This document shows, piece after piece, positions 1-64,000 of a stretch of DNA of 64,000 nucleotides. The DNA lies in the NCBI GenBank assembly GCA_033391075.1, contig JAWPMV010000001.1, positions 124,001-188,000 of the forward strand, given 5' to 3'. Origin of the DNA: Bacteroidia bacterium. Its GTDB lineage: Bacteria > Bacteroidota > Bacteroidia > J057. Every line of letters starts with the position of its first letter. The first letter of the stretch is position 1. The translations under genes and the position numbers were made by a program. The notes under the pieces are model-generated. The model did no database searches and was not told where the DNA came from. It worked only from the letters and a program-made list of their open reading frames with translations.

Positions 1-2809
1 GGGAGAGATCCTTTACGGAAGAGTATACAAGATGTAATTCTTTTAATTGTTTCAACTCTGAAAGAGGAGATAGATCCTCTACCTCAATGGAATTAAGATT
101 TAAATATTCAAGGTGTATAAGTCCAGAAAGGGGGGAAAGATCTCTTAATCGATAGAGGTAGGCATCTAAACTTGGTTCAAGTTCTAAGTGCCTTAAATTC
201 TTAAGCTTAGAAAGGGTTGAAAAATTTTTTACTTTTGTATTATACAGGTTAAGGTATTGTAATTGTTCCATCTTTGAGAGGAAAGAAAGATCTATATATA
301 CATCATCTACTAATGTTATTGTGACCCCTGAACCCTGCTTTCTTGTTTTCTTGTCTGCATCTAAAAAGCGAATATCTAAATGTTTAAGGTTATATAACTC
401 TGATAAAGGGGAAATATCTAATACTTCTGTAAAAGATAGGTCTAATGATTCCAAATTTTGAAGATTTGAAATAGGAGAGATATCAAGCGTAAATTCGTGC
501 GCAGCTCGCCTCAGGTCAAGGAGTTTTAATCCATTAAGTTCGCCTAATTTGGTCAGATCAAAAATTGGTGGCCGAATCACATTACTGTATCCACCTCGAG
601 TGTAATGTTTCGCTTTTGCCCACTTCTCAGCTAGGTCCCAATTTTTAGGCTCCTTAAATAAGGGATAAAATTCTCCACCTTCAATATCTATCCCTTCAAT
701 CTCAGCGTCAAGAATACTCCTATTTACTCTTGCATTAGTAATGGTAGCGTGCTTAAGATTGCATTTTCTTAAATCCGCAAAGATAAAATCAACATTTGGA
801 AGATAAGCGTGTGATAGGTCTTCTCCAGCGAGGATATCAGGATCCATCTTTAGTAGGATATTTGCTGCATTGCTTCCCATCCATTTATATTTATCCTTCT
901 TATTACTCTCTTTTATAAGCTCGAGGAGCTTGCCTTTTTGGGGATTCAATCCTCTAATAAAAACATTAAGTTCTTCTGTTAATTTAGTCCTAGAAAAATA
1001 GTCTAATTCTTTATTATTGATCTCCTTTACAAATTTTCTAGCAGTAAGGTAATCTCTGAAAGATTTATGTGAGATCCTGAAACGCTCATTGCCTTCATTT
1101 ATCAAAAACGAAAAGGTTAAAAATTCATTTAGGTATTTTTGATATTCCCACTCTCTTTTTATGTCAAAATAAGATTTTAATTCTAACTCATCTTCTAGTA
1201 GTGGCACTTCAAAATAAAGTGTATCGTTCATATGCATCCAAGCGGAAAGTTTCTCAAGAATTTCTATTCGTTCGCCTTGGGAAATTTTAAACGGGATTTC
1301 CGTATCTTTTCTATCAAGTTCAGAAGTGATTGCCTCCTCATATAAATCGGTTGCCTTTATAGATTCCTGGTCTTTCTTGTTTTTAATGGCGCCTTCTAAA
1401 TGATCAATAATAATCTGTAGTAAAACAGGGCGGGAGGCCAAATCTTTTAATCCTGGTATCTTTTGTATTTGTCTCCATCTTTCTTCTGGATTCTTATCAT
1501 GACTTTTTAAATACTGCCTGATTTGTTTATCATTAAAACTATTCAAATGAAGAAAGGGTAAATCTTTTTCTTGTTCCACTAAGAAGGTGTTCCAACGTTC
1601 TTTATCCGATGAAAAATATTCTTGTCTTACAGTCAAAATTATTTTTGACTTTGAATGGCTACTAATTAATCCCTTTATTTTAAGATAATTAGTACGTTTT
1701 TTACTACTATCAATCTCTTGGGTCATTTCATCAAATCCATCTAGAATAAGCAAAAACTCTCCAGAATTAAGTTTCTCTTTAAACCGATCCAAACTGAGAT
1801 CTTTGATAGCTTTATTGTTAAGCTGTTTAAGTATAAATCCGTCCATACTTTCCTCAAAGTCCCTCAGAGTGAAATAAAATGGAATCGGCTGCTTATAACA
1901 TTGAAATATTTGGTTCTCTCTATCTATCTCTAGATGATTATGAGCTAATTGATGGGTCAAATATTCAGAAAAAGTGGTTTTACCTGTTCCATATTCTCCT
2001 AAAATTACAAGGATATTCTCCTCAGAATTATCTATCCAATTTGACACAAAACTATCAATGGGCTCATATATTTTTTTTTCAAATGGTTTGAGATCGTTTT
2101 CTGATACCTCTTTGCTAAGGGCCTTTTGCTTTGTTATTTTTTCAAAGTCCTTATATTTCCTTTTATGTCCGGCAATAGGGATATAATGATCAGTATCTAT
2201 GTATTTCTCTTGAAATCTCTCGCGCGAATATGCGAGTTGTTCCTGAATTTGATAGTCGAACGTATTTTTTCTATTCTGGTCTAATAAATCAGCTATCTGT
2301 TTATTTTGCCGCGTAAGTTCATTATATAATTTAAGCATACCTGGACTCAGGCTATTGTCTACCTTTTCTTGGAACTTAATAGTAAAAGATTCTATAAGCT
2401 TTTTTAGAGCCTCCTCATTATGATATTTAAATGGTATTCCTCCAAACCGTTCATTACTTGTTGTAAAATGGATAAACAACCAGTTAGTAAACTGCTCTTG
2501 ATCAAATTGAGTATTTCCTTCATGTTGAGCGAGCCTATAGTTCCTTTCAAAAAACAATCTGACATCTTTATCCGCAAATAATAACATGATCTTTGGTTCT
2601 TCCCACATGATATCCATATCTAACAAGCTATGGATATAAACTGAATCAAATGATTCTTTATTCATCTCAACTGGTAAACCAAGTTTTTGTATAAACTTCA
2701 CAAACCTTATCTGCTTACTGGCAGCTTTAAATGTTTTGGATATGACAAAATCAATCAGAGAACCTGTTATCTCTGGCCATAGCGGTTCAAAAGCTTTTGA
2801 AATACTCAT
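1..2809 (-). CDS. NACHT-type STAND NTPase with LRRs (partial)
   Basis: The reading frame starts at an ATG whose complement is 2807-2809 and stays open to base 1, so at least 936 residues are present and the C-terminus is missing. Residues 1-260 match no domain I recognise. A P-loop GEYGTGKTT is at 271-279 and a Walker B-type LDGFDE at 356-361, the arrangement of NACHT/STAND ATPases. A helical region follows to about 640, then pentapeptide-like repeats near 650-705 and leucine-rich repeats (units of the form LSPLSxLxxLxxLxL) from about 745 to the edge. In the family, the repeats sense a ligand and the NACHT module oligomerises to fire an N-terminal effector; bacterial members include antiphage NLR-like proteins. 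A defence role is inference: the N-terminal effector is unidentified and no other defence gene is visible nearby. Confidence 0.85.
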   Translation of the reverse strand, partial: MSISKAFEPLWPEITGSLIDFVISKTFKAASKQIRFVKFIQKLGLPVEMNKESFDSVYIHSLLDMDIMWEEPKIMLLFADKDVRLFFERNYRLAQHEGNTQFDQEQFTNWLFIHFTTSNERFGGIPFKYHNEEALKKLIESFTIKFQEKVDNSLSPGMLKLYNELTRQNKQIADLLDQNRKNTFDYQIQEQLAYSRERFQEKYIDTDHYIPIAGHKRKYKDFEKITKQKALSKEVSENDLKPFEKKIYEPIDSFVSNWIDNSEENILVILGEYGTGKTTFSEYLTHQLAHNHLEIDRENQIFQCYKQPIPFYFTLRDFEESMDGFILKQLNNKAIKDLSLDRFKEKLNSGEFLLILDGFDEMTQEIDSSKKRTNYLKIKGLISSHSKSKIILTVRQEYFSSDKERWNTFLVEQEKDLPFLHLNSFNDKQIRQYLKSHDKNPEERWRQIQKIPGLKDLASRPVLLQIIIDHLEGAIKNKKDQESIKATDLYEEAITSELDRKDTEIPFKISQGERIEILEKLSAWMHMNDTLYFEVPLLEDELELKSYFDIKREWEYQKYLNEFLTFSFLINEGNERFRISHKSFRDYLTARKFVKEINNKELDYFSRTKLTEELNVFIRGLNPQKGKLLELIKESNKKDKYKWMGSNAANILLKMDPDILAGEDLSHAYLPNVDFIFADLRKCNLKHATITNARVNRSILDAEIEGIDIEGGEFYPLFKEPKNWDLAEKWAKAKHYTRGGYSNVIRPPIFDLTKLGELNGLKLLDLRRAAHEFTLDISPISNLQNLESLDLSFTEVLDISPLSELYNLKHLDIRFLDADKKTRKQGSGVTITLVDDVYIDLSFLSKMEQLQYLNLYNTKVKNFSTLSKLKNLRHLELEPSLDAYLYRLRDLSPLSGLIHLEYLNLNSIEVEDLSPLSELKQLKELHLVYSSVKDLS

Positions 2810-2922
2810 CTATTAAGGTTTTGTTGAAATATACAAAACTGGTCGAATAGCTGAGGTGTGAGTAGTCTTAAACTTAAAACGAACTCTCAATAAAATTTCC
2901 TCGATTCCCCATAGAATCTTAA

Positions 2923-2945
2923 TTTGTCTCCAACCCGGAGACAAA
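2923..2945. repeat. Inverted repeat, 9-bp perfect arms
   Basis: TTTGTCTCC and GGAGACAAA flank a 5-base loop (2932-2936). A third half copy, GAGACAAAA, lies at 2957-2965. The element sits about 115 bases upstream of the NACHT gene start, where an operator or leader hairpin would be expected. Function unknown. Confidence 0.6.
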
Positions 2946-3022
2946 CTCCAAATTCAGAGACAAAACTACCCCTGACTATCAGTGATTTAGCAAATATGTT
3001 GGAATTCCCCCCTGCGCCACTC

Positions 3023-3060
3023 TAAGCCACAGAATATTGACAGCAATATTTTGTGGCTTA
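3023..3060. repeat. Long hairpin, 16-bp stem
   Basis: Arms 3023-3038 and 3045-3060 pair over 16 positions, with a single G-U pair and a 6-base loop. The outer nine bases TAAGCCACA/TGTGGCTTA are perfect. On the plus strand it is followed by TTTCATTTC, a weak U-tract, but no plus-strand gene ends before it. It may be a leader hairpin, a terminator of an unseen transcript, or a dispersed repeat. Confidence 0.6.
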
Positions 3061-3240
3061 TTTCATTTCAGTGCCCTCCCTCACCCCCTCCAAAATCATA
3101 CGTATCAGGAAAATGGACATATGGACAAGATCGAACTATCGATTTTGGCTAATATGCATTTGAGGCTTTGGACGAAAAATTAGCTCCTCAACGCTATACG
3201 TCCATTCCTCAGGTTCTGTAGCTTTCTTAATACTAAACTC

Positions 3241-4356
3241 ATGCAAGAAAAAGAACCCATATCTAAATTGATCATAAAGGACAATCCCTGGTGGAAACCC
3301 CTCTATTTATTTCTCGAAAAAGTATTCCTGCCCCTGGAGTGGTTTGGCTTTTATGTAATCATGCGCCCCTTCAATTGGCTATTGGAACAACTGGATCCAT
3401 TGAGCCATAAACTGGACGGCACCCAACTCAAAAGGGTTTTGCAGCTAGTCATTTACCCGCTCTTTATCGTCATCACAATTATCGTCGGTTTTAAGCTGGT
3501 AGAAAATGGATTTACCTTTCGGAGTTTTCTTGGGACCATCATCCTCTACCTCATTTTGGGGGCGATCTTTGCTCCCCTCGAACGCCTGATTCCTTTTAGC
3601 AGAAAGTGGCTGGCAAGTGAAGATGCATCTACGGATGTGATGTTGTTTTTTGGCGGGAAGTTTTGGGGAGATTACATCAATCAGCCCTTGAAGTTGGCTA
3701 CCATAGCCCTTGTCGTTCAGGAGATTTCACCGGAAATAGGTCGGGACATCTGGCCCAGTTTTCTAAATCCTATAGTCCAGGTATTTCTATTGCTGAGTGT
3801 AAAGGATTTTTTTCGATACTGGTATCACAGATGGATGCATGAAAATGAATTTATGTGGCGCTGGCATGCCGTTCACCATTCTTCCGAACGATTGTATTGG
3901 TTCAATGGGACAAGATCGCATCCCCTCGAATGGCTGGTGTCCAGTTTTATCTGGGCCTTACCGCTCGCCTTTATTAAGGCGCCGGTTGAGATCGTTTTTG
4001 TAACCGGATTATTGGGCCGAACCATCGGACGTTTTCAACATACCAATATGGACCTCATCCTCGGGCCTTTGGATTACATTTTCTCTTCGCCCAAAAACCA
4101 TCGCTACCATCACTCCCGCATACTCGAAGAAGGAAATTCAAATTATGGAGGGGATGTCATATTTTGGGATTTACTTTTTGGTACCTTTCATCTACCAAAA
4201 GGCGAAGAACCCAGCGATGATATTGGCCTGGCCGACATGCCCAATTATCCGCAGAGTTTCGTGGGATTGATGTTCGCTCCTTTTATTCATGGCAGCTTGA
4301 AACGGGAGGCAGAGGAGATACATTTACAAAAGGCAGCAGGACCACAGGAACCATAA
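3241..4356 (+). CDS. Sterol desaturase/fatty acid hydroxylase-family membrane protein
   Basis: This 371-residue integral membrane protein carries the histidine clusters of the fatty acid hydroxylase superfamily: HRWMH, then HAVHH and later HRYHH, in the second half of the protein. These bind a di-iron centre that uses O2 to hydroxylate or desaturate a lipid or carotenoid. Hydrophobic segments occur near residues 75-115, 165-190 and 235-265. The start is the ATG after an in-frame gap, with no strong ribosome-binding site. It lies 25 bases before the dehydrogenase gene and could share its transcript, but nothing in the sequence ties a lipid hydroxylase to sugar-acid catabolism. The substrate cannot be told from sequence. 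Confidence 0.88.
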   Translation: MQEKEPISKLIIKDNPWWKPLYLFLEKVFLPLEWFGFYVIMRPFNWLLEQLDPLSHKLDGTQLKRVLQLVIYPLFIVITIIVGFKLVENGFTFRSFLGTIILYLILGAIFAPLERLIPFSRKWLASEDASTDVMLFFGGKFWGDYINQPLKLATIALVVQEISPEIGRDIWPSFLNPIVQVFLLLSVKDFFRYWYHRWMHENEFMWRWHAVHHSSERLYWFNGTRSHPLEWLVSSFIWALPLAFIKAPVEIVFVTGLLGRTIGRFQHTNMDLILGPLDYIFSSPKNHRYHHSRILEEGNSNYGGDVIFWDLLFGTFHLPKGEEPSDDIGLADMPNYPQSFVGLMFAPFIHGSLKREAEEIHLQKAAGPQEP

Positions 4357-4381
4357 ACAAATACTTAAGCTTATATTTTCT

Positions 4382-5458
4382 ATGTCAAAATCTTATCGTA
4401 TTGCAGTAGTAAACGGGGACGGAATCGGAGAGGAGATTGTTCCGGTTAGCCTGGAGGTGCTACAGGATGTGGCGGCCACCTACGGCTTCGAATTATCATT
4501 TGAGTCCTTCCCATGGGGAGCTGGCCATTACCTCAAGCATGGCCAGTTTATGCCCGATGATGGCTTGGATACCCTGGCTAACTTTGACGCCATTTATTTT
4601 GGAGCAGTTGGATTAAAGGAAGTAGATGATACTTTGCCTGCTATGCTGTATACCTTCAAAGTAAGGACCCACTTTCAGCAATATGTAAACTATCGCCCGG
4701 CCAAATTACTGCCCGGCATCAAAAGTCCCCTGAGGTATAAAGGAGAAGAGGACATCGATTTTGTAGTGATCCGGGAAAATAATGAAGGAGAGTTTGTCCA
4801 AAATGGGAAGATTATCGATCCCGATAGCCCCTATGGACTTGCCACAGATACCAGTGTATTTACCCGTCGAGGCATAGAAAGGATTGCACATTATGCCTTT
4901 AAACTGGCGATGAGGAGAAGGAAAAGTCTTACCAATGTCACCAAGTCAAATACCCTGATACATAGCCTTGCTTATTGGGACCAGGTGATCGAAGAAGTTT
5001 CACAACAATACCCCGAAGTCAGCTACCAGAAAATGTATGTGGACAATGCCTCCGCTAACTTTATCCTGCATCCGGAATACTTTGATGTCATTCTTACAAC
5101 AAATATGATTGGGGATATTCTCAGTGATCTGGGAGGAGCAGTAATGGGTAGCCTGGGCTTGGGACCCAGCGGAAATATCAATCCGGAAAAGGATTTTCCC
5201 AGCATGTTTGAACCTATTCATGGCTCTGCTCCGGACATTGCCGGTAAAGGGATTGCAAATCCCATTGGTCAAATTTGGTCAGGAGCTTTGATGTTGGAGC
5301 ATTTAGGGGAAAGTCAGGCTGCGGCTGCGATTGTAGAGGCTATTTCGGAAACTACAAAAGCGGGATTACTGACACCAGATCTCGGAGGAAGAGCTACAAC
5401 ATCTGAAGTCGCTGCTTCCATTCGCCAGAAACTAAAACAGGCCAAAGCCATTAGCTAA
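4382..5458 (+). CDS. Tartrate/D-malate-type beta-decarboxylating dehydrogenase
   Basis: This 358-residue protein belongs to the isocitrate/isopropylmalate dehydrogenase family. It has the NGDGIG nucleotide-site start, a catalytic Lys188 in VTKSN, and the metal-binding aspartates Asp221, Asp245 and Asp249. The region FPWGAGHYLKHG with FDAIYFGAVG is characteristic of the tartrate/D-malate dehydrogenase branch rather than LeuB. Family members oxidise a 2-hydroxy acid with NAD and decarboxylate it, using Mg or Mn. The gene is followed 10 bases later by a cyclase and then a four-carbon sugar-acid kinase, so it probably acts in sugar-acid catabolism. In known DUF1537 kinase pathways the matching oxidative decarboxylation is done by PdxA2; this enzyme may take that place. 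The family call is firm, the substrate is not. Confidence 0.88.
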   Translation: MSKSYRIAVVNGDGIGEEIVPVSLEVLQDVAATYGFELSFESFPWGAGHYLKHGQFMPDDGLDTLANFDAIYFGAVGLKEVDDTLPAMLYTFKVRTHFQQYVNYRPAKLLPGIKSPLRYKGEEDIDFVVIRENNEGEFVQNGKIIDPDSPYGLATDTSVFTRRGIERIAHYAFKLAMRRRKSLTNVTKSNTLIHSLAYWDQVIEEVSQQYPEVSYQKMYVDNASANFILHPEYFDVILTTNMIGDILSDLGGAVMGSLGLGPSGNINPEKDFPSMFEPIHGSAPDIAGKGIANPIGQIWSGALMLEHLGESQAAAAIVEAISETTKAGLLTPDLGGRATTSEVAASIRQKLKQAKAIS

Positions 5459-5468
5459 ATATCGTCCT

Positions 5469-6131
5469 ATGGATCCTTTCCAAAATTATCGGATCATAGA
5501 TCTGACAAGGACCCTGGCTTCTGATCAACCAGGGGTCGACTTTGAGCAATCTCGAACCGTGGAGAGAGACGGCTGGAATGCACGAACCCTCCATTTATAT
5601 TCTCATACCGGTACCCACATGGATGCCCCTCTTCATTTTGGAGTGAATGAGCAAAGCATAGAGGAATTTCCTCCCAATAGATTGATGGGGAAGACCTGGA
5701 TTGCGAAGCTGGATAAAGTGGAAAGTCATCAATTGCTGCGACCTTCAGATTTGGGAGGAATAGGGGATAAAATAAAAGCGGGAGACAACCTTATCCTTCA
5801 AACGGGATGGAGCAAGAAGGAAGATTATCAGGTATTCCGAGATGAACTTCCAAGAATTAGCAAAGAACTGGCTCAGTGGATCGTCGAAAAGGGAATCAAT
5901 CTGCTGGGGGTTGAACCTCCTTCTGTGGCCGATGTGAATAATCTGGAAGAGGTTACGGAAATTCATCATATCCTGATGAAAGGCGATGTGATCATTGTAG
6001 AAGGCCTGGTGAATCTGGACCAAATACAATCCGAGATGGTTTACCTCATGGCTTTGCCCTTAAAATTAGAGAATGGGGATGGCTCCCCCATACGTGCGCT
6101 TGCATTCGAAGCCCTAAACGAATCCCCATGA
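5469..6131 (+). CDS. Cyclase-family hydrolase (kynurenine formamidase-like)
   Basis: This 220-residue cytoplasmic protein has the signature HTGTHMDAPLHF at residues 46-57, whose His46, His50 and Asp52 bind the metal in the cyclase/kynurenine-formamidase family. Members hydrolyse amides or lactones, so a lactonase-like role in the sugar-acid pathway is plausible. The stop codon overlaps the ATG of the following kinase gene (ATGA at 6128-6131), which implies translational coupling and a common pathway. No tryptophan-degradation gene is nearby, which argues against true kynurenine formamidase. Exact substrate unknown. Confidence 0.85.
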   Translation: MDPFQNYRIIDLTRTLASDQPGVDFEQSRTVERDGWNARTLHLYSHTGTHMDAPLHFGVNEQSIEEFPPNRLMGKTWIAKLDKVESHQLLRPSDLGGIGDKIKAGDNLILQTGWSKKEDYQVFRDELPRISKELAQWIVEKGINLLGVEPPSVADVNNLEEVTEIHHILMKGDVIIVEGLVNLDQIQSEMVYLMALPLKLENGDGSPIRALAFEALNESP

Positions 6132-7522
6132 ATGAGATAATTTCTGTACGTGATTTTGAAGCGCAGATTCCTGTTTTGCCTGAAGATGATTTGCGAGAGG
6201 CAATCCAAGAGCGAATGAGACAAAGGGATTGTTCGGTCATTGTGCTGGATGATGATCCAACCGGTACCCAAACGGTACATGGGATTTCTGTGCTTACAGA
6301 ATGGTCAACGAAAGTCATTCAAAAAGAACTGGAGGCAAAGACTCCTTTGTTTTTTATCATGACAAATTCGCGGAGTTTGCTTCCTCAAAAAGCGAAAGAA
6401 CTTGCGATCGAAATTGGTCAAAACATCGGGGAAGCTTCCAGGAAGACCGGACGAGATACAATCATTATCAGTCGAAGCGATAGCACCCTGCGAGGACATT
6501 ATCCAATTGAAGTGGAAGGTCTGCTGCAGGCATCAGGCGAATTGGATACCATTAGATTTATCATACCTGTATTTTTCGAAGGAGGCAGAATTACGTTTCA
6601 GGATGTCCATTATGTTCGGGAGAAAGAGCATATGATTCCGGCTGCCCAGACTCCTTATGCAAAGGATCCCGTTTTTGGCTATTCTTCTTCCGATCTCAAA
6701 TACTACGTAGAAGAAAAAACGAAAGGAACCCTAAAGGCTTCTGAGGTATTTTCACTATCGATCCAAGAATTAAGGAATAGTTCTGAAGAAGAACTAGTGG
6801 GAAAATTGAGCGCTTTACCTGCGGCTACAACTTGCATTATTAATGCCGCTCATCCCTACGATTTGCAACGCTTTATTATCGCTCTCCTTGATTCCAAACG
6901 GGCTGCTATTTGTCGAACTGCAGCTTCTTTTGTTAGTGCCATGGCAGCTCTGCCCGATAAGGAATTGCTCAGGGCTTCAGATTGGAAAAGAAAGGAATCT
7001 TCGGGTAAACTGATTCTTTTGGGTTCCCATGTTCCTAAATCGACCGCACAGGTACTCAATCTGCTTTCTCATGATGCCTTACACAGCTTTGAGTTGAATC
7101 TGGAAGAACTCTTATTTTCGGATACGGCAGATGAGCAGTTGAAAAAGATTATCAAAGAAATGAATGCCTTACTTCAGGAGGATGCGTCGGTTTTGGTGTA
7201 TACCCAACGGAAATTGATCACTGCGGCTAGTGATGCGGAGAACCTGCATATAGCTGAAAGAGTTTCGGATTTGCTCTGCCAAATTGCTGCTGGTCTGGAA
7301 AAAGCCCCTCATTTCATTGTGGCCAAAGGAGGCATCACTTCCAGCGATATCGCAACCAAAAGTCTCAATATAAAAAAGGCCCTGGTTATGGGGCAGGTTT
7401 TTCCCGGAGTTCCTGTATGGCGAGCGGGACCGGAAAGTAAATTTCCCGATATGCCCTATGTAGTTTTTCCGGGCAATGTCGGAGAAGAGGATACCCTCAG
7501 TAAATTGATTTTTTCAAGCTAA
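6128..7522 (+). CDS. Four-carbon acid sugar kinase (DUF1537 family)
   Basis: This 464-residue protein starts with the family hallmark DDDPTGTQT at residues 41-49 and continues with SRSDSTLRGHYP, both typical of the sugar-acid-binding N-terminal domain. The C-terminal half carries the nucleotide-binding domain with KGGITSSD and a GP/FPGN ending. Characterised members (OtnK, DtnK and relatives) phosphorylate erythronate, threonate or related four-carbon acids on the terminal hydroxyl. The ATG overlaps the preceding cyclase stop, and an MFS permease starts 4 bases after its own stop, so these genes form one operon. Which acid is used cannot be decided by eye, since several specificities share the motifs. 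Confidence 0.92.
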   Translation: MNEIISVRDFEAQIPVLPEDDLREAIQERMRQRDCSVIVLDDDPTGTQTVHGISVLTEWSTKVIQKELEAKTPLFFIMTNSRSLLPQKAKELAIEIGQNIGEASRKTGRDTIIISRSDSTLRGHYPIEVEGLLQASGELDTIRFIIPVFFEGGRITFQDVHYVREKEHMIPAAQTPYAKDPVFGYSSSDLKYYVEEKTKGTLKASEVFSLSIQELRNSSEEELVGKLSALPAATTCIINAAHPYDLQRFIIALLDSKRAAICRTAASFVSAMAALPDKELLRASDWKRKESSGKLILLGSHVPKSTAQVLNLLSHDALHSFELNLEELLFSDTADEQLKKIIKEMNALLQEDASVLVYTQRKLITAASDAENLHIAERVSDLLCQIAAGLEKAPHFIVAKGGITSSDIATKSLNIKKALVMGQVFPGVPVWRAGPESKFPDMPYVVFPGNVGEEDTLSKLIFSS

Positions 7523-7526
7523 AAAC

Positions 7527-8810
7527 ATGTCTACTACTACTCAAACTAAATCCGGAATTGTACCGGGTCGATATATCGTCTCTTTGGGGATGTTCTTATT
7601 GGCTTTATTGCTGTACATCGATCGGGTGTGTATCTCTGTGGCCAAAGATCCCATTGCAGAAACTTTGCAACTTTCAGATAAGGCCATGGGCTGGGTACTT
7701 TCCACTTTTGCGCTTGGTTATGCCTTGTTTCAGGTGCCGGGTGGAATGATGGCGGATAAATGGGGACCGCGAAAAGTCCTGGCTGGCATAGTGTCTTTCT
7801 GGTCCTTGCTTACCGCACTGACGGGAGCAGCCTGGAATTTCATTTCCCTTCTGCTTTTTCGCTTCTTTTTCGGGGCAGGAGAAGCGGGTGCCTTCCCCGG
7901 ACTTTCGAGAGCTATTTATTCCTGGATACCCCTCAAAGAAAGAGGCATCATTACCGGTATCAATTTTTCTGGTTCTCGTTTGGGGGCGGCTTTTGCTTTA
8001 CCGCTGGTTGCCTGGTTGATAGATACTGTAGGTTGGCGACTTAGCTTTGCTTTTCTGGGAGGTATTGGGGTAATATGGGCCTCCTTATGGTACCTGGCCT
8101 TCCGGGATGATCCACAGGAACATTCTTTGATTTCTGAAAAGGAAAAAGACTTTATTGTAGAAAATCGACAAGAGCAAACAAAAAAAACAGAAGAGGCTAA
8201 ACTCTCTTTTGGAAAAGTATTGCAAAGCACAAATGTCTGGTACACCATGCTGCAGTATTTCTGCAGCAATTTTACCTTCTTCTTCGCCCTGACCTGGTTG
8301 TTTCCTCATCTCAAATCGACTTATAATCTGGAAGCGGTAGAGGCCGGTTGGTATGCTTCTGCTCCTTTAGTTATGGGAGCAGTTGGAAACTGGTTTGCGG
8401 GCTGGTGGGTAGATGATCTCTATAAAAAAGGCAAGTGGAATCTTTCTCGACGACTGCCTGCAATTATCGGATTTGCCTGTGCAGCAATTGGTTTGCTCGG
8501 AAGTGTATTTCAGGAAAGTCCCTTTGGTGCGGTTCTGTTTTTAAGTCTGGCAATATTTGGGGCAGATATGACGCTGCCTCCTTCCTGGTCGCTTTGTGTG
8601 GATATTGGTAAACGAAATGCAGGAATGGTATCCGGCACCATGAATATGGCTGGCAATATTGGCTCCTTTATCACGGCACTTGCTTTTCCTTATTTAGCGG
8701 CCTGGACAGGAAGCTATACCGGCTTCTTTTATGTAGGGGCTAGCTTAAATATTCTGGCCATCTTTCTTTGGATGCAGATTAAAGCTGATAAGCCTCTTTT
8801 GAGTACCTAA
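7527..8810 (+). CDS. MFS transporter, organic anion / sugar-acid type
   Basis: This 427-residue protein has about twelve hydrophobic segments and resembles the anion:cation symporter branch of the major facilitator superfamily, which takes up hexuronates, galactonate, glucarate and similar acids. The motif between helices 2 and 3 reads GGMMADKWGPRK, a close match to the MFS signature. A charged cytoplasmic loop (about residues 205-230) divides the two six-helix halves. It lies between the sugar-acid kinase and a Gfo/Idh oxidoreductase and very probably imports the substrate of this pathway through the inner membrane. Confidence 0.9.
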   Translation: MSTTTQTKSGIVPGRYIVSLGMFLLALLLYIDRVCISVAKDPIAETLQLSDKAMGWVLSTFALGYALFQVPGGMMADKWGPRKVLAGIVSFWSLLTALTGAAWNFISLLLFRFFFGAGEAGAFPGLSRAIYSWIPLKERGIITGINFSGSRLGAAFALPLVAWLIDTVGWRLSFAFLGGIGVIWASLWYLAFRDDPQEHSLISEKEKDFIVENRQEQTKKTEEAKLSFGKVLQSTNVWYTMLQYFCSNFTFFFALTWLFPHLKSTYNLEAVEAGWYASAPLVMGAVGNWFAGWWVDDLYKKGKWNLSRRLPAIIGFACAAIGLLGSVFQESPFGAVLFLSLAIFGADMTLPPSWSLCVDIGKRNAGMVSGTMNMAGNIGSFITALAFPYLAAWTGSYTGFFYVGASLNILAIFLWMQIKADKPLLST

Positions 8811-8821
8811 GATCTCTAATT

Positions 8822-9868
8822 ATGTCTGAGAAAGTCCTGAAAGTAGTTTGTGTTGGTGCCGGATATTTTGCGGACTTCCATTTGGAGGCCTGGAAGCGAA
8901 TGCCAGGTGTCGAACTAGTGGCGATATGTGATTTGGACGCACAAAAGAGTGCTGCATTCGCCCAAAAATACCAGATTCCCAATAACTACACAGATTACCG
9001 GGAGATGATCCAAAAAGAGAAAGCCGATCTGATCGATGTCATTACCCCTCCTGCCAGCCATCTTGAAATCTGTACCTATGCTGCCTCTCAGGGACTTCAT
9101 ATCATTTGTCAAAAACCCTTAGCTCCTACTTATCAAGAGGCAATAGAATTGGTCGAAACGGTTCAAAGCTATGATGTACGCTTTATGGTGCATGAGAATT
9201 TTCGTTTTCAACCCTGGTTTCGCTTGATGAAAGAAAAACTCGATCAGGGAGTATTAGGAGATCGACTACATCAAATCAATTTTCGTTTCAGAACGGGCGA
9301 TGGTTGGCAGGAAGATGCTTACATGAATCGTCAGCCCTACTTTCGCCAAATGCCCCGCTTGCTTATGTTCGAAACTGGCGTGCACTACATCGATACCTTC
9401 CGATTTTTAGGGGGCGAAATTTCGGCTGTTTACGCTCAATTGGATCGCTGGAATTCCAATATCGCCGGAGAAGATGCAGGTTTGATTATGTTTGAGTTTG
9501 AACAGGGAGGTAGAGCCATCTGGGATGCCAATCGATACAATGAATCTCAGGCAGAAGATCCTCGTTTTACCTTTGGAACTTGTTGGCTAGAGGGGAACAA
9601 GGGAGCCTTGCATTTAGGGACAGATGGAAAAATTGCTCACCATCCGCTGGGTGAAAATTCGACAGAAATCCCCTACAAACTGGAAAAGAAAAACTTCTCC
9701 GGAGACTGTGTGTATGCTACTCAAAAACACTTCATTGATGCACTACATGCAAATAAAGCCTTTGAAACCTCGGGCCAGGACTACCTGAAAACCCTGAGGA
9801 TTCTGGAAGCGGTTTACGAAAGTGCCAAACGAAAGCAAAGAATTGAAATTTCTGCTTTTAGTTCATAA
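8822..9868 (+). CDS. Gfo/Idh/MocA-family NAD(P)-dependent oxidoreductase
   Basis: This 348-residue protein opens with a Rossmann fold (VGAGYFADFH near residues 11-20) and has CQKPLA in place of the usual EKP motif; the catalytic lysine is kept but the preceding glutamate is glutamine. The C-terminal alpha/beta domain contains METGVH- and GED-type family features. Such enzymes oxidise or reduce a sugar, inositol or sugar acid at one carbon. It begins 11 bases after the MFS gene and ends the catabolic operon, so it may convert the imported compound into the substrate of the kinase. The Glu-to-Gln change is tolerated in some family members. Confidence 0.88.
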   Translation: MSEKVLKVVCVGAGYFADFHLEAWKRMPGVELVAICDLDAQKSAAFAQKYQIPNNYTDYREMIQKEKADLIDVITPPASHLEICTYAASQGLHIICQKPLAPTYQEAIELVETVQSYDVRFMVHENFRFQPWFRLMKEKLDQGVLGDRLHQINFRFRTGDGWQEDAYMNRQPYFRQMPRLLMFETGVHYIDTFRFLGGEISAVYAQLDRWNSNIAGEDAGLIMFEFEQGGRAIWDANRYNESQAEDPRFTFGTCWLEGNKGALHLGTDGKIAHHPLGENSTEIPYKLEKKNFSGDCVYATQKHFIDALHANKAFETSGQDYLKTLRILEAVYESAKRKQRIEISAFSS

Positions 9869-9950
9869 AGAAATTCCCCTCCAAAAGATTTTTTTTAGCA
9901 GGGGGGTGGGGTAAAACCCTTCCTACCTATTTCCTCATCAAATCATCAGA

Positions 9951-10751
9951 ATGAGGAAAGCAATCACCTTTATTTTTTACCTGCTTATTGTTGTCTCGCT
10001 TGGGGCGCAGGATCTTAGCCAGGATTTTAAAAATTGGTATCTCTTCAGTACCAATCTGCGCTTCAGTAAGACAAGTTCGGTCACGATTGGCCATTTGTCA
10101 TCCTTTGATGTCGAGGGCTATCAACACAAGTTTATCCAAAATCGGATCAGCTACAACCAAAAATTTGGGAATCAGTGGTCAGGAAGTATGGCTTTTTCGC
10201 ATAGCCTGATCAAAAGGAGCTCTGAGAATCTTCCTTACCATCGTGCAGATGTTCAAATCAATCATCGGCTCAAATGGGATCACTGGCGAATGACCAATAG
10301 CCTGAGACTGGAAAAGTACTTCCCTCAACTTTCCAAATTTGGGGCACGAGCTGTTCTCTCTAACAAATTTCAATACTACAACAGAAAATGGCCTCTGCGT
10401 ATCTCGCCCTTTGTCAGGAACCAGCTTTTCTATTATCAGGGAGGAGAAGAGATCCGATATTTTCTGGATGAGGGAGAAATCGGTGGAGAAGATGGATTTG
10501 AAGAGGAGAATTTCGTGGAAAGTTCACCCAATGGATGGCATCGATATCGATTCTCACTGGGAGCTAGGATGCGCTTGAGATCGAATTTATACCTGACTCT
10601 CTTTTACACCCTACAAAAAGAATTTAATACCGGACTCGGAGAGTTCAAGCAACTACATGTTCCCAATGAAGCGGGAACTTCAACCAGACTTTCATTCAAC
10701 AATTATTCATTGCTGGGCCTGAGCCTCGCTTATACTATCAAATTATATTAG
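9951..10751 (+). CDS. DUF2490-like secreted/outer-membrane protein
   Basis: This 266-residue protein has an N-terminal signal peptide (hydrophobic residues 4-18, cleavage near GAQ). The rest is rich in alternating aromatic and polar residues and ends in an aromatic-rich strand (LAYTIKLY), which suggests a small outer-membrane beta-barrel. The pattern agrees with DUF2490, a family of unknown function common in Bacteroidota. Its stop is 2 bases before the next ATG, so it is co-transcribed with a P-loop protein and an ABC exporter. That context could mean an envelope channel for an exported molecule, but this is inference. Confidence 0.75.
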   Translation: MRKAITFIFYLLIVVSLGAQDLSQDFKNWYLFSTNLRFSKTSSVTIGHLSSFDVEGYQHKFIQNRISYNQKFGNQWSGSMAFSHSLIKRSSENLPYHRADVQINHRLKWDHWRMTNSLRLEKYFPQLSKFGARAVLSNKFQYYNRKWPLRISPFVRNQLFYYQGGEEIRYFLDEGEIGGEDGFEEENFVESSPNGWHRYRFSLGARMRLRSNLYLTLFYTLQKEFNTGLGEFKQLHVPNEAGTSTRLSFNNYSLLGLSLAYTIKLY

Positions 10752-10753
10752 AG

Positions 10754-11830
10754 ATGATAAACAACACAGAAATTAAAAAAGCAATAATCTGTAAATCCGT
10801 TAAGAACTTTAAGATCAGTACAGCGGGTATCAATCACTACATCCCTAAAGCTGGAGACGTTGCCATCTTTGAAGTCTTAAGCATAGGTAAACACAAAGCC
10901 ATACAAGGTGCCAGCGGAAAGAATAGTTACATCTTCCCCGGGGATACCATCATGGCCACCTTCGGCAATCGCTATGCGACCAATCAATTTGAAGGCTATG
11001 TACCGACGCAGGTGGAAGAGCAATACCAGATTTTAGGACAAGGAGGTTGTATCGGCGTGCTCAAAAGTACCCATGCGAAATTCGATAAAATTGGTGCGAC
11101 GGAGTTGAAATTGCTGGGCTATGCAGTGGATGAAACAGGAGGAATTATCAATACCAAATACCTTACAGAAAAACCCTTGCCCTTTAAGCCAGAAAAGAAG
11201 CGTGATTATGAAGTGATCCTCTCAGTGGGTTCCAGTATGGACAGTGGGAAAACCACTTCTGCGGCCTATTTGTGTAGAGGAATCAATAAGGCTGGAAAAA
11301 CAGTAGGCTTTATCAAGTTGACAGGTACCGTCTATTCTCGGGACAAGCGATTTGTAAAAGATTGTGGGGCACATACAGCCCTCGATTTTTCCAACCTCGG
11401 CTTTCCGTCCACATATATGTCGCCCCTGGCCGAAATCCTGGATATCTACGAGACTCTTTTGGCAAAACTGGAAGAGATCAATCCGGATTATGTGGTAGTG
11501 GAAATCGCAGATGGTTTACTGCAGCGCGAGACCAAAATGCTCCTGCACAATCCTGCTTTTATGTCCACCGTAAATCATATCATGCTGAGTTGCGGAGATA
11601 GTTTGGGCGTCTTGAGCGGACTTTCTTTCCTCGAAAACATCAACAGAACTCCATTCGCCATTTCCGGCCTTATCAATGTCAGTCCTTTGCTGGTGGATGA
11701 GTGTAAAAGAAGTACGAGCATTCCGGTACTCGATCTGAAAGACCTGGAATGTCCTCAGGTGGTCAATCGGCTCCCGAAAAAGAAAGTGATGAAAAATGGC
11801 GTGCCTGCATTGATCCAGAAAATTGCCTGA
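10754..11830 (+). CDS. P-loop NTPase of DUF1611/MobB-like type, function unknown
   Basis: This 358-residue protein has two parts. Residues 1-150 form a domain I do not recognise. A P-loop G-SSMD-SGKTT follows at 159-168, and the segment FIKLTGTVYSRD, the strand-rich VVVEIADGLLQRE and the later SGLINVSP resemble the DUF1611 / dethiobiotin-synthetase / MobB group of small-substrate P-loop enzymes. The last codons overlap the start region of the ABC transporter gene, and the DUF2490-like gene ends 2 bases upstream. The trio is therefore one operon. I cannot name the substrate: an ATP-driven ligase or a regulator of the exporter would both fit. Confidence 0.6.
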   Translation: MINNTEIKKAIICKSVKNFKISTAGINHYIPKAGDVAIFEVLSIGKHKAIQGASGKNSYIFPGDTIMATFGNRYATNQFEGYVPTQVEEQYQILGQGGCIGVLKSTHAKFDKIGATELKLLGYAVDETGGIINTKYLTEKPLPFKPEKKRDYEVILSVGSSMDSGKTTSAAYLCRGINKAGKTVGFIKLTGTVYSRDKRFVKDCGAHTALDFSNLGFPSTYMSPLAEILDIYETLLAKLEEINPDYVVVEIADGLLQRETKMLLHNPAFMSTVNHIMLSCGDSLGVLSGLSFLENINRTPFAISGLINVSPLLVDECKRSTSIPVLDLKDLECPQVVNRLPKKKVMKNGVPALIQKIA

Positions 11831-11831
11831 T

Positions 11832-13544
11832 ATGAAGCAATGGATCTTATTGGGGCCTTTTTTCAAAAGGCATAGAAGTAAACTATCAGTACTTAGTTTG
11901 GTGGGCATACTTTCGGGTATGTCTGCCATATTTCTTCCTGTCAGTATCGGGAAGTATTATACCCTGATGTTTGACTTCGAAAGTAAGCGTTCTGCCTTCC
12001 TCGACTTTCTGCCGGATTCCTTTTTTAACTCAGTACCAAATTTTCTGCTCTTCTTCTCGATCTTGATTGCCATCCATATGCTCCTGGCTTATGCAAGGCG
12101 ATATTTGATGGCTTCGATGGGGGAAAGACTCACCTATGAACTCAGAAATCAATTGTTCGCACACCAATTGCGATTGGAGACTCGGATTTATGAGGAAAAG
12201 GGCATAGGAAAATACTTGCTGAGGTATAGTGGAGATCTGAAGAGCATCCAGAATTATCTGACCAAAGGAATCATCGGATTCGGTATCGATATCTTCATGA
12301 TCTTACTTTTCCTTTGGGTGCTTTCTCGTATCTCTCATTCTCTTACGCTGATCTCCTTTTTCGCGATTCTGTTCATGCTCTTTCCTCTTTCGGTCCTGAA
12401 TTACAAATTGCAGGACATCTCTGAGCAGAGGCGTAATCAGAAGTCAAGTTTGTTGGCATTTGTCAGCCAACGATTACAAGCCATTATTACGATCAAGGCC
12501 TTCAATCGTGAACGACCAGAATGGGAGCGCTACCTTAAGCGTTCAAGTAAAAATTATCAGACAAACCTCCAGTTTCATCGTTTATCCAGCCTCATTTTCA
12601 TCCTGGTGCCGGGCCTTTTATATGTCATGATCGCAGTAATTATGTATTCCATCTATTGGCAGAAATCGAATGGAATCGAAATAGACCAGGCTGCTCTTTT
12701 ATCGGCTTTTTTGCTGATCATAACTATGCTTCCGGTCATGAGGCGTTGCTTGCGGATTATGGTATGCTGGAAGTTGGGCCTTATTTCCATTAGAAAACTT
12801 CAGCGCGTATTGGATCTTCCTATTGAACAAGGAAATTTTCAAGACGAATTGATCCTGGGCGAGGGGAATATAAAGTTGGATCAGCTCTCTTTCGGTTCGG
12901 CAAATCAACGAGTGTTTCAGAATCTATCTGCAGAATGGGCACATCAGGGATTACATCTGGTAACGGGTGGGACCGGTTCCGGCAAATCCCTTCTGATCAA
13001 AATCCTTCTGGGGATTTATGCAGAATATGAAGGCGATATATTCATAGATGAACAAAACATCCGACAAAGCGATGTCAAAAGCCTCAGAAAAATGTTGACG
13101 GTCATTTCAGCAGATTATCCTTTGTTGGGGAAAACAGTTTTCGAAGCGATCTCATACAGTCGTAAGCCAAGTAAAAGAAAAGGGGCGGGTCTCATGCTGG
13201 ATCGGATACAGCAAGGCTTAGCTGAAAATGCAAAATTGAGTCTGGATGATCGGATCGGAAGTCAGGGGCATGGACTGTCGAAAGGGCAGGAGCGTATCCT
13301 TTTGTTTACCCGAGCATTGCTCACTCGTAAGCCTATCTTGCTGCTAGATGAGCCTTTCAGTTCAATAGAGCCTCACATTCAGCAACACCTTCTGAAATTG
13401 ATCAAACGATTGAGAAAAAAGCGTACCATTATCCTCTTTCTTAAACAGAATGATCTACCCAAACTTAGCTTCGACTCAGTACTGGATTTGGATTCTTTTC
13501 AAGCCGAAGTCCATCAGGCGGTCATGAAAAAATTGGGGAGCTAG
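11832..13544 (+). CDS. ABC transporter, permease-ATPase fusion with degenerate ATPase
   Basis: This 570-residue half transporter starts at the ATG just after the preceding stop; a TTG three codons earlier would overlap it. Residues 1-310 contain about six membrane spans of the type-I exporter fold. The ATPase domain has an intact Walker A, GGTGSGKS, at 379-386, and Walker B, ILLLDEP, with its glutamate. The signature is GLSKGQ rather than LSGGQ. The Q-loop position reads ISADYP without the expected glutamine, and the H-loop position reads LFLKQN without the switch histidine. Loss of both suggests slow or altered hydrolysis. It could work as a heterodimer with another half transporter or as a regulated exporter. 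Its stop is 1 base from the convergent TonB receptor gene. Confidence 0.85.
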   Translation: MKQWILLGPFFKRHRSKLSVLSLVGILSGMSAIFLPVSIGKYYTLMFDFESKRSAFLDFLPDSFFNSVPNFLLFFSILIAIHMLLAYARRYLMASMGERLTYELRNQLFAHQLRLETRIYEEKGIGKYLLRYSGDLKSIQNYLTKGIIGFGIDIFMILLFLWVLSRISHSLTLISFFAILFMLFPLSVLNYKLQDISEQRRNQKSSLLAFVSQRLQAIITIKAFNRERPEWERYLKRSSKNYQTNLQFHRLSSLIFILVPGLLYVMIAVIMYSIYWQKSNGIEIDQAALLSAFLLIITMLPVMRRCLRIMVCWKLGLISIRKLQRVLDLPIEQGNFQDELILGEGNIKLDQLSFGSANQRVFQNLSAEWAHQGLHLVTGGTGSGKSLLIKILLGIYAEYEGDIFIDEQNIRQSDVKSLRKMLTVISADYPLLGKTVFEAISYSRKPSKRKGAGLMLDRIQQGLAENAKLSLDDRIGSQGHGLSKGQERILLFTRALLTRKPILLLDEPFSSIEPHIQQHLLKLIKRLRKKRTIILFLKQNDLPKLSFDSVLDLDSFQAEVHQAVMKKLGS

Positions 13545-13545
13545 T

Positions 13546-16242
13546 TTAGAAATTCAAACGAACCGAAAGATTAGGGGTAAAGCCCAGAAAATTTCTTTCT
13601 TCTTCTATGATTTCCGGCCGTTGATCATCATCTACATCATCCAGAAAATAAAAGCGCTGCCAGACATTCTCTCGATTGTAGACATTTTGAAGAGAGAATC
13701 CTATTTGACCCGAAAAACCACCCATCCTTTTTTCAAATTTATACCAAACGGAAAGGTCCAGTCGATGGTAGATAGGTAAACGAGCTCCATTTATAGGTCC
13801 AAATTTAATCTCATAGAATCCGTCGATGTCATCGGGATCATTCGGATCAACAGGTTCGTCCGGATCGTCTGGGAAGAAAGTGAGTCCCTCAGCTCGAGTG
13901 TAAGGGGTTCCTGATTTCAGAATCCAGCCAAGCGAGATCTCAAAAGGTGCGAGATAAAGATTGTGTACCCATCGAAATTGGTGAGGACGATCAAAAGAAG
14001 AGGGGAAAGGATTATCATTAAGATCTGCAAAGGTATTCCTGACCTTCGAAAGGGAGTAGGACATCCAACTTTGATATCTTCCAAACTTCTTTTTAAGCAT
14101 GAAATCCAGTCCTATGGCAGATGCAGAGCCCAGGGCAAAATCAATGTCCATAGAATTATTTCGATTGAATTGATTGATCGAACTGAGATCCTCGGTTTCT
14201 TTCCAATAGAAATCCAAATCTATCAACCAGCCTTTCTTTTTAAACAAGCCACCAACGGAAAGCTGCCGACTTTCTATGATGGGTAATTCTTCTTCAGACC
14301 CAGGAACCCCTGATCCTTCCGCCAATAACCACACACTCTCCGAAACATTGGAAACATCCAGGTCCCCTTGTCGCAGCGATCGGATCAATTGAATGTACTG
14401 ACCATAAGAAGATTTGAACCAGATATCTGGAGAAATTTTGTAGTGGAAGCTAATGACCGGATTCACCAGGGTTTCATCAAGTCCAGGAATGCGATCAATC
14501 CGAATCTGGGGCTGAAAATCAATTTTGTCTTGCCAGCTGTAGTGATAGCTAAGGAAAATACCTTGAGCAATTTCTGCAGCTTCCAGGGTATCAAGTACCG
14601 GATCACCAAAAGTCGAAGTCTCATCAAACTCGAAGAAATTTGAATAAGAATTGTATTGGTAGCCTGCACTAAAAGTTCCTCTTTGACTAGCCTGATAATC
14701 AACAGAGATTTTTGCTTCTGTATTATCGAGGGTATTTAGGATTGTTATCTTATTTCGCTCCGTCCCTTCTTCAAAAATGCCGAGGTCTTCATTGTTTAAA
14801 CTATAACTGGCCTGACTCAGACTGACTTGGCTCTTCCAGCGCGAATTCCAGGTTCTGCTATAGAAAAAATTAGCTCCTCTAAATTCAACATTGTGTGATC
14901 TTTCGGCCAGGATACTGGATTCATTGGAGGCAGCATTGAAATTGAATCGATCACTGTTTTGCATGAAACTGAGGCTGAGGTAATCTTTAGCAGTTGGGGT
15001 AAAAACCAATTTTCCATTCAAATCTCTATAGGAAAGACTGGTTTGGTCTCGGAAAACCGGAATGTCTTCTTCCTCATCTTCATCAATTATTCCTTGAAAT
15101 AGATCTTCTTGCCTGCTTCCGCTAAAAAGTTTGTTTCTATGTGCGGAGAAGGTTGGGGTATCGAATAAATCATTGTCGTGAAAGGAAAGCCGTCCAGCCA
15201 GTAGAAATGCAAATTTTTCTTTTAGTGGGACATGGAGCATAAGGTCAGCATGGGTAAAATTCGCATTTACAACCGCATGAGGTTTATCTGGGATAGAATC
15301 TGGTAAGGATATTTCCAATAGGCCCGAAGTCGCTCCCGTGTACTGAGCGGGGATGTAGTTTTTGAAGGCGGAAATCTTTTCAACCGTACTGGGAATAAAA
15401 GTGGTCAGGGTGCCAAAGAAATGTGCCTGTTTGTATATGGGAATTCGGTCCCAGTAGACCATCAACTCATCACTGCCGCCCCCTCGAATATTTATCCCGG
15501 AAGCTGTTTCATCATTAGACTCAATACCGGGTAAGGACTGGACGGAAAGTAAAACATCTGCTTCGGCCAGGCCCGGTAGCACCTTCATATTCCCGGGATT
15601 CAGAATAAACTGAGCGCCTTCGCTCAAAGTGATCGCTTCATTGTTGTATTCTATCAAGACCTCTTCCAATCCAACGGAATCAGCTTCCAGGCGGATCGTG
15701 AGGCTTTCGGGCATCTTATCCTGAATCCGGATGTATCTGTTGATATAGCCGATATGATTGATTTGTAAAAGGGAATCCTCTCTAGCATCATACTCCATCT
15801 GCGCGATTCCATTTTCATCTGCATAAGCTCCTCTTCGACTATTGAGCGATCTGACAATTGCATAGGCCAGAGCTTCGTCATTGTCATTGTCCTTGATGTG
15901 AATGGATAGTTTTCTCCTCGCTTTTTGGATATAGAAATAATTGCCTTTGCTTCTTTTCGCCTGTAGATCAAAGGGATTCAATAAGTCATAGAGGAAATCT
16001 TCAATGGCTTGATTATTCGCATACATACTCGCTTCATATGAATTGAGCAGTTCAGGGGAATAGGAAAAGTAAAGTTGATAGCTATCAGAAATATCATTGA
16101 GAATTTCTTCCAATGGCTTTTTAGCAGTTTGATAGGTGATTTGCTGAGCCTGAAGACCCAGAGACGATCCCAGCAAAAGGATGAGTAAACAAAAATAGGG
16201 GAAGGGCTTTCTATTTAAAGATAACGAGGGTACGTGCTTCAT
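13546..16242 (-). CDS. TonB-dependent receptor with STN domain (FecA-type transducer)
   Basis: This 898-residue outer-membrane protein has a signal peptide (residues 15-33, ending LQAQ), an STN domain at about 35-110 that contacts an anti-sigma factor, a carboxypeptidase-regulatory-like beta-sandwich at about 112-190, a plug domain at about 200-315 (with VLPGLAEADVL and GGGSDELMVYWD) and a 22-strand barrel ending in the typical C-terminal aromatic residue (RLNF). Upstream on the same strand lie the FecR-like and ECF sigma genes, so it both imports a ligand and signals its presence. The start overlaps the FecR gene by 32 bases. There is no SusD-like gene, so glycan uptake is less likely than an iron chelate, vitamin or peptide; the ligand is unknown. 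Confidence 0.93.
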   Translation of the reverse strand: MKHVPSLSLNRKPFPYFCLLILLLGSSLGLQAQQITYQTAKKPLEEILNDISDSYQLYFSYSPELLNSYEASMYANNQAIEDFLYDLLNPFDLQAKRSKGNYFYIQKARRKLSIHIKDNDNDEALAYAIVRSLNSRRGAYADENGIAQMEYDAREDSLLQINHIGYINRYIRIQDKMPESLTIRLEADSVGLEEVLIEYNNEAITLSEGAQFILNPGNMKVLPGLAEADVLLSVQSLPGIESNDETASGINIRGGGSDELMVYWDRIPIYKQAHFFGTLTTFIPSTVEKISAFKNYIPAQYTGATSGLLEISLPDSIPDKPHAVVNANFTHADLMLHVPLKEKFAFLLAGRLSFHDNDLFDTPTFSAHRNKLFSGSRQEDLFQGIIDEDEEEDIPVFRDQTSLSYRDLNGKLVFTPTAKDYLSLSFMQNSDRFNFNAASNESSILAERSHNVEFRGANFFYSRTWNSRWKSQVSLSQASYSLNNEDLGIFEEGTERNKITILNTLDNTEAKISVDYQASQRGTFSAGYQYNSYSNFFEFDETSTFGDPVLDTLEAAEIAQGIFLSYHYSWQDKIDFQPQIRIDRIPGLDETLVNPVISFHYKISPDIWFKSSYGQYIQLIRSLRQGDLDVSNVSESVWLLAEGSGVPGSEEELPIIESRQLSVGGLFKKKGWLIDLDFYWKETEDLSSINQFNRNNSMDIDFALGSASAIGLDFMLKKKFGRYQSWMSYSLSKVRNTFADLNDNPFPSSFDRPHQFRWVHNLYLAPFEISLGWILKSGTPYTRAEGLTFFPDDPDEPVDPNDPDDIDGFYEIKFGPINGARLPIYHRLDLSVWYKFEKRMGGFSGQIGFSLQNVYNRENVWQRFYFLDDVDDDQRPEIIEEERNFLGFTPNLSVRLNF

Positions 16243-17131
16243 CTAATTCATACTCGATGTTAAATGGACCTAAAACCTGCGCCAAGGCTGTTTCTAAATC
16301 GCCCGTCGGGAAATTTCCTGTAAAAACATTTTGCTGATCAATGCTTCCTGTAAATTGGACTCCATAAATTTCCTCCAGTTGCATGAGGACCACAGAAAGC
16401 GGAGCATCTGTTAAGCGAATATTGCTGGAAAGCCAAAGGGGTTGTACCAAGGCTGTTTCTGTTCGTTCAGGACTTTTATCCTTTACTGCCAGGACCTTTT
16501 CGCCCGCCTCTAATATTTCCTTAAAACCATAAGCTTCTACTTGTACTTTTCCGCTAAAACAAACCACCTCAAGGCTATCCTCCATTTCTGTGATCAGGAA
16601 GCTGGTACCCAGAATGCTTACCGTTCCATCTTTCAACTTGATATCAAATTTCTCTCCTTTTTCCACCTCAAAAAAGGCTTCTCCTTTCAGAAATACTTCG
16701 CGATTATTTTCCCAATCCGATGCTGCATAACTCAGAAAACTTCCTGCCTGTAGTTCGATGCTTGACTGATCCGGTAAGACGACTTGTTCTCGCTTTTCGG
16801 CTAGAATTTCTTTCGCTACTATCTGCTCTCCCTGCCTCAGCCAAAAGAATCCAATCAACAGAATGATGACCGCAGCAGCTGCGAAGTACCAAATTCTGCC
16901 TAATGAGACGACCTTGCCTTCTTCTTGCTTTTCTGACTGTATCCGCTTCATCACTTTCCCTAGTTCTGCCGTTTCATCATATTCGCCTACTTCAAAAGGC
17001 TTAAGAGCCTCAGCCGTAGCCACATAGGATTCATATTCCGGAGAAGCTTTAAATGATCGGAGTTCTTCTTCGGTCAATTCGCCACTCAGCCATCTGGATA
17101 GAAATGTCTCATCTGTTTCCCAAGCTTTCAT
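16211..17131 (-). CDS. FecR-family anti-sigma factor
   Basis: This 306-residue protein has the FecR layout of Bacteroidota: a cytoplasmic N-terminal part (residues 1-85, beginning with the LSGELTEEE-type segment), one membrane helix at about 87-107, the FecR beta-domain at about 120-215 (with GEAFFEVEKGEKF), and a C-terminal STN-like DUF4974 domain to the end. It would hold the ECF sigma factor until the receptor's STN domain signals through the periplasm. The gene lies 55 bases after the sigma gene and overlaps the receptor gene by 32 bases, so the receptor may be translated by coupling. Confidence 0.93.
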   Translation of the reverse strand: MKAWETDETFLSRWLSGELTEEELRSFKASPEYESYVATAEALKPFEVGEYDETAELGKVMKRIQSEKQEEGKVVSLGRIWYFAAAAVIILLIGFFWLRQGEQIVAKEILAEKREQVVLPDQSSIELQAGSFLSYAASDWENNREVFLKGEAFFEVEKGEKFDIKLKDGTVSILGTSFLITEMEDSLEVVCFSGKVQVEAYGFKEILEAGEKVLAVKDKSPERTETALVQPLWLSSNIRLTDAPLSVVLMQLEEIYGVQFTGSIDQQNVFTGNFPTGDLETALAQVLGPFNIEYELDEARTLVIFK

Positions 17132-17186
17132 GTCATCTTTCGTTTCTGGTATAATAATAGATGAAATGCCTTTTACCCCATCCCCT

Positions 17187-17705
17187 CTATAAAGATTTTT
17201 TTGGGTGAAGGAGATCTCTCATTTTTTTTAGTGCTTTTGACATACGTTTTTCCACCGCTTTCTGACTGACTCCCAGACTTTCAGCGATTTGTGCATAGGT
17301 CATTTCCTGCATACGATTCATCAGAAATACTTCTCGCTGACCCTCCGGCAAGGCCTCAATGGCGTCTTCCAAACGCTTTTTGAATTCATCTGCTTCCAAT
17401 TGAAATTGAGGGTCTTCCTTTTCGGTCTTTTTTCCCAGGCTTGATTTGTAGCGTAAACGCACTTTCTTTTTTTCTACTTGCTGGAGGAATTCATTTTTCG
17501 CAACGGCAAATAGAAAGGCCCGGGCTTTGGTAGGAGGAACATCTTTGCATTTCTTCCAAAGCTTGACAAAGATGTCTTGAACCAGGTCTTCACTTAGTTT
17601 GAGATCACCGGACATAAAATAGAGATAGTCTCTAATAGAGCGAGAAAGACTCGTAAATATTCCCGAGAAAGTCTTCTCTTCACATACGTTAGAGGGCTGC
17701 TCCAT
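17187..17705 (-). CDS. ECF-type RNA polymerase sigma factor (FecI-like)
   Basis: This 172-residue protein has sigma region 2 (about residues 25-90, with LVQDIFVKLWK) and region 4 (about 110-165, with LPEGQREVFLMNRMQEMTYAQIA split over a helix-turn-helix ending in VEKRMSKALKKM). There is no region 1.1 or 3, as expected for group IV sigma factors. It heads the operon with FecR and the STN receptor and presumably directs transcription of the receptor gene once released. A KKK-rich stretch between the two regions is typical of this Bacteroidota group. Confidence 0.94.
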   Translation of the reverse strand: MEQPSNVCEEKTFSGIFTSLSRSIRDYLYFMSGDLKLSEDLVQDIFVKLWKKCKDVPPTKARAFLFAVAKNEFLQQVEKKKVRLRYKSSLGKKTEKEDPQFQLEADEFKKRLEDAIEALPEGQREVFLMNRMQEMTYAQIAESLGVSQKAVEKRMSKALKKMRDLLHPKKSL

Positions 17706-17864
17706 CTATCAGATCATTATGAGCCGCCAAAGTAAGGAATTCGGGGCAATGCTCAAGGCTCAAAGACGAAATCCTTAAACACTGGTTTAATTTTTAGCCC
17801 CTCTAATCCTTAGTATCCTCTCAAAACAATCGTAAATTCAATCCTTAGCATTTAATCTTAGCTT

Positions 17865-18224
17865 ATGTCGCGCAAAATATCCTGGGACGATGTGCCCAAA
17901 GAAGAGGTAACACCGGCCATGACTCGTCAAATGGTTTATGGTGAAAAAATCATGATTACCCGTTTGAGTTTTAAAGACGGTTTTGAAGTACCTACTCATA
18001 GCCACGAAAATGAGCAGATTACCCAGGTTTTTAAAGGAACCATCCGTTTTTGGTTTGGAGAAAATCGGGAAGAAGAATTTGACTTGCATGCAGGCGAAGT
18101 GGTAGTAATTCCTCCTAACGTTCCGCATGCTGCATTGATGATAGGTGAGGTGGAAGCCTCAGATACCTTTGCTCCTCCCCGTCAGGACTGGATCGATGGG
18201 ACTGATGATTATTTGAAGAAGTAA
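17865..18224 (+). CDS. Small cupin-domain protein
   Basis: This 119-residue single-domain protein shows the two cupin motifs: THSHENEQITQVFKG, with metal-binding His, His, Glu, at about residues 45-59, and GEVVVIPPNVPHA at about 86-98. The cupin barrel binds a metal and may act as a small dioxygenase, isomerase or sensor; the sequence does not tell which. The gene starts 160 bases upstream-divergent from the ECF sigma gene and precedes two acetyltransferase genes by 31 bases, so it could be co-transcribed with them. Confidence 0.88.
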   Translation: MSRKISWDDVPKEEVTPAMTRQMVYGEKIMITRLSFKDGFEVPTHSHENEQITQVFKGTIRFWFGENREEEFDLHAGEVVVIPPNVPHAALMIGEVEASDTFAPPRQDWIDGTDDYLKK

Positions 18225-18255
18225 TTTGATTCAATTTTTTTAAAGGTATTCACAG

Positions 18256-18705
18256 GTGCGCGTAGAAATAAAAAAGCTTGAGTCTGGGAACCTATCGGAA
18301 TTTCAGGAATTGCTAGACCTCTTCGAAAGGGTCTTTGAAATGAAAGATTTCATATCCCCACCTCAGCAACACCTTTTGAGAATTCTTCAAAACCCTGATT
18401 TTATTTGTCTGGTTGCAAATAAAGATGAAAAGATTCTTGGAGGCCTTACTATCTATGTTCTGCACCAATATTATGCTACCAGACCACTGGCATATATCTA
18501 TGATTTGGCTGTTGATAATGCATATCAAAGGAAAGGAATTGGAAAACAATTAATCTCTGAGGCGAAGAGATATTGTCGGGAAAAAGGCTTTGAAGAAGTT
18601 TTTGTTCAGACAGACAAAGGGGAAGCAAATGCGGTTAATTTTTACCATGCTACTCAACCCAGCGAAGCCGAAGAGGTAATTCATTTTTACTACCTCTTTG
18701 ATTAA
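18256..18705 (+). CDS. AAC(3)-I-like GNAT acetyltransferase
   Basis: This 149-residue GNAT-fold protein resembles the AAC(3)-I aminoglycoside acetyltransferases over its whole length. The match covers IYDLAV followed by the acetyl-CoA site QRKGIGKQLI (about residues 91-100), the FVQTDKGE segment, and the HFYYLFD ending, which corresponds to the HFDI ending of AAC(3)-I. The start is GTG with an AAAGG ribosome-binding site 10 bases upstream; no in-frame ATG fits the family N-terminus. Enzymes of this type transfer acetyl to the 3-amino group of gentamicin-like antibiotics. Whether this chromosomal homologue confers resistance is unknown. Confidence 0.8.
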   Translation: MRVEIKKLESGNLSEFQELLDLFERVFEMKDFISPPQQHLLRILQNPDFICLVANKDEKILGGLTIYVLHQYYATRPLAYIYDLAVDNAYQRKGIGKQLISEAKRYCREKGFEEVFVQTDKGEANAVNFYHATQPSEAEEVIHFYYLFD

Positions 18706-18720
18706 ATCATTTAATTAAAA

Positions 18721-19170
18721 ATGGATATTAAACGAGCCAATAGATTTGATACCACAGAGCTGAGCTCTCTAACTTTTCGTTCAAAATCCTATTGGGGATA
18801 TGATTCAGCTCAAATTAAAGCATGGGAAAGTGAGCTTAGGCTTTCCGAAGAATACATAGAAAATAAGGGGGTTTATAAGCTTCTTGGTGAGCATGTTGTA
18901 ATTGGTTATTATTCCTATTTTGAATTGAACAGGGAGCTTGTTAAGCTGGATAATTTATTCGTTGATCCTCCTTTCATTGGGCAAGGCTATGGGAAAATAC
19001 TCCTAGACGATTTTCTACAGAGAATCCAGAAACTTGGATATAAAGAAGTACATCTTGATGCTGACCCACATGCAGAGTCTTTTTACATCAAACACGGCTT
19101 TAAAATCATCGGGCATCTGGAAAGCAGTATAAAAAACCGTTTCCTTCCTGTTATGGCAATGGAACTTTGA
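18721..19170 (+). CDS. GNAT-family N-acetyltransferase
   Basis: This 149-residue GNAT protein has the acetyl-CoA pyrophosphate loop in VDPPFIGQGYGKILLDDF (about residues 81-98) and the late motif HAESFYIKHGF. The family resembles small bacterial acetyltransferases of amino-acid or small-amine type. It begins 15 bases after the AAC(3)-I-like gene, so the two are probably co-transcribed. Substrate unknown. A strong palindrome lies 17 bases after the stop. Confidence 0.85.
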   Translation: MDIKRANRFDTTELSSLTFRSKSYWGYDSAQIKAWESELRLSEEYIENKGVYKLLGEHVVIGYYSYFELNRELVKLDNLFVDPPFIGQGYGKILLDDFLQRIQKLGYKEVHLDADPHAESFYIKHGFKIIGHLESSIKNRFLPVMAMEL

Positions 19171-19187
19171 ACGAAGAGCAAAAAAAA

Positions 19188-19210
19188 GCATGGTATATAT
19201 AATACCATGC
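19188..19210. terminator. Palindrome GCATGGTAT/ATACCATGC, possible terminator
   Basis: Nine-base perfect arms surround the 5-base loop ATATA. Seven A residues precede it (19181-19187), so read on the minus strand it would be a hairpin followed by T7, a classical terminator shape. No minus-strand gene ends here, which leaves its direction and use open. It may stop transcripts entering the plus-strand acetyltransferase operon from the right. Confidence 0.55.
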
Positions 19211-19432
19211 CCAACTACACGGTGAATATTAACGTCATTACACGCTGCCACCGGAATCTTGCTAAAGAGTTAGTTACAAGAGAAAATGCTAGTGAAAGCA
19301 CTCTGTGTTTTTCTTTCTTATTTCCTAAGCTTTACTCAGCAACTAAGCCTTTTAACAGACAGAAAGGAGAAGTGTATAGGCTTCACTCTCTCTGCAAATT
19401 CTATCCTAATTACGTACTGCAAATAGTGGATC

Positions 19433-19454
19433 AAATCTGAAGAAATTCTGGAGG
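19433..19454 (-). promoter_or_regulatory. 11-bp direct-repeat box A
   Basis: On the plus strand two units, AAATCTGAAGA and AATTCTGGAGG, lie head to tail with an 11-base period. Read on the minus strand they are CCTCCAGAATT and TCTTCAGATTT. Box B lies 50 bases to the right in opposite orientation, and boxes C and D repeat the arrangement near 24 kb. One-turn spacing suggests a protein dimer binding one face of the helix. Confidence 0.5.
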
Positions 19455-19504
19455 AAAATGCCAGCTTTTTCACTGATGATTGATAATAAAAGATTAATAT
19501 ATTT

Positions 19505-19526
19505 TTACAGAATTTCTCCAGATTTT
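19505..19526 (+). promoter_or_regulatory. 11-bp direct-repeat box B, upstream of arginine decarboxylase
   Basis: Units TTACAGAATTT (19505-19515) and CTCCAGATTTT (19516-19526) match boxes A, C and D. The box ends 33 bases before the arginine decarboxylase ATG, where an activator or repressor would meet RNA polymerase. Confidence 0.5.
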
Positions 19527-19559
19527 ATTCCCAAATTCGCATTTTGAAAAATTAAAGGC

Positions 19560-20948
19560 ATGCAGAATTATCTGGGTTTTCTCTCTCAGAGTTATTATTT
19601 CCCGTCGGAAATATTTCAGGTTATTGAAGATGAACTATATTTCCATAAGATAAACCTTATGGAACTGATCGAGACCTATAAAACACCTCTTCGTTTCACT
19701 TATCTTCCAGTTATTTCCGGCAAAATTAACCAGGCGCGTTCATGGTTTGACGATGCGATTAAGGCAAATAAATACAACGGCAAGTACATCTACTGCTATT
19801 GTACCAAGAGTTCGCATTTTAAACACGTACTCGTAGAAGTATTAAAAGCGAATGCCAAGCTCGAAACCTCCTCGGCCTTTGATTTACCGATGATCAGGTC
19901 CTTGTATAGAGGAGGGTTTCTTGATCAGAGAATCCTGATTCTTTGTAATGGCTTTAAGGATTATGAGTATAAGCAAAACATTGTGGATATGATCCATGAT
20001 GGCTTCACCAATATCATCCCAATATTGGATAATAAAGAAGAGCTTAACTTTTACCTTGCCGAACTTGATGAGCCCTTCTCCATTGGAATTAGACTATCTA
20101 CCGAAGAGCCGCCAGACTCCAATTTCTACAGCAGTCGGTTGGGATTGAAAAAAACAGAGATCATTCCCTTTTACAAAGAGAAAATAGCCAACGATAAAAG
20201 AGTAAAGGTAAAATTGCTTCACTTTTTTGTTCATACGGGTATCCAGGACTCCCCTTTTTTCTGGAGCAATCTCAGGGATTTGGTTAATCTTTATTGTGAG
20301 CTAAAGAAGTTGAACCCTGAATTGTCGATGTTGGACATTGGAGGAGGGATGCCTTTTCAGAATTCTCTTGACTTCGAATTTGACTATGAGTACATCGTCT
20401 CCGAAATCGTTAGAACGATAAAGGAGATTTGCGATTCTCATGAAGTTGAAGAACCGGACATTATCACGGAGTTTGGAAGTTATACGGTAGCTGAAAGTAG
20501 CTGTACCTTATTCAAGGTTTTAGGGCGAAAACAGCAAAATGATCGGGAAAAATGGTTGATGATAGATGGAAGTATCATCAGCATGTTACCCGACGTTTGG
20601 GCCCTTAACCGACGATTTATTCCATTACCTATAAACAATTGGGATGCTGGATATGAAAGCGTATTTATCGGGGGAATGACCTGCGATAGTGATGATTATT
20701 ATAATCATGAAGCCAATGTAGACGCAATTTATATGCCTGCTACTCGTAAGCAACAATTCATGGGCTTTTTCCATACGGGAGCTTATCAGGAAATTTTAAG
20801 TGGAGTTGGAGGGCTTCACCATTGCCTCATGCCTGACCCCAAACATGTAATCATGGATGTAAATCCGGATGGGAGTTTGTTCAGCAGGGTTTTGCACGAA
20901 GAGCAAAATTCCAAACAGGTAATGAAAATCCTGGGCTATAAGTCATAA
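19560..20948 (+). CDS. speA: Arginine decarboxylase, PLP fold-III type of Bacteroidota
   Basis: This 462-residue protein belongs to the alanine-racemase-fold decarboxylases. The PLP lysine is Lys83 in YCTKSSHF, with the typical preceding aromatic strand. The phosphate-binding glycines are in LDIGGGMP (about residue 260) and the late ITEFGSY strand is the family's EPGR-equivalent. Members of this short Bacteroidota group convert arginine to agmatine. It heads an operon with an agmatinase 7 bases downstream and a deoxyhypusine-synthase-like gene, so the pathway arginine to agmatine to putrescine is complete. The ATG follows an AAAGG-type ribosome site. Direct-repeat box B sits 33 bases upstream and may control the operon. 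Confidence 0.88.
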   Translation: MQNYLGFLSQSYYFPSEIFQVIEDELYFHKINLMELIETYKTPLRFTYLPVISGKINQARSWFDDAIKANKYNGKYIYCYCTKSSHFKHVLVEVLKANAKLETSSAFDLPMIRSLYRGGFLDQRILILCNGFKDYEYKQNIVDMIHDGFTNIIPILDNKEELNFYLAELDEPFSIGIRLSTEEPPDSNFYSSRLGLKKTEIIPFYKEKIANDKRVKVKLLHFFVHTGIQDSPFFWSNLRDLVNLYCELKKLNPELSMLDIGGGMPFQNSLDFEFDYEYIVSEIVRTIKEICDSHEVEEPDIITEFGSYTVAESSCTLFKVLGRKQQNDREKWLMIDGSIISMLPDVWALNRRFIPLPINNWDAGYESVFIGGMTCDSDDYYNHEANVDAIYMPATRKQQFMGFFHTGAYQEILSGVGGLHHCLMPDPKHVIMDVNPDGSLFSRVLHEEQNSKQVMKILGYKS

Positions 20949-20955
20949 AAGGCCT

Positions 20956-22011
20956 ATGAAAAAGAATAATCTAAACGATTTTGATCCTAATGGACCTGGA
21001 CTTGATAATGGACAGCTCTATGGTCTTGCATTTAGTAAAGGAGAATCCGAATTGATCCTGTTGGAGGTTCCCAGAGATATCACGGTTTCCTATCGAATGG
21101 GAACTCATAAAGGGCCAAGTGCAATTCTGGATGCCTCAAGGCAGGTAGAATTGTATGACCCTTTTTTTCCTGATGTTTGGAAATACGGAATTTACCTTGA
21201 CAAAGCTTCAGAAAACCAGCAGTATGAAAATCTCAGGTTAAGGGCGAAAGCAGCTGAAATAATCCGAAAACTAGAAGCTGGTCTATCTCAGGATGGTTTT
21301 GAAGAAGTGTTACAAGAAATAAATGAATCTTGTGAAAATTGGGATAAAAGGATTAAGGCTAAAGCAGAACGAGTCCTTAATTCCGGTAAAATCTGTGCGG
21401 TTTTGGGGGGCGATCACAGTTCCCCATTGGGCTTGCTGCAGGCTTTGGCCAGCAGAGGAGAAGTTTTTGGGGTTCTTCAAATCGATGCTCATATGGACCT
21501 GAGAATAGCTTATGAAGGTTTTGAGTATTCCCATGCTTCAATCATGTATAATGCTCTTCAGATCCCGGAAGTAAGTCGGATTGTTCAGGTAGGGATTAGG
21601 GATTATAGTGAAGAAGAGTTAAATCTTTACCACGATTTCCCTGAAAGACTCAGTCTTTTCTCGCAAAGAGATATAGATCATTTAGAATTCAGAGGGGTGA
21701 ACTGGGCTTCTCAAGTCTCCCGAATCATAGAGCATCTCCCTGAAAAAGTTTACCTGAGTTTTGATATAGACGGATTGAATCCTTCCTATTGCCCAGATAC
21801 CGGAACTCCTGTTCCTGGAGGGTTAAGTATGGCCCAGGCTATATTTTTAATTGAATCTCTGGTAAAGGAAAATAAAGAAATCATAGGGTTTGATCTATGC
21901 GAGGTAGCCCCAGGGAAAAACGAATGGAATGGAATCGTGGGGGCTCGACTTTTGTACAGGCTTTGTGCATGCACCTTAAAAAGTAAATTAAATAATCAAA
22001 ATAATGAGTGA
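20956..22011 (+). CDS. speB: Agmatinase/arginase-family ureohydrolase
   Basis: This 351-residue protein shows all the di-manganese motifs of ureohydrolases: GGDHS with His154, DAHMD with Asp177, His179 and Asp181, and SFDIDGLNP with Asp270 and Asp272. It hydrolyses a guanidino group to urea. Its place directly after arginine decarboxylase points to agmatinase, which releases putrescine, rather than arginase. It is longer than the usual 300 residues because of an insertion at about residues 85-145, which carries many charged residues. The stop overlaps the next ATG by 8 bases. Confidence 0.88.
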   Translation: MKKNNLNDFDPNGPGLDNGQLYGLAFSKGESELILLEVPRDITVSYRMGTHKGPSAILDASRQVELYDPFFPDVWKYGIYLDKASENQQYENLRLRAKAAEIIRKLEAGLSQDGFEEVLQEINESCENWDKRIKAKAERVLNSGKICAVLGGDHSSPLGLLQALASRGEVFGVLQIDAHMDLRIAYEGFEYSHASIMYNALQIPEVSRIVQVGIRDYSEEELNLYHDFPERLSLFSQRDIDHLEFRGVNWASQVSRIIEHLPEKVYLSFDIDGLNPSYCPDTGTPVPGGLSMAQAIFLIESLVKENKEIIGFDLCEVAPGKNEWNGIVGARLLYRLCACTLKSKLNNQNNE

Positions 22012-22978
22012 TCGTCCGGTTTCTTCATTCCTTGAAACCCATTTTAAACATTTCAATGCTGCAGCATTGGTAGATGCTGCCAAAGGCTATGATCAATTGT
22101 TGGCGAATGGCGGTAAAATGATGATTACCCTTGCCGGCGCAATGAGTACGGCTGAATTGGGTAAGTCTTTAGCCGAAATGATTCGTCAGGACAAAGTTCA
22201 GATAATAAGTTGTACGGGAGCGAATCTGGAGGAAGATATTATGAATTTAGTGGCTCATGACCACTATGTCAGAATTCCCCATTACCGAGACCTTAGCCCT
22301 GCAGAAGAACGAGCCTTACTTGATAAAGGCTTAAATCGAGTTACAGATACCTGCATCCCTGAGGAAGATGCTTTTCGTCGAATACAAGAACATATCTTCA
22401 ATAGATGGAGTTACGCTCACGCAAACGGGAAAAGATTTTTTCCTCATGAGTATATGTATCAAATGCTATTATCCGGTGATTTGGAAGAACATTATCAGAT
22501 AAATCCCCAGGATTCCTGGATGCTGGCCGCTGCTGAAAAGAATTTGCCCATTGTTGTACCTGGATGGGAGGATTCTACTATGGGAAATATTTTTGCTTCC
22601 TACTGCATAAAGGGCGAATTGTCTCCAGGCTGCATGAAATCAGGAATTGAGTATATGATGTGGTTGGCTGATTGGTACAAAAAGGAGTCTTTGGATTCCG
22701 AAGTTGGTTTCTTTCAGATAGGTGGAGGTATCGCAGGTGATTTTCCCATTTGTGTGGTGCCTATGTTATACCAGGATTTGGAATATGAAGATGTGCCATT
22801 TTGGTCCTATTTCTGTCAGATTTCGGATTCCACAACTAGTTATGGCTCGTATTCAGGAGCTGTTCCAAATGAGAAAATTACATGGGGGAAATTGGACGAA
22901 GATACGCCTAAGTTTGTAATCGAATCCGATGCTACAATTGTTGCCCCATTGATATTTGCTTATCTGCTCAATTGGTAA
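22004..22978 (+). CDS. Deoxyhypusine-synthase-family protein
   Basis: This 324-residue protein is of the deoxyhypusine synthase family. The catalytic lysine is Lys296 in ITWGK, within the conserved SGAVPNEKITWGK context, and the NAD-binding region has the GGGIAGDFP loop. Eukaryotic enzymes transfer the aminobutyl group of spermidine to eIF5A, but bacteria lack eIF5A, and bacterial homologues instead join aminobutyl or related groups to make homospermidine or spermidine. Its overlap with the agmatinase gene supports a polyamine product made from putrescine or agmatine. Which polyamine is made is not visible in the sequence. Confidence 0.88.
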   Translation: MSDRPVSSFLETHFKHFNAAALVDAAKGYDQLLANGGKMMITLAGAMSTAELGKSLAEMIRQDKVQIISCTGANLEEDIMNLVAHDHYVRIPHYRDLSPAEERALLDKGLNRVTDTCIPEEDAFRRIQEHIFNRWSYAHANGKRFFPHEYMYQMLLSGDLEEHYQINPQDSWMLAAAEKNLPIVVPGWEDSTMGNIFASYCIKGELSPGCMKSGIEYMMWLADWYKKESLDSEVGFFQIGGGIAGDFPICVVPMLYQDLEYEDVPFWSYFCQISDSTTSYGSYSGAVPNEKITWGKLDEDTPKFVIESDATIVAPLIFAYLLNW

Positions 22979-22984
22979 AAGAAA

Positions 22985-23006
22985 ACCAGGCCTTTAATGG
23001 CCTGGT
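22985..23006 (-). terminator. Terminator hairpin, minus-strand T-tract
   Basis: Arms ACCAGGCC (22985-22992) and GGCCTGGT (22999-23006) enclose a 6-base loop. On the minus strand it is followed by TTTTCTTTT, so it ends the RRM gene. On the plus strand the tail is CCCAAAG, so it is weaker there but sits just after the polyamine operon and may serve both. Confidence 0.7.
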
Positions 23007-23076
23007 CCCAAAGTCCTAATATGCTAAATATTAAATTGGACAAGTAACTAAATTATAAAGCGCACTATTGTATGTT

Positions 23077-23496
23077 TTATTCTATATCTGCATAACTAGA
23101 GGAGCCTCTATTGCGAATTTTCTTAAACTTCCCTCCATTGTTCTCATACCCATCCTCATAGTCTGAATATTCTTCGTCATTGTCATCGGGCCCTTCTTCA
23201 TAATCATACTCATCTCTGAATTCCCAATATCCCAAAGTAGGTTGAATAGAATCTTTGATGAATACGTTTACTTTTTCTACACTTACGGATATTGGGCGAC
23301 CCATATACAGCTCTCCATCGAGCTCTTGAACTGCCTCAAGGGCATCAAGAATATTTGCCATTTCAATGAAAGCAATTCGATTTTTTTTGGATGACGAGAA
23401 AATCTGAATTCTTTCTACTTCTCCAAATTCAACAAATAAAGCCAAGAGGTCTTCTTGATCAACCGATAAGTTCAGATTCGAAACAGTAATCTTCAT
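23077..23496 (-). CDS. RRM-type RNA-binding protein
   Basis: This protein has one RNA-recognition motif at its N-terminus: MKITVSNLNLSV is the RNP2-like first strand and KNRIAFIEMAN the RNP1-like third strand. After residue 80 it ends in a very acidic tail with runs of Asp, Glu and Tyr followed by a short basic stretch. I chose the internal ATG (complement 23494-23496) because RRM proteins of Bacteroidota start at this strand; an upstream ATG at 23517 would add seven residues. Such proteins bind RNA in cold-shock or post-transcriptional control. Its targets are unknown. Confidence 0.85.
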   Translation of the reverse strand: MKITVSNLNLSVDQEDLLALFVEFGEVERIQIFSSSKKNRIAFIEMANILDALEAVQELDGELYMGRPISVSVEKVNVFIKDSIQPTLGYWEFRDEYDYEEGPDDNDEEYSDYEDGYENNGGKFKKIRNRGSSSYADIE

Positions 23497-23546
23497 GATT
23501 TTGGTTTTAAAATCCATTAAATATCAAAAATCATCTGGAATAGATC

Positions 23547-23915
23547 CTAGGCTTTTGCTTGTAAACTTAGCGCAGTATGCGGGACCAGCAAGAGTCTGCG
23601 CTTATCGATTAATTCCCCGGTCTTTTTACAGATGCCGTAGGTTTTATTCTTGACCCTCACAAGAGCTTCTTTCAGTTGATAAATAAAGCGCTCTTGACGT
23701 TGAATCATGGTAAAAAGATATTCTTTCTCCGCAAAGTCCGTATAATCATCTATGCTGTTTATAGTAGATGTTGCATGCTCTTTCGAAGACTCTAAAGAAT
23801 CTAGAAGCTGCTCTACAGTTGCTTGAGCTTCTGAAAGTTTCTGTAGGATAACTGCCTCAAAATCAGCAAGGTATTGATCGCTGTACCTGAGTAATTTTTT
23901 ATTCGTTTCTGTCAT
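23547..23915 (-). CDS. DksA/TraR-family protein with degenerate zinc site
   Basis: The protein of 122 residues begins at the ATG at 23915; a GTG at 23939 would add eight residues. The N-terminal two thirds is a coiled-coil helix (about residues 10-75) as in DksA. The C-terminal globule reads YGICKKTGELIDKRRLLLVPHTALS, which is the DksA zinc-finger segment with only one cysteine, so zinc binding by four cysteines is impossible. This is common in Bacteroidota homologues. By family, it may bind the RNA polymerase secondary channel and modulate initiation. It is 50 bases upstream of the RRM gene and probably co-transcribed. Confidence 0.85.
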   Translation of the reverse strand: MTETNKKLLRYSDQYLADFEAVILQKLSEAQATVEQLLDSLESSKEHATSTINSIDDYTDFAEKEYLFTMIQRQERFIYQLKEALVRVKNKTYGICKKTGELIDKRRLLLVPHTALSLQAKA

Positions 23916-24002
23916 AGGACTCAACGATTGATTCTTCACTAAATTAAAATCGCTGGCTTGAATTAATTGGTCAGTCGAAATAATGATCCTAAATCACAAA
24001 AA

Positions 24003-24024
24003 CAATTCTGGAGTAATTCTGGAG
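24003..24024 (-). promoter_or_regulatory. 11-bp direct-repeat box C, upstream of DksA-like gene
   Basis: Plus-strand units CAATTCTGGAG (24003-24013) and TAATTCTGGAG (24014-24024) are nearly identical direct repeats. Read on the minus strand they are CTCCAGAATTA and CTCCAGAATTG. The box lies about 88 bases upstream of the DksA-like ATG and faces box D across 112 bases. Confidence 0.5.
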
Positions 24025-24136
24025 AAATAAACCTTTTCAATAAACCACCTAAATTTTATCCGGAAGGAATTTGTTTTAAAGGAAAAAGAGTCTTTGTTAG
24101 CAAATTTTTTTTCGATTTTTTCTAGGATGTGATTTT

Positions 24137-24158
24137 CTCCAAAATTTCTCCAGAATTC
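24137..24158 (+). promoter_or_regulatory. 11-bp direct-repeat box D, upstream of Lys-rich peptide gene
   Basis: Units CTCCAAAATTT (24137-24147) and CTCCAGAATTC (24148-24158) match the other three boxes. The box ends 46 bases before the ATG of the lysine-rich peptide gene. After it the sequence reads TTCGAAACTTGG, similar to the sequence after box B, so the surrounding promoter may also be conserved. Confidence 0.5.
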
Positions 24159-24204
24159 AATTCGAAACTTGGGTTATCATTAAAAACCTTAATCTTTAAC
24201 CACT

Positions 24205-24420
24205 ATGAAAAAGTTCAAATGGATGTATTTCTCACTGTTGATTGTACTTTTTTCATTGCCAACACTTTCCTTTTCTCAAATGGTAGCTCCTTCTTCCGAT
24301 TCTTCAATTGAATGGCAGTCAGAGGGGAAACCGAAAAAGGGAAAAAAGAAAAAGAAGAAAGAAAAAAAGAAAGCTAAAAAGGATAAAAGAAAAACCTCTG
24401 ATTCTGAAGAAGAACAATAA
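24205..24420 (+). CDS. Small secreted lysine-rich protein
   Basis: This 71-residue protein begins with a signal peptide (basic MKKFK, hydrophobic residues 6-23, cleavage near SFSQ). The mature part is short: an acidic/serine stretch, then a tail in which about half the residues are lysine (from KPKKGKKKKKK to about residue 60), ending in SEEEQ. I recognise no family. Box D lies 46 bases upstream and a strong terminator follows, so it is a single-gene transcript. The poly-basic tail could bind nucleic acid, lipopolysaccharide or polyanionic polymers in the envelope; this is inference. The tail's A-rich codons are not unusual for lysine. Confidence 0.7.
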   Translation: MKKFKWMYFSLLIVLFSLPTLSFSQMVAPSSDSSIEWQSEGKPKKGKKKKKKEKKKAKKDKRKTSDSEEEQ

Positions 24421-24443
24421 AAATCTGAACCTTAATGGATTGT

Positions 24444-24469
24444 GCCCTCACTATTTTGTGAGGGCTTTT
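24444..24469 (+). terminator. Rho-independent terminator
   Basis: Arms GCCCTCAC (24444-24451) and GTGAGGGC (24458-24465) flank the loop TATTTT and are followed by TTTTA. It terminates the lysine-rich peptide transcript, 24 bases after the stop. Confidence 0.85.
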
Positions 24470-24493
24470 ACATTTATTTAAACCATTTGTAAG

Positions 24494-25081
24494 ATGATTC
24501 ATCCTGATACAGAATTAAGATATATCAATCCTTCCATCGGTTATGGAGTAGTCGCGAAAAAGCTTATACCTGCCGGAACGATTACTTGGGTCATGGATGC
24601 ATTTGATATTGAACTTCCCCCGGAGAAACTGGACAGTCTTAGTGCTGCCTATAAAGCCAAAATTGATAAATATGCATTTAGAAATAGAGTAGGTAATTAC
24701 ATCATTTGCTGGGATCATGGGAAATATATCAATCACAGCTTTGATTCAAATTGCCTGACTACAGCCTATGATTTTGAAATAGCTATAAGAGACATTTTTC
24801 CTGGTGAGCAACTTACAGATGATTATGGATACTTAAATATCAACACCCCTTTTTATGCATTTGATGAAGGTTTGGAAAGGAAAGTGGTGTATCCTGATGA
24901 TTTGCTAAGGTATTATAAGGATTGGGATAAAACCCTTGGAAGGATTTTTTTTCTAATAGAAAAAGTCAATCAACCTTTGAAGAAGTATTTTGAAAAAGAA
25001 TCCTGGCAGGAAATCCAGCTTGTTCTGGAAGGTAGAAAATATATGAAATCAATCCTTACAAACTATTTCCCTCAATTGTAA
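24494..25081 (+). CDS. SET-domain protein (putative lysine methyltransferase)
   Basis: This 195-residue protein carries the SET domain in its first two thirds. It opens with GYGVVAKKLIPAGT, the SET-N pattern, then has INHSFDSNC, the pseudoknot NHS motif that binds S-adenosylmethionine, and GEQLTDDYGYL, the catalytic tyrosine segment. Bacterial SET proteins methylate protein lysines, but most targets are unknown. The helical C-terminal third has no recognised domain. It lies directly after the terminator of the lysine-rich secreted peptide gene. That peptide has a signal sequence, so it would be a substrate only before export; the pairing is therefore only suggestive. Confidence 0.85.
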   Translation: MIHPDTELRYINPSIGYGVVAKKLIPAGTITWVMDAFDIELPPEKLDSLSAAYKAKIDKYAFRNRVGNYIICWDHGKYINHSFDSNCLTTAYDFEIAIRDIFPGEQLTDDYGYLNINTPFYAFDEGLERKVVYPDDLLRYYKDWDKTLGRIFFLIEKVNQPLKKYFEKESWQEIQLVLEGRKYMKSILTNYFPQL

Positions 25082-25117
25082 GCAAAGCAATATACCCTTC
25101 TAGTAAATTTCCATGAT

Positions 25118-25155
25118 GGAGCTCCCTTGTCCAAAGACAAACTGGAGCTCCTTTT
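25118..25155. terminator. Bidirectional terminator between convergent genes
   Basis: GGAGCTCC (25118-25125) and GGAGCTCC (25144-25151), itself palindromic, pair together with TTGTC/GACAA around a CAAA loop. TTTTC follows on the plus strand. It lies between the SET gene and the oppositely oriented desaturase gene and probably serves both. Confidence 0.7.
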
Positions 25156-25159
25156 CACA

Positions 25160-26110
25160 TTAGCTTATTTTACTCAATTCGTTGATCAGTCCACCCAGGT
25201 AACCATTTGTGATATGGGCTTTTTCCCGATAGACTTCCTGTTCCATCAATAAGTCATGCAATTGGGGGAGATTGTAATAAGGCACTCCCGGATAGAGATG
25301 GTGCTCCAAATGATAGCTGACATTATGCGGTGCCAAAAAGAATCTTTCAAAGAGGTTTGTTTTGACCGTCCGTGTTGAATTCAAGAGGTGGTCCCGCTCC
25401 AATTCTCCAAAATGCTCGGAAACACTTCGCACATATTGGAACATGAAGAAGGTAGATAGATAAGGGATAACCCAGTACAATAAGTAGGCTTTCCACAGAC
25501 CTAAAATGCTCAGAATAGCAGCAAGAATCACATAAAAGAGTATGCGAGGAAGCTTAGTTTTGAAGCTGGCTTTTTTCTTTGCTCCAGGGGCATTGGCGGG
25601 AGCAAAGCGTTTGAGGAACCAAAGGGCGTCTAAAAATCCCCGGATCAGGGTGAAATAGGCGAGAACTGTAAAGATAAACTCAGCCCTGCTTTTTGGGAAG
25701 GTAAAATCTCTTCTTCCCAGTTTGAAAAACCAATCCGGATCATCTTCTGTGTTCAGGTGTTGGTGGTGCTTTAAATGATTTTTTCGATAGACTTCTATGG
25801 ATGAAAAAATGAAGTACATCGAAAGATAATTGGTTAGCAGATCATTGAGCTTTCTGTTTTTCATGAAACGAAAATGAGCCGCATCATGCATAAGAATAGC
25901 CAATGCATGCATTCTTGCTCCAATGATGGTAATGCTCAGGAGATAGAGTAGGGGATGAAAATACAGACTACAGAAAATAGCCGTAGTGAGGATGATTCCC
26001 CAATTCAAAAATATATCTCCCAAATGTCTGGAAGCCTTGATCTCATACAAAGCTTTTACTGCTTTTTTCTCTACCTGGAGGTTTAGGTCTCTTGCGTCGT
26101 TTGTAGGCAT
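25160..26110 (-). CDS. Fatty acid desaturase-family membrane protein
   Basis: This 316-residue membrane protein carries the three histidine boxes of membrane-bound desaturases: HDAAH (about residue 93), HLKHHQH (about 131), and HLEHH (about 267) in SYHLEHHLYP. Hydrophobic spans surround residues 28-70 and 195-225. The iron-bound oxidase inserts double bonds or hydroxyls into acyl lipids using O2 and an electron donor. The ATG at 26110 is the first in frame. It is divergent in fold from the soluble acyl-ACP desaturase at 54111. Substrate position and chain length are not visible. Confidence 0.92.
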   Translation of the reverse strand: MPTNDARDLNLQVEKKAVKALYEIKASRHLGDIFLNWGIILTTAIFCSLYFHPLLYLLSITIIGARMHALAILMHDAAHFRFMKNRKLNDLLTNYLSMYFIFSSIEVYRKNHLKHHQHLNTEDDPDWFFKLGRRDFTFPKSRAEFIFTVLAYFTLIRGFLDALWFLKRFAPANAPGAKKKASFKTKLPRILFYVILAAILSILGLWKAYLLYWVIPYLSTFFMFQYVRSVSEHFGELERDHLLNSTRTVKTNLFERFFLAPHNVSYHLEHHLYPGVPYYNLPQLHDLLMEQEVYREKAHITNGYLGGLINELSKIS

Positions 26111-26624
26111 AAAAGGAAGTATTTTTATTTACCTACAAGTAAGGCTTGAAAGGGAAAAAAATGCAGTACGGAATTCCTAACTATCTACCTACGGTTTTCC
26201 GTAAGAAAAAATAGTTTCTTCTTGAAGTCAGGGATTTATTTGGTTTAAACTTTTATGGAAAGGAAGAAGAAAGTTCAAATTCAAGTATCAAGTTCAAACT
26301 CAAAATAGAGCTATTTCCCTGTACTTGAATTTTGCGCTTGAACTTGAATTTAAGGGCAGTCGAAAAGCTCTTTTCATGTTAATACTCTGAAATTGACTAT
26401 TTGCAGCCTGCACACATTCGTAGATGGTGGTTTTCAATAGAAAAAGGAGAGCCCAAGCGCTCTCCCACAGATAATAAAGATTAGCTTTCACTAATTCCTT
26501 CCTATGTCTATGTGATTTCAATTCGTATATACTTTCTGCCCACTTATACCCCATATTCGAAAAAGGCCTGTGGGAATTTCCATTAATTGGAAATTAAGGG
26601 AAATGGGGCTTGAGGCGAAAGGGT
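26111..26624. other. Non-coding gap with inverted repeat
   Basis: This 514-base region lies upstream of the desaturase start and downstream of a minus-strand secreted-protein gene. It contains an imperfect inverted and direct repeat (26277-26351). An 84-codon frame at 26300-26554 has no family resemblance. I see no other feature. Confidence 0.55.
26277..26351. repeat. Inverted repeat of TTCAAG/CTTGAA units
   Basis: AAATTCAAGT (26277-26286) pairs perfectly with ACTTGAATTT (26342-26351). A second direct copy of ACTTGAATTT lies at 26323-26332. The inner part pairs imperfectly. It resembles a small intergenic repeat element rather than a terminator, as no T-tract follows. Confidence 0.5.
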
Positions 26625-27323
26625 TCAATTTCGTCCCAGCCGATATGTCATCCCCAAATAAAAATCACCACTCCATTCCCAGTCTTTCTGCTTAGCGAAA
26701 ATGCTATTAGCTGCCGTAAATTCTTTTGCTGTGAATGCATTCAAACCCAGGCCAATGGTTCTTTCAAAATGGAGATCGAGATGGCCTCCTACTTCCAGCC
26801 GATGAATCGGCAGAAATTGAGATTGCGTATCACCCTCAGAACTATGTTCGGCATAGATGACTGGAGCATAGGTGAGGCGGGCTCCTATGCTTCCATAGGC
26901 ACCATCCGTCAAACTGGCTGCATAGGTATAAGAAGGAATGCCCGTAATGGCAAGGCTCAGTTTTTTTGATTGACTTTCAGCATTAGTATTTTTCTCCCAC
27001 CTGATATGGGCGCCTGCTCCGAGAAAGGTCCTTTTCAGAGAAACGGGTCCATAGACTCCAGCGATTAGTTGATAGTTTTTAAATCGATACACCTCGTCAA
27101 TCGGAAAACGTAGCTCTGCCTGCCAGTCATTAAAACTGCCGCTGAAATTCCTGAAGTTGTAGCCAAAGCCGAGCTGGGCTTTCCCTTGCCAGGAAATTGA
27201 GAAGAAGAACGTGTTTTGACCGATCGTTTGGTATCCGAAAAAAGACTGTGCGTGTAGGGTGGTTGAAGAGAAAAAGAAGAATGAGCAAAAAAGAAGTGTA
27301 TGAGTTATTGTACGAATTTTCAT
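26625..27323 (-). CDS. Secreted or outer-membrane protein, unknown family
   Basis: This 232-residue protein has a signal peptide (hydrophobic residues 7-24, ending LHAQ). The mature part alternates aromatic and polar residues and ends in YLGMTYRLGRN, consistent with a small outer-membrane beta-barrel. I do not recognise a named family. It lies 10 bases after a PorV-like gene and is probably co-transcribed with it. Confidence 0.7.
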   Translation of the reverse strand: MKIRTITHTLLFCSFFFFSSTTLHAQSFFGYQTIGQNTFFFSISWQGKAQLGFGYNFRNFSGSFNDWQAELRFPIDEVYRFKNYQLIAGVYGPVSLKRTFLGAGAHIRWEKNTNAESQSKKLSLAITGIPSYTYAASLTDGAYGSIGARLTYAPVIYAEHSSEGDTQSQFLPIHRLEVGGHLDLHFERTIGLGLNAFTAKEFTAANSIFAKQKDWEWSGDFYLGMTYRLGRN

Positions 27324-27333
27324 GAGTCAAAGA

Positions 27334-28416
27334 TTATTTCGATGTCTTGGAAATAGGAATTACGAGTCGAAAGCTGAAGCTCCTCATATTGGGAGATCTA
27401 CGACCATTAGCTGCATATGGAGGAGCTTTTAGGCTGACATAATCCAAATGCCCCTGAAAAGGAAACTTCCCATCAGATAGCTTTTCAAAAGGAATGATGA
27501 GGCCAAAACCATAAGTAAAGTCTGTCAGACGATCTTTATTAGTGCTAACCCCCAAATCGTCCAGGTTATGGGTGAAATAACCGAGACGGAGAGCTAAAAC
27601 CTGATTCAGAACTCCTTCTGCTCCCAATTGGAAGCTCGTTCTGAAATCACTATTCAACACATTCATATGCTCTGCGGTAAGGGTCAGGGCAAGCTCAACG
27701 GATTTGTTTCCCGGAATGTCAAAGCTGCTCAGGACTTCATAGGCTGCTCCTATTCTTGCAACTGCCGGGAAGTTATTTGAAGCTTCTAATCCCGTGGGGC
27801 TTTGAAAGCTGATCGAGGAATAGGTGAAATTGTTGAAGCTTGCTCCAAAGCGAAGATTTTTGTTCTCTGCCAGTGGCAATTGATAAGTAGCCCCCAAATC
27901 AAAATGTAGGGACTTTCCATTGGGTGCATCATCGAATAGTTTCAGTTCAAAGAGATTGATATTCGCTCCTAGATTGAGGTTCTCGATGACTTCCCCCGCC
28001 AGGCTCAAAGCAATATTGCTGCTTTTTGGATTGTCCAGGGGAAAACGGGTTCCATTGATTTCTGTCGAAAAACTGGTAGGTCCGATAGCCAACTGATTGA
28101 GGCTAATTCCTGCATAGATACCGGGTAATACTTCACGTCCATAGCCAAAGAAATAATAGTCAGATTGAGTTAGGGCATAAAAAGGAGCCGAGGTAGAGAA
28201 ACTGATCTCTTGTCCCTGAATTCGAGCCAGGCCAGCTGGATTGAAGAAAATAGAAGGCATCGTTCCTCCTATTGCGACATCAGCTCGTCCCATGGCTTCC
28301 GTTTTTGCCGTAGGGAGATTGCCGAAAAAGTACTCTTGCTGGAAACGGTATTCGTATTGTGCTGAAACAGATGAGTAAAAAATGAGTAAGCAGATAAAGA
28401 GAAATAAAGTACGCAT
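27334..28416 (-). CDS. PorV/PorQ-like (UPF0164-type) outer-membrane protein
   Basis: This protein of 360 residues begins with a signal peptide (MRTLFLFICLLIF, ending VSAQ). I used the ATG at 28416; an ATG four codons earlier is also possible. The mature protein has the FadL/PorV-like pattern: after the first 30 residues, GRADVAIGGTMPSIFFNPAGLA, a signature of the PorV/PorQ and UPF0164 group, then many amphipathic strands to the end. PorV-type proteins work with the type IX secretion system as shuttle or anchor factors; other relatives have no known role. No other type IX gene is nearby, so a type IX role is only a possibility. Confidence 0.8.
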   Translation of the reverse strand: MRTLFLFICLLIFYSSVSAQYEYRFQQEYFFGNLPTAKTEAMGRADVAIGGTMPSIFFNPAGLARIQGQEISFSTSAPFYALTQSDYYFFGYGREVLPGIYAGISLNQLAIGPTSFSTEINGTRFPLDNPKSSNIALSLAGEVIENLNLGANINLFELKLFDDAPNGKSLHFDLGATYQLPLAENKNLRFGASFNNFTYSSISFQSPTGLEASNNFPAVARIGAAYEVLSSFDIPGNKSVELALTLTAEHMNVLNSDFRTSFQLGAEGVLNQVLALRLGYFTHNLDDLGVSTNKDRLTDFTYGFGLIIPFEKLSDGKFPFQGHLDYVSLKAPPYAANGRRSPNMRSFSFRLVIPISKTSK

Positions 28417-28540
28417 GTTACAGGTCATTTCTCTTACATCGAAAGGGCCTCAAAAATGTCATCAGATTTGCCCTGATTTCCCATGCACTTTCTCCGCATT
28501 TATCTCTAACTTCGCCCCCGCATCATAGCAAAATGAATTT

Positions 28541-29707
28541 ATGACAAACAAAAACAGCCTTATTAAAAGCCTTCTATTACTGATATGTTGGATAGGAGGA
28601 ATATCTTTTTCCTTTGCCCAGGAGCATGAAGCAGACACCACCAAAAGAAATTGGTTGGGAAAAACAGCCCATAAGATCTTTGGGGCGGAGAGAGATCCTG
28701 GAAAGCCTCATTTTCTCGTTTATCCTACTTTGGGATACGCACCTGAAACGAGTTTCGAAATAGGAGCATCTGCATTGGCCCTTTTTTATGCCAAAAATGA
28801 TCATATAAATAACCGCCTAAGCGAAATCAAGCTCTTTAGTTTCGTAACCACCGAGCGTCAGTATGGCATCTGGTTGGAACATGGAATTTATGGAGACAGA
28901 GATAATTGGTTTTATCTGGGAGCAGTACGTCAACAGCGCTTTCCTCTCCTTTACTATGGGATCGGCAATGAAACTCCCGGAGATGATCCGATTCTGATTA
29001 ATGCCAATTATACCTTGATTCGTGAGCGTATCCTGAAAAGAGTGGCCCGTAACTTTTTCATTGGTCTGGAAATCGATTTTCAAAGACTCTATAATGCGGA
29101 GTTTGAAAGGCAGGCGATCCCGGAACCTCTGGGTGCTGAAGGTTCGCTTAATCTTGGTTTAGGATTAGGAATCGTTTATGATAGCAGGCAGAATGTATTG
29201 AATGAAAGAGAAGGCTTTTTTGCGGAATTGGCTTTCCTGAATTACAATGATAGCTGGGGTAGTGATTATGAATTTAATGGAATCTACTGGGATGTGCGAA
29301 AGTTCTATCCCATGAGTGTTGATAAAAAACAAGTGCTTGCCTTGCAAGCGGCCGGAACCTTCGTGCGTGGAGACGTACCTTTCAATCAATTGGCTTTGCT
29401 GGGAGGAGAAGTGCTGATGCGTGGCTATTATTTAGGGAGGTTTCGGGATAATAATTATGCCGCTGCACAAGCCGAATACAGATTCCTTCCTTTTCCCTTT
29501 AGCAAAAGATTTGGTGCTGCTGCTTTCGTTTCAGCTGGTATGGTCGCAGAAGAGCCCGGAGATTTTCGCCTGAATAAATTTCTGCCTGCTGGTGGAGCCG
29601 GCTTACGCTTTCTTCTGTTCCCTCAAAAAGATATTTATGTTCGTCTTGATGTGGCTTTTACCAAAGAAGGAAGTGGGATTTACTTCTTTACCGGAGAGGC
29701 CTTTTAA
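28541..29707 (+). CDS. BamA/Omp85-superfamily outer-membrane protein (surface antigen)
   Basis: This 388-residue protein has a signal peptide (ending SFAQ) and a C-terminal Omp85-type barrel. The segment GGEVLMRGYYLGRFRDNNYAAAQAEYRF contains the RGY motif of loop 6 that is diagnostic of the surface-antigen family, and the protein ends in a strand with terminal phenylalanine. There are no POTRA repeats, so it is a short barrel-only member, like those often found paired with patatin-like phospholipases. The gene is divergent from the PorV-like gene, with the shared promoter between 28417 and 28540. Its stop is 2 bases from the convergent tail-collar gene. Confidence 0.85.
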   Translation: MTNKNSLIKSLLLLICWIGGISFSFAQEHEADTTKRNWLGKTAHKIFGAERDPGKPHFLVYPTLGYAPETSFEIGASALALFYAKNDHINNRLSEIKLFSFVTTERQYGIWLEHGIYGDRDNWFYLGAVRQQRFPLLYYGIGNETPGDDPILINANYTLIRERILKRVARNFFIGLEIDFQRLYNAEFERQAIPEPLGAEGSLNLGLGLGIVYDSRQNVLNEREGFFAELAFLNYNDSWGSDYEFNGIYWDVRKFYPMSVDKKQVLALQAAGTFVRGDVPFNQLALLGGEVLMRGYYLGRFRDNNYAAAQAEYRFLPFPFSKRFGAAAFVSAGMVAEEPGDFRLNKFLPAGGAGLRFLLFPQKDIYVRLDVAFTKEGSGIYFFTGEAF

Positions 29708-29709
29708 GG

Positions 29710-30483
29710 TCAATTAATTTTTACATAATAATAGACAGAAACATTTTTAGGTCGGGTTTCGCGGGAATCTAAATGGGCAGAACTAGGATTTACTCCATGT
29801 GTACTATGCTTACCAGGATTGGAATTTGCAGCAAAATCTGCAAATCTTAATTTTCCTATTTGAGAATCTGCTTTTTTATCTGATCTGCCCATTCCTATTG
29901 CATGCGTATGATTTTGTAAAGCATCGTTTTGAAATACACCTGCTGCTGATCTTCCTCTATTTAATTGTTTTTCGTTTAGGGCCCCTGCACCTCGATTTTC
30001 GGGAAACATTTGATTTACTCCGCGGATAAAAACCCCTCTTAAATCTGGAATCGTAAGCAGGCCTGATTCAGCATATTTGGACCCTTCTACCTTTCGTCCG
30101 TCACAAGGTGCCCAAATACTCTTTTTTGCATCAAATATTATGGGAAGACCATTGACCTCACTAAAAGTAGCATAATCAATAGTAGAAGAAATGATGCTGC
30201 CAATAGGAACTGTGCCTTTGATGGGGCGTAGTATCGAAGTGCTGCCATCCTGCTGATAAGATTTCGCTTCAATATTCCTTTCGACATTATTTTCGATTGT
30301 TTTCTCAAGATTAGTTACTTCTTGTTGACTTGCTGATGGAGAAACGTATTCTTTTATAAGAATTGTTCCCATTGAAGAAAATACACCTATCAGCGCTAAA
30401 GCAATGGCTTGCCAGGCACGTATCTTCTCAACTTTTACATTTGTTGGATCAGCTATTCTTTGTTTTTTTCGGAAGAGACTCAT
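29710..30483 (-). CDS. Membrane-anchored phage-tail-collar-like protein
   Basis: This 257-residue protein begins with a short basic cytoplasmic segment, one membrane helix (about residues 27-47) and a predicted periplasmic remainder. Residues 85-257 resemble the tail-collar/tail-fibre domain: GTVPIGSIISS, WAPCDGRKV, PDLRGVFIRGVN, NHTHAIG and the family ending ETRPKNVSVYYYVKI. A short coiled coil (EVTNLEKTIENNVERN) links helix and domain and may trimerise it. No phage genes surround it. It is the last gene of a three-gene operon after a 737-residue secreted protein (6-base gap) and a membrane protease, so it probably works with them in the envelope. Confidence 0.85.
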   Translation of the reverse strand: MSLFRKKQRIADPTNVKVEKIRAWQAIALALIGVFSSMGTILIKEYVSPSASQQEVTNLEKTIENNVERNIEAKSYQQDGSTSILRPIKGTVPIGSIISSTIDYATFSEVNGLPIIFDAKKSIWAPCDGRKVEGSKYAESGLLTIPDLRGVFIRGVNQMFPENRGAGALNEKQLNRGRSAAGVFQNDALQNHTHAIGMGRSDKKADSQIGKLRFADFAANSNPGKHSTHGVNPSSAHLDSRETRPKNVSVYYYVKIN

Positions 30484-30489
30484 GGATGG

Positions 30490-32703
30490 TTAATCTTTAA
30501 TTTTTCTGCTTTCTTTAGTCCTGATATTTAGTAAAGGAATATCAACTGCTAATGAAAGACTTAACCTCAGGCTTGGAGTAACATTAAGTATATTTTCATT
30601 TGCCCCTACTGATTTTAAGAAAGCTGTACGTTGAATTCCCAGATTGGTAGAAATAGGACTATTTGCCCAACCCCAGGATATAAAGACTCCGGGAGAGAAG
30701 ATTTCTCTTAGGAATATCTTTGAAAGGACAGTTTCATTGTCAACTAAACGGAGCTCCGTAATTGCTCCCAAATCTATTAGAGAAAAGAATAGACCCAAAC
30801 TATGATGCTTTTTGCTAATTTTCCCAAAGCTCCAGGAAATACCTAGCGGAGCTGTTATTCCTAAAACAGAATCCACATTTGCTACTCCATTTATTGGGAA
30901 CTCAATACCTGCGTAAGGCCCTACATAAGCATTAATAGAAACATTCGTAAAGGATTTTCTTTTGATCATGGAAGAACCAGGAGGAAGAGCATAAGTCTCT
31001 AATACAGTATTAAATTCTTCAGGTTTCTGTATTTGAAGAATTGCTGCGATGAAGGAACTGTATTTTTTAAATAATTTGAGTTGTCTATTAACTCTCTCTA
31101 ATTTTTTCTCCTCCTCTTTGTTGCCATTAGCGTACTTTTTTATGGCCTTTTGTAAGACAAGTTCTTGATAAAGAATGGATACGTTAAAAAGGGCCTTCGG
31201 ATACTGTTTATCAATGACATTGCTTAAAAGGCGGGTAAACTGATCTATTACCCCAAAAACACTTGCTAACTCACCCTCATTTCCTTGAATATTCAGTTTG
31301 TTTACTATATAATTTGCTTTTGCAAATATGACATTTGCAGCCATTATATAAGCTGAGATCTCATTTGCTGGTAATTTTTTAGCGCCTGATTCACGGCTTT
31401 TTTTGAGCAATGCAGATATTTTTCTTGTATTAAAAATTATTTCTTGGAAAGGGGCTTTTAGTTCAAAATAATTTTCGGCAAAAAGATTAAGTTTATCGGC
31501 TAGGGATGTGCTATCTTCGAATTGAATTTGATCTATTTTGGCCTGTTGTATCAAAAGGCCTAAATATATTTTGAATATATCTGGATTAGTAAGAACCAAA
31601 TTCGTGATCGAATCCTGTACCCAATATCCGTGTTTCTTGATTAACTCAGTCTTAGGTTCCCTTATTGATTCAGAGATTAATCTGACTGTAGCTAATCCTC
31701 CAGCGACATCTTTCGGGAATGGTTTTAAATATTCTTTGGTCAGACTTTGAATGATTTCTCCCGGATGTTGTTCATTTTTGATTCCAATGGCTATATCCGC
31801 AGCAAAAATAACAGCAGCCTTATGACTTGTATCCGAAAAAAGCCGGGAATTATCTTTAATGATTAGCTCTTTAAAGTTCTCGGGTAATGAATTTAGATCG
31901 GATTGGAATTGTCCTTTAAGCATAGGAATATGTCGATGGAAGAAAAAAATATCATCTCCGATCATTTCCAGGCCTTTGTGTGTGGCGGGTAAAAGGCTCC
32001 TGAATTCTGGATTATTTTTACTTGATATCGCCCGTTTAAAATTATCGAAATATCGAATGGCTAATTCTTCCTTGCTTCGATTAATGAGGAAAGTAACCAG
32101 GCTGTCAATCAATTGAGTTGTATTCAGGCCTCCTACACTTCCTTCAGAAATAGAAAGAAAATTATTTTGAATTTCCCCTATCCTTACGCATGCCTCCTTT
32201 GGGAAATTAATTCCTTTCAGCATTGAATTTTTACTCAATTCAGTGGAATCCTTTATTTTATACTTCGTTAAAAATGCTTTGACTTTGCAAGGCATATCTT
32301 TTTGGACGTGGAGCGCAATAGCATCATAGACGATAGATGAATTTTGTTCGACTTCACTAGAAGCAGCTTCAGGAGTACTTTCTGCGACAATTTGAATACT
32401 GAGTACATTTTTTGTTGGCTTACAAGTGATTTTTATCTCGAGTCCAAACTTACGAGCCTCTATAAAAGACCCACTTAAAACAATCGTATCCCCTGCCTCA
32501 TATATTTTCGATTCACCCTTAGAAAAAGAAAACTCTTTTTTTGCACTAAATCCGATTAAGCTTATAATATCTCCTTTCTCTGCTTTAAGAGGTGTCTTGG
32601 GGGATGTATTTACATTCCATTCATGAACCTTTTGTGCAAAAGAAGTAGTAGGTCCCAATAGGGAAAAAAGGAATAATAGGCTAACTGTTAGATATCTTTT
32701 CAT
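30490..32703 (-). CDS. Secreted 737-residue protein of unknown family
   Basis: I do not recognise this protein. It has a signal peptide (residues 5-23, ending SFAQ). Residues 25-110 are strand-rich. A long largely helical middle follows from about 120 to 585, with basic stretches. From about 600 to the end the sequence alternates hydrophobic and polar residues in the manner of outer-membrane barrel strands, e.g. VSINAYVGPYAGIEFP and LRLSLSLAVDIPLL. It could be an outer-membrane-linked protein with a helical periplasmic domain. It is 2 bases after the protease gene and 6 bases before the tail-collar gene, so the three are probably one functional unit. Confidence 0.8.
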   Translation of the reverse strand: MKRYLTVSLLFLFSLLGPTTSFAQKVHEWNVNTSPKTPLKAEKGDIISLIGFSAKKEFSFSKGESKIYEAGDTIVLSGSFIEARKFGLEIKITCKPTKNVLSIQIVAESTPEAASSEVEQNSSIVYDAIALHVQKDMPCKVKAFLTKYKIKDSTELSKNSMLKGINFPKEACVRIGEIQNNFLSISEGSVGGLNTTQLIDSLVTFLINRSKEELAIRYFDNFKRAISSKNNPEFRSLLPATHKGLEMIGDDIFFFHRHIPMLKGQFQSDLNSLPENFKELIIKDNSRLFSDTSHKAAVIFAADIAIGIKNEQHPGEIIQSLTKEYLKPFPKDVAGGLATVRLISESIREPKTELIKKHGYWVQDSITNLVLTNPDIFKIYLGLLIQQAKIDQIQFEDSTSLADKLNLFAENYFELKAPFQEIIFNTRKISALLKKSRESGAKKLPANEISAYIMAANVIFAKANYIVNKLNIQGNEGELASVFGVIDQFTRLLSNVIDKQYPKALFNVSILYQELVLQKAIKKYANGNKEEEKKLERVNRQLKLFKKYSSFIAAILQIQKPEEFNTVLETYALPPGSSMIKRKSFTNVSINAYVGPYAGIEFPINGVANVDSVLGITAPLGISWSFGKISKKHHSLGLFFSLIDLGAITELRLVDNETVLSKIFLREIFSPGVFISWGWANSPISTNLGIQRTAFLKSVGANENILNVTPSLRLSLSLAVDIPLLNIRTKESRKIKD

Positions 32704-32705
32704 AA

Positions 32706-35009
32706 CTATGAATTGTTTTCTTCAATAATTGCGAGATTTAAATCCCTGAGTATTCTATGCATGGGTAAGACAAAACTGATACTGCTGCCATCCGCTTCAT
32801 TCAGGCACCCTACAATTATTCCCAGCGTTTTTTCCAGCTTGTCTGGACCTACGAAACAATTGACCAGAGAGCCAGAATCTCCTGACTGTGTCAGGGGCCC
32901 ATCATCGGAACCCAAGCTTATTAAATTGTACAGGGTATAAGCTTTTTTTGAATATTTGTGGCTAAATGGATAATCAACATCAATATTTTGAATATAAGCG
33001 TCTTTGAAGTAGTCTTTACGCTTATAAATCCTTACAGGAGTTTGGTTTAATTGATCGTTGATATCGGGCACATGTACTTCTTGTATGGTCCTGAATAAAT
33101 GCTCGGTCTTTTTAGTAATTTCTATGATACCTGCATCCATAGTATTTGACCAAATCACTTTCTTTATCTTACCTAAACTATGATCCTGTTCTCCATTAAA
33201 AACCAGCGAGGCTCCGGTTTTACTCAAAACATGCCCACAAGAGAGGATGCATTTATTCGGTGAGTCAAGATTCAACAATTTGCCTGCTATTGTTCCTGTG
33301 ATTGTCCTTCCTAATTGTGTTTGTTGAACTTCGTCGATATGGTTGCGCCCTTGAAATTCTGCATATTCCCGTTCCTTTTTAATCACTTCAACTTTTTGAT
33401 TGGATTTTTTCCTTTTAAATTCATCTGGAATTTCCTTCAATTCGAAGCCTTTGAAATGGGAGACTTCGATTACGTACTTTATGGCTTTGTTCTCCTTTTT
33501 TATAAGAACTTTGTTTACGGCTATTACTCCCTCCAATGCCAGCCATTTATCGCGGTTTTTCGCCAGAACCAAATCAACCGGATTTAGGCTTAAGACTCTT
33601 TTGCCTTGATTTTTATTTTTTACCGTCTTTGCTTCTGCTATCCTTTCTGTAGCTTTTTTCTCCTTTTCCTCTGGTTTTTTCCCCGCTCCTCTTAATGCAA
33701 CAAGTTTTGTCAGTAAATCGAACCAAAAGGGAGCCCCAAGACAAAGAGCAAGAGCTGTGATGACAAAGCCCCAAAAGGGCGTTTTGGCAGGATTGAGTTG
33801 AGCTAGGATGTGCCGTAGTTTTCCCCCAAACCCAGTGGAGCTTTCCCCTTTCAGTTCAAACTTTTCTGACGAAATCTTTTGAAGCGCATCTATCCTGACG
33901 TAAGAACTATTTGCAAGCGTATTGATGCGTATCATAGCTCTTTGGTGATCCTGATTTACGCTTCTTTTAAGCGCTAGCAATTCCTGAATCTCTTCTATCT
34001 CTAAGCCTTCCAGATGCAGTTCATTATCCAGGCTATCAGTAAGTTTTTGTGCTTTCATGGCCTTTTTGACCTGTGTATTTAGCTTTTCCCACAGTTCATC
34101 TTTTTGCTTAAAACTTGTGCTTTTAGTTTCCAGGGGGAATTCATGCCCCAATCCTAACAGAATATCTGTGTTTTCTACTTCCTTGCTTATTTCATTTATG
34201 GCTCTGTATAATTGATCTTCTACATATTGACTATCCAAACGACTGATCATCTCGCTCATTTTGGAATCCTTATCTGCCGCTGCAGTTGCAAGTTCAACTA
34301 TTTGTTCGCGGGCAGTATGGTCCTTGGAAAGTACTTTGACAATTTTAAAACTATCTACATTCAGGATGGCGGCAATTAATATACCCACCCAAAAAATGAG
34401 CATTCTCATTTTTCGCTTATACCAACCATTTACCCGATCCATCATTTCTTCATACCATAGCTCAAGCTTTTGGATAAATAGACCCATATCGTCATCTGCA
34501 TCCTCCAGCAAGGAACAAACTTGCTGACAAGTATTAGGATCAAAATGAAGCGCATTATTTTGAACACTAAATTTTATCTTTCCCCAGTCGTGTATGCCTC
34601 TACCTTTTTCACGCAGCATATGGATCAAGGTAGCGCTGAAGGTTTGGGAGGATATATAACTGGGTTTACTTTTCTTGAACAGAAAAATATGGTTAAAGAA
34701 ATTTACTTTGGTCCCCTGGGAGAGGTAGCGGATTGATGCCTGATTATAAAATTCTCGTGCCTTGCTTTCATGAAATCCCTTAGGGGACAATAGGAAGAAA
34801 TGTCGAAGTTTGCGCACAAATCCCTCTGGTATGTTTGAAGTTTCCTGATCTTTAAGATCGGTCAACATATTCGTAATGCCCTGTTTTAATATTCTGGCAC
34901 GAAATCCCATCCAGGTGGAAAGCATTTCTACAATTAAGGACATGAAAATGCTGTAGATGAGGTAGATGAATACCAGACCTAAGGCTAATTCTAGAATGTT
35001 TGTGTTCAT
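32706..35009 (-). CDS. Inner-membrane protein with C-terminal trypsin-fold protease domain
   Basis: This 767-residue protein has three predicted membrane helices (about residues 5-25, 202-220 and 412-430). Positively charged segments follow helix 1, precede helix 2 and follow helix 3, so residues 26-200 and 432-767 should face the cytoplasm and 222-410 the periplasm. The periplasmic part is helical and charged. The C-terminal domain has the elements of a chymotrypsin-like protease: CGHV with His593, DAGII with Asp625, and SGDSGSLV with Ser712. The triad order and spacing fit a compact trypsin-like peptidase. It is first in an operon with the 737-residue and tail-collar genes. A cytoplasmic trypsin-fold protease controlled by a periplasmic sensor is unusual. 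Confidence 0.78.
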   Translation of the reverse strand: MNTNILELALGLVFIYLIYSIFMSLIVEMLSTWMGFRARILKQGITNMLTDLKDQETSNIPEGFVRKLRHFFLLSPKGFHESKAREFYNQASIRYLSQGTKVNFFNHIFLFKKSKPSYISSQTFSATLIHMLREKGRGIHDWGKIKFSVQNNALHFDPNTCQQVCSLLEDADDDMGLFIQKLELWYEEMMDRVNGWYKRKMRMLIFWVGILIAAILNVDSFKIVKVLSKDHTAREQIVELATAAADKDSKMSEMISRLDSQYVEDQLYRAINEISKEVENTDILLGLGHEFPLETKSTSFKQKDELWEKLNTQVKKAMKAQKLTDSLDNELHLEGLEIEEIQELLALKRSVNQDHQRAMIRINTLANSSYVRIDALQKISSEKFELKGESSTGFGGKLRHILAQLNPAKTPFWGFVITALALCLGAPFWFDLLTKLVALRGAGKKPEEKEKKATERIAEAKTVKNKNQGKRVLSLNPVDLVLAKNRDKWLALEGVIAVNKVLIKKENKAIKYVIEVSHFKGFELKEIPDEFKRKKSNQKVEVIKKEREYAEFQGRNHIDEVQQTQLGRTITGTIAGKLLNLDSPNKCILSCGHVLSKTGASLVFNGEQDHSLGKIKKVIWSNTMDAGIIEITKKTEHLFRTIQEVHVPDINDQLNQTPVRIYKRKDYFKDAYIQNIDVDYPFSHKYSKKAYTLYNLISLGSDDGPLTQSGDSGSLVNCFVGPDKLEKTLGIIVGCLNEADGSSISFVLPMHRILRDLNLAIIEENNS

Positions 35010-35032
35010 CTTGAGGATATGCTTTTTGAAAG

Positions 35033-35054
35033 TCCGGGGTCCCTAAACCCCGGA
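35033..35054 (-). terminator. Hairpin between kinase and protease genes
   Basis: Arms TCCGGGGT (35033-35040) and ACCCCGGA (35047-35054) enclose a 6-base loop; on the minus strand the tail is CTTTC. It separates the sensor kinase transcript from the protease operon, whose ATG is at 35009. Confidence 0.5.
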
Positions 35055-35230
35055 TCGTTGACTGTATCAGTATAAGAAATAAGGAGTACTGGACAGTTCT
35101 TTACCATATTTCCAGGTGTATTCGATTTCTTATTTCCTGGACTCAAGATTCCAATTATTTATCTTTTAAACTGAGGGATTTGGTGGAGGGGATTTTTCGA
35201 GCCGTGAAGGACTGATATGAGGCAAGGAAA

Positions 35231-38200
35231 CTAGAGAATAGGTATCCGTAGTTCCACCTGAGTTCCCCTGGCTTCATTTTCCTGAGTATATAAATCAATG
35301 ATTTTCAGGCTGGAGGCTTTGCCTGTTTTTTCTGTAAGTAAGTCTAATCGTTTTTGAGTGATTTCCAGGGCTTTGGAGGTATGATTTTTATTCTTTCCCG
35401 CAGACATTTTCCTACCTACTCCATTATCACTTATTGTACAAACCAGGCTGTCTGATTCCTGATAAAACACGATCAAAATTTCGCCTTTTTCTTTTTTCAA
35501 TGCCAAGCCATGAATTATAGCATTTTCGACAAAAGCCTGAAGGATCATGGTAGGAACGAGGGTTTCATCCCAATCCAATCCTTCTTCTATTTCAAATCGA
35601 TAGGTAAATGCTCCTTCAAATCTAATAGCCTCTATAGCCATATATTCTTCCAGCAATTTCTTTTCCTCTCTTAAGCTGATATATTGATTTTTTGCCAGTT
35701 CGAGCACCTTCCTGCTTAGGGCACTAACTTTCATCAGGAGTTTATCAGCACTTTTTACATTTTTGTCCCATATATAGCTACGAATAGAGTTCAGGCTATT
35801 GAAGATAAAGTGTGGATTCATCTGGACCCGTAAAATAGTGGTTTCCAATTCTGCGAGTTTTTGCTGCTTACGGATATGGGCAATTCGATTTCTGTAAAGT
35901 GCATAGAGCCCCGCCAATGCAAAGACTAAGAGGATAAAATAATAGAGGCTTGTTTCGGTGAAATAAGGCCTGAGACGTAGGCCCATACGCAGGGGTTCAT
36001 TTGACCATTTACCTTCTGAATTGCTGGCATATAGTTCTAAGGTGTAGTTTCCTGGATCAAGATCAAAATATCGCACAAAAGGATCATCGCCTTGGTTTAA
36101 TATCTGCTTGGATTCATCTCTGAGTACATAATAAAATTGACAAGCCTTCGGATTTCCATACTCCATCGCTGAGAAATAAAGGTTTATGCTGCGTTTATCT
36201 GGGGGAAGAACCAATCGTTTAATTTCTCTTCCTTCATATTGAGTGCTCTCATAAAACAGCCCTTCCCTTACCAGATCTCCATTGATTTCAATTTTGGTGA
36301 TGGTAGGCCGGGCTAAAACAGAGTGTTCATTGATTTCACGGGGATCAAAAAGACTATATCCATTGGTTCCTCCAAAAAGGAGTTTTTGATCTTTTGTTTT
36401 ACTGTAAGCATAAAAGTTGAACTCTGTTTCCTGTAAACCATCACTTTTATCAAATATTCGGAAATGATTAAAAGGCTCCTCTTGAGTCTGATTTGGAAGT
36501 ATGTTGGGATTGTAGATGAGAAGACCATTGTTCGTACTGATCCACATTCGGTTATTACTGTCAAACTGCATCCCATTGACTGTTAAAAATCTCTGGTTGA
36601 AAAAATCATCCTTTTTCAAATCGAACTCATTCCCCTGTTTTTCAATCCAATAGAGCCCTTGCGAACTGCCTAGCCAAATACGTTTTTTGTCAGGACTTTC
36701 GGCCATACAGTAAACGAGGGGACCAAATGGGAGAAATGCTTTGAGATGCAGGTTTTCGTTGTTTTTAGTATAGATTTCAATTCCTGATCGATATTTTGAG
36801 GTATAAAGATTCGCGTCCTGATCTTCATAAATCACGGTGAAATCACCAGATTTCCCCTTATCTAAGTCTGCTTTTTCTAATCTGTATGATTCCTCTTTTA
36901 ATTCGAATATTCCATCTCCGAAAGATGAAACGAGAATCCTACCGGACTTAAGTTCTTTTATGTAGGTAGCTACAATTTTGTGTTGATTGTATGCATTGGA
37001 TCTTGGTACAGCCTGGAAATTTTTTTGACTTGGCCTTAAAACAAAAAGGCCTAAATTGCTGCAAACCCACATTCTGGATTTACTATCCTGAAAGATATAA
37101 TAGAGTTCTTTTTTATCCAGGATTTTATCATTTTGAAATTTCGTCCAGGCGGGTCTTACTATTTTTCCATGTTGATCAGTAATAATCAGGGAAGTGTTTG
37201 TAATGGACCAGATATTCCCCTCTGGTCCTTCGCTGAGAGACTTAACGTTTTTTTGTGAGTTGTCAAGGCTTTTTTGTAAGAAACTAGGGAATCGTTTTTT
37301 TTCTAAATTACAATAGAAAATTCCTTCAGAATTTGTTGCGATCCATAAAGTATTGTCTGGGTCCAGATACATTCTCCTAATAGAACTATTGAAAGGCATC
37401 ACTAGACCATTCTGAATAGAATAGATGGTTTTGGTATATGCTTTAGATTTCAGGTTAAATAAAAAAAGGCCTTGTTGGGCAGTTCCTATCAGCAAATGAT
37501 CTCTATCATAAGGTATAATGCCCCGAATAGCCTTGATAGTATCTGCTTGAAAATCAGTAAAGCATTCGAATTCATCTCTATCTTTAGTAGTAAGGACCAA
37601 TCCCTGATCTGTGCCAACCCACAAGTTCCCATTATCTCGGTGATGAAATGCAAATGCATTGTGTGCGGGATGTTTTTTTATCAATTTTGCAGAATAATCT
37701 CCTCGAGGATTCATTTTGTATTCACGAATTTCCCATCCTCCTTTTCGGGGTAAGTATAAATGATATACTTCTAAATCCCGTGAGAATTTTATATGTATAC
37801 CATCTAAATCGAAATTTGGTATTTGATCTATATATATATAAGCCGAATCTGGTTTTCGAGAGTTTATAGCAACTAAATCAAACCTGCTAATTGAACTGTC
37901 TGCTGGAATTAAAGCCCATAAAGAACTTCTCACTGGATCGAAATGCACAATATGCACATCGTTTATTTCCTTCCCTTTTCTATCTCTTACAGCAATTCTA
38001 TTAAACTGTTTTGAATCATGAGAATAATAGTGAATCTTTTGGGAGGTGCTAAACCAAATATTTCCCTCATTATCTTCAAAAAAACCACTTTGCACTACAG
38101 GATCAAAAAGCTGTCTATTGTCTGTACTATCTGGTAAATACTGCATGACTTCCTTACCATCATATCGATTTAAGCCATTGATAGAACTTACCCAGAGAAA

Positions 38201-38368
38201 ATGATGGGAATCTTTTCGGATGACATGTGTATAGGTATTGGAAGTTAATCCTTCTTGGGTCGAAAGCTGATGTAAATACAGGATTTCCGCTTGGCTGTAT
38301 AAGTTCTGCCAGGGAAATAAAAACCAACTCCCAAAGCATATGCTTAAAAATAAACAGGGCAATCGCAT
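35231..38368 (-). CDS. Propeller-type two-component sensor kinase (Reg_prop, Y_Y_Y, LytS-type)
   Basis: This 1045-residue protein has a signal-anchor helix, then two-component-regulator propeller repeats over about residues 30-690 (units ending LWxxTxxGL, such as FLWVSSINGLNRYD), a Y_Y_Y beta-sandwich at about 725-790 and a membrane helix at about 800-825. The cytoplasmic part is of the LytS/His_kinase type: phospho-acceptor His853 in MNPHFIFNSLNS, and an N-box with Asn948. There is no fused receiver or DNA-binding domain, so it needs a partner, most likely the LytTR regulator at 40722. The sensed ligand is unknown. A hairpin directly before its ATG (38370-38410) may control expression. Confidence 0.92.
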   Translation of the reverse strand: MRLPCLFLSICFGSWFLFPWQNLYSQAEILYLHQLSTQEGLTSNTYTHVIRKDSHHFLWVSSINGLNRYDGKEVMQYLPDSTDNRQLFDPVVQSGFFEDNEGNIWFSTSQKIHYYSHDSKQFNRIAVRDRKGKEINDVHIVHFDPVRSSLWALIPADSSISRFDLVAINSRKPDSAYIYIDQIPNFDLDGIHIKFSRDLEVYHLYLPRKGGWEIREYKMNPRGDYSAKLIKKHPAHNAFAFHHRDNGNLWVGTDQGLVLTTKDRDEFECFTDFQADTIKAIRGIIPYDRDHLLIGTAQQGLFLFNLKSKAYTKTIYSIQNGLVMPFNSSIRRMYLDPDNTLWIATNSEGIFYCNLEKKRFPSFLQKSLDNSQKNVKSLSEGPEGNIWSITNTSLIITDQHGKIVRPAWTKFQNDKILDKKELYYIFQDSKSRMWVCSNLGLFVLRPSQKNFQAVPRSNAYNQHKIVATYIKELKSGRILVSSFGDGIFELKEESYRLEKADLDKGKSGDFTVIYEDQDANLYTSKYRSGIEIYTKNNENLHLKAFLPFGPLVYCMAESPDKKRIWLGSSQGLYWIEKQGNEFDLKKDDFFNQRFLTVNGMQFDSNNRMWISTNNGLLIYNPNILPNQTQEEPFNHFRIFDKSDGLQETEFNFYAYSKTKDQKLLFGGTNGYSLFDPREINEHSVLARPTITKIEINGDLVREGLFYESTQYEGREIKRLVLPPDKRSINLYFSAMEYGNPKACQFYYVLRDESKQILNQGDDPFVRYFDLDPGNYTLELYASNSEGKWSNEPLRMGLRLRPYFTETSLYYFILLVFALAGLYALYRNRIAHIRKQQKLAELETTILRVQMNPHFIFNSLNSIRSYIWDKNVKSADKLLMKVSALSRKVLELAKNQYISLREEKKLLEEYMAIEAIRFEGAFTYRFEIEEGLDWDETLVPTMILQAFVENAIIHGLALKKEKGEILIVFYQESDSLVCTISDNGVGRKMSAGKNKNHTSKALEITQKRLDLLTEKTGKASSLKIIDLYTQENEARGTQVELRIPIL

Positions 38369-38369
38369 G

Positions 38370-38410
38370 AAAAACTATTTTGTAGGAATTACAGATTGTC
38401 TACAAAATAG
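38370..38410 (-). terminator. Hairpin with T5 tract abutting the kinase start
   Basis: On the minus strand CTATTTTGTAG (38410-38400) and CTACAAAATAG (38385-38375) pair over 11 perfect bases around a 14-base loop, followed at once by TTTTT (38374-38370), one C and the kinase ATG. It has the shape of a terminator for the DyP gene ending 30 bases upstream, yet it covers the kinase ribosome-entry site. It may act as an attenuator or translational switch. Confidence 0.6.
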
Positions 38411-38439
38411 CATTCATTTGATAATAGGTATAAAAAAAA

Positions 38440-40014
38440 TTAGCTTAGTCGCCCTTCTTCTACCTCATTTTGCCTCATACCCAAACCTTCTAAAAAAGGA
38501 ATCGAAGGAGCATAGAAATATTCACCACCTTTTAGTTTAATGATTCCTTCAAAACTATAAGGAACTTCCTTTACCTCTTTTGTATTCCAGTCTAGAATCC
38601 ATTTATATGGATACAATTCTCCTTCTTCAAAAGGACGGCCTATTATGGGATCATAGCCAGTTTTTTCTTGTTCAAAATCTGGATCATTAGACCACTTTAT
38701 TTTCATCTCTTTAAACTGGGTGGAAACATTTGCTTGATATCCCATGAATAAAAGTCCTACCTTCTCCTCTCCTTTATGATTAATTTCTTTATAAGGTATC
38801 CCTCGGCGAGCTATCCGCATATTGAATTTTTTCCCCTCTTTATATTCGGTTCCATTTTGAGTTATCTGTGCTTTGCTACGTGGATTGGTTTTTCTAATAT
38901 GAGAGAAATAAGGACAACGGGAATCCCCATCAAATCCATCTCTATCCTCGACAGGTTTATATTTATTGAAGTTCTTGATTTTTAAAATGGATTCAATATG
39001 TTGATTTTGATGATCCATAATTGGATGATCATATAATTCAAGAGGAGTTCCATCTCTGAATCTGCCGAAGATCTGAGCCTCAACGAATGCTTTCTTTTCC
39101 TCAAATCCTTTCTGATACTTCTTAAGTCCAAATATCTTGTAAGTAAGATCTTCTACCATCCATTCAAACCGGGCAACATCTTGCTCCAATTTTCTAAATA
39201 CCATATAGCTGCCTAAATGATCATCTAAAACAATCTCTCGGCTCTTTTCTAGAAGTTCCTTTCCATTTTTTTCCCAAAAGGGAATTTTGCTGAGACCATC
39301 CCGAAATCCAAAAGGTTCCCGAGCGTCCCTCCTATTTCCATTGTGGTAAATCATCCTACCTCTTTCTGCAAATAAGAATTTGACAGAACATTTCCGGCCC
39401 CAATAATTTGTAATTTTCATAGCTTCTTCCTCCAATTTGCTAGAGTCATCACCCGCTAGCTGGATCAACATGTCAACCTTTTTTTCTCTTCTCCAGGCGT
39501 ACTTTAACCAGGGGTTTTTACTTTTGGAGCCTGGAATATGGTCATTGACAGCAGTTTTATTGCCGCTACTTGACATCCCTTTCAGGAAGGTTTTATCATC
39601 TGGAAACTTGTCAATTAGACGATTATTCTTCGTTTTTTTGAATCCCAAACCTGATAAATATAGAAAGTAGACATTTGGCTTTGATTTTAAAAATTTATCA
39701 ATATGCTCCAGGTCAAAAACCTTCTTTTTTCTTTCTTTTCCATAATCCAGTCTCTCACTTAAAATTTGTTTGGCTGAAGTTATTTTTTGTGAAAATTCGG
39801 ATATTGTATTCTGGATATTGGATTTTTCATCTTTACTTAAATTATCACCAAAATGGAAAAAGAGGCAAATAACAAATTCTCTCTTATGAGATTCAAAGAT
39901 ATTTCCTTGTACCTGGTTTAGGATATCCAAAGTATCCAAGCCTTCCAAGTAAGGTTTTTCAATAGGTCTGACGTTTCGATTCAAACCTGATTCTTGAGCT
40001 TTTTCGTAGGCCAT
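38440..40014 (-). CDS. DyP-type heme peroxidase, long form
   Basis: The 524-residue protein (ATG at 40014; an upstream TTG frame would overlap the preceding gene) has the DyP landmarks. These are GFRDG at 236-240 with catalytic Asp239, the GSYMVFRKLEQD region, the proximal heme ligand His372 in CPYFSHIRKTNPR, the RIARRGIPY segment, and GLLFMGYQANVSTQF. It therefore binds heme and uses hydrogen peroxide to oxidise dyes, phenols, metals or other substrates. It is longer than the 300-residue encapsulin-cargo forms and has no signal peptide, so it is cytoplasmic or exported by other means. It follows a small unknown acidic protein gene after a few bases. Confidence 0.92.
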   Translation of the reverse strand: MAYEKAQESGLNRNVRPIEKPYLEGLDTLDILNQVQGNIFESHKREFVICLFFHFGDNLSKDEKSNIQNTISEFSQKITSAKQILSERLDYGKERKKKVFDLEHIDKFLKSKPNVYFLYLSGLGFKKTKNNRLIDKFPDDKTFLKGMSSSGNKTAVNDHIPGSKSKNPWLKYAWRREKKVDMLIQLAGDDSSKLEEEAMKITNYWGRKCSVKFLFAERGRMIYHNGNRRDAREPFGFRDGLSKIPFWEKNGKELLEKSREIVLDDHLGSYMVFRKLEQDVARFEWMVEDLTYKIFGLKKYQKGFEEKKAFVEAQIFGRFRDGTPLELYDHPIMDHQNQHIESILKIKNFNKYKPVEDRDGFDGDSRCPYFSHIRKTNPRSKAQITQNGTEYKEGKKFNMRIARRGIPYKEINHKGEEKVGLLFMGYQANVSTQFKEMKIKWSNDPDFEQEKTGYDPIIGRPFEEGELYPYKWILDWNTKEVKEVPYSFEGIIKLKGGEYFYAPSIPFLEGLGMRQNEVEEGRLS

Positions 40015-40021
40015 AATTAAT

Positions 40022-40423
40022 TTATTCTTCGTCTCCTTCGTCTTCTTCAACTAATTCTAATTCAAATTTTGTTTCGGGTCTTTGGAAAGGAGTACATAGA
40101 GCAGCCAATAAAACAACTCTTCCGTCCTCTCCATCAAGAATATCAGTCGGATTTCCAGCATCATCATCATCTTCTACGGCAGCGAATATGTACGAAGGAC
40201 CTTTAAACACATGTCCATGTCCATTGATATCCAATTCGCAGGCTTTGATCATACCACCAATAGTAGCAACTGTTTGAAAGTTATCTCCACTTGTGAAAAC
40301 TTTCCCTTCCAATACTTCCTCGACATTTGGCTTATGAAAATACCTAGCCAAATGAGCTTTAATAGAATTCGTGTATTTAATCGTTCCGTGTTTTCCTTTT
40401 TTTACGATTTTAATTGTAGCCAT
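40022..40423 (-). CDS. Small acidic-tailed protein linked to DyP peroxidase
   Basis: I do not recognise this 133-residue protein. Its first 30 residues are basic, with MATIKIVKKGKHG at the start. The middle looks strand-rich (VFTSGDNFQTVATIGGM, GHGHVFKGPSYIFAAVED), and the last 15 residues are almost all Asp and Glu. No signal peptide or membrane helix is seen. Its stop is 7 bases before the DyP ATG, so the two are co-transcribed. The beta-rich core and acidic tail could make it a scaffold or partner of the peroxidase. That is inference from position only. Confidence 0.7.
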   Translation of the reverse strand: MATIKIVKKGKHGTIKYTNSIKAHLARYFHKPNVEEVLEGKVFTSGDNFQTVATIGGMIKACELDINGHGHVFKGPSYIFAAVEDDDDAGNPTDILDGEDGRVVLLAALCTPFQRPETKFELELVEEDEGDEE

Positions 40424-40721
40424 AATAAAGACAGTATAGTTAATGGGTGAATTACATGTTTGCTTTACTAAGCCTTGGATAAGATGATCAATCTATCGTG
40501 AAAGGAATCTTAACCTAAGACATGGAGTTTGTGCTAATTAGAGCCTACGTATTTGAGAACAAAATTCTTCTGTTTTCATCTGTAATTTGACTTTGATCAA
40601 CACTCAGTATTCTCGAGCTCTAGATAAAAATTATTGTTTTAATCAGATTATATAAAACAAGGAAATTGAGTCCTCTTGCAGGGAAAGATATCTTTCAAGC
40701 AGGGAGGCAAATCCGAAACTC
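40424..40721. other. Promoter gap with a 14-base palindrome
   Basis: This 298-base gap lies between the small acidic protein start and the regulator stop, both on the minus strand. It should contain the promoter of the peroxidase operon. A perfect palindrome GAAAGATATCTTTC lies at 40683-40696. I see no other structured element and no match to the 11-bp boxes. Confidence 0.5.
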
Positions 40722-41468
40722 CTAAATCTCCGCCATAGCTCTATAAAACTCATCTAAATAACTTCTGGCAAGATCAACCCTGCTACCATCTTTCAATATT
40801 ACCTGCTGTTCACTTTTGTTGTACTTTTTGACAAATCGAAGATTGATCATGTTTGAACGATGAATCTTTAGAAATTCTGGATAGATTTCAAGCTTGTTTA
40901 CATAATGCCCTAAATTCCGGGTTGATATTATTGCTTTGCTTTCTCCATTAATAAATATTAGGGTATAAGAATCATCCGCTTTAAAGTGCTTTATATGTTC
41001 TATTTCATAGTATAAATCCTCCGAAATTACAGATACTTTCAATTTGCTTGGGAGCTTTTTATTGATCATGACATCCCGAAATACCTGTATTTGTTCCTCG
41101 GTGATTCGTTTCTGCTTTCTTTTAAGTGCATGTTCAATTGTTTTTGACAGATCTTCGCTATTTATGGGTTTTAATAGGAAATCAAGGTCTCCAAATCGGA
41201 TGGCAGTCAAAGCATATTTATTGTGAGCCGTGATAAAAACTACCTGAAAGTCTGTCTGCTTGATTTTAGATAAAAGCTCATAGCCCAAACCATCTGGCAG
41301 TTCAATGTCTAGAAATAAGAGCTCGGGCTTATATTTCACAAACAATTCGATTCCTTCCTGCAAATTGTATGCTGAGGCCACTATTTCAATCTCTGGATGC
41401 TCTTCTGCTAATAAGTGTTTGAGAATCTTATGACTCGAAGGATCATCATCTACGATCAAGGTCTTCAT
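40722..41468 (-). CDS. LytTR-family response regulator
   Basis: The 248-residue protein starts at the ATG at 41468, where the receiver domain begins (MKTLIVDDD); the longer frame upstream adds no family sequence. The receiver domain (1-115) has the acidic pocket DDD at 7-9, phospho-acceptor Asp54 in LDIELPDG and Lys100 in FLLKP. The LytTR DNA-binding domain occupies about 142-246, with FLKIHRSNMINL and a DGSRVDLARSYL strand. LytTR proteins bind short direct repeats about one helical turn apart. It flanks the peroxidase and LytS-type kinase genes and is their probable output. The upstream gap holds a hairpin 5-prime to the plus-strand stress operon. Confidence 0.93.
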   Translation of the reverse strand: MKTLIVDDDPSSHKILKHLLAEEHPEIEIVASAYNLQEGIELFVKYKPELLFLDIELPDGLGYELLSKIKQTDFQVVFITAHNKYALTAIRFGDLDFLLKPINSEDLSKTIEHALKRKQKRITEEQIQVFRDVMINKKLPSKLKVSVISEDLYYEIEHIKHFKADDSYTLIFINGESKAIISTRNLGHYVNKLEIYPEFLKIHRSNMINLRFVKKYNKSEQQVILKDGSRVDLARSYLDEFYRAMAEI

Positions 41469-41617
41469 AGACTGTTCTGTTAAGGGGAATTTGATGTAAA
41501 ATAAAAATACAAATGCATGCAATATTTAGCAAATAGGAATGTCGAAATAATTGGGTATGAATCATACATGTTTTATACAACAGGAGTATTTTTATGGACC
41601 TTTAGGTTTATTTTTTT

Positions 41618-41647
41618 GCCCCGCATTGAGAAATATCAGTGCGGGGC
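41618..41647 (+). promoter_or_regulatory. GC-rich leader hairpin upstream of stress operon
   Basis: GCCCCGCATTGA (41618-41629) and TCAGTGCGGGGC (41636-41647) pair over 12 positions, with one G-U, around a 6-base loop. It stands out in an AT-rich gap and lies 60 bases before the ATG of the first gene of an Hsp20 operon. T7 precedes it and CCTTTTC follows, so it is not a clear terminator. Confidence 0.5.
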
Positions 41648-41707
41648 ATTCCTTTTCTCATTCCTAATGGCCTTACTTCCGCTTTACTTCAAAGTAAAAA
41701 GGAAGAA

Positions 41708-42151
41708 ATGCTAAATAAAAACATTGGAATCTGGCTCGATAGTGATAAGGCTTACATCTTTAGCTTTTATCAGGGAAAAGAAGAATTAGAGATCATCTAT
41801 TCTCAAGTTGAACACTTTCAGGTGCAGGGGGGCTATGGCTCCGGTACGACTTATAAACCGCAGGAGGCTGTCTCTGAAAGCAAATACCTACACAGGAAGA
41901 AAGCTCAGCTCAAGGATTTTTATTCACGGATAAAAATGCGCCTGAAAGGAGCAGAAGCCATAGCCATTTATGGGCCAGCAGAAGCCAAACTCGGTTTGAA
42001 GAAAAGCATCATGAGTTGTCAGGAACTAAAAGATAAGATCGTAGCCTTCAAAAGCTCCGGAAATATGACCGACAACCAAAAGCGGGCGCTGATGCGAGAC
42101 TTTTTTCAAAAAGAATACCTAAACCGCAAGCTTAGTAGCAATTCTCAATAA
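41708..42151 (+). CDS. Small conserved stress-associated protein, function unknown
   Basis: The 147-residue protein starts at ATG 41708, preceded by AAAGGAAGAA as ribosome-binding site; the longer GTG-initiated frame overlaps the leader hairpin. It belongs to a small Bacteroidota family recognisable by NIGIWLDSDKAYI at the start, SESKYLHRKKAQLKDFY and IYGPAEAKLGLKK. The fold resembles the first domain of eRF1/Pelota-type proteins, but I state this only as a likeness. It is soluble, with no signal peptide. It is followed after 58 bases by an Hsp20 gene, a frequent neighbour, so a stress role is likely. Confidence 0.7.
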   Translation: MLNKNIGIWLDSDKAYIFSFYQGKEELEIIYSQVEHFQVQGGYGSGTTYKPQEAVSESKYLHRKKAQLKDFYSRIKMRLKGAEAIAIYGPAEAKLGLKKSIMSCQELKDKIVAFKSSGNMTDNQKRALMRDFFQKEYLNRKLSSNSQ

Positions 42152-42209
42152 AGGAAATACGATCCTTTACCTCTATGGAATCAATTTTTAACTAAATATA
42201 ATTATCAAC

Positions 42210-42653
42210 ATGAGCTTATTAGTCAATAAGAAGGGGGATGGGTTCATGAGGCCATTTGGATCTCTCATCTCAGACCTGTTCGACGATAATAGTTTTTGGG
42301 AAAAGAATTTCATTCGTGGAGTTTCTTTCCCAGCCGTAAATGTCAGGGAGACAAATGAGAATTTTGAAATTGAAATGGCCATACCCGGTTTGCGAAAAGA
42401 GGATATGGATATCAAAATTGAAAATGGGATGTTGACTATTTCCTCTGAGAAAAAATCAGAGCGGGAGGAAAAGGAGGAGAATTTCACCCGCAAAGAATTC
42501 AATTATTCCTCTTTTCTGAGATCATTTAGTCTACCGGAAAATGTGGATCAGGAAGATATCAACGCATCTTATGCAGAAGGAATTTTGACAGTGGTCCTGG
42601 CCAAGAAAGAGGATTCCCTTCAACCACCACCCAAATATATTTCTATCGATTAG
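42210..42653 (+). CDS. Hsp20/alpha-crystallin small heat-shock protein
   Basis: This 147-residue protein has the alpha-crystallin domain at about residues 40-135: FPAVNVRETNENFEIEMAIPG begins it, and the GILTVVLAK strand carries the I/L-x-I/L-type ending. Small heat-shock proteins bind unfolded proteins in the cytoplasm. The N-terminal arm (1-35) is short and the C-terminal extension is only about ten residues. It follows a small stress-type gene with which it probably shares a promoter, and a strong terminator lies 30 bases after its stop. Confidence 0.95.
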   Translation: MSLLVNKKGDGFMRPFGSLISDLFDDNSFWEKNFIRGVSFPAVNVRETNENFEIEMAIPGLRKEDMDIKIENGMLTISSEKKSEREEKEENFTRKEFNYSSFLRSFSLPENVDQEDINASYAEGILTVVLAKKEDSLQPPPKYISID

Positions 42654-42682
42654 CATCTCTCCAATGCTAAGTCCGACCGACA

Positions 42683-42714
42683 GGGCCAGCCATCCCATAA
42701 GCTGGCCCATTTTC
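42683..42714 (+). terminator. Rho-independent terminator after Hsp20
   Basis: Arms GGGCCAGC (42683-42690) and GCTGGCCC (42701-42708) flank a 10-base loop and are followed by ATTTTCTTT. It ends the Hsp20 operon before the VIT1-like gene. Confidence 0.85.
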
Positions 42715-42728
42715 TTTATCTTATTTAT

Positions 42729-43460
42729 ATGGAAAACATCAAACAACAACACGAAAATATTCATGGCAATCGTGGCCGTCTGGGGAAGATGCAGGAGTAT
42801 TTAGGCGAATTTGTATATGGAGGCATAGATGGTGCAATCACTACCTTCGCGGTTGTGGCAGGTGCCGCTGGGGCGTCCTTTGATCATACAGTTATTATTA
42901 TACTGGGACTGGCTAATCTGATCGCAGATGGCTTTTCTATGTCTGTGGGAGCTTATCTGGCCCAGAAATCAGAGAGTGATTCATACAATAAGCACCGTAA
43001 AATAGAGCTCTGGGAAATTGATAAGTGGCCGGAATTGGAAAAAGATGAGATAAGGGAAATCTATCGGGAGAAAGGATTTCAGGGGAAACTTTTAGAAGAA
43101 GTTGTGGAGGTGATAGCCAAAGATAAAGAAGTGTGGGCAGACGAAATGATGCAAGGAGAACATCAGATGTTGCCCGATGGGAAATCTGCTATTTGGGTAG
43201 GAGTAGCAACCTTCATTTCTTTTGCCATCATGGGTTTTATACCCCTGATGGTGTATGTACTGCCTTTTATGCAAACCGAAGAGCCTCTTTTGCTTGCGAC
43301 TATACTCACCTTGACAGCTTTTGTTTTTATCGGATATTTGAAAAGTTATGTGACGCAGACCTCTGCAATCAGGGGAGTATTGGAAACCCTTTTGCTGGGA
43401 GCAATCGCTGCGAGTCTGGCATATTTTGCAGGGACGGTATTGGAGGGGATGATTGGGTGA
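42729..43460 (+). CDS. VIT1/CCC1-family metal transporter
   Basis: This 243-residue membrane protein begins with FVYGGIDGAITTFAVVAGAAGAS, the first helix of the vacuolar-iron-transporter family, followed by the second, LANLIADGFSMSVGAYLAQKSE. A charged, glutamate-rich cytoplasmic helix pair (about residues 80-145, with ELEKDEIREIY and DEMMQGEH) carries likely metal-binding acidic residues, and three further helices follow to about 240. Family members export Fe2+ or Mn2+ from the cytoplasm. It starts 21 bases after the Hsp20 terminator, so it probably has its own weak promoter or reads through. Confidence 0.92.
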   Translation: MENIKQQHENIHGNRGRLGKMQEYLGEFVYGGIDGAITTFAVVAGAAGASFDHTVIIILGLANLIADGFSMSVGAYLAQKSESDSYNKHRKIELWEIDKWPELEKDEIREIYREKGFQGKLLEEVVEVIAKDKEVWADEMMQGEHQMLPDGKSAIWVGVATFISFAIMGFIPLMVYVLPFMQTEEPLLLATILTLTAFVFIGYLKSYVTQTSAIRGVLETLLLGAIAASLAYFAGTVLEGMIG

Positions 43461-43462
43461 AA

Positions 43463-43858
43463 CTACTTTTTTCTGTAGAAATCCAAGGTATCTGGGTCTT
43501 CATTAAATACCATACGGAGTTCGTTCTTAGACAGGAAGATTGTTTCTACCTCAAGGTTCTCCTCCATATCTGTTGGATCGGTGAGAATCAAGTATTTGTT
43601 ATCTGCCAGCTTTTCTATTGAGTACTCCAGCGTATTCGACTCATCCATTGAATACCACCTATATGTCTGCAGAGAATACAAGTATTTATCAACGCTTATC
43701 GTATAGGTGTCATTTCCCTCTACTGGGGGAATATTTATTCCTGAGTCTAAACTTTGGTGTACGAAATTTTCTTTTACGCAATGTTCCCAAACCCCAACAA
43801 GTGGATCGGGTTTGGAACAAGCAGATAAGGCAAAGAAAAGAATCAGAAAGGTTCTCAT
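43463..43858 (-). CDS. Small lipoprotein, lipocalin-like
   Basis: The 131-residue protein starts at the ATG at 43858; an upstream ATG seven codons away is less suited to a signal peptide. It begins MRTFLILFFALSAC, whose LSAC is a lipobox, so it is probably a lipoprotein. The mature sequence is strand-rich, with VGVWEHCVKE at the start and DTLDFYRKK at the end, like small lipocalin-type domains. I cannot assign a function. It is convergent with the VIT1-like gene, whose stop is 2 bases away. Confidence 0.7.
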   Translation of the reverse strand: MRTFLILFFALSACSKPDPLVGVWEHCVKENFVHQSLDSGINIPPVEGNDTYTISVDKYLYSLQTYRWYSMDESNTLEYSIEKLADNKYLILTDPTDMEENLEVETIFLSKNELRMVFNEDPDTLDFYRKK

Positions 43859-43909
43859 GGATAAAGGATATGCGATCATATGTGCTTATCCCAATGTAAT
43901 GAATTTTCC

Positions 43910-46900
43910 TCAATTCACTTCCTTCTCCGGAGCCTTCAAAGCCGGCAAATCTTTACTTCTATAAAGCTCATTGAAGGCCTTTACATCCTTATCCATAATT
44001 TCCTCAAGTACTGCTTTATGTTTTGTCCAGGCAGCATCCAAATCTTCAAATCTTGTTCTATAAGATTCCGGTACGCTGGGATCATAGGTGTCCAGGCTAC
44101 TTTTTATCAGGAAAAATTCAGCGTTCATACCTGCAGGCCAATTGAGGGCATCCTGAAAGCCGCTCTGTCTCAATTCAATTACCGTAGATTGCCAATCGCC
44201 GATCTTATTTCCTAATTTTTCCCCGGCTTCTTTCAAGTCTTCCGCACCTTCTGTAGTTCCTACTTGTTTTAGGATTGATTTGATTTTAGCATTCATCTCC
44301 ATGGTCGAATTGATAGAATTATGGAGTTCATTGATGCGGCCTTCTATGTTTTCGATCAGGCTTTGCTGAGCATCCCAGGCTTGTTTGGAAACCCTAATGT
44401 CCGGAGGATCAAGAATCACAATATCAACAGTAGAAGATTCCTCTCCATAAGTCATACGTGCTTTGTAATTGCCGGGAGCAACTCTATGTCCCCGATAATC
44501 AGCTCCCAATACAAAGGTATTGGGAATTTTTTGAAGTCCATCTGTTCGGAAATCCCATACAAATCGATTGAGTCCGGGCTTCATAGGAAGCATAGCACTT
44601 TGTTGCAAAGGTAAATTCCCTCTTCCACCGGCCAGCATGATGGGTATTTCTTCCTGCGTTCCCTTGATCGAACGGATCACATCTCCTGCTTCATTGAGGA
44701 TTTCCAGTTTGAGTTCTCTATCATCCAGTTTGTCGAGGTAGTAAACCAAAGGCACTCCTTCAGGAGGATTTTCCCCAACCGCATGCTCCGTAATCAAATA
44801 AAAGGGAGGAGCATTGAATATGCGATAGTGAGATTTGGGCTCATACAGTTTCATGGACATTCCTCCGAATTTCCCTTTACTCTGCTGAAAAACGGAAAGA
44901 TCATCCAAGACCCAGAAAGAACGACCTGCTGTAGAAGCGGCTAAATCATTGTCTCGAATGATGAGGTCCGTAATCGGAACAACGGGCAAATTGAGTTGAA
45001 GCCTGTCAAAGTTTTTTCCTCCATCAACGGAAATATAGAAGCCTCTTTCTGCCCCTGCATACAGGATGCCGGGCACTCGGTTATCTTCTCTTATTACCCT
45101 GAAAAAATCATCTTTCTGAATGTCTCCTCCTATCTCCGTCCAGCTAGCTCCGTAGTCAGTAGATTTATAACTATAATTCCTGAAGTCATTGAATTTGTAG
45201 CGGGTTGAAGCGAAATAGACAGTTGCAGGGTCATGGGGAGAAACCTCCATCGAATGGATCATTGTCTCTGGTAATCCCTCGGGTGTGATATTGGTCCAGT
45301 TCTTCCCTCCATCTTTGGTGATATATACCAGGCCGCAATCAGAAGCCGTATAAATGACTTTTTCTTCATGGGGAGAAGCGGCTACATAATAAATCGTATT
45401 ATAATTTTCTCCTCCTGCCCCTTCATTGGTAAAAGGTCCCCCTCCTTGCCCCTGATGACTGGGATCATTTTTGGTCAGATCTGGACTGATTGCTTCCCAT
45501 TTAAGTCCTCCATTTTCTGTTTTAAAGAGGACATTTCCACCATAATACATCACTTTGGGATCCTGGGGGGAGTTGATTAAAGGAGCATTCCAATTGAAGC
45601 GATACTTCATGTCTTTTGCCTCATAGCCCAAATTGGTCATAGGGTAGGGCATGATATCCTTGCCTTCCTTGGTTTTGGTATCCAGCAAACTGATGCGCCC
45701 ATTGAAACAGGTACCAAAAATCACCCGAGGATTTTCTGGATCATCGAAGGTAACATAGGCGCTTTCGCAACCTGGTCCATTGTACCAGTCACGGGTCAGG
45801 ATGCCATAGCTTTTGCTACGAGTCGTAATGGCAACAGAGAGGTTGTCTTGCTGTCCGCTATATACCCAATAGGGTACCTGTTTATCAGCATTGATGCGAT
45901 AAAATTGAGCAGTTGGCTGATTATTCAAAGTCGACCACGTTTTCCCTCCTGAAAAGCTAATAGTTGCTCCTCCATCTTCTGCCATGGCAAAATTCTGGCT
46001 GTTTTTCGGATTGATCCAGAAATCATGGCAATCTCCATGAATGACTCGCATACTTTTGAAGGTCTTTCCTCCATCTATAGATTTCATCAAGGGAGCATTG
46101 AGTACATAGACTACTTCCTGATTTCCAGGATCGGCAAATACTTCCATATAATACCAGGAGCGTGCGGTCAGGGTTTGATTATTGGATTTTAGCGTCCAGG
46201 AAGCGCCTGCATCATCGGATCGATATAATCCAGCCACAGCCTTTTCTGCTTCTACTATTGCGAAAATTCTATTGGGATTAGCTGCTGAAACCGAAAGTCC
46301 AATTTTGCCCATCATCTCGGGTAAACCCTCAACTATTTTCTTCCAGCTTTCTCCTCCATCTGTAGATTTATAGACGGATGAACCTGGGCCACCGCTTTCG
46401 ACATACCAGGGAGATCTTTTATGTTGCCAGGTCGCTGCATAAAGAATTCGGGGGTTGGAAGGATCCATCATGAGGCTGGATACTCCTGTATTTTCATCTA
46501 TGAATAATTTCTTCTCCCAGCTATTGCCTCCATCTGTACTTTTAAATACGCCCCTTTCTGTACCCGAACCATGAACCGGTCCTTGCGCACCGACATAAAC
46601 CGTATTGAAGTCCTGGGGATGAATGATGACATCAGAAATGTGTCGGCTTTCTTTCAGGCCTACATTGATCCAACTTTCTCCTGCATCCGTTGACTTATAC
46701 ACCCCATCTCCATAACTCGTCATAACTCCTCTTACTGCATGCTCTCCGCTGCCTACATAAATGACATTGGGGTCGGATTGACTTACCGCTATATCTCCTA
46801 TAGATCCTGTTGTAAAATATCCGTCTGATAAATTTCGCCAGTTTTCTCCGGCATCTTCTGTTTTCCAAACTCCTCCTCCGGTATAGCCAGCATAATAAAC

Positions 46901-47107
46901 GGCATCATTAGCAGGTATTCCTGTAATGGCATTGGCCCGACCTCCTCTGAAGGGACCGATATTTCTCCATTTAATTCCGTGGAAAAGATCAGGATCAATT
47001 GCCTGATGAGAAGGAGTCTCTTGTTTTGCTTTCTTTCTCTTTTGGGCGAAAGTAGGAGTCGGGATAGCCAAACAGACTATCAATAGATACAGTAGCGTAG
47101 ATTTCAT
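43910..47107 (-). CDS. VPS10/BNR-repeat beta-propeller protein
   Basis: This 1065-residue secreted protein has a signal peptide (ending TFAQ) and many Asp-box repeats of the form STDGGxSW, e.g. STDAGESW, STDGGNSW, SDDAGASW, TKDGGKNW. These make a sortilin-VPS10-like pair of seven- to ten-blade propellers over about residues 45-740. The rest, about 740-1065, contains strand-rich sandwich segments (LNRFVWDFRTDG, GNYKARMTYGEES) and a helical end. Annotated relatives are called glycosyl hydrolases or VPS10 proteins, but I see no clear catalytic acid, so I prefer a binding or structural role. It lies downstream of a caspase-like gene on the same strand. Confidence 0.88.
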   Translation of the reverse strand: MKSTLLYLLIVCLAIPTPTFAQKRKKAKQETPSHQAIDPDLFHGIKWRNIGPFRGGRANAITGIPANDAVYYAGYTGGGVWKTEDAGENWRNLSDGYFTTGSIGDIAVSQSDPNVIYVGSGEHAVRGVMTSYGDGVYKSTDAGESWINVGLKESRHISDVIIHPQDFNTVYVGAQGPVHGSGTERGVFKSTDGGNSWEKKLFIDENTGVSSLMMDPSNPRILYAATWQHKRSPWYVESGGPGSSVYKSTDGGESWKKIVEGLPEMMGKIGLSVSAANPNRIFAIVEAEKAVAGLYRSDDAGASWTLKSNNQTLTARSWYYMEVFADPGNQEVVYVLNAPLMKSIDGGKTFKSMRVIHGDCHDFWINPKNSQNFAMAEDGGATISFSGGKTWSTLNNQPTAQFYRINADKQVPYWVYSGQQDNLSVAITTRSKSYGILTRDWYNGPGCESAYVTFDDPENPRVIFGTCFNGRISLLDTKTKEGKDIMPYPMTNLGYEAKDMKYRFNWNAPLINSPQDPKVMYYGGNVLFKTENGGLKWEAISPDLTKNDPSHQGQGGGPFTNEGAGGENYNTIYYVAASPHEEKVIYTASDCGLVYITKDGGKNWTNITPEGLPETMIHSMEVSPHDPATVYFASTRYKFNDFRNYSYKSTDYGASWTEIGGDIQKDDFFRVIREDNRVPGILYAGAERGFYISVDGGKNFDRLQLNLPVVPITDLIIRDNDLAASTAGRSFWVLDDLSVFQQSKGKFGGMSMKLYEPKSHYRIFNAPPFYLITEHAVGENPPEGVPLVYYLDKLDDRELKLEILNEAGDVIRSIKGTQEEIPIMLAGGRGNLPLQQSAMLPMKPGLNRFVWDFRTDGLQKIPNTFVLGADYRGHRVAPGNYKARMTYGEESSTVDIVILDPPDIRVSKQAWDAQQSLIENIEGRINELHNSINSTMEMNAKIKSILKQVGTTEGAEDLKEAGEKLGNKIGDWQSTVIELRQSGFQDALNWPAGMNAEFFLIKSSLDTYDPSVPESYRTRFEDLDAAWTKHKAVLEEIMDKDVKAFNELYRSKDLPALKAPEKEVN

Positions 47108-47178
47108 TAGACCAAAATTAGAAATCTATGTTACTAAAAATGATGGACAAAACAATCTCCTAAGCCTAATGCAGGAAA

Positions 47179-47985
47179 TTATTTTATTAATCTCATGACA
47201 ATACTTCGATCAAAATCTCCTGCTTTTTGTGGGGTTTGGGTCCCTTCTGTAAGTACATCAACATTGAGTTTTACATAATCAAAAGCTTCCTGAATAGTGA
47301 TCATATTATCTCCATTTTTATTGGCAAAACCCTGATTGATCCCTTCCAGCAAATAATGAGTGAAATAACTCAGGCCAACCGTCCCGTATTCAAGTGAACT
47401 TTGACTGGCACTACTGGATAAAAGCATTGTGATTCCAGAGTTTCGATAGTCTTTTAGCATGTCCGACACAGCTCCCATGTAAAAAGCCGATTCGCTGGCT
47501 CCGGAGTGGCAGGCGTCAACGATCATCAACATTTGACTGGATTTGCTTCTTTTGAGCAAAGTCTTGATGGAAGAGTGATAAACCAGGTTTTCGCCTGTAA
47601 GGGTATTGAAATCCGAGGCCGCAAGACCTTCAGGAGCTCCATGTCCTGAAAAGAAAAATACAATGCGGTCATCTTTGCCTGCCATACGTGCTGCCCAGGT
47701 AACTGCTGCCAGAATATTGTTTTTAGTAGCCCGATGATCAGTTAAGATTTGCATATGATCATTGTCCAGGGCGGGAAATCCATGTTTTGCCAGGTAGTCA
47801 GCCATTTGGATGGCGTCATTGCTTGCTACCGATAAGTCTAGTTGATCTTCCTGATAATCAGTGATTCCGACGACTACGGCATAGGTTTCCCCCTTTAAAT
47901 ATTTAGGATGGACTAATTGACATTTAAGAAACAGGCTGGGAAAAGAAATAAGTAGGAAGGAAAAGATAAATCTCTTTAAGCTCAT
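47179..47985 (-). CDS. Secreted caspase-family protease (peptidase C14)
   Basis: This 268-residue protein has a signal peptide (hydrophobic residues 6-20) and a metacaspase-like catalytic domain. It opens with YAVVVGITDYQ, has the catalytic dyad His115 in FSGHGAPEG and Cys159 in DACHSGA, and the following segment LLSSSASQSSLE is also typical. Family members cleave after basic or acidic residues depending on type; the S1 pocket cannot be read here. It lies 71 bases upstream of a VPS10/BNR gene and 204 bases from the divergent ApaG gene. A role in protein processing in the periplasm is likely, but no substrate is evident. Confidence 0.9.
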   Translation of the reverse strand: MSLKRFIFSFLLISFPSLFLKCQLVHPKYLKGETYAVVVGITDYQEDQLDLSVASNDAIQMADYLAKHGFPALDNDHMQILTDHRATKNNILAAVTWAARMAGKDDRIVFFFSGHGAPEGLAASDFNTLTGENLVYHSSIKTLLKRSKSSQMLMIVDACHSGASESAFYMGAVSDMLKDYRNSGITMLLSSSASQSSLEYGTVGLSYFTHYLLEGINQGFANKNGDNMITIQEAFDYVKLNVDVLTEGTQTPQKAGDFDRSIVMRLIK

Positions 47986-48189
47986 ATAAGCGAGAAAGTG
48001 TTTGTTTTATTTCCTGCAATATACAAAAAACAAATTATCCATTAAATACATTCGTATCTCTTAATTCACATCTGTAGTTTATCTGATTACATGTCCTCAA
48101 ATAGCCTCTTTTTGATTGGGCCAAATGGCCTAAGGGATTAGGTTTTATGAAGAGGATTTCCTAGCTTATATTCTGTAAATCTAGCATGT

Positions 48190-48588
48190 ATGTCGACCCA
48201 ACCGAGCTCTCAAACTACTAATGGTATAAGAGTAAGCGTCAGAACCGCTTACATCAAGGATGAATCTTCTCCTGCCCGCAATGAATATGTTTTTGCATAT
48301 CAAATAGAGATCCACAATGAGTCCCCTCATGTGGTTCAATTGCTTAGCAGAGAGTGGAATATTATTGATGCTTTTGGGAGTAAGCGGAAGGTCAAAGGCC
48401 CAGGTGTAGTAGGGAAACAGCCGGTTATTCATCCGGGTAAATCCCATAGCTACGTAAGTGGGGTCAATTTCAATAGTCCTGCGGGTAAGATGTTCGGATA
48501 TTATACCATGCGGAGACAGATCGATGGATCAACTTTTCTGGTAAGCATCCCCGATTTCACCATGCTGGCACCCGTAATTATGAATTAG
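48190..48588 (+). CDS. apaG: ApaG (DUF525) protein
   Basis: This 132-residue protein matches ApaG over its length: GIRVSVRTAYI at the start, YVFAYQIEIHNES, REWNIIDAFG, the GPGVVGKQPVIHPGKSHSY motif near residues 76-95, and GKMFGYY. It is a fibronectin-III-like single domain. ApaG is linked to diadenosine tetraphosphate and metal homeostasis but its biochemical role is unsettled. Its stop is 6 bases from the convergent YtxJ gene stop. Confidence 0.95.
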   Translation: MSTQPSSQTTNGIRVSVRTAYIKDESSPARNEYVFAYQIEIHNESPHVVQLLSREWNIIDAFGSKRKVKGPGVVGKQPVIHPGKSHSYVSGVNFNSPAGKMFGYYTMRRQIDGSTFLVSIPDFTMLAPVIMN

Positions 48589-48594
48589 CCGTAA

Positions 48595-48930
48595 CTAAAC
48601 GGCTCCCAATATCTTTTCAGGTCTGATAGAAAAATGGCTGGTGTGATAAACAACCTTGGCATCCTTGATCAATAAGACCTGGGGAGATTGATGAACTATG
48701 CCGAATTCTGCAGCAACTTCATTAGAGACTGATCGATAATTGATCAGATCGAGATAATGAAGATCGGTTTCCTCAGCGAGGCTTTCACTGGAGGATTGGA
48801 GCAAATGATTGACTTGTGCTGAAATCCCACAACTGATGCTGTGTTTAAAAATAAGTTGAGGCCTCTCAAAAGAAGCCTCTTTAATTTCTTTCAGCTGAGC
48901 TACCCCAGTTAGAGGCTGCCACTTGTTCAT
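48595..48930 (-). CDS. ytxJ: YtxJ-family bacillithiol-system protein
   Basis: This 111-residue protein has the thioredoxin-like YtxJ pattern: FKHSISCGISAQ, with one cysteine where thioredoxins have CxxC, and HQSPQVLLIKDAKVVYHTSHFSI, with the cis-proline-type position. YtxJ members act as monothiol bacilliredoxin-like proteins that remove bacillithiol from protein thiols, which suggests the organism uses bacillithiol. The ATG is 10 bases after the stop of a 38-codon lipoprotein frame upstream, and the two may be co-transcribed. Confidence 0.9.
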   Translation of the reverse strand: MNKWQPLTGVAQLKEIKEASFERPQLIFKHSISCGISAQVNHLLQSSSESLAEETDLHYLDLINYRSVSNEVAAEFGIVHQSPQVLLIKDAKVVYHTSHFSIRPEKILGAV

Positions 48931-48940
48931 ATAATCAGAA

Positions 48941-49057
48941 TTATCTGTGATTTCCTACCTTGGTAGCCTGGCAAACATGCTGGTTACAGGCACTGCTAAG
49001 AGTAGCTACTGCGAATAAAAGGAGAAATGCTATGGCTATTTGCTTTGCACGTTTCAT
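48941..49057 (-). CDS. Short lipoprotein of 38 residues
   Basis: A small frame from ATG at 49057 to TAA at 48941 encodes 38 residues: a basic MKRAKQ, a hydrophobic stretch (residues 7-19) and LSSAC, a lipobox with its cysteine, followed by 14 residues with another cysteine. It looks like a tiny lipoprotein of unknown function. It lies 10 bases upstream of YtxJ in the same direction. It is too short for most gene finders. Confidence 0.65.
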   Translation of the reverse strand: MKRAKQIAIAFLLLFAVATLSSACNQHVCQATKVGNHR

Positions 49058-49139
49058 AAAGAAAAATCTTTTTAAAATAGTGATCGAATCGTTTAAATTA
49101 GCGTTTGCTTACGTAAAAGTAAAATATTCGTGCATGTAA

Positions 49140-50339
49140 ATGACTATTGAAGAATTTGAAATTCTAACGCATGATAAGATTCAAGACCTTATCGAAGCAA
49201 ATTTGTACGAGAATCCGTCAAATTTGGCCTTGAGTCAAAAGTACAACGACTTTCCTATCTATATAGTTTCCCAACAACTGAAATACCTCCAAAAAAGTCG
49301 AAAAAAAATTCCTTCTTTTTATGAAAGCTGTTGTATCATACCCGGAATAGCCTTTGAGCAGGCAAGTAGTGAGCAAAGTGCTGGCATGAAATCCTTTAGT
49401 GGTGAAAGTTGTTTGGATTTAAGTACAGGGCTAGGCGTGGATGTTGCTCATTTCTCTCGGTATTTTCAGCAGGTCGATACAGTAGAAATTGATGGGTTAA
49501 AGGTTGAAGTGGCCAAACACAATTTTCGGAAACTTGGAATAAAGAATGTAAACTTTCATCACGATTCTTCCGAAAACTACCTGAAAAATTATACAGGTGA
49601 AGCTTATGATCTGATTTACCTCGATCCTGCCAGAAGGGATAAAAGGGGCAGAAGGACCTTTGCGCCTGAAGATTGTCAGCCCAATGTCTTCGAATTGCTT
49701 CCCCTTCTTTTGCAGAAAGGCCAAAAAATTCTGGTCAAACTTAGTCCGCTTTATGATCATGTTGAGGCCTTTCGAAAGTTCCCTCAGATGAGTCGCTTTC
49801 ATATTTATTCAATTGATCATGAAGTCAAAGAAGTCTTGTTGGAATTGGATAGAGAGCCAGTGGGGGAAAAGGAAATTCTGCTTAAAATCCACCGAAATGG
49901 AATTACGCAAAGTTTTCATTTCCTTTTAGAAGAAGAAGGTTCCCTTGATTTTGAAGAACGCGAAATCTCTTATGTCTGGGATGCTGATCCTGCTTTTTAC
50001 AAAGCAAGATTGACTGAGCAGTTATTAGCTAAATACTTTCCAGATAGCGCAGGCTTTATTGAAACCAGCAAAGGATTCTTTTTTAGTTCGGAAGCTGCGG
50101 CTTCTGATTTTCCGGGAAGAATTTTTAAGGTGAAAGCTTCTTTACCCTACAAACCCAAAGTTCTGAAAAAACATTTCAAATCTGCTGGCATAAAACGTGC
50201 AGAAATAATACGACGAGATTTTCCATTTTCTACTAAAGATATCCGTAAGCAATTGGGATTGGATGCCGGAGGTGAGACCTATCTTTTAGCTTGTATGATT
50301 AAAGGGGAAAGAAAAATCCTGATTTGTAATCGGGCTTGA
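49140..50339 (+). CDS. SAM-dependent methyltransferase with THUMP-like domain
   Basis: This 399-residue protein has the class I methyltransferase motif LDLSTGLGVDVAHFS (about residues 97-111), the acidic loop DTVEIDG, and DLIYLDPARRDKRG, where DPAR occupies the position of the DPPY-like catalytic motif. The final 90 residues (from about 300) contain the THUMP-like segment KRAEIIRRDFPFS. Members probably modify tRNA or rRNA. The exact nucleotide is unknown. The ATG is the first after a 210-base intergenic gap. Confidence 0.85.
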   Translation: MTIEEFEILTHDKIQDLIEANLYENPSNLALSQKYNDFPIYIVSQQLKYLQKSRKKIPSFYESCCIIPGIAFEQASSEQSAGMKSFSGESCLDLSTGLGVDVAHFSRYFQQVDTVEIDGLKVEVAKHNFRKLGIKNVNFHHDSSENYLKNYTGEAYDLIYLDPARRDKRGRRTFAPEDCQPNVFELLPLLLQKGQKILVKLSPLYDHVEAFRKFPQMSRFHIYSIDHEVKEVLLELDREPVGEKEILLKIHRNGITQSFHFLLEEEGSLDFEEREISYVWDADPAFYKARLTEQLLAKYFPDSAGFIETSKGFFFSSEAAASDFPGRIFKVKASLPYKPKVLKKHFKSAGIKRAEIIRRDFPFSTKDIRKQLGLDAGGETYLLACMIKGERKILICNRA

Positions 50340-50376
50340 CTCTTCTGCTGCATTCCCATTTCTCTTAAAAGAGAAA

Positions 50377-50545
50377 CAATGCGCTTTCCAGACCATAGGT
50401 CATCTCGAAGCTTGGAAAAGCGAAGGGAGTTGGGCAGAGAGAGCATGTCTTATTGGTGATATTTTGTATTGGCTCTGCGCGCACTCCATTATTTCAAGCG
50501 AATTAGGGAGTGTGGGCTTGAGGCGCTGGGTTCCGGTAGGACCAT
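50377..50545. other. Possible intergenic repeat with internal palindromes
   Basis: This stretch between convergent genes has an internal 62-codon frame on the minus strand that looks like repeated sequence, not a true gene. It contains patches such as ATCTCGAAGCTTGG and AAGCGAAGGGAG. A separate 8-bp-arm palindrome (TTTCTCTT/AAGAGAAA) is at 50359-50376. It may be a dispersed genomic repeat. Confidence 0.35.
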
Positions 50546-51267
50546 CAGTACTTCGATAACCAGGGAATATAGGCATGTATTTTTCCATAGCTTTCGATCT
50601 TTCTGCCTGCCCATCTCACAGCAAAGGTGAATAGGAGCAATACGGAAATGTACACAAACATCATGGTATTATGAGAAAGAAGCTTCGATAAGAGTTGGTC
50701 AGCTAGATAAAGGCCTGCCAAATTACTGACCCAGAAGAAAAAGAGATAGACAGGGGATTGGAGGTAAACCAGAAGATCGAGCATTTTTGGGCTGAACTGC
50801 AAAGGATAAGATTCTTCTTCCGCTAAATCCCGGTATTTCTCTAGTAAATGAGAACGCTCGGTAATTTTAAATCCTTCTCCTACAAATAATAGAAAGGCAA
50901 ATAGATAAATAAATTCCATCGGAGGGCTAATCGTAAAGAGCTTGAGAGGGATGCTCAGTGCCCAAAAGTAAATACAAAGCAAAAAGGCCACCGTCAGCAT
51001 AATGGGATAAAATTGCACCAAGGGGGCTTTTACATGCTGCTCCCAGGCTTTTTTTGGCCCTTCTTTTCTCATTTTGAAAAAGCATACAAAGGGACATAAG
51101 ATTGTATAGGCCCCTGAAATGAACAAAAGAAGATTAATGGATAATCTCACTCCGATTTCACGGTAAAATTCTGGAGCAAAATGTATGGGCAAATACAAAA
51201 GCCCATTAATAATCAGAAAGGGAAGTGTAAAGAGGATTGAGAGAAAGATGTATTTCAGGACTTTCAT
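50545..51267 (-). CDS. Membrane protein, paralog of the next gene
   Basis: The 240-residue protein starts at ATG 51267; a TTG at 51294 would lengthen it unsuitably. It has about five to six membrane helices, a conserved AWEQHVKAPLVQFYP segment near residue 90 and a C-terminal HAYIPW motif. The next gene (51331) shares the AWKQHI-PIKKFY segment and the ending HAFIPWDS. I recognise no family. They are tandem paralogs and may form a pair or a homo-oligomer. Confidence 0.75.
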   Translation of the reverse strand: MKVLKYIFLSILFTLPFLIINGLLYLPIHFAPEFYREIGVRLSINLLLFISGAYTILCPFVCFFKMRKEGPKKAWEQHVKAPLVQFYPIMLTVAFLLCIYFWALSIPLKLFTISPPMEFIYLFAFLLFVGEGFKITERSHLLEKYRDLAEEESYPLQFSPKMLDLLVYLQSPVYLFFFWVSNLAGLYLADQLLSKLLSHNTMMFVYISVLLLFTFAVRWAGRKIESYGKIHAYIPWLSKY

Positions 51268-51330
51268 TAATGGCGGCTTTCTTCTTTGTAACAAATTAGG
51301 AGGAAAACTAACCCCCTTGACAATTTTACC

Positions 51331-52056
51331 TTAGAAATTTGAATCCCAGGGAATAAATGCATGCATGCGGGCATGTGCCTCTATTTTTCTTGCAAATTTT
51401 TGGATATATATCATACAAAATATTAGATGAAAAAGGTATAAAAGCTGTAATAGATCACGAGACAGAAAAGGATTGAGCAAGGAATCTATCAGGTAAATTC
51501 CCCCAAACAAACTCCCCCAGAATAAAAACAGGAAACCCAGACTTTGGGCATATAAGAGCACTTTTAAACCAGTAATAGGTAATCGAATATAGGAAGCCTT
51601 TTGATCAGCTTGCTGAAGGTAGGCTTTGAAATCACTTTTCCGGTGGTCTGTTTTTACGATTTCTGCAGCAAAACCCAGGCAGGAAATGATGAAAAGGAGA
51701 AAAGGGGGGGGACTATTGTCCAGGAAATGTAGAAATGGCAAGTGAGTAAGCAACAGCCATATATAAAACATAAAGGCATAGGCAAGACTGGGCAGATAGA
51801 ATTTTTTTATAGGCATCCCTATATGCTGCTTCCAGGCTGTTTTAGGATCCTCTTTTTGCATTTTGAAGAAGAGGATAAAAGGAATTGCACAGGCATAAGC
51901 TCCCCATAAAAGACTGAGGATTGTCAGGACGGGTCTTAGTAGGTAGGCTCCCAGAAGATCATAAGCCATGACCTGAGGCAGGATCACCAAAATGGCAAAA
52001 CCATAGATGGGAATAGAAAATAGGAGCGAAAGAAAAATATTTTTAAGTAGCCTCAT
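51331..52056 (-). CDS. Membrane protein, tandem paralog
   Basis: This 241-residue protein has about five membrane helices. It matches its downstream neighbour at FKMQKEDPKTAWKQHIGMPIKKFY and at the C-terminal HARMHAFIPW, with a 63-base gap between them. Function unknown. It lies 55 bases downstream of an MscS-type channel gene on the same strand, which may be the first gene of the operon. Confidence 0.78.
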   Translation of the reverse strand: MRLLKNIFLSLLFSIPIYGFAILVILPQVMAYDLLGAYLLRPVLTILSLLWGAYACAIPFILFFKMQKEDPKTAWKQHIGMPIKKFYLPSLAYAFMFYIWLLLTHLPFLHFLDNSPPPFLLFIISCLGFAAEIVKTDHRKSDFKAYLQQADQKASYIRLPITGLKVLLYAQSLGFLFLFWGSLFGGIYLIDSLLNPFLSRDLLQLLYLFHLIFCMIYIQKFARKIEAHARMHAFIPWDSNF

Positions 52057-52111
52057 ATAGAATATGATCTACTGTTAGTTGCTTGATAGTAGAAGAATGT
52101 AACCGGAATGC

Positions 52112-53212
52112 TTATTCTTTCTTTTTGAGTTCCTCCATGCCTTTGTCCAGGCGTTCCTGAGTGGTTTTTTTTAGCTCTTCCACTAGATTGATCTGCTCGG
52201 TATAGGCCTTTTTGCTCTGCTGATCAGAGGCATCTTTGAGTTTTTGAGTAAGCTCAGTCAGCTTACTGTCGAGCACACTCATTCGTTGCTTTTGAAGTTC
52301 AACCGAACTAGCCTGCTCTGCCTTGTCAAACATAATTTCCTCCGGAGTCTCAACCTCAATTTCCGGTTCCAGATGTTTCTGTTGTTCAGGTATGAAGATC
52401 GTTTTGTTTACCTGTCGCTGGTTCATAAAACTGGGAGAAACGATCTCAATATCAGCTTCATGCAGTTTGTCGAGCATCATGGCATGAAGGCGGGATTTGG
52501 CTGTCAGGATGCGCTTGGTATCTGTGAGCATGCCATGAATCTTATAGACGATGGAAAAATCTCCCAATTCGGTGATATAAACAAAAGGCTCAGACAAGTC
52601 TGCCTCTTTTGCTGCTTCGATTAAAGCAGCTTCTATTTTTTTACGAGGGACGTCATAGCCCAAAGATGCAACCGCAGAAATGATGGTACCCGAATTCCGA
52701 ATTACCTTAACGGGATTATTAGCAAGAAATAGATTTGGGAGTGTTGTGAGGTCACGATCCTCCGTTTGCAACTCTATATGAAACAAGCCTCTATCCGATA
52801 TTCTTCCTGAATAATCTCCTATCCGTATAAAATCACCCGGTTCGCAACTATTGGTGATGCGATTCATGATCCCTGCCAAAGCATTTCCTAAAAAGGTAGT
52901 TGAAGCCAGAGCAAAAGTTGCCGAGAGTACAATGCCTAATAATTGTAAAACTTCCTTCTGTAACTCAGAGTCTAAAGGGGCAATAACGATGGAAATAAAT
53001 CCAAATAAGCCTAGTAAAAAAAGGATGATCTGCTTGATCAAAAGGCCATCTGAATGCCCTTTCATCTGCCTTCTAAGGATAAAATTGGCAATCGTATATA
53101 TAATGAGTACTCCAATAATGGTAAGAACAGTATCCTGAACCGGAGGCCAAAAATCTCTGAAAAATCTTACCAGAAATTCAGGAAAGACACTTTGGAGGAT
53201 GAAATGCGGCAT
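52112..53212 (-). CDS. MscS-family mechanosensitive channel
   Basis: The protein starts at ATG 53212 (366 residues); a TTG frame would add thirteen residues. Three membrane helices occupy about 20-40, 57-80 and 88-125, the last being the pore helix with glycine/alanine packing (ATFALASTTFLGNALAGIMN). The MscS beta domain with the GDFIRIGDYSGRI segment follows at about 130-195, then an alpha/beta vestibule and a Glu/Lys-rich coiled-coil tail (about 295-366). It releases solutes on hypo-osmotic shock. The long charged tail is an extension compared with E. coli MscS. Confidence 0.9.
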   Translation of the reverse strand: MPHFILQSVFPEFLVRFFRDFWPPVQDTVLTIIGVLIIYTIANFILRRQMKGHSDGLLIKQIILFLLGLFGFISIVIAPLDSELQKEVLQLLGIVLSATFALASTTFLGNALAGIMNRITNSCEPGDFIRIGDYSGRISDRGLFHIELQTEDRDLTTLPNLFLANNPVKVIRNSGTIISAVASLGYDVPRKKIEAALIEAAKEADLSEPFVYITELGDFSIVYKIHGMLTDTKRILTAKSRLHAMMLDKLHEADIEIVSPSFMNQRQVNKTIFIPEQQKHLEPEIEVETPEEIMFDKAEQASSVELQKQRMSVLDSKLTELTQKLKDASDQQSKKAYTEQINLVEELKKTTQERLDKGMEELKKKE

Positions 53213-53325
53213 AAATAGAAGTATATCTGTGTTTTCTATTCTTATTGGCAAATAAGTTCCTATAATCCATAAAAAATGGCAAATAAAAATATTTTCCTTT
53301 TCTTTGGGGGCTAGTTAACAGAGAA

Positions 53326-54078
53326 ATGAGGAAGATACTAGGTTATATTCTCACACCCATTCATATTTCGGCTTTTGCACTGGTTCTTTTTATTTTTCAT
53401 CCATTGCAATGGTTAGCCTTTAATCTCGGCGGCTATAAAGCCCATAAAATTGTAGTGGATTTTATGAACTTTTTTCTCATAAAATCCCTCTTGTTTTTAG
53501 GCATTAATCCCAAATTTGAGCTAAACCAGGAACTACCAGAAGGAAGACCGCTGATTGTTGTTGCCAACCATCAAAGCTTGTACGATATTCCTCCTTTCTT
53601 CTGGTATTTGAGAAAGCATCATATCAAGTTTATCTCCAAGATAGAGTTGGGCAAAGGCATCCCGAGTATTTCCTATAATCTTCGCCATGGAGGCAATGTC
53701 TTGATTGACAGAAAAGATCCCAAACAATCTCTGGCAGCTATTAGGGACTTTGCCAAATACATAGAAAAGAACAATTATGCTGCCGTCATATTTCCCGAGG
53801 GCACAAGAAGTAAAACAGGCCTGCCCAAGCGGTTTTCTCCTAATGGCCTCAAAATGTTGCTGAAATATGCTCCTTCAGCCATTATCCTACCTGTTACCGT
53901 CAATAACACCTACAAACTCACCGGCAAAGGCTACTATCCCATGCCTGCCTTTATAAAGCCGAGTTGGAAAGCGCACCCATACCTTGAGCCAAATGGCCGA
54001 AACGCAGATGATTTGATCCTGGAGATCGAAAGCTTAATTACAAAAGAGGTCGAGACCGATAAAATTGTGGTATCTTGA
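53326..54078 (+). CDS. plsC: PlsC-like 1-acylglycerol-3-phosphate acyltransferase
   Basis: This 250-residue protein has the acyltransferase motifs NHQSLYD (His and Asp of HX4D) and FPEGTRS near residues 82 and 160, and an N-terminal membrane anchor (about 10-30). It transfers an acyl chain to lysophosphatidic acid. The next gene, an acyl-ACP desaturase, is 32 bases downstream, so the two may couple unsaturated acyl supply with phospholipid synthesis. Confidence 0.9.
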   Translation: MRKILGYILTPIHISAFALVLFIFHPLQWLAFNLGGYKAHKIVVDFMNFFLIKSLLFLGINPKFELNQELPEGRPLIVVANHQSLYDIPPFFWYLRKHHIKFISKIELGKGIPSISYNLRHGGNVLIDRKDPKQSLAAIRDFAKYIEKNNYAAVIFPEGTRSKTGLPKRFSPNGLKMLLKYAPSAIILPVTVNNTYKLTGKGYYPMPAFIKPSWKAHPYLEPNGRNADDLILEIESLITKEVETDKIVVS

Positions 54079-54110
54079 CCGGCTATTTGACTATATAATC
54101 CTTTTCCTCA

Positions 54111-55088
54111 ATGATTTTAAAAAATATACGACTAGAAGTTATGGAGGCCATAGAGCCTTTTCTTGAGGGCTTCATGAAAAAATACCTGATTCCGATTGAG
54201 GAAAACTGGCAACCTTCAGATTTGTTGCCTGATTCTCGTAAAGAGAATTTCTTTTATAAACTCGAAGAACTTCGCGAACTGGCTCAGGAGCTGGATTCTG
54301 ATTTCTGGGTGGTGCTTGTCGGAGATACGATTACCGAAGAAGCCTTACCGACCTACGAATCCTGGTTGATGGATGTGGAGGGGATTAGTCAACAAAATGG
54401 AGGGACTGCCTGGTCCAAATGGGTAAGAGCCTGGACTGCGGAAGAAAATCGTCATGGAGATCTTCTCAACAAATATCTCTATTTGTCGGGGAAGGTGAAT
54501 ATGCGAGAAATGGAAACCTCTACTCAACATCTCATTGCGGATGGATTTGATATAGGTACAGATCAGGATCCATACAAGAATTTTATATATACCAGTTTTC
54601 AGGAATTGGCGACCAATATCTCCCACAGAAGAGTAGGGGCATTGGCTCATAAAAAGGGGAATGAACAATTGGCAAAAATGTGTGGAGTGATCGCAGCTGA
54701 TGAGCTGAGACATGCACGTGCCTACAAGCATTTTGTACAGAAAATTCTCGAATTTGATCCCAGCAATCTTATGCTGGCTTTCGAAGAAATGATGCGTCAT
54801 AAGATCGTTATGCCTGCTCACTTCCTTCGTGCTTCAGGAGATGCCATTGGGGGATTGTTTGAGCATTTCTCTCATGCAGCAGAGCGATTAGGGGTTTATA
54901 CTGCACAGGATTATGTATTTATTCTCCGTAATCTCCTGAAAGAGTGGGAAATTGATTCTGTTACGGATTTGAATGATCAGGCAGAAAGAGCGAGAGATTA
55001 TCTGATGAAATTGCCGGATCGTCTGGCAAGAGTAGCAGAGAGAATGAAAACCCCTGTAAAAGAATATGAATTCAGCTGGATAAGCTGA
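54111..55088 (+). CDS. Soluble acyl-ACP desaturase
   Basis: This 325-residue protein is of the plant-type stearoyl-ACP desaturase family. The two di-iron motifs are EENRHG (about residue 113) and DELRHA (about 198). It acts on an acyl-ACP, inserting a cis double bond with ferredoxin and O2. The position of the double bond is unknown. It follows the acyltransferase gene and is followed by a strong terminator. It is unrelated to the membrane desaturase at 25160. Confidence 0.92.
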   Translation: MILKNIRLEVMEAIEPFLEGFMKKYLIPIEENWQPSDLLPDSRKENFFYKLEELRELAQELDSDFWVVLVGDTITEEALPTYESWLMDVEGISQQNGGTAWSKWVRAWTAEENRHGDLLNKYLYLSGKVNMREMETSTQHLIADGFDIGTDQDPYKNFIYTSFQELATNISHRRVGALAHKKGNEQLAKMCGVIAADELRHARAYKHFVQKILEFDPSNLMLAFEEMMRHKIVMPAHFLRASGDAIGGLFEHFSHAAERLGVYTAQDYVFILRNLLKEWEIDSVTDLNDQAERARDYLMKLPDRLARVAERMKTPVKEYEFSWIS

Positions 55089-55116
55089 TCAAGATATGAA
55101 CTGCTATGAACGTGCA

Positions 55117-55152
55117 GAAGGCGACGAGTATTCTCGTCGCCTTCGCAATTTT
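55117..55152 (+). terminator. Strong rho-independent terminator
   Basis: GAAGGCGACGAG (55117-55128) and CTCGTCGCCTTC (55133-55144) pair over twelve perfect bases around a TATT loop, followed by GCAATTTTT. It ends the acyltransferase-desaturase operon. Confidence 0.88.
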
Positions 55153-55182
55153 TAGGGGGAGCGTTTAAGGTTTAAAACGAAT

Positions 55183-55275
55183 GTCATTGCGAGCCTGTAT
55201 TACAGGCGAAGCAATCCCCTTAACTATAAATGGTAATTTGATTGAAGGAGATTGCTTCACTTCGTTCGCAATGAC
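55183..55275. repeat. REP-like palindromic element
   Basis: GTCATTGC (55183-55190) pairs with GCAATGAC (55268-55275), and inner parts GAAGCAATC and GATTGCTTC also pair. The CATTGCGAG...CGCAATGAC pattern is a widely spread intergenic palindrome in bacteria, probably a REP- or MITE-like mobile repeat. It lies between a terminator and the penicillin-acylase gene. Confidence 0.65.
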
Positions 55276-55293
55276 AAGCGTGTTGGAGCTCTC

Positions 55294-57687
55294 CTAGGGT
55301 TTCAACACCAGTTTCTTCCCAATCTTTTTAATCTCATCTTTATTGGTCATCTGAAGTCGGAACTCACCTTTGGCAAACATCTCTGCCTGATCTCCATAGT
55401 GAGGACTCATGAAGTTTCCGGATTGTCCACTGGGTAGCACGCTTACCGAATGCTCCATATCTCCAAAATCGATGATCCTTCTTAAAGCTGGTCCTGCCTT
55501 TACCTCATAGATTCCTTCGGCATTAGGAATAGACATCTGATTATTGATTACCTCAGTTGCTCCTTTGATTGGCATTGGGCCTACATTAAAGGTCCCTCTC
55601 AAAGCCTCTACCTGTGCCAGTGGATGTGGATGTTCTATGCTATTTACCTTGCCCCATTTCCACTCATTGATATCTCCTCCTAATTGAGTTTCCAATTCCT
55701 GGATCGTCTGGCTAAAGGCTTCTTGAAAAATATCTTGTCTACTTTCAACCGCTTCTGTATCCTTTTTATCCCACCAGACACTTGTTTCATTCTGAACCAG
55801 GAAGGGAAGTGTACGTTTTATCATATGGGTCAGCAAAAAGGTATTGAAATCCTCTTCCCCCAATTCGTCTGCAAAGGTTTTCTCTGCGATGTGGAAGAGT
55901 AATTTTGTATAAATGGTGGGAGCAATATCATCGAGTTGATTATCGCCATCCCATTCCCCTAAAACAGTAACAGCCTGAGCTTCAAGATCAGTTTTGTCTT
56001 CTGAAAGTTGAGCAAGAACCGCTTGAGCCACCTTGGGCATAATGGGAGATTTTACATCTGTAATCATCTCCTGGGCTGCCTCCATATCCCATTTTTTATC
56101 GGTGGAAAGGATATCCACGATACGTTTTGCTCTGGCTTGAGGGATATAATAACCCGGATGCATGACGCCATTGTGGGTAGTGGGTTGATTATTGGCAGAG
56201 TAAACAAAGCCTGATGGCGGATTTTCGGATTGAGGATTGTCTTCAAATTCATAGTAGCCGTCAATTTCATCTTCTCCACTGGCTCCATCGAGGAAGAATT
56301 TTGAATTGGTATGCTCGGGTCTTTTGGGAAGTTTCGCCATTGCCCACCAGGCAATGTTACCATCTACATCTCCGTACATAACATTGAGTCCGGGAGCCGC
56401 GCCTGTTGCGATGCATGCCCTTACTTCCTCTAAGGTCTTTTTATGACTCATTCCATAGGCCAGTTCAAGATTGTTGGGAATAAATTCATTATACACCCAC
56501 CAGAAAGAAACCGGGTCTTCTGTCGTTTTGGAAATATCTTCGATTGCATCGTTTACCAGGGGACCATGGCGGGTGGTCTGAACGGTAAAAACGAGATCTT
56601 CTTCATCCAGAACTTTCACCCTTTCCTCCCGACTTTCCATTTCCTCCCAATGGTCATTTACATAGACCTGATTAGCGTTTTCTGGATTTATTTTCTCAAC
56701 ATAAAAATCGATATCATCATTTTCGAACATGGTCAATCCAATGGCATGATGTTCATTATGACCAATCACAGGAAAAGGAACACCTGCCAAATAGGAACCA
56801 TAGGATTTGAGTCCGGGAAACTCAATATGCGCCTCATACCAAACGGAAGGTTGTGCATAAGCGATATGGGTATCATTGGAAAACAGGACCTTGCCGTTTT
56901 TCGTTTTTGAAGGGCCAATCACCCAGCTATTACTTCCGATCCAGGGAGCGACAGGCATACTTTCAAATAATTCCTTTATTCCAAAAGCCTCTGCCATTTC
57001 CTCCTCCATTTCGGCTGCTTTATAATGAGGAATAACCTGAGCTGCGGGATTCCAGTGAACATCCAGGTCTGCGAGGTAAGCATCTCCGTATTTTTCCTTG
57101 ATCCGCATGACCAGAGGGTCTGTTCGAAATGCCTGAGCGAAACTAAAGGCCATATAGGCAAAAGTCGCATAGGTATCTTCAATGGTGAAATGGCGTACAG
57201 GTATACCCATGAGTTGGTACTCTACGGGAAGATTATCCTGATCTATGAAGGCATTGATTCCATCCAGATAGGCTTGAGCCGCAATCTTCATGGGATCGTC
57301 ATCTGCTTTTGCATGGAAAACCTTTGCGGCTCGCCTGGCACTTTCAAGCGTACCGATGGTCCGAAAGAAGCGATCCGTCTTGGCCATATCAGGCCCTAGT
57401 ATTTCTGCTAAATCCCCTCTGCCCACTCTGCGAATCATTTCCATCTGAAAAAGGCGGTCCTGTGCATGCACAAATCCCAGGGCAAATTGCGCATCCTTTT
57501 CCGTATCAGCATAAATGTGAGGAATTCCATAATCGTCGTAAAAAACTTCTACTTTCTTATCCAGTCCTTCAAGTTGAAGGCTCCCTTCATAATTGGGAGA
57601 AGTAGAACGCAATAAGAAATATCCACCTAATAAGAGTAGACCGACGACGAGTAAAAAAATAAGTAGTATAGTCCTAAGAGCTTTCAT
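55294..57687 (-). CDS. Penicillin-acylase-family (Ntn-hydrolase) protein
   Basis: The 797-residue precursor starts at ATG 57687 (TTG three codons earlier is also possible) and has a membrane or signal helix at about residues 6-27. Autocatalytic cleavage of the family occurs before a serine; here IGSNSWVIG gives Ser252 as the N-terminal nucleophile of the beta chain. The substrate may be a quorum-signal amide, a peptide or a beta-lactam side chain; family members are diverse. The alpha part contains YDDYGIPHIYADT and a LGFVHAQDRLFQME segment typical of the family. It is convergent with the REP-like element. Confidence 0.9.
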   Translation of the reverse strand: MKALRTILLIFLLVVGLLLLGGYFLLRSTSPNYEGSLQLEGLDKKVEVFYDDYGIPHIYADTEKDAQFALGFVHAQDRLFQMEMIRRVGRGDLAEILGPDMAKTDRFFRTIGTLESARRAAKVFHAKADDDPMKIAAQAYLDGINAFIDQDNLPVEYQLMGIPVRHFTIEDTYATFAYMAFSFAQAFRTDPLVMRIKEKYGDAYLADLDVHWNPAAQVIPHYKAAEMEEEMAEAFGIKELFESMPVAPWIGSNSWVIGPSKTKNGKVLFSNDTHIAYAQPSVWYEAHIEFPGLKSYGSYLAGVPFPVIGHNEHHAIGLTMFENDDIDFYVEKINPENANQVYVNDHWEEMESREERVKVLDEEDLVFTVQTTRHGPLVNDAIEDISKTTEDPVSFWWVYNEFIPNNLELAYGMSHKKTLEEVRACIATGAAPGLNVMYGDVDGNIAWWAMAKLPKRPEHTNSKFFLDGASGEDEIDGYYEFEDNPQSENPPSGFVYSANNQPTTHNGVMHPGYYIPQARAKRIVDILSTDKKWDMEAAQEMITDVKSPIMPKVAQAVLAQLSEDKTDLEAQAVTVLGEWDGDNQLDDIAPTIYTKLLFHIAEKTFADELGEEDFNTFLLTHMIKRTLPFLVQNETSVWWDKKDTEAVESRQDIFQEAFSQTIQELETQLGGDINEWKWGKVNSIEHPHPLAQVEALRGTFNVGPMPIKGATEVINNQMSIPNAEGIYEVKAGPALRRIIDFGDMEHSVSVLPSGQSGNFMSPHYGDQAEMFAKGEFRLQMTNKDEIKKIGKKLVLKP

Positions 57688-57829
57688 AGTCTGCAAGTTA
57701 TGAATTTAAAACTGGGTCTGCGAGGGCCGTTCATTTAATTGGGATAAGAAATTAGAAATATCAAGGAATCCTTATATTCGCTTTGAAATGAATGAAAAGG
57801 GGGGAGGCTAATCTTTAAATTTCGAATCC

Positions 57830-58861
57830 TTGCAAAAGACTGCATATTTTCTCATCAGCGCTATCGGGATTGTTCTCATCCTGATTTATGGGCAAAGCCT
57901 CCTGGTTCCCTTTGTCATGGGTTTGCTTTTTTGGTATATGATGCGGGGAATCAAGAAGTATTTGCATAAGATTCCTTTTGTGAAAAAGTACTTTCCCTCC
58001 TGGCTGGAAACTAGCCTGGCAACCCTGACAGTAGTGGTGGTGATCATGGTGATGTTTAACATCATTTCCGTTAATATCAAGACCCTTTCACAATCCTATG
58101 CTGACTATGAAGCCAATGTGGAGTCTGTATTGGACTTGCTAAATGAAAAATACGGCCTGGATATTTTAGAAAGTCTTAAGGGACAAACGCAGAACATCGA
58201 TTTTGGAGAAATCCTGGGTTCGATCCTGAGCTCGCTTTCAGATTTGATTGGCAATACTTTCATGATCCTGCTCTATGCGATCTTTATCTTACTGGAAGAA
58301 GCCCAGTTTGGAAAGAAAATCCGAGCAATCTTTACAGAAGAGGATCAGTACGATCGTTTCAATGAGGTTTTGGGGGAAATTGAGTCCTCGATTTCCCAAT
58401 ATTTTCGCCTGAAGACCATGGTTAGTCTGCTGACGGGAGTTTTATCCTATATAGCCTTAATGCTTATAGGTATTGATTCTCCGGCATTCTGGGCCTTTCT
58501 GATCTTCCTCCTAAATTATATTCCAACTATAGGTTCGCTAGTCGCCACGGGTTTCCCGGCCATATTTGCCCTTTTGCAATTTGGAGAGGCCTTGCCGGCG
58601 ATTTTGGTTTTGGGAATTGTAGGTACGATCCAGATTTTGGTAGGAAATTATATAGAACCTCGACTGATGGGGAGCTCGATGAATATCAGTCCTCTGGTTA
58701 CGATACTGGGACTGACGCTATGGGGAATGATTTGGGGAGTGATCGGGATGATTCTGAGTGTACCTATCACAGTTGTAATGATCCTTGTTTTCTCTCAATT
58801 TGAAAGTACTCGGCCTGTAGCGATTTTGCTCTCCGAAAATGGGAAGATCGGCAAGAAATAG
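57830..58861 (+). CDS. AI-2E-family transporter
   Basis: This 343-residue membrane protein has helices near residues 4-35, 60-85, about 140-160 and several from 195 to 330, in the pattern of the AI-2E/PerM family. The sequence FLLNYIPTIGSLVATGFPA is the family's typical loop. The start is TTG; an in-frame ATG upstream is blocked by TAA, and the next internal ATG is inside helix 1. Proposed roles include autoinducer export or Na+/H+ antiport, but most members are uncharacterised. Confidence 0.88.
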   Translation: MQKTAYFLISAIGIVLILIYGQSLLVPFVMGLLFWYMMRGIKKYLHKIPFVKKYFPSWLETSLATLTVVVVIMVMFNIISVNIKTLSQSYADYEANVESVLDLLNEKYGLDILESLKGQTQNIDFGEILGSILSSLSDLIGNTFMILLYAIFILLEEAQFGKKIRAIFTEEDQYDRFNEVLGEIESSISQYFRLKTMVSLLTGVLSYIALMLIGIDSPAFWAFLIFLLNYIPTIGSLVATGFPAIFALLQFGEALPAILVLGIVGTIQILVGNYIEPRLMGSSMNISPLVTILGLTLWGMIWGVIGMILSVPITVVMILVFSQFESTRPVAILLSENGKIGKK

Positions 58862-58864
58862 AAA

Positions 58865-58887
58865 GGCCGGTAGCAAAGCTACCAGCC
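58865..58887 (-). terminator. Terminator of ABC-M1 operon
   Basis: On the minus strand GGCTGGTAGC and GCTACCGGCC pair (with one U-G) around TTT and are followed by TTTCTATTTC. It ends the ABC-M1 transcript and lies between convergent genes. Confidence 0.75.
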
Positions 58888-58921
58888 TCATAACAAACGT
58901 CATTATGTTAGGAACTCGTTG

Positions 58922-61900
58922 CTAGTTCATGGCGACTGTACTTTCTGCTTCTCCTTTGGTAGCAGTAGTAGTATTGTCGCTGGGGTTCCGATCGATCAAT
59001 TTGTTGATGGGGTCGATACCAGCTTTGGTCGGCTCCACATCAACTTCCACTTCCAGCACTACATCTCCTTTGATCGGATGTTTTTGTAAATAGATCAGGC
59101 TATCCTTTCCAGATTCTCCTTCGGTATAGACGCCGATATCAATCCAGTCTTCGAAATCAATAGCTGTTTCATTTCCGAGACTATCTGCGCGGTATTTGAC
59201 CGCGCTGAGATCCAGGCTCACCTGGTACTTGCCATTGTCAAGTTCTGTATAGTTGACAGTCTTGGCTCTGTTCTCATACAAAGTGATGGTCTCAAAGAAG
59301 TCGGTAATCATGTATTGAAGGCTATCCGGAGTTACATCTCTCAGGTATTGAACCAGGGTGTCTGTAGTTGCATAGCGATCTTCTCTCCATGCCCAGGTAT
59401 CTACCATGCGCTTGAGGGCTTCATTTACCTTGTCCTCGCCGATATAGTCCTGGAGGGCATACATAATCAGCGAACCTTTGCGATAGTGGATATACCCTTG
59501 TGATTCGACCAGGTCAAGCGGACGCTCTTTTTTCTGTTCAAATCTTCTTCCGGAGAGGTAGCGATCCAGTTCATGTTTGAGAAATTTCTGCATCATCTCT
59601 TCCGGATACTTTTCCTTCATCACCATCAAGGCAGAATATTGAGACATGGTTTCAGAAACCATAGCTGCTCCCTGCACATTGGCCGGGATAACCTGATGGC
59701 CCCACCACTGATGTGCCATCTCATGAGCTGTGACATAATAGTTCATGTCCACATCATCCTCATCAGGCTTTAGGATAAATCCTATGCCTTCTGAATACGG
59801 TACTGTATTGGCAAAGGATTGAGCGAAGGTCGAATAGCGTGGGAATTCCATGATGCGCATTTGACGGAACTGGTAAGGGCTGAAATGCTCCTCATAGTAG
59901 CTGATCGAATGCTTCATAGATCCCATCATGCGATCCAGGTTGTATTCATGTCCTTTGTGGTAGTAAACCTCAAGATTGACAGGCCTTCCCTGAGGCGTTT
60001 CCCAGGCTTCTCTCACTACCTCATAACGAGCAGAGATCATGGAGTAGAAGTTGAACATCGGAACATCCATTTTATAATGGAAATATCGTCTGCCCTCTTC
60101 TTCCCATTCCTTTTGCAGATAACCCGGGGCTATTGCAATTTGGTCAGGGGAAGTACTCATCTTAATCTCAAATTTGATGTGGTCGGCATCATCTCCGAGG
60201 AAGTTGGTGATCTGACCCAAAGAATCTGTTCTGGGCAGGGCTCTTTCGCGCTCTTCCGGTAAGTCGTATTCTTTCCGGTCATCTTTGTCTGTCAATTCCC
60301 CACTAGCATTGTAGCCGATGGATGGGAAATAGGTATTGTTAAAGAAAGTTCCATTGAAAACGACCTGGGTATTGGACCCACTTTCTACAAATCCATTGGT
60401 ACGGAATTCATTTTTGAAGTACATGACCACGCTGTCTCCACTATCCAGAGGGGTAGTCAGTTCATAGATGTAGTAACCGAAGTCAGGGAATTCTTCTTTT
60501 ATACTGGCCTGTCCATGTCCTTCTTCCGCTTTCTCTCCAAAACTCAGATATGCCAGACTCAATTCATCAACATTTATATTGTGTTGGATGTGGATTTCGG
60601 ATATGGCATGTGCATGCTTGTTTTTCAGGACGAAATAACCTTCCGCATCAAAATCTCTTCTTTCCGGGTAAATATCTACTTCCATATAGGTTTCGACATT
60701 TTTGGGCTGAGCGAGATTCTGGTATTGTTTTAATTCTTTCTCATAATTGGCCTGCCTTTCTTCGCCTATATCCGAGTTTTCATATTTATTGACCACATTG
60801 GTATTGTAGAAAATATAGCAGCCAGAAAGCCCAAACATCATCAGGGCTGCCAGGCCAAAGCTCAAAATAGGTCGAGAGAACCTAAAACCTGCAAGTTGAA
60901 AGCGGGTTTTCATAAGGGTATCAGTTCCTCGCACTGCCAGAACAACCGACAAGGCTGCCAGGACAAATACAAAGCCCAACCAATACAAGCTGTACCAGGA
61001 GAAGGGGGTTACGTAATGGCCATAATCATTCATGTCAGAGTAAGTACCCAGTCCAAAGTTTCCAAAGAGGAAGAGGTTATGTTCAATCCCCATTTCGGGT
61101 AAGATGAAACTAGTCATCAGGAATACCAGGACTACAATCGCATGCCCGAGGAATTTCTGATTGACAATGACATGTATGAAAAAGGTCAGTAGGGTAAAGA
61201 GTGTCAGGAATATCAGGGTATCAGAGAAAAGGGTTTTTAAATAAACACCAATCTCGAAGTTGAAATAGCCTTTCGTGGCTTGAATGATAATCCCGGCAAT
61301 CATAAGTATCATCAACATCACTACATGCAGGGCCATGAAACCGAGAAACTTGCTCACCATCCCTACAAAATCCGGCATCGGCAAGGCATCATGAATCTGA
61401 TTGATCTTTACATCTCGTTCTCGCCAAATCAACTCACCGGTATAGAAGACGATAAGGATGATGAAAAAGAGGTTGAAGTTGCCAATGATACCTAGTACCT
61501 GATAAGTTGTAGGATAAGAGTTGGTCCCGTACATGGTTCCCATATCGGTGGAGTCCATGATGAGAGAGAATAATCCCAGTCCTACGATTACCTGGAAAGG
61601 AATGGACTTGATCACCTCCAGGAAGTAAAACTTACTGAGGGAAAGAACCCTTTGAAGGTTGGTCTGCCATCCACTTGAAACAGCTACTTTAGGAATAGCC
61701 GTAGGTACATGTGTGGTAGATAAAGGCGATTTGCTGACTTCTTTTCCTTTTTTGACTTTCTTTTGTCGGGCGTGAAAATTGAACCTGAAATAGGTGATTG
61801 CCAATGCTGCGATTCCGATCAGGGTCCAGAGTACCCTGTTTTGAAGGATAAGTCCTGCCAATTCGTAGGTTTGAGAATTTTGCTCCGTTACGGTCCAATA

Positions 61901-62566
61901 TCTTGAAACCAGGTTCAATAAGTTCAAACCGATTGGATCGGACCAGGCAACGAATTGATGCCTTTCCAATTCCGATAGGAATTGACCACTCACCATATAT
62001 AAGACAAAAAGGGCAATCCCTTGTACGTAAACAAACAATAGCTTTTTGGACAGGGCTCCTCCCATGAAAAAGAGAGAGCCTGCGATAAAGGCATTGGGTA
62101 TCACGAACAATAAGAAGGGTTGGATGAAATGCCATACATTGTAGGGCAGGTATTTATCTGCATCCACCCAGGGCATTACGGGACCCAACATGAATCCGAC
62201 CAACATACCGGAAAATATAAGCAGAAGGATGAGGTAGGAACCTGCAAACCTTCCAAACAAATATGCGCCTTTGCTGATTGGAGTGGTAAATATGAGGGCA
62301 CTGGTTTTATGTTGAAAATCCCTCAAAATGGGATTTCCCATCACAGCCGAGGCAAAGAAAAAGCCAGGTAAAGCTGTCAATACAGCCATCATTAAGGCGA
62401 TCTTTGTCGGTGCATTTAGTTTTATCAATCCAGACGAACTACCAATGGTAACATAATCTGTACTGGCTGCTCCAAAAGCCAGCAAAAACATGATGCCAAA
62501 ATAGATCCAGGTAGCTGGTCGGGTAATTCGGTATCTTAATTCAAATCCGAGTACTTTTAATAACAT
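58922..62566 (-). CDS. ABC-2 permease fused to M1 aminopeptidase
   Basis: This 1214-residue protein has an N-terminal ABC-2-type permease with two hydrophobic blocks (about residues 1-265 and 320-590), then a periplasmic peptidase part. Zinc-binding HEMAH is at 948-952, followed after 18 residues by the third ligand in VSETMSQYSA. The aminopeptidase region runs from about 650 to 1160, and the last 40 residues are Lys/Thr-rich. The ATPase gene 23 bases upstream is the partner, so the transporter may move peptides or drive the protease. The fusion is a known Bacteroidota type of unknown function. Confidence 0.92.
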   Translation of the reverse strand: MLLKVLGFELRYRITRPATWIYFGIMFLLAFGAASTDYVTIGSSSGLIKLNAPTKIALMMAVLTALPGFFFASAVMGNPILRDFQHKTSALIFTTPISKGAYLFGRFAGSYLILLLIFSGMLVGFMLGPVMPWVDADKYLPYNVWHFIQPFLLFVIPNAFIAGSLFFMGGALSKKLLFVYVQGIALFVLYMVSGQFLSELERHQFVAWSDPIGLNLLNLVSRYWTVTEQNSQTYELAGLILQNRVLWTLIGIAALAITYFRFNFHARQKKVKKGKEVSKSPLSTTHVPTAIPKVAVSSGWQTNLQRVLSLSKFYFLEVIKSIPFQVIVGLGLFSLIMDSTDMGTMYGTNSYPTTYQVLGIIGNFNLFFIILIVFYTGELIWRERDVKINQIHDALPMPDFVGMVSKFLGFMALHVVMLMILMIAGIIIQATKGYFNFEIGVYLKTLFSDTLIFLTLFTLLTFFIHVIVNQKFLGHAIVVLVFLMTSFILPEMGIEHNLFLFGNFGLGTYSDMNDYGHYVTPFSWYSLYWLGFVFVLAALSVVLAVRGTDTLMKTRFQLAGFRFSRPILSFGLAALMMFGLSGCYIFYNTNVVNKYENSDIGEERQANYEKELKQYQNLAQPKNVETYMEVDIYPERRDFDAEGYFVLKNKHAHAISEIHIQHNINVDELSLAYLSFGEKAEEGHGQASIKEEFPDFGYYIYELTTPLDSGDSVVMYFKNEFRTNGFVESGSNTQVVFNGTFFNNTYFPSIGYNASGELTDKDDRKEYDLPEERERALPRTDSLGQITNFLGDDADHIKFEIKMSTSPDQIAIAPGYLQKEWEEEGRRYFHYKMDVPMFNFYSMISARYEVVREAWETPQGRPVNLEVYYHKGHEYNLDRMMGSMKHSISYYEEHFSPYQFRQMRIMEFPRYSTFAQSFANTVPYSEGIGFILKPDEDDVDMNYYVTAHEMAHQWWGHQVIPANVQGAAMVSETMSQYSALMVMKEKYPEEMMQKFLKHELDRYLSGRRFEQKKERPLDLVESQGYIHYRKGSLIMYALQDYIGEDKVNEALKRMVDTWAWREDRYATTDTLVQYLRDVTPDSLQYMITDFFETITLYENRAKTVNYTELDNGKYQVSLDLSAVKYRADSLGNETAIDFEDWIDIGVYTEGESGKDSLIYLQKHPIKGDVVLEVEVDVEPTKAGIDPINKLIDRNPSDNTTTATKGEAESTVAMN

Positions 62567-62589
62567 CTTGATCTGTGTTTAAGGGTAAA

Positions 62590-63486
62590 TTATCCTGCTA
62601 CAGCTACTTTTTCTTTGATTCCTCCGAATATGTAGGAGAAATACACATCTTCCAGACCGGGTTCAACAGCACTAAAGCCTTGTTCGGGATCACTGTCAGC
62701 GAAAATATTGATAATGGTTTCCCCTGTTTCCAGGCGATCAGATATTACATTGAAAGCATCTTTGTATTTGGGTAATTCCGCTTTCGCAATCTTTTTCTGC
62801 CAAATCTTTCCTTCTACCTCAGAGATCGCTTCTCTCGGATTTCCCGTCATAAGAATTTGCCCCTGGTTGATGATGGCCATGTCAGTACAGAGTTTTTTGA
62901 CATCATCTACAATGTGGGTAGAAAGGATTACAACGGCTTCTTCTCCTAACTCACTTAAGAGATTGTGAAAGCGATTTCTTTCTGCCGGGTCCAGTCCAGC
63001 TGTCGGTTCATCCACAATGATGAGCCTGGGACTAGCCAACAAAGCCTGAGCAATCCCAAATCTTTGCTTCATACCTCCTGAATATCCTCCAAGATTCTTT
63101 TTGCGGGCTTCATAGAGATTTGTTTTGTGAAGCAGGGCTTCTACCAGTTCTTTTCTTTCAGAGGTGTTGCTAATGCCTTTAAGGACTGCGAGGTGGTCCA
63201 GCAATTTTTCAGCGGACACTTTAGGATATACTCCAAATTCCTGGGGTAAATAACCGAGTACTTTGCGTAATTCTTCTTTTTGTGTTCGGACATCTATTCC
63301 GTCAAATACAATTTTTCCTCCATCAGGTTCCTGGAGAGTTGCAATGCTGCGCATGAGGGTTGACTTTCCGGCTCCATTAGGGCCTAGCAAACCAAACATG
63401 CCTTGTTGGATAGTAAGAGATACATTCTGCAAGGCCCTGACTCCATTAGGATAGGTCTTGCTCAAGTTTTGGATAACGAGTTCCAT
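62590..63486 (-). CDS. ABC transporter ATP-binding protein
   Basis: The protein starts at ATG 63486, where the ABC fold begins (298 residues); a longer frame upstream has only Ser/Thr-rich sequence. Walker A is GPNGAGKST at 35-43, the Q-loop YLPQEFG, the signature YSGGMKQR, Walker B LIIVDEPTAG and the switch His in LSTHIV. All are intact. It pairs with the ABC-2 permease/M1 fusion immediately downstream. The C-terminal 70 residues may regulate the permease. Confidence 0.94.
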   Translation of the reverse strand: MELVIQNLSKTYPNGVRALQNVSLTIQQGMFGLLGPNGAGKSTLMRSIATLQEPDGGKIVFDGIDVRTQKEELRKVLGYLPQEFGVYPKVSAEKLLDHLAVLKGISNTSERKELVEALLHKTNLYEARKKNLGGYSGGMKQRFGIAQALLASPRLIIVDEPTAGLDPAERNRFHNLLSELGEEAVVILSTHIVDDVKKLCTDMAIINQGQILMTGNPREAISEVEGKIWQKKIAKAELPKYKDAFNVISDRLETGETIINIFADSDPEQGFSAVEPGLEDVYFSYIFGGIKEKVAVAG

Positions 63487-63642
63487 ATATGAGTATTGTG
63501 TGAAAGATATATCTAGGGTTTTATTGTTAGTAGTAGATGAAATTGATGCCTGAGAGGTTGGCAACGGGAAGCTTGAATTCTGCGAATCAGGAGATTTGGT
63601 CTACGAATTGGATTATTGAGCAGAATTCATGAAAATAGTCGC

Positions 63643-64000
63643 ATGAAACGGCATTTTGTTACACTAATAAGCATATTCTTTCTCATTTCCATCGGATGTA
63701 AAGAGGTTCCGACAGGGGAGGGAACAGATTTTTTCGTCCATCCAGCTGCTGATTTTATTCAGTATCAGGGAAGAATTGGGGAAGAAGATGGAGCCAAAGT
63801 CCTCTACTGGTCAGGTTCGTCTATCAAGATTCAATTTAAAGGAGAAAAGATGTCTGTGGTCCTTAGAGATGAGAAATACGATAATTATTTCAATGTTTTA
63901 CTCGATGGGGAGCTGATAAATATCTTACGGCCGGATACCCTCAAGAAGTCTTATGTGCTGGTTGAAGATTTGAAAGATGAAACCCACGTACTCGAAATCT
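63643..64000 (+). CDS. Lipoprotein esterase N-terminal part (partial)
   Basis: The frame opens at ATG 63643 and runs off the right edge after 119 residues. It begins with a lipoprotein signal (MKRHFVTLISIFF, lipobox ISIGC). The following domain, with YQGRIGEEDGAKVLYWSGS and a VVLRDEKYDNYFNVLLDGE strand, resembles the beta-sandwich before the SGNH/GDSL domain of carbohydrate-esterase family 2 enzymes. If so, the missing part should contain the GDS serine, and the protein would deacetylate a polysaccharide at the cell surface. Confidence 0.7.
   Translation, partial: MKRHFVTLISIFFLISIGCKEVPTGEGTDFFVHPAADFIQYQGRIGEEDGAKVLYWSGSSIKIQFKGEKMSVVLRDEKYDNYFNVLLDGELINILRPDTLKKSYVLVEDLKDETHVLEI

What the first reader, a model, noticed from the sequence alone, without database searches (positions are those of the whole stretch)
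29710..35009. Three-gene operon: cytoplasm-facing trypsin-fold membrane protease, 737-residue secreted protein, tail-collar-like periplasmic protein
Gaps of 2 and 6 bases join these genes. The protease triad (His593, Asp625, Ser712) follows three helices whose flanking charges place it in the cytoplasm, while the tail-collar domain and the 737-residue protein are outside the inner membrane. An envelope sensor that releases an internal protease is a possible reading, for phage or contact sensing. I know of no described system with this composition.
Basis: partly seen in the sequence, partly recalled or inferred. Interest (0 to 1): 0.78.

Follow-up and report, generated by a model that had tools for sequence, protein, structure and literature searches.

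The report
Membrane protein with swappable hydrolase partners
A bacterial membrane protein with a built-in protease belongs to a scattered and apparently undescribed family whose membrane part stays the same while the attached or neighbouring enzyme changes between proteases, lipid-cutting and cell-wall-cutting enzymes, which looks like a modular weapon or self-destruct device of the cell envelope.

Summary
The three genes and the protease triad are real; the three-gene unit is not. Gene 3 (collar-like, C) had no homologue at 80 related loci. Genes 1 (A) and 2 (B) belong to something larger. Residues 1-440 of A are a membrane "chassis" with no significant match in the libraries tried, found in 23 of 296 genomes of the window's phylum and 8 of 249 of another. 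Many relatives are fused to, or next to, a hydrolase, mostly signal-less: subtilase, trypsin, GH25, GH46, M15, amidase, alpha/beta hydrolase, patatin. Enzyme class needs 11 changes on a 37-row chassis tree (minimum 5). Many separate enzymes carry an SH3-like domain; the chassis just before them then ends in glycine (28 of 29, against 3 of 129 background tight junctions), suggesting C-tail docking. In the window the trypsin is fused instead; eight such fusions form one clade with an invariant triad. B, probably an outer-membrane barrel with a helical domain, accompanies protease versions (23 of 27), not SH3 non-protease versions (0 of 10). Best reading: a modular envelope-hydrolase system. Shown: composition, swapping, pairing. 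Inferred: docking, topology, trigger. Untested: phage sensing, killing, export.

The parts
32706..35009 (-). gene A, 767 aa: membrane chassis fused to a trypsin-like peptidase
33690..35009 (-). A residues 1-440: chassis domain, 3 hydrophobic helices, WYKR and LGAPFWFDLL motifs; relatives stand alone or are fused to hydrolases
33711..33737 (-). A residues 425-433 GAPFWFDLL, the most conserved motif of the chassis
32709..33332 (-). A residues 560-767: trypsin-like domain; homologous to trypsins that elsewhere are separate SH3-linked proteins
33231..33233 (-). codon of His593 (catalytic His)
33135..33137 (-). codon of Asp625 (catalytic Asp)
32874..32876 (-). codon of Ser712 (catalytic Ser, GDSG)
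30490..32703 (-). gene B, 737 aa: exported protein, conserved downstream of protease-type A
31036..32121 (-). B residues 195-556: helical domain
   Evidence: model of modest confidence, mean pLDDT 67.5
30514..30948 (-). B residues 586-730: probable outer-membrane barrel (OmpW/NspA/OmpA-like arrangement, Z about 5)
29710..30483 (-). gene C, 257 aa: one hydrophobic helix (by eye) plus collar/tail-fibre-like C-terminal domain; a neighbour, not a conserved part

Best explanation
A and B are the protease version of a modular envelope-hydrolase system. The chassis (A residues 1-440) sits in the inner membrane and holds one exchangeable hydrolase at its C-terminal end: in many members through an SH3-like domain of a separate, signal-less enzyme that recognises the chassis C-terminal tail ending in glycine; in the window by direct fusion of a trypsin. 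B is an outer-membrane-barrel partner used by the protease versions, probably meeting the chassis or the protease in the periplasm. On an envelope signal the hydrolase is switched on or let loose on envelope material (proteins, lipids, peptidoglycan), damaging the cell itself (abortive response) or a contacting cell. Shown: composition, repeated exchange of enzyme class, B-protease pairing, tail-glycine pairing, triad. Inferred: docking, C-terminus in the cytoplasm, position of B, trigger, self or other as the target.
For: Of 59 candidate partner genes I scanned 41; up to 32 match hydrolase families: S8 15, GH46 5, GH25 3, DUF900 3, trypsin 2, one each of patatin, M15, GDSL, Amidase_2. Of 41 distal control genes 54 families matched, 25 were shown and none of these is one of the nine, though 3 genes match alpha/beta-hydrolase-fold families. 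The 33 SH3-linked proteins fall in six clusters, which I named from the counts, the alignment and motifs read by eye: all hydrolases. Class changes 11 against a minimum of 5, with starred sister pairs of different class such as L100 (S8)/L108 (S1) and L101 (S8)/L086 (GH25). Fused and SH3-linked trypsins are homologous: L063 against L080 6e-24, window against L093 2e-6. Terminal Gly 28 of 29 at chassis-to-SH3 junctions, 0 of 9 at other tight chassis junctions (4 of these 9 are the fused trypsins), 3 of 129 background, 0 of 12 junctions before B. B with 23 of 27 protease loci and 0 of 10 SH3 non-protease loci, p 2.9e-6. Outside this set: a chassis fused to a lipase-like (GHSLGG) domain (L169), next to a patatin-like gene (L171), next to GH19-like genes (these four by eye), and next to annotated amidases on two plasmids. 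Sporadic: none of 59 relatives has it, 12 of them of the same family.
Against: No functional data. Helix 2 and 3 charges are weak, so the side of the protease is unsure. Wall hydrolases in the cytoplasm need a way out that is not shown. No clear defence-island signal: 98 flanking genes gave 40 PADLOC families, single members in the 25 shown, no baseline. Not universal: 44 of 72 complete unfused chassis have no SH3 partner as next gene (43 after the L103 correction), and at 10 loci a RidA-like gene (by eye) follows in fixed synteny, which looks like housekeeping. The 18 partner candidates left out of the scan were mostly not hydrolases by eye, so the share among all 59 is lower than 32 of 41. 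6 of 12 genomes with B lacked A in the single-sequence search, 5 of 12 with the profile. The terminal Gly was noticed in the data it was counted on; AGG is common at these junctions too (20 of 29), so a translation signal is a partial rival. The unnamed L035 chassis ends in EAVG before a subtilase, against a strict tail code.
Confidence: 0.5

Rival explanations
1. Export or lysis cassette: A is a holin-like gate that lets signal-less hydrolases reach the periplasm, B opens the way at the outer membrane; used to lyse the cell or release material.
For: Partners include GH25, GH24, amidase, M15, CHAP and GH19-like enzymes, several of them endolysin types; their substrates are outside the cytoplasm; three helices with N-out as in class I holins (recalled). 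Where no full chassis is next to B, three of its partners start with a signal-peptide-like stretch (L151 metalloprotease-like, L152 trypsin-like, L155 caspase-like; all read by eye).
Against: A is far larger than a holin and has a large conserved soluble part; one chassis protein has no match in 50,697 phage records; a protease fused to A (window) or a lipase (L169) could not leave.
Confidence: 0.25
2. Envelope quality control: a DegS- or HtrA-like stress protease system that cleaves damaged or signalling proteins without killing.
For: Trypsin domain resembles DegP/DegS/NAL1 in weak structural matches; B is a probable outer-membrane partner; some lineages keep the chassis in fixed synteny.
Against: Does not explain exchange with GH25, GH46, M15, patatin and alpha/beta hydrolases; sporadic presence.
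Confidence: 0.15
3. The first reader's phage or contact sensor in which the collar protein C senses and A responds.
For: C follows B by 6 bases; C has tail-collar-like C-terminal sequence.
Against: C homologue in 0 of 80 loci and not beside A in the sampled genomes; no PADLOC match for A, B, C.
Confidence: 0.06
4. The terminal glycine of the chassis is not a docking signal but the by-product of a ribosome-binding AGG for the next gene.
For: AGG in 20 of 29 chassis-to-SH3 junctions; L100 keeps GAGG in another frame and lacks Gly.
Against: Background tight junctions AGG 14 of 129, junctions before B 0 of 12. In the five gap -4 cases the GG directly precedes the predicted start codon, too close for ribosome binding, yet Gly is kept. 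Eight chassis in that list share the peptide EAVG with varying Ala codons (nine with L103).
Confidence: 0.2

Closest known systems
Conflict systems of Kaur et al. [quoted passage not shown] section 32 read and found passages
   Same: membrane-fused trypsins, mixture of peptidases and peptidoglycan-targeting effectors, exchangeable effector position
   Different: no NTPase or NucA found in A, B or C by Pfam; the tether is an unnamed chassis and an SH3-like domain; a probable outer-membrane partner; EAD and Trypco not tested
IetAS anti-phage system and PADLOC 'subtilase' (IetAS recalled; models matched)
   Same: subtilase partners of relatives match PADLOC subtilase (14 of 41, best 7.5e-22) and IetS models (up to 9 of 41 for one model, best 1.4e-11)
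   Different: may reflect only the common S8 domain; no IetA gene was looked for; the window has a trypsin
Polymorphic toxin systems (paper PMC3482391 seen only in a search listing)
   Same: constant part with exchangeable toxic enzymes
   Different: no immunity gene was looked for systematically; no known secretion trailer; most enzymes here have no signal peptide
Phage holin-endolysin lysis cassettes (recalled)
   Same: membrane protein next to signal-less wall hydrolases
   Different: no match in phage records; proteases and lipases as alternatives; fusions
HtrA/DegS envelope proteases and rice NAL1 (matches)
   Same: trypsin-like fold; one homologue matches Nal1_C at 6.3e-4
   Different: no PDZ match in Pfam; different membrane part; exchangeable with unrelated enzymes
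Bacterial gasdermin-protease operons (recalled; review PMC10989679 seen in a listing only)
   Same: a protease gene next to a protein it might act on
   Different: B has a signal-peptide-like start and a barrel-like end; no gasdermin match in Pfam at E 0.1

Membership tests
Trypsin-like (S1/chymotrypsin) peptidases, C-terminal domain of A | His-Asp-Ser triad in order with GDSG | tested here: met
   H593, D625, S712; invariant in 8 of 8
Trypsin-like (S1/chymotrypsin) peptidases, C-terminal domain of A | double beta-barrel fold or curated profile match | tested here: inconclusive
   window: no Pfam trypsin match; 4 of 8 proteins match Trypsin_2, best 0.0056; structural Z up to about 6 with DegP, NAL1, S. 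griseus protease
Phage tail collar family (gene C) | curated profile match | tested here: inconclusive
   Pfam Collar 13.1 bits, cut-off 24; PHROG collar/fibre families 1.8e-11
Holin-endolysin lysis cassette | present in phage genomes | tested here: not met
   no match of one chassis protein (L119) in 50,697 phage records at E 0.01
Holin-endolysin lysis cassette | membrane protein next to a signal-less wall hydrolase | tested here: met
   for a subset of relatives; not for the window, whose hydrolase is a protease
Holin-endolysin lysis cassette | membrane protein forms holes | not testable with these tools
   needs expression
NTP-dependent conflict systems (Kaur et al. 2020) | NTPase core component | tested here: not met
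   no ATPase or GTPase domain in A, B or C by Pfam
NTP-dependent conflict systems (Kaur et al. 2020) | EAD or Trypco domains | not tested
   no models of these searched by name
Known anti-phage systems in PADLOC-DB 2.0.0 | profile match of window components | tested here: not met
   A, B, C 0 families at E up to 1; partners of relatives do match subtilase and IetS models
Outer-membrane beta-barrel proteins (gene B C-terminus) | signal peptide and C-terminal barrel | tested here: inconclusive
   signal-like start in 24 of 25 by a hydropathy proxy; strands at 586-730; Z about 5 to OmpW, NspA, OmpA; no barrel family in Pfam

The most novel reading that the evidence does not exclude
A new class of envelope machine, spread over Bacteroidota, Pseudomonadota and probably cyanobacteria: an inner-membrane chassis whose short C-terminal tail works as a loading code that selects which hydrolase (protease, lipase or wall hydrolase) is held ready at the membrane, with a dedicated outer-membrane partner B for the protease versions, and with fusion as the covalent alternative seen in the window.
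Probability: 0.35. Interest if true: 0.85.

Novelty: new variant of a known kind. Interest (0 to 1): 0.68.

Why it matters
Two protein families without a curated name in the libraries tried (chassis A and partner B) tie together dozens of loci that now read as unrelated hypothetical proteins and hydrolases. If the pairing holds, it gives a directly testable rule (chassis tail and SH3-like domain) for which enzyme is loaded, and a new candidate for self-destruction or contact killing in environmental bacteria.

Tried and rejected
Profile libraries for A, B, C: nothing above cut-offs; NCBIfam on 56 chassis proteins: three weak matches in single members, best 0.0042. PDB by sequence: nothing for A alone, only weak helical or protease fragments for the alignments. 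First scan of genome contigs with A alone confirmed none of 119 stretches; the alignment worked. Contractile injection: one chassis gene lies near a sheath-like and a DUF4255-like gene (L036, by eye), but neither was found in the 80 loci, so rejected as a rule. Holin reading: no phage match. C as a component: rejected. Distant B at L112, L116, L124: hhalign gave no credible match. Longer middle loop in loci with B (median 162 against 121, p 0.0013): loosely fits A-B contact, but sizes vary widely; not used. Foldseek of both models gave nothing at E 0.001, which is no evidence of a new fold. Defence islands: PADLOC on 98 of 119 listed flanking genes gave 40 families, single members in the 25 shown; no baseline, so left open.

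Dropped rows: 18 of 59 partner candidates were left out of the Pfam scan (RidA-like, short, lipoprotein-like, chassis-like and other genes, mostly not hydrolases by eye). 7 of 20 fetched G regions were not read, one of them (L033) known only through its smaller copy L004; 2 of 7 B regions were not read (L153, L156). Of 12 plasmid hits 6 regions were opened. The tree holds 36 of 80 loci plus the window, those with a classified first partner; L059, L083 and L099, which have two enzymes, were labelled by the first, and fused and SH3-linked trypsins were one class. M15 was counted as non-protease; two loci with B (L113, L120) fall outside both of its classes; L055 and L058 are near copies. ORF pruning hid an SH3-GH46 gene at L103, so the table (27 of 28 against 6 of 44) becomes 28 of 29 against 5 of 43. 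That 28 of 29 and the 28 of 29 are different sets that happen to agree: one search includes L128, whose chassis was set aside as over 560 aa, and not L103.
Full report
What is there. The three ORFs, their strand and their gaps are as described. A (767 aa) has three hydrophobic helices and a C-terminal region with the ordered residues H593, D625, S712. It has no match above cut-off in Pfam, NCBIfam, PHROGs or PADLOC, nor in the PDB by sequence. C shows PHROG tail-collar similarity, below Pfam's cut-off.

A is two parts. In 296 genomes sampled from the window's phylum (own genome included), A matches 21 genomes, nearly always only within the first 450 residues or so; a 15-row profile finds 23. 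The phylum is not named by the tool; named relatives are nearly all Bacteroidota or Chlorobiota. None of 59 relatives, 12 of the same family, has it, so it is sporadic. In the phylum of an Asticcacaulis genome (G350, counted in) 8 of 249 have it, and 12 plasmid records do, none over 80% of the query, two of them cyanobacterial; 11 are annotated hypothetical protein and one has no annotation. The conserved features are W185, WYKR at 196-199 and LGAPFWFDLL at 424-433.

The other part is exchangeable. Of 59 candidate partner genes I scanned 41: S8 15, GH46 5, GH25 3, DUF900 3, trypsin 2, patatin, M15, GDSL and Amidase_2 one each. Ten operon genes scanned singly, two of them (L084, L097) already among the 41, gave patatin (4), CHAP with peptidoglycan binding (2), phage lysozyme, papain, Amidase_2, and one without a match. 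Control: 41 genes more than 5 kb away gave 54 families, 25 shown, none of them one of these nine, though 3 genes match alpha/beta-hydrolase-fold families. Two Asticcacaulis loci carry GH19-like genes, one chassis is fused to a lipase-like domain, and another precedes a patatin-like gene, all by eye. Of six annotated plasmid regions, two show an amidase directly after the chassis, one a cell wall hydrolase before it, one a haloperoxidase before it, and two nothing of the kind directly beside it.

Swapping. On a tree of 37 chassis proteins six enzyme classes need 11 changes; the least possible is 5; shuffles average 20.4. So class is inherited over short distances and exchanged over longer ones. 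Well supported sister pairs differ in class: L100 S8 and L108 S1, L118 S8 and L080 S1, L101 S8 and L086 GH25, L064 S8 and L124 S1. The eight fused trypsins, the window among them, are one side of a branch (100/100), so one fusion suffices in this set. Fused and SH3-linked trypsins are homologous.

Two ways of attachment. 33 proteins in 30 of the 80 loci have an SH3-like domain. Of 41 partners 5 have a signal-like start by a hydropathy proxy, none of them an SH3 enzyme. Where an SH3 enzyme is next, the chassis ends in glycine: 27 of 28 against 6 of 44 other complete unfused chassis; one per 60% cluster 27 of 28 against 3 of 30; corrected for L103, 28 of 29 against 5 of 43. At tight junctions: 28 of 29 (chassis to SH3), 0 of 9 (chassis to other, 4 of them the fused trypsins), 3 of 129 (background), 0 of 12 (before B). 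Tail types follow the partner only in part: EAVG in 8 of 9 chassis whose next enzyme is GH25, GH46 or M15 (the L103 chassis, with GH46, is a further one) and in 0 of 20 whose next enzyme is S8, SH3-trypsin or alpha/beta hydrolase; R-x-G in 13 of these 20. Kinship of the chassis was not taken out of this comparison, and an unnamed locus (L035, S8) breaks it with EAVG. Loci not used in these counts agree on the glycine: of those read, L033, L035, L037, L039 and L047 with an SH3 enzyme downstream (by eye) end in G, eight others (L032, L034, L036, L040, L042, L044, L045, L048) do not. Two plasmid chassis before amidases without an SH3 match share another tail ending GGV plus one residue. An AGG ribosome-site explanation is possible for part and is argued in the rivals. 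In the window the trypsin stands where the tail would be.

B. It is found in 25 of 80 loci by blastp and the same number by profile, on the chassis strand in 25 and within the operon limits in 24. It is present in 23 of 27 loci with a protease partner against 0 of 10 with an SH3 non-protease partner; the two other loci with B (L113, L120) are in neither class. B also occurs without a full chassis beside a trypsin-like, a patatin-like, a caspase-like and a metalloprotease-like gene (by eye; near the last, in G190, the chassis profile finds a short match). The model (mean pLDDT 67.5) has a helical middle and a C-terminal set of strands whose best alignments, weak ones, are with outer-membrane barrels such as OmpW and NspA (Z about 5). 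The window's genome holds a second B elsewhere.

C. No homologue in 80 loci, none in 59 relatives, and in the phylum sample matches in 3 other genomes over the collar part, in G253 on another contig than A. C is a neighbour.

How it most likely works. The enzymes together attack everything an envelope is made of: protein, lipid, peptidoglycan. Their lack of signal peptides and the tail pairing place them first at the cytoplasmic face of the chassis; helix charges agree but only helix 1 is clear. That the enzyme is released or activated by an envelope signal, that B carries the signal or is the substrate in protease versions, and that the result is death of the cell or of a neighbour, is inference. 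Export through A is the main rival. What might have told defence from other roles was uninformative: a flank survey without baseline, and matches of subtilase partners to PADLOC's subtilase (14 of 41) and IetS models that may rest on the common S8 domain.

What is known. Searches of the paper library for combinations of these families and for the motif itself found no description. The nearest idea is System 3 of Kaur et al. 2020 (PMC7159879, section 32 read), which joins membrane trypsins with lysozyme- and papain-like effectors, but with other core parts. The lipocone paper (PMC12419801, passages seen) describes toxins without signal peptide that share another common domain. Only open-licence papers are held, so absence is not proof.

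Verdict. The modular system is the finding.

Noticed in passing
window 38440-40050 (-): DyP-type peroxidase gene two genes before A; a homologue (27% identity, 1e-35) follows a chassis gene by 49 bases at L102, and a haloperoxidase precedes one on an Agrobacterium plasmid. Peroxidases may be further partners.
   Followed up: partly
L150:9665-12502 (own genome, C1 about 1.40 Mb): A second, larger B (945 aa) in the same genome without chassis or protease seen next to it; the upstream neighbour is a 645-aa protein.
   Followed up: partly
L036 (G229): Chassis gene with a papain-like neighbour near contractile-injection genes (sheath-like, DUF4255-like; by eye).
   Followed up: partly
L176 and L178: Chassis proteins next to amidases on a Hymenobacter and a Caballeronia plasmid share another C-terminal tail type ending GGV plus A or I, across two phyla.
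   Followed up: partly
L066:14039-18058, L080:15005-18586, L117: Very large proteins of 1193-1340 aa follow several chassis operons; the L066 one has no Pfam match.
   Followed up: no
L065, L078, L079, L081, L082, L085, L087, L089, L098, L109: At these 10 loci, most of them Chitinophaga, the chassis is followed by a RidA-like gene (by eye) in fixed synteny, with no hydrolase in the operon listing.
   Followed up: no
flanks of loci with B (alignment A7): One flanking gene matches PADLOC candidate PDC-M29A at 3.7e-185; which locus was not traced.
   Followed up: no
one of the distal control genes (alignment A6): One of 41 control genes has a strong Pfam Collar match (1.1e-23), so collar genes are not rare near such loci by chance; which locus was not traced.
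   Followed up: no
window 35231-38368 (-): Sensor protein with Reg_prop, Y_Y_Y and His_kinase matches upstream of A, 221 bases away, on the same strand.
   Followed up: no
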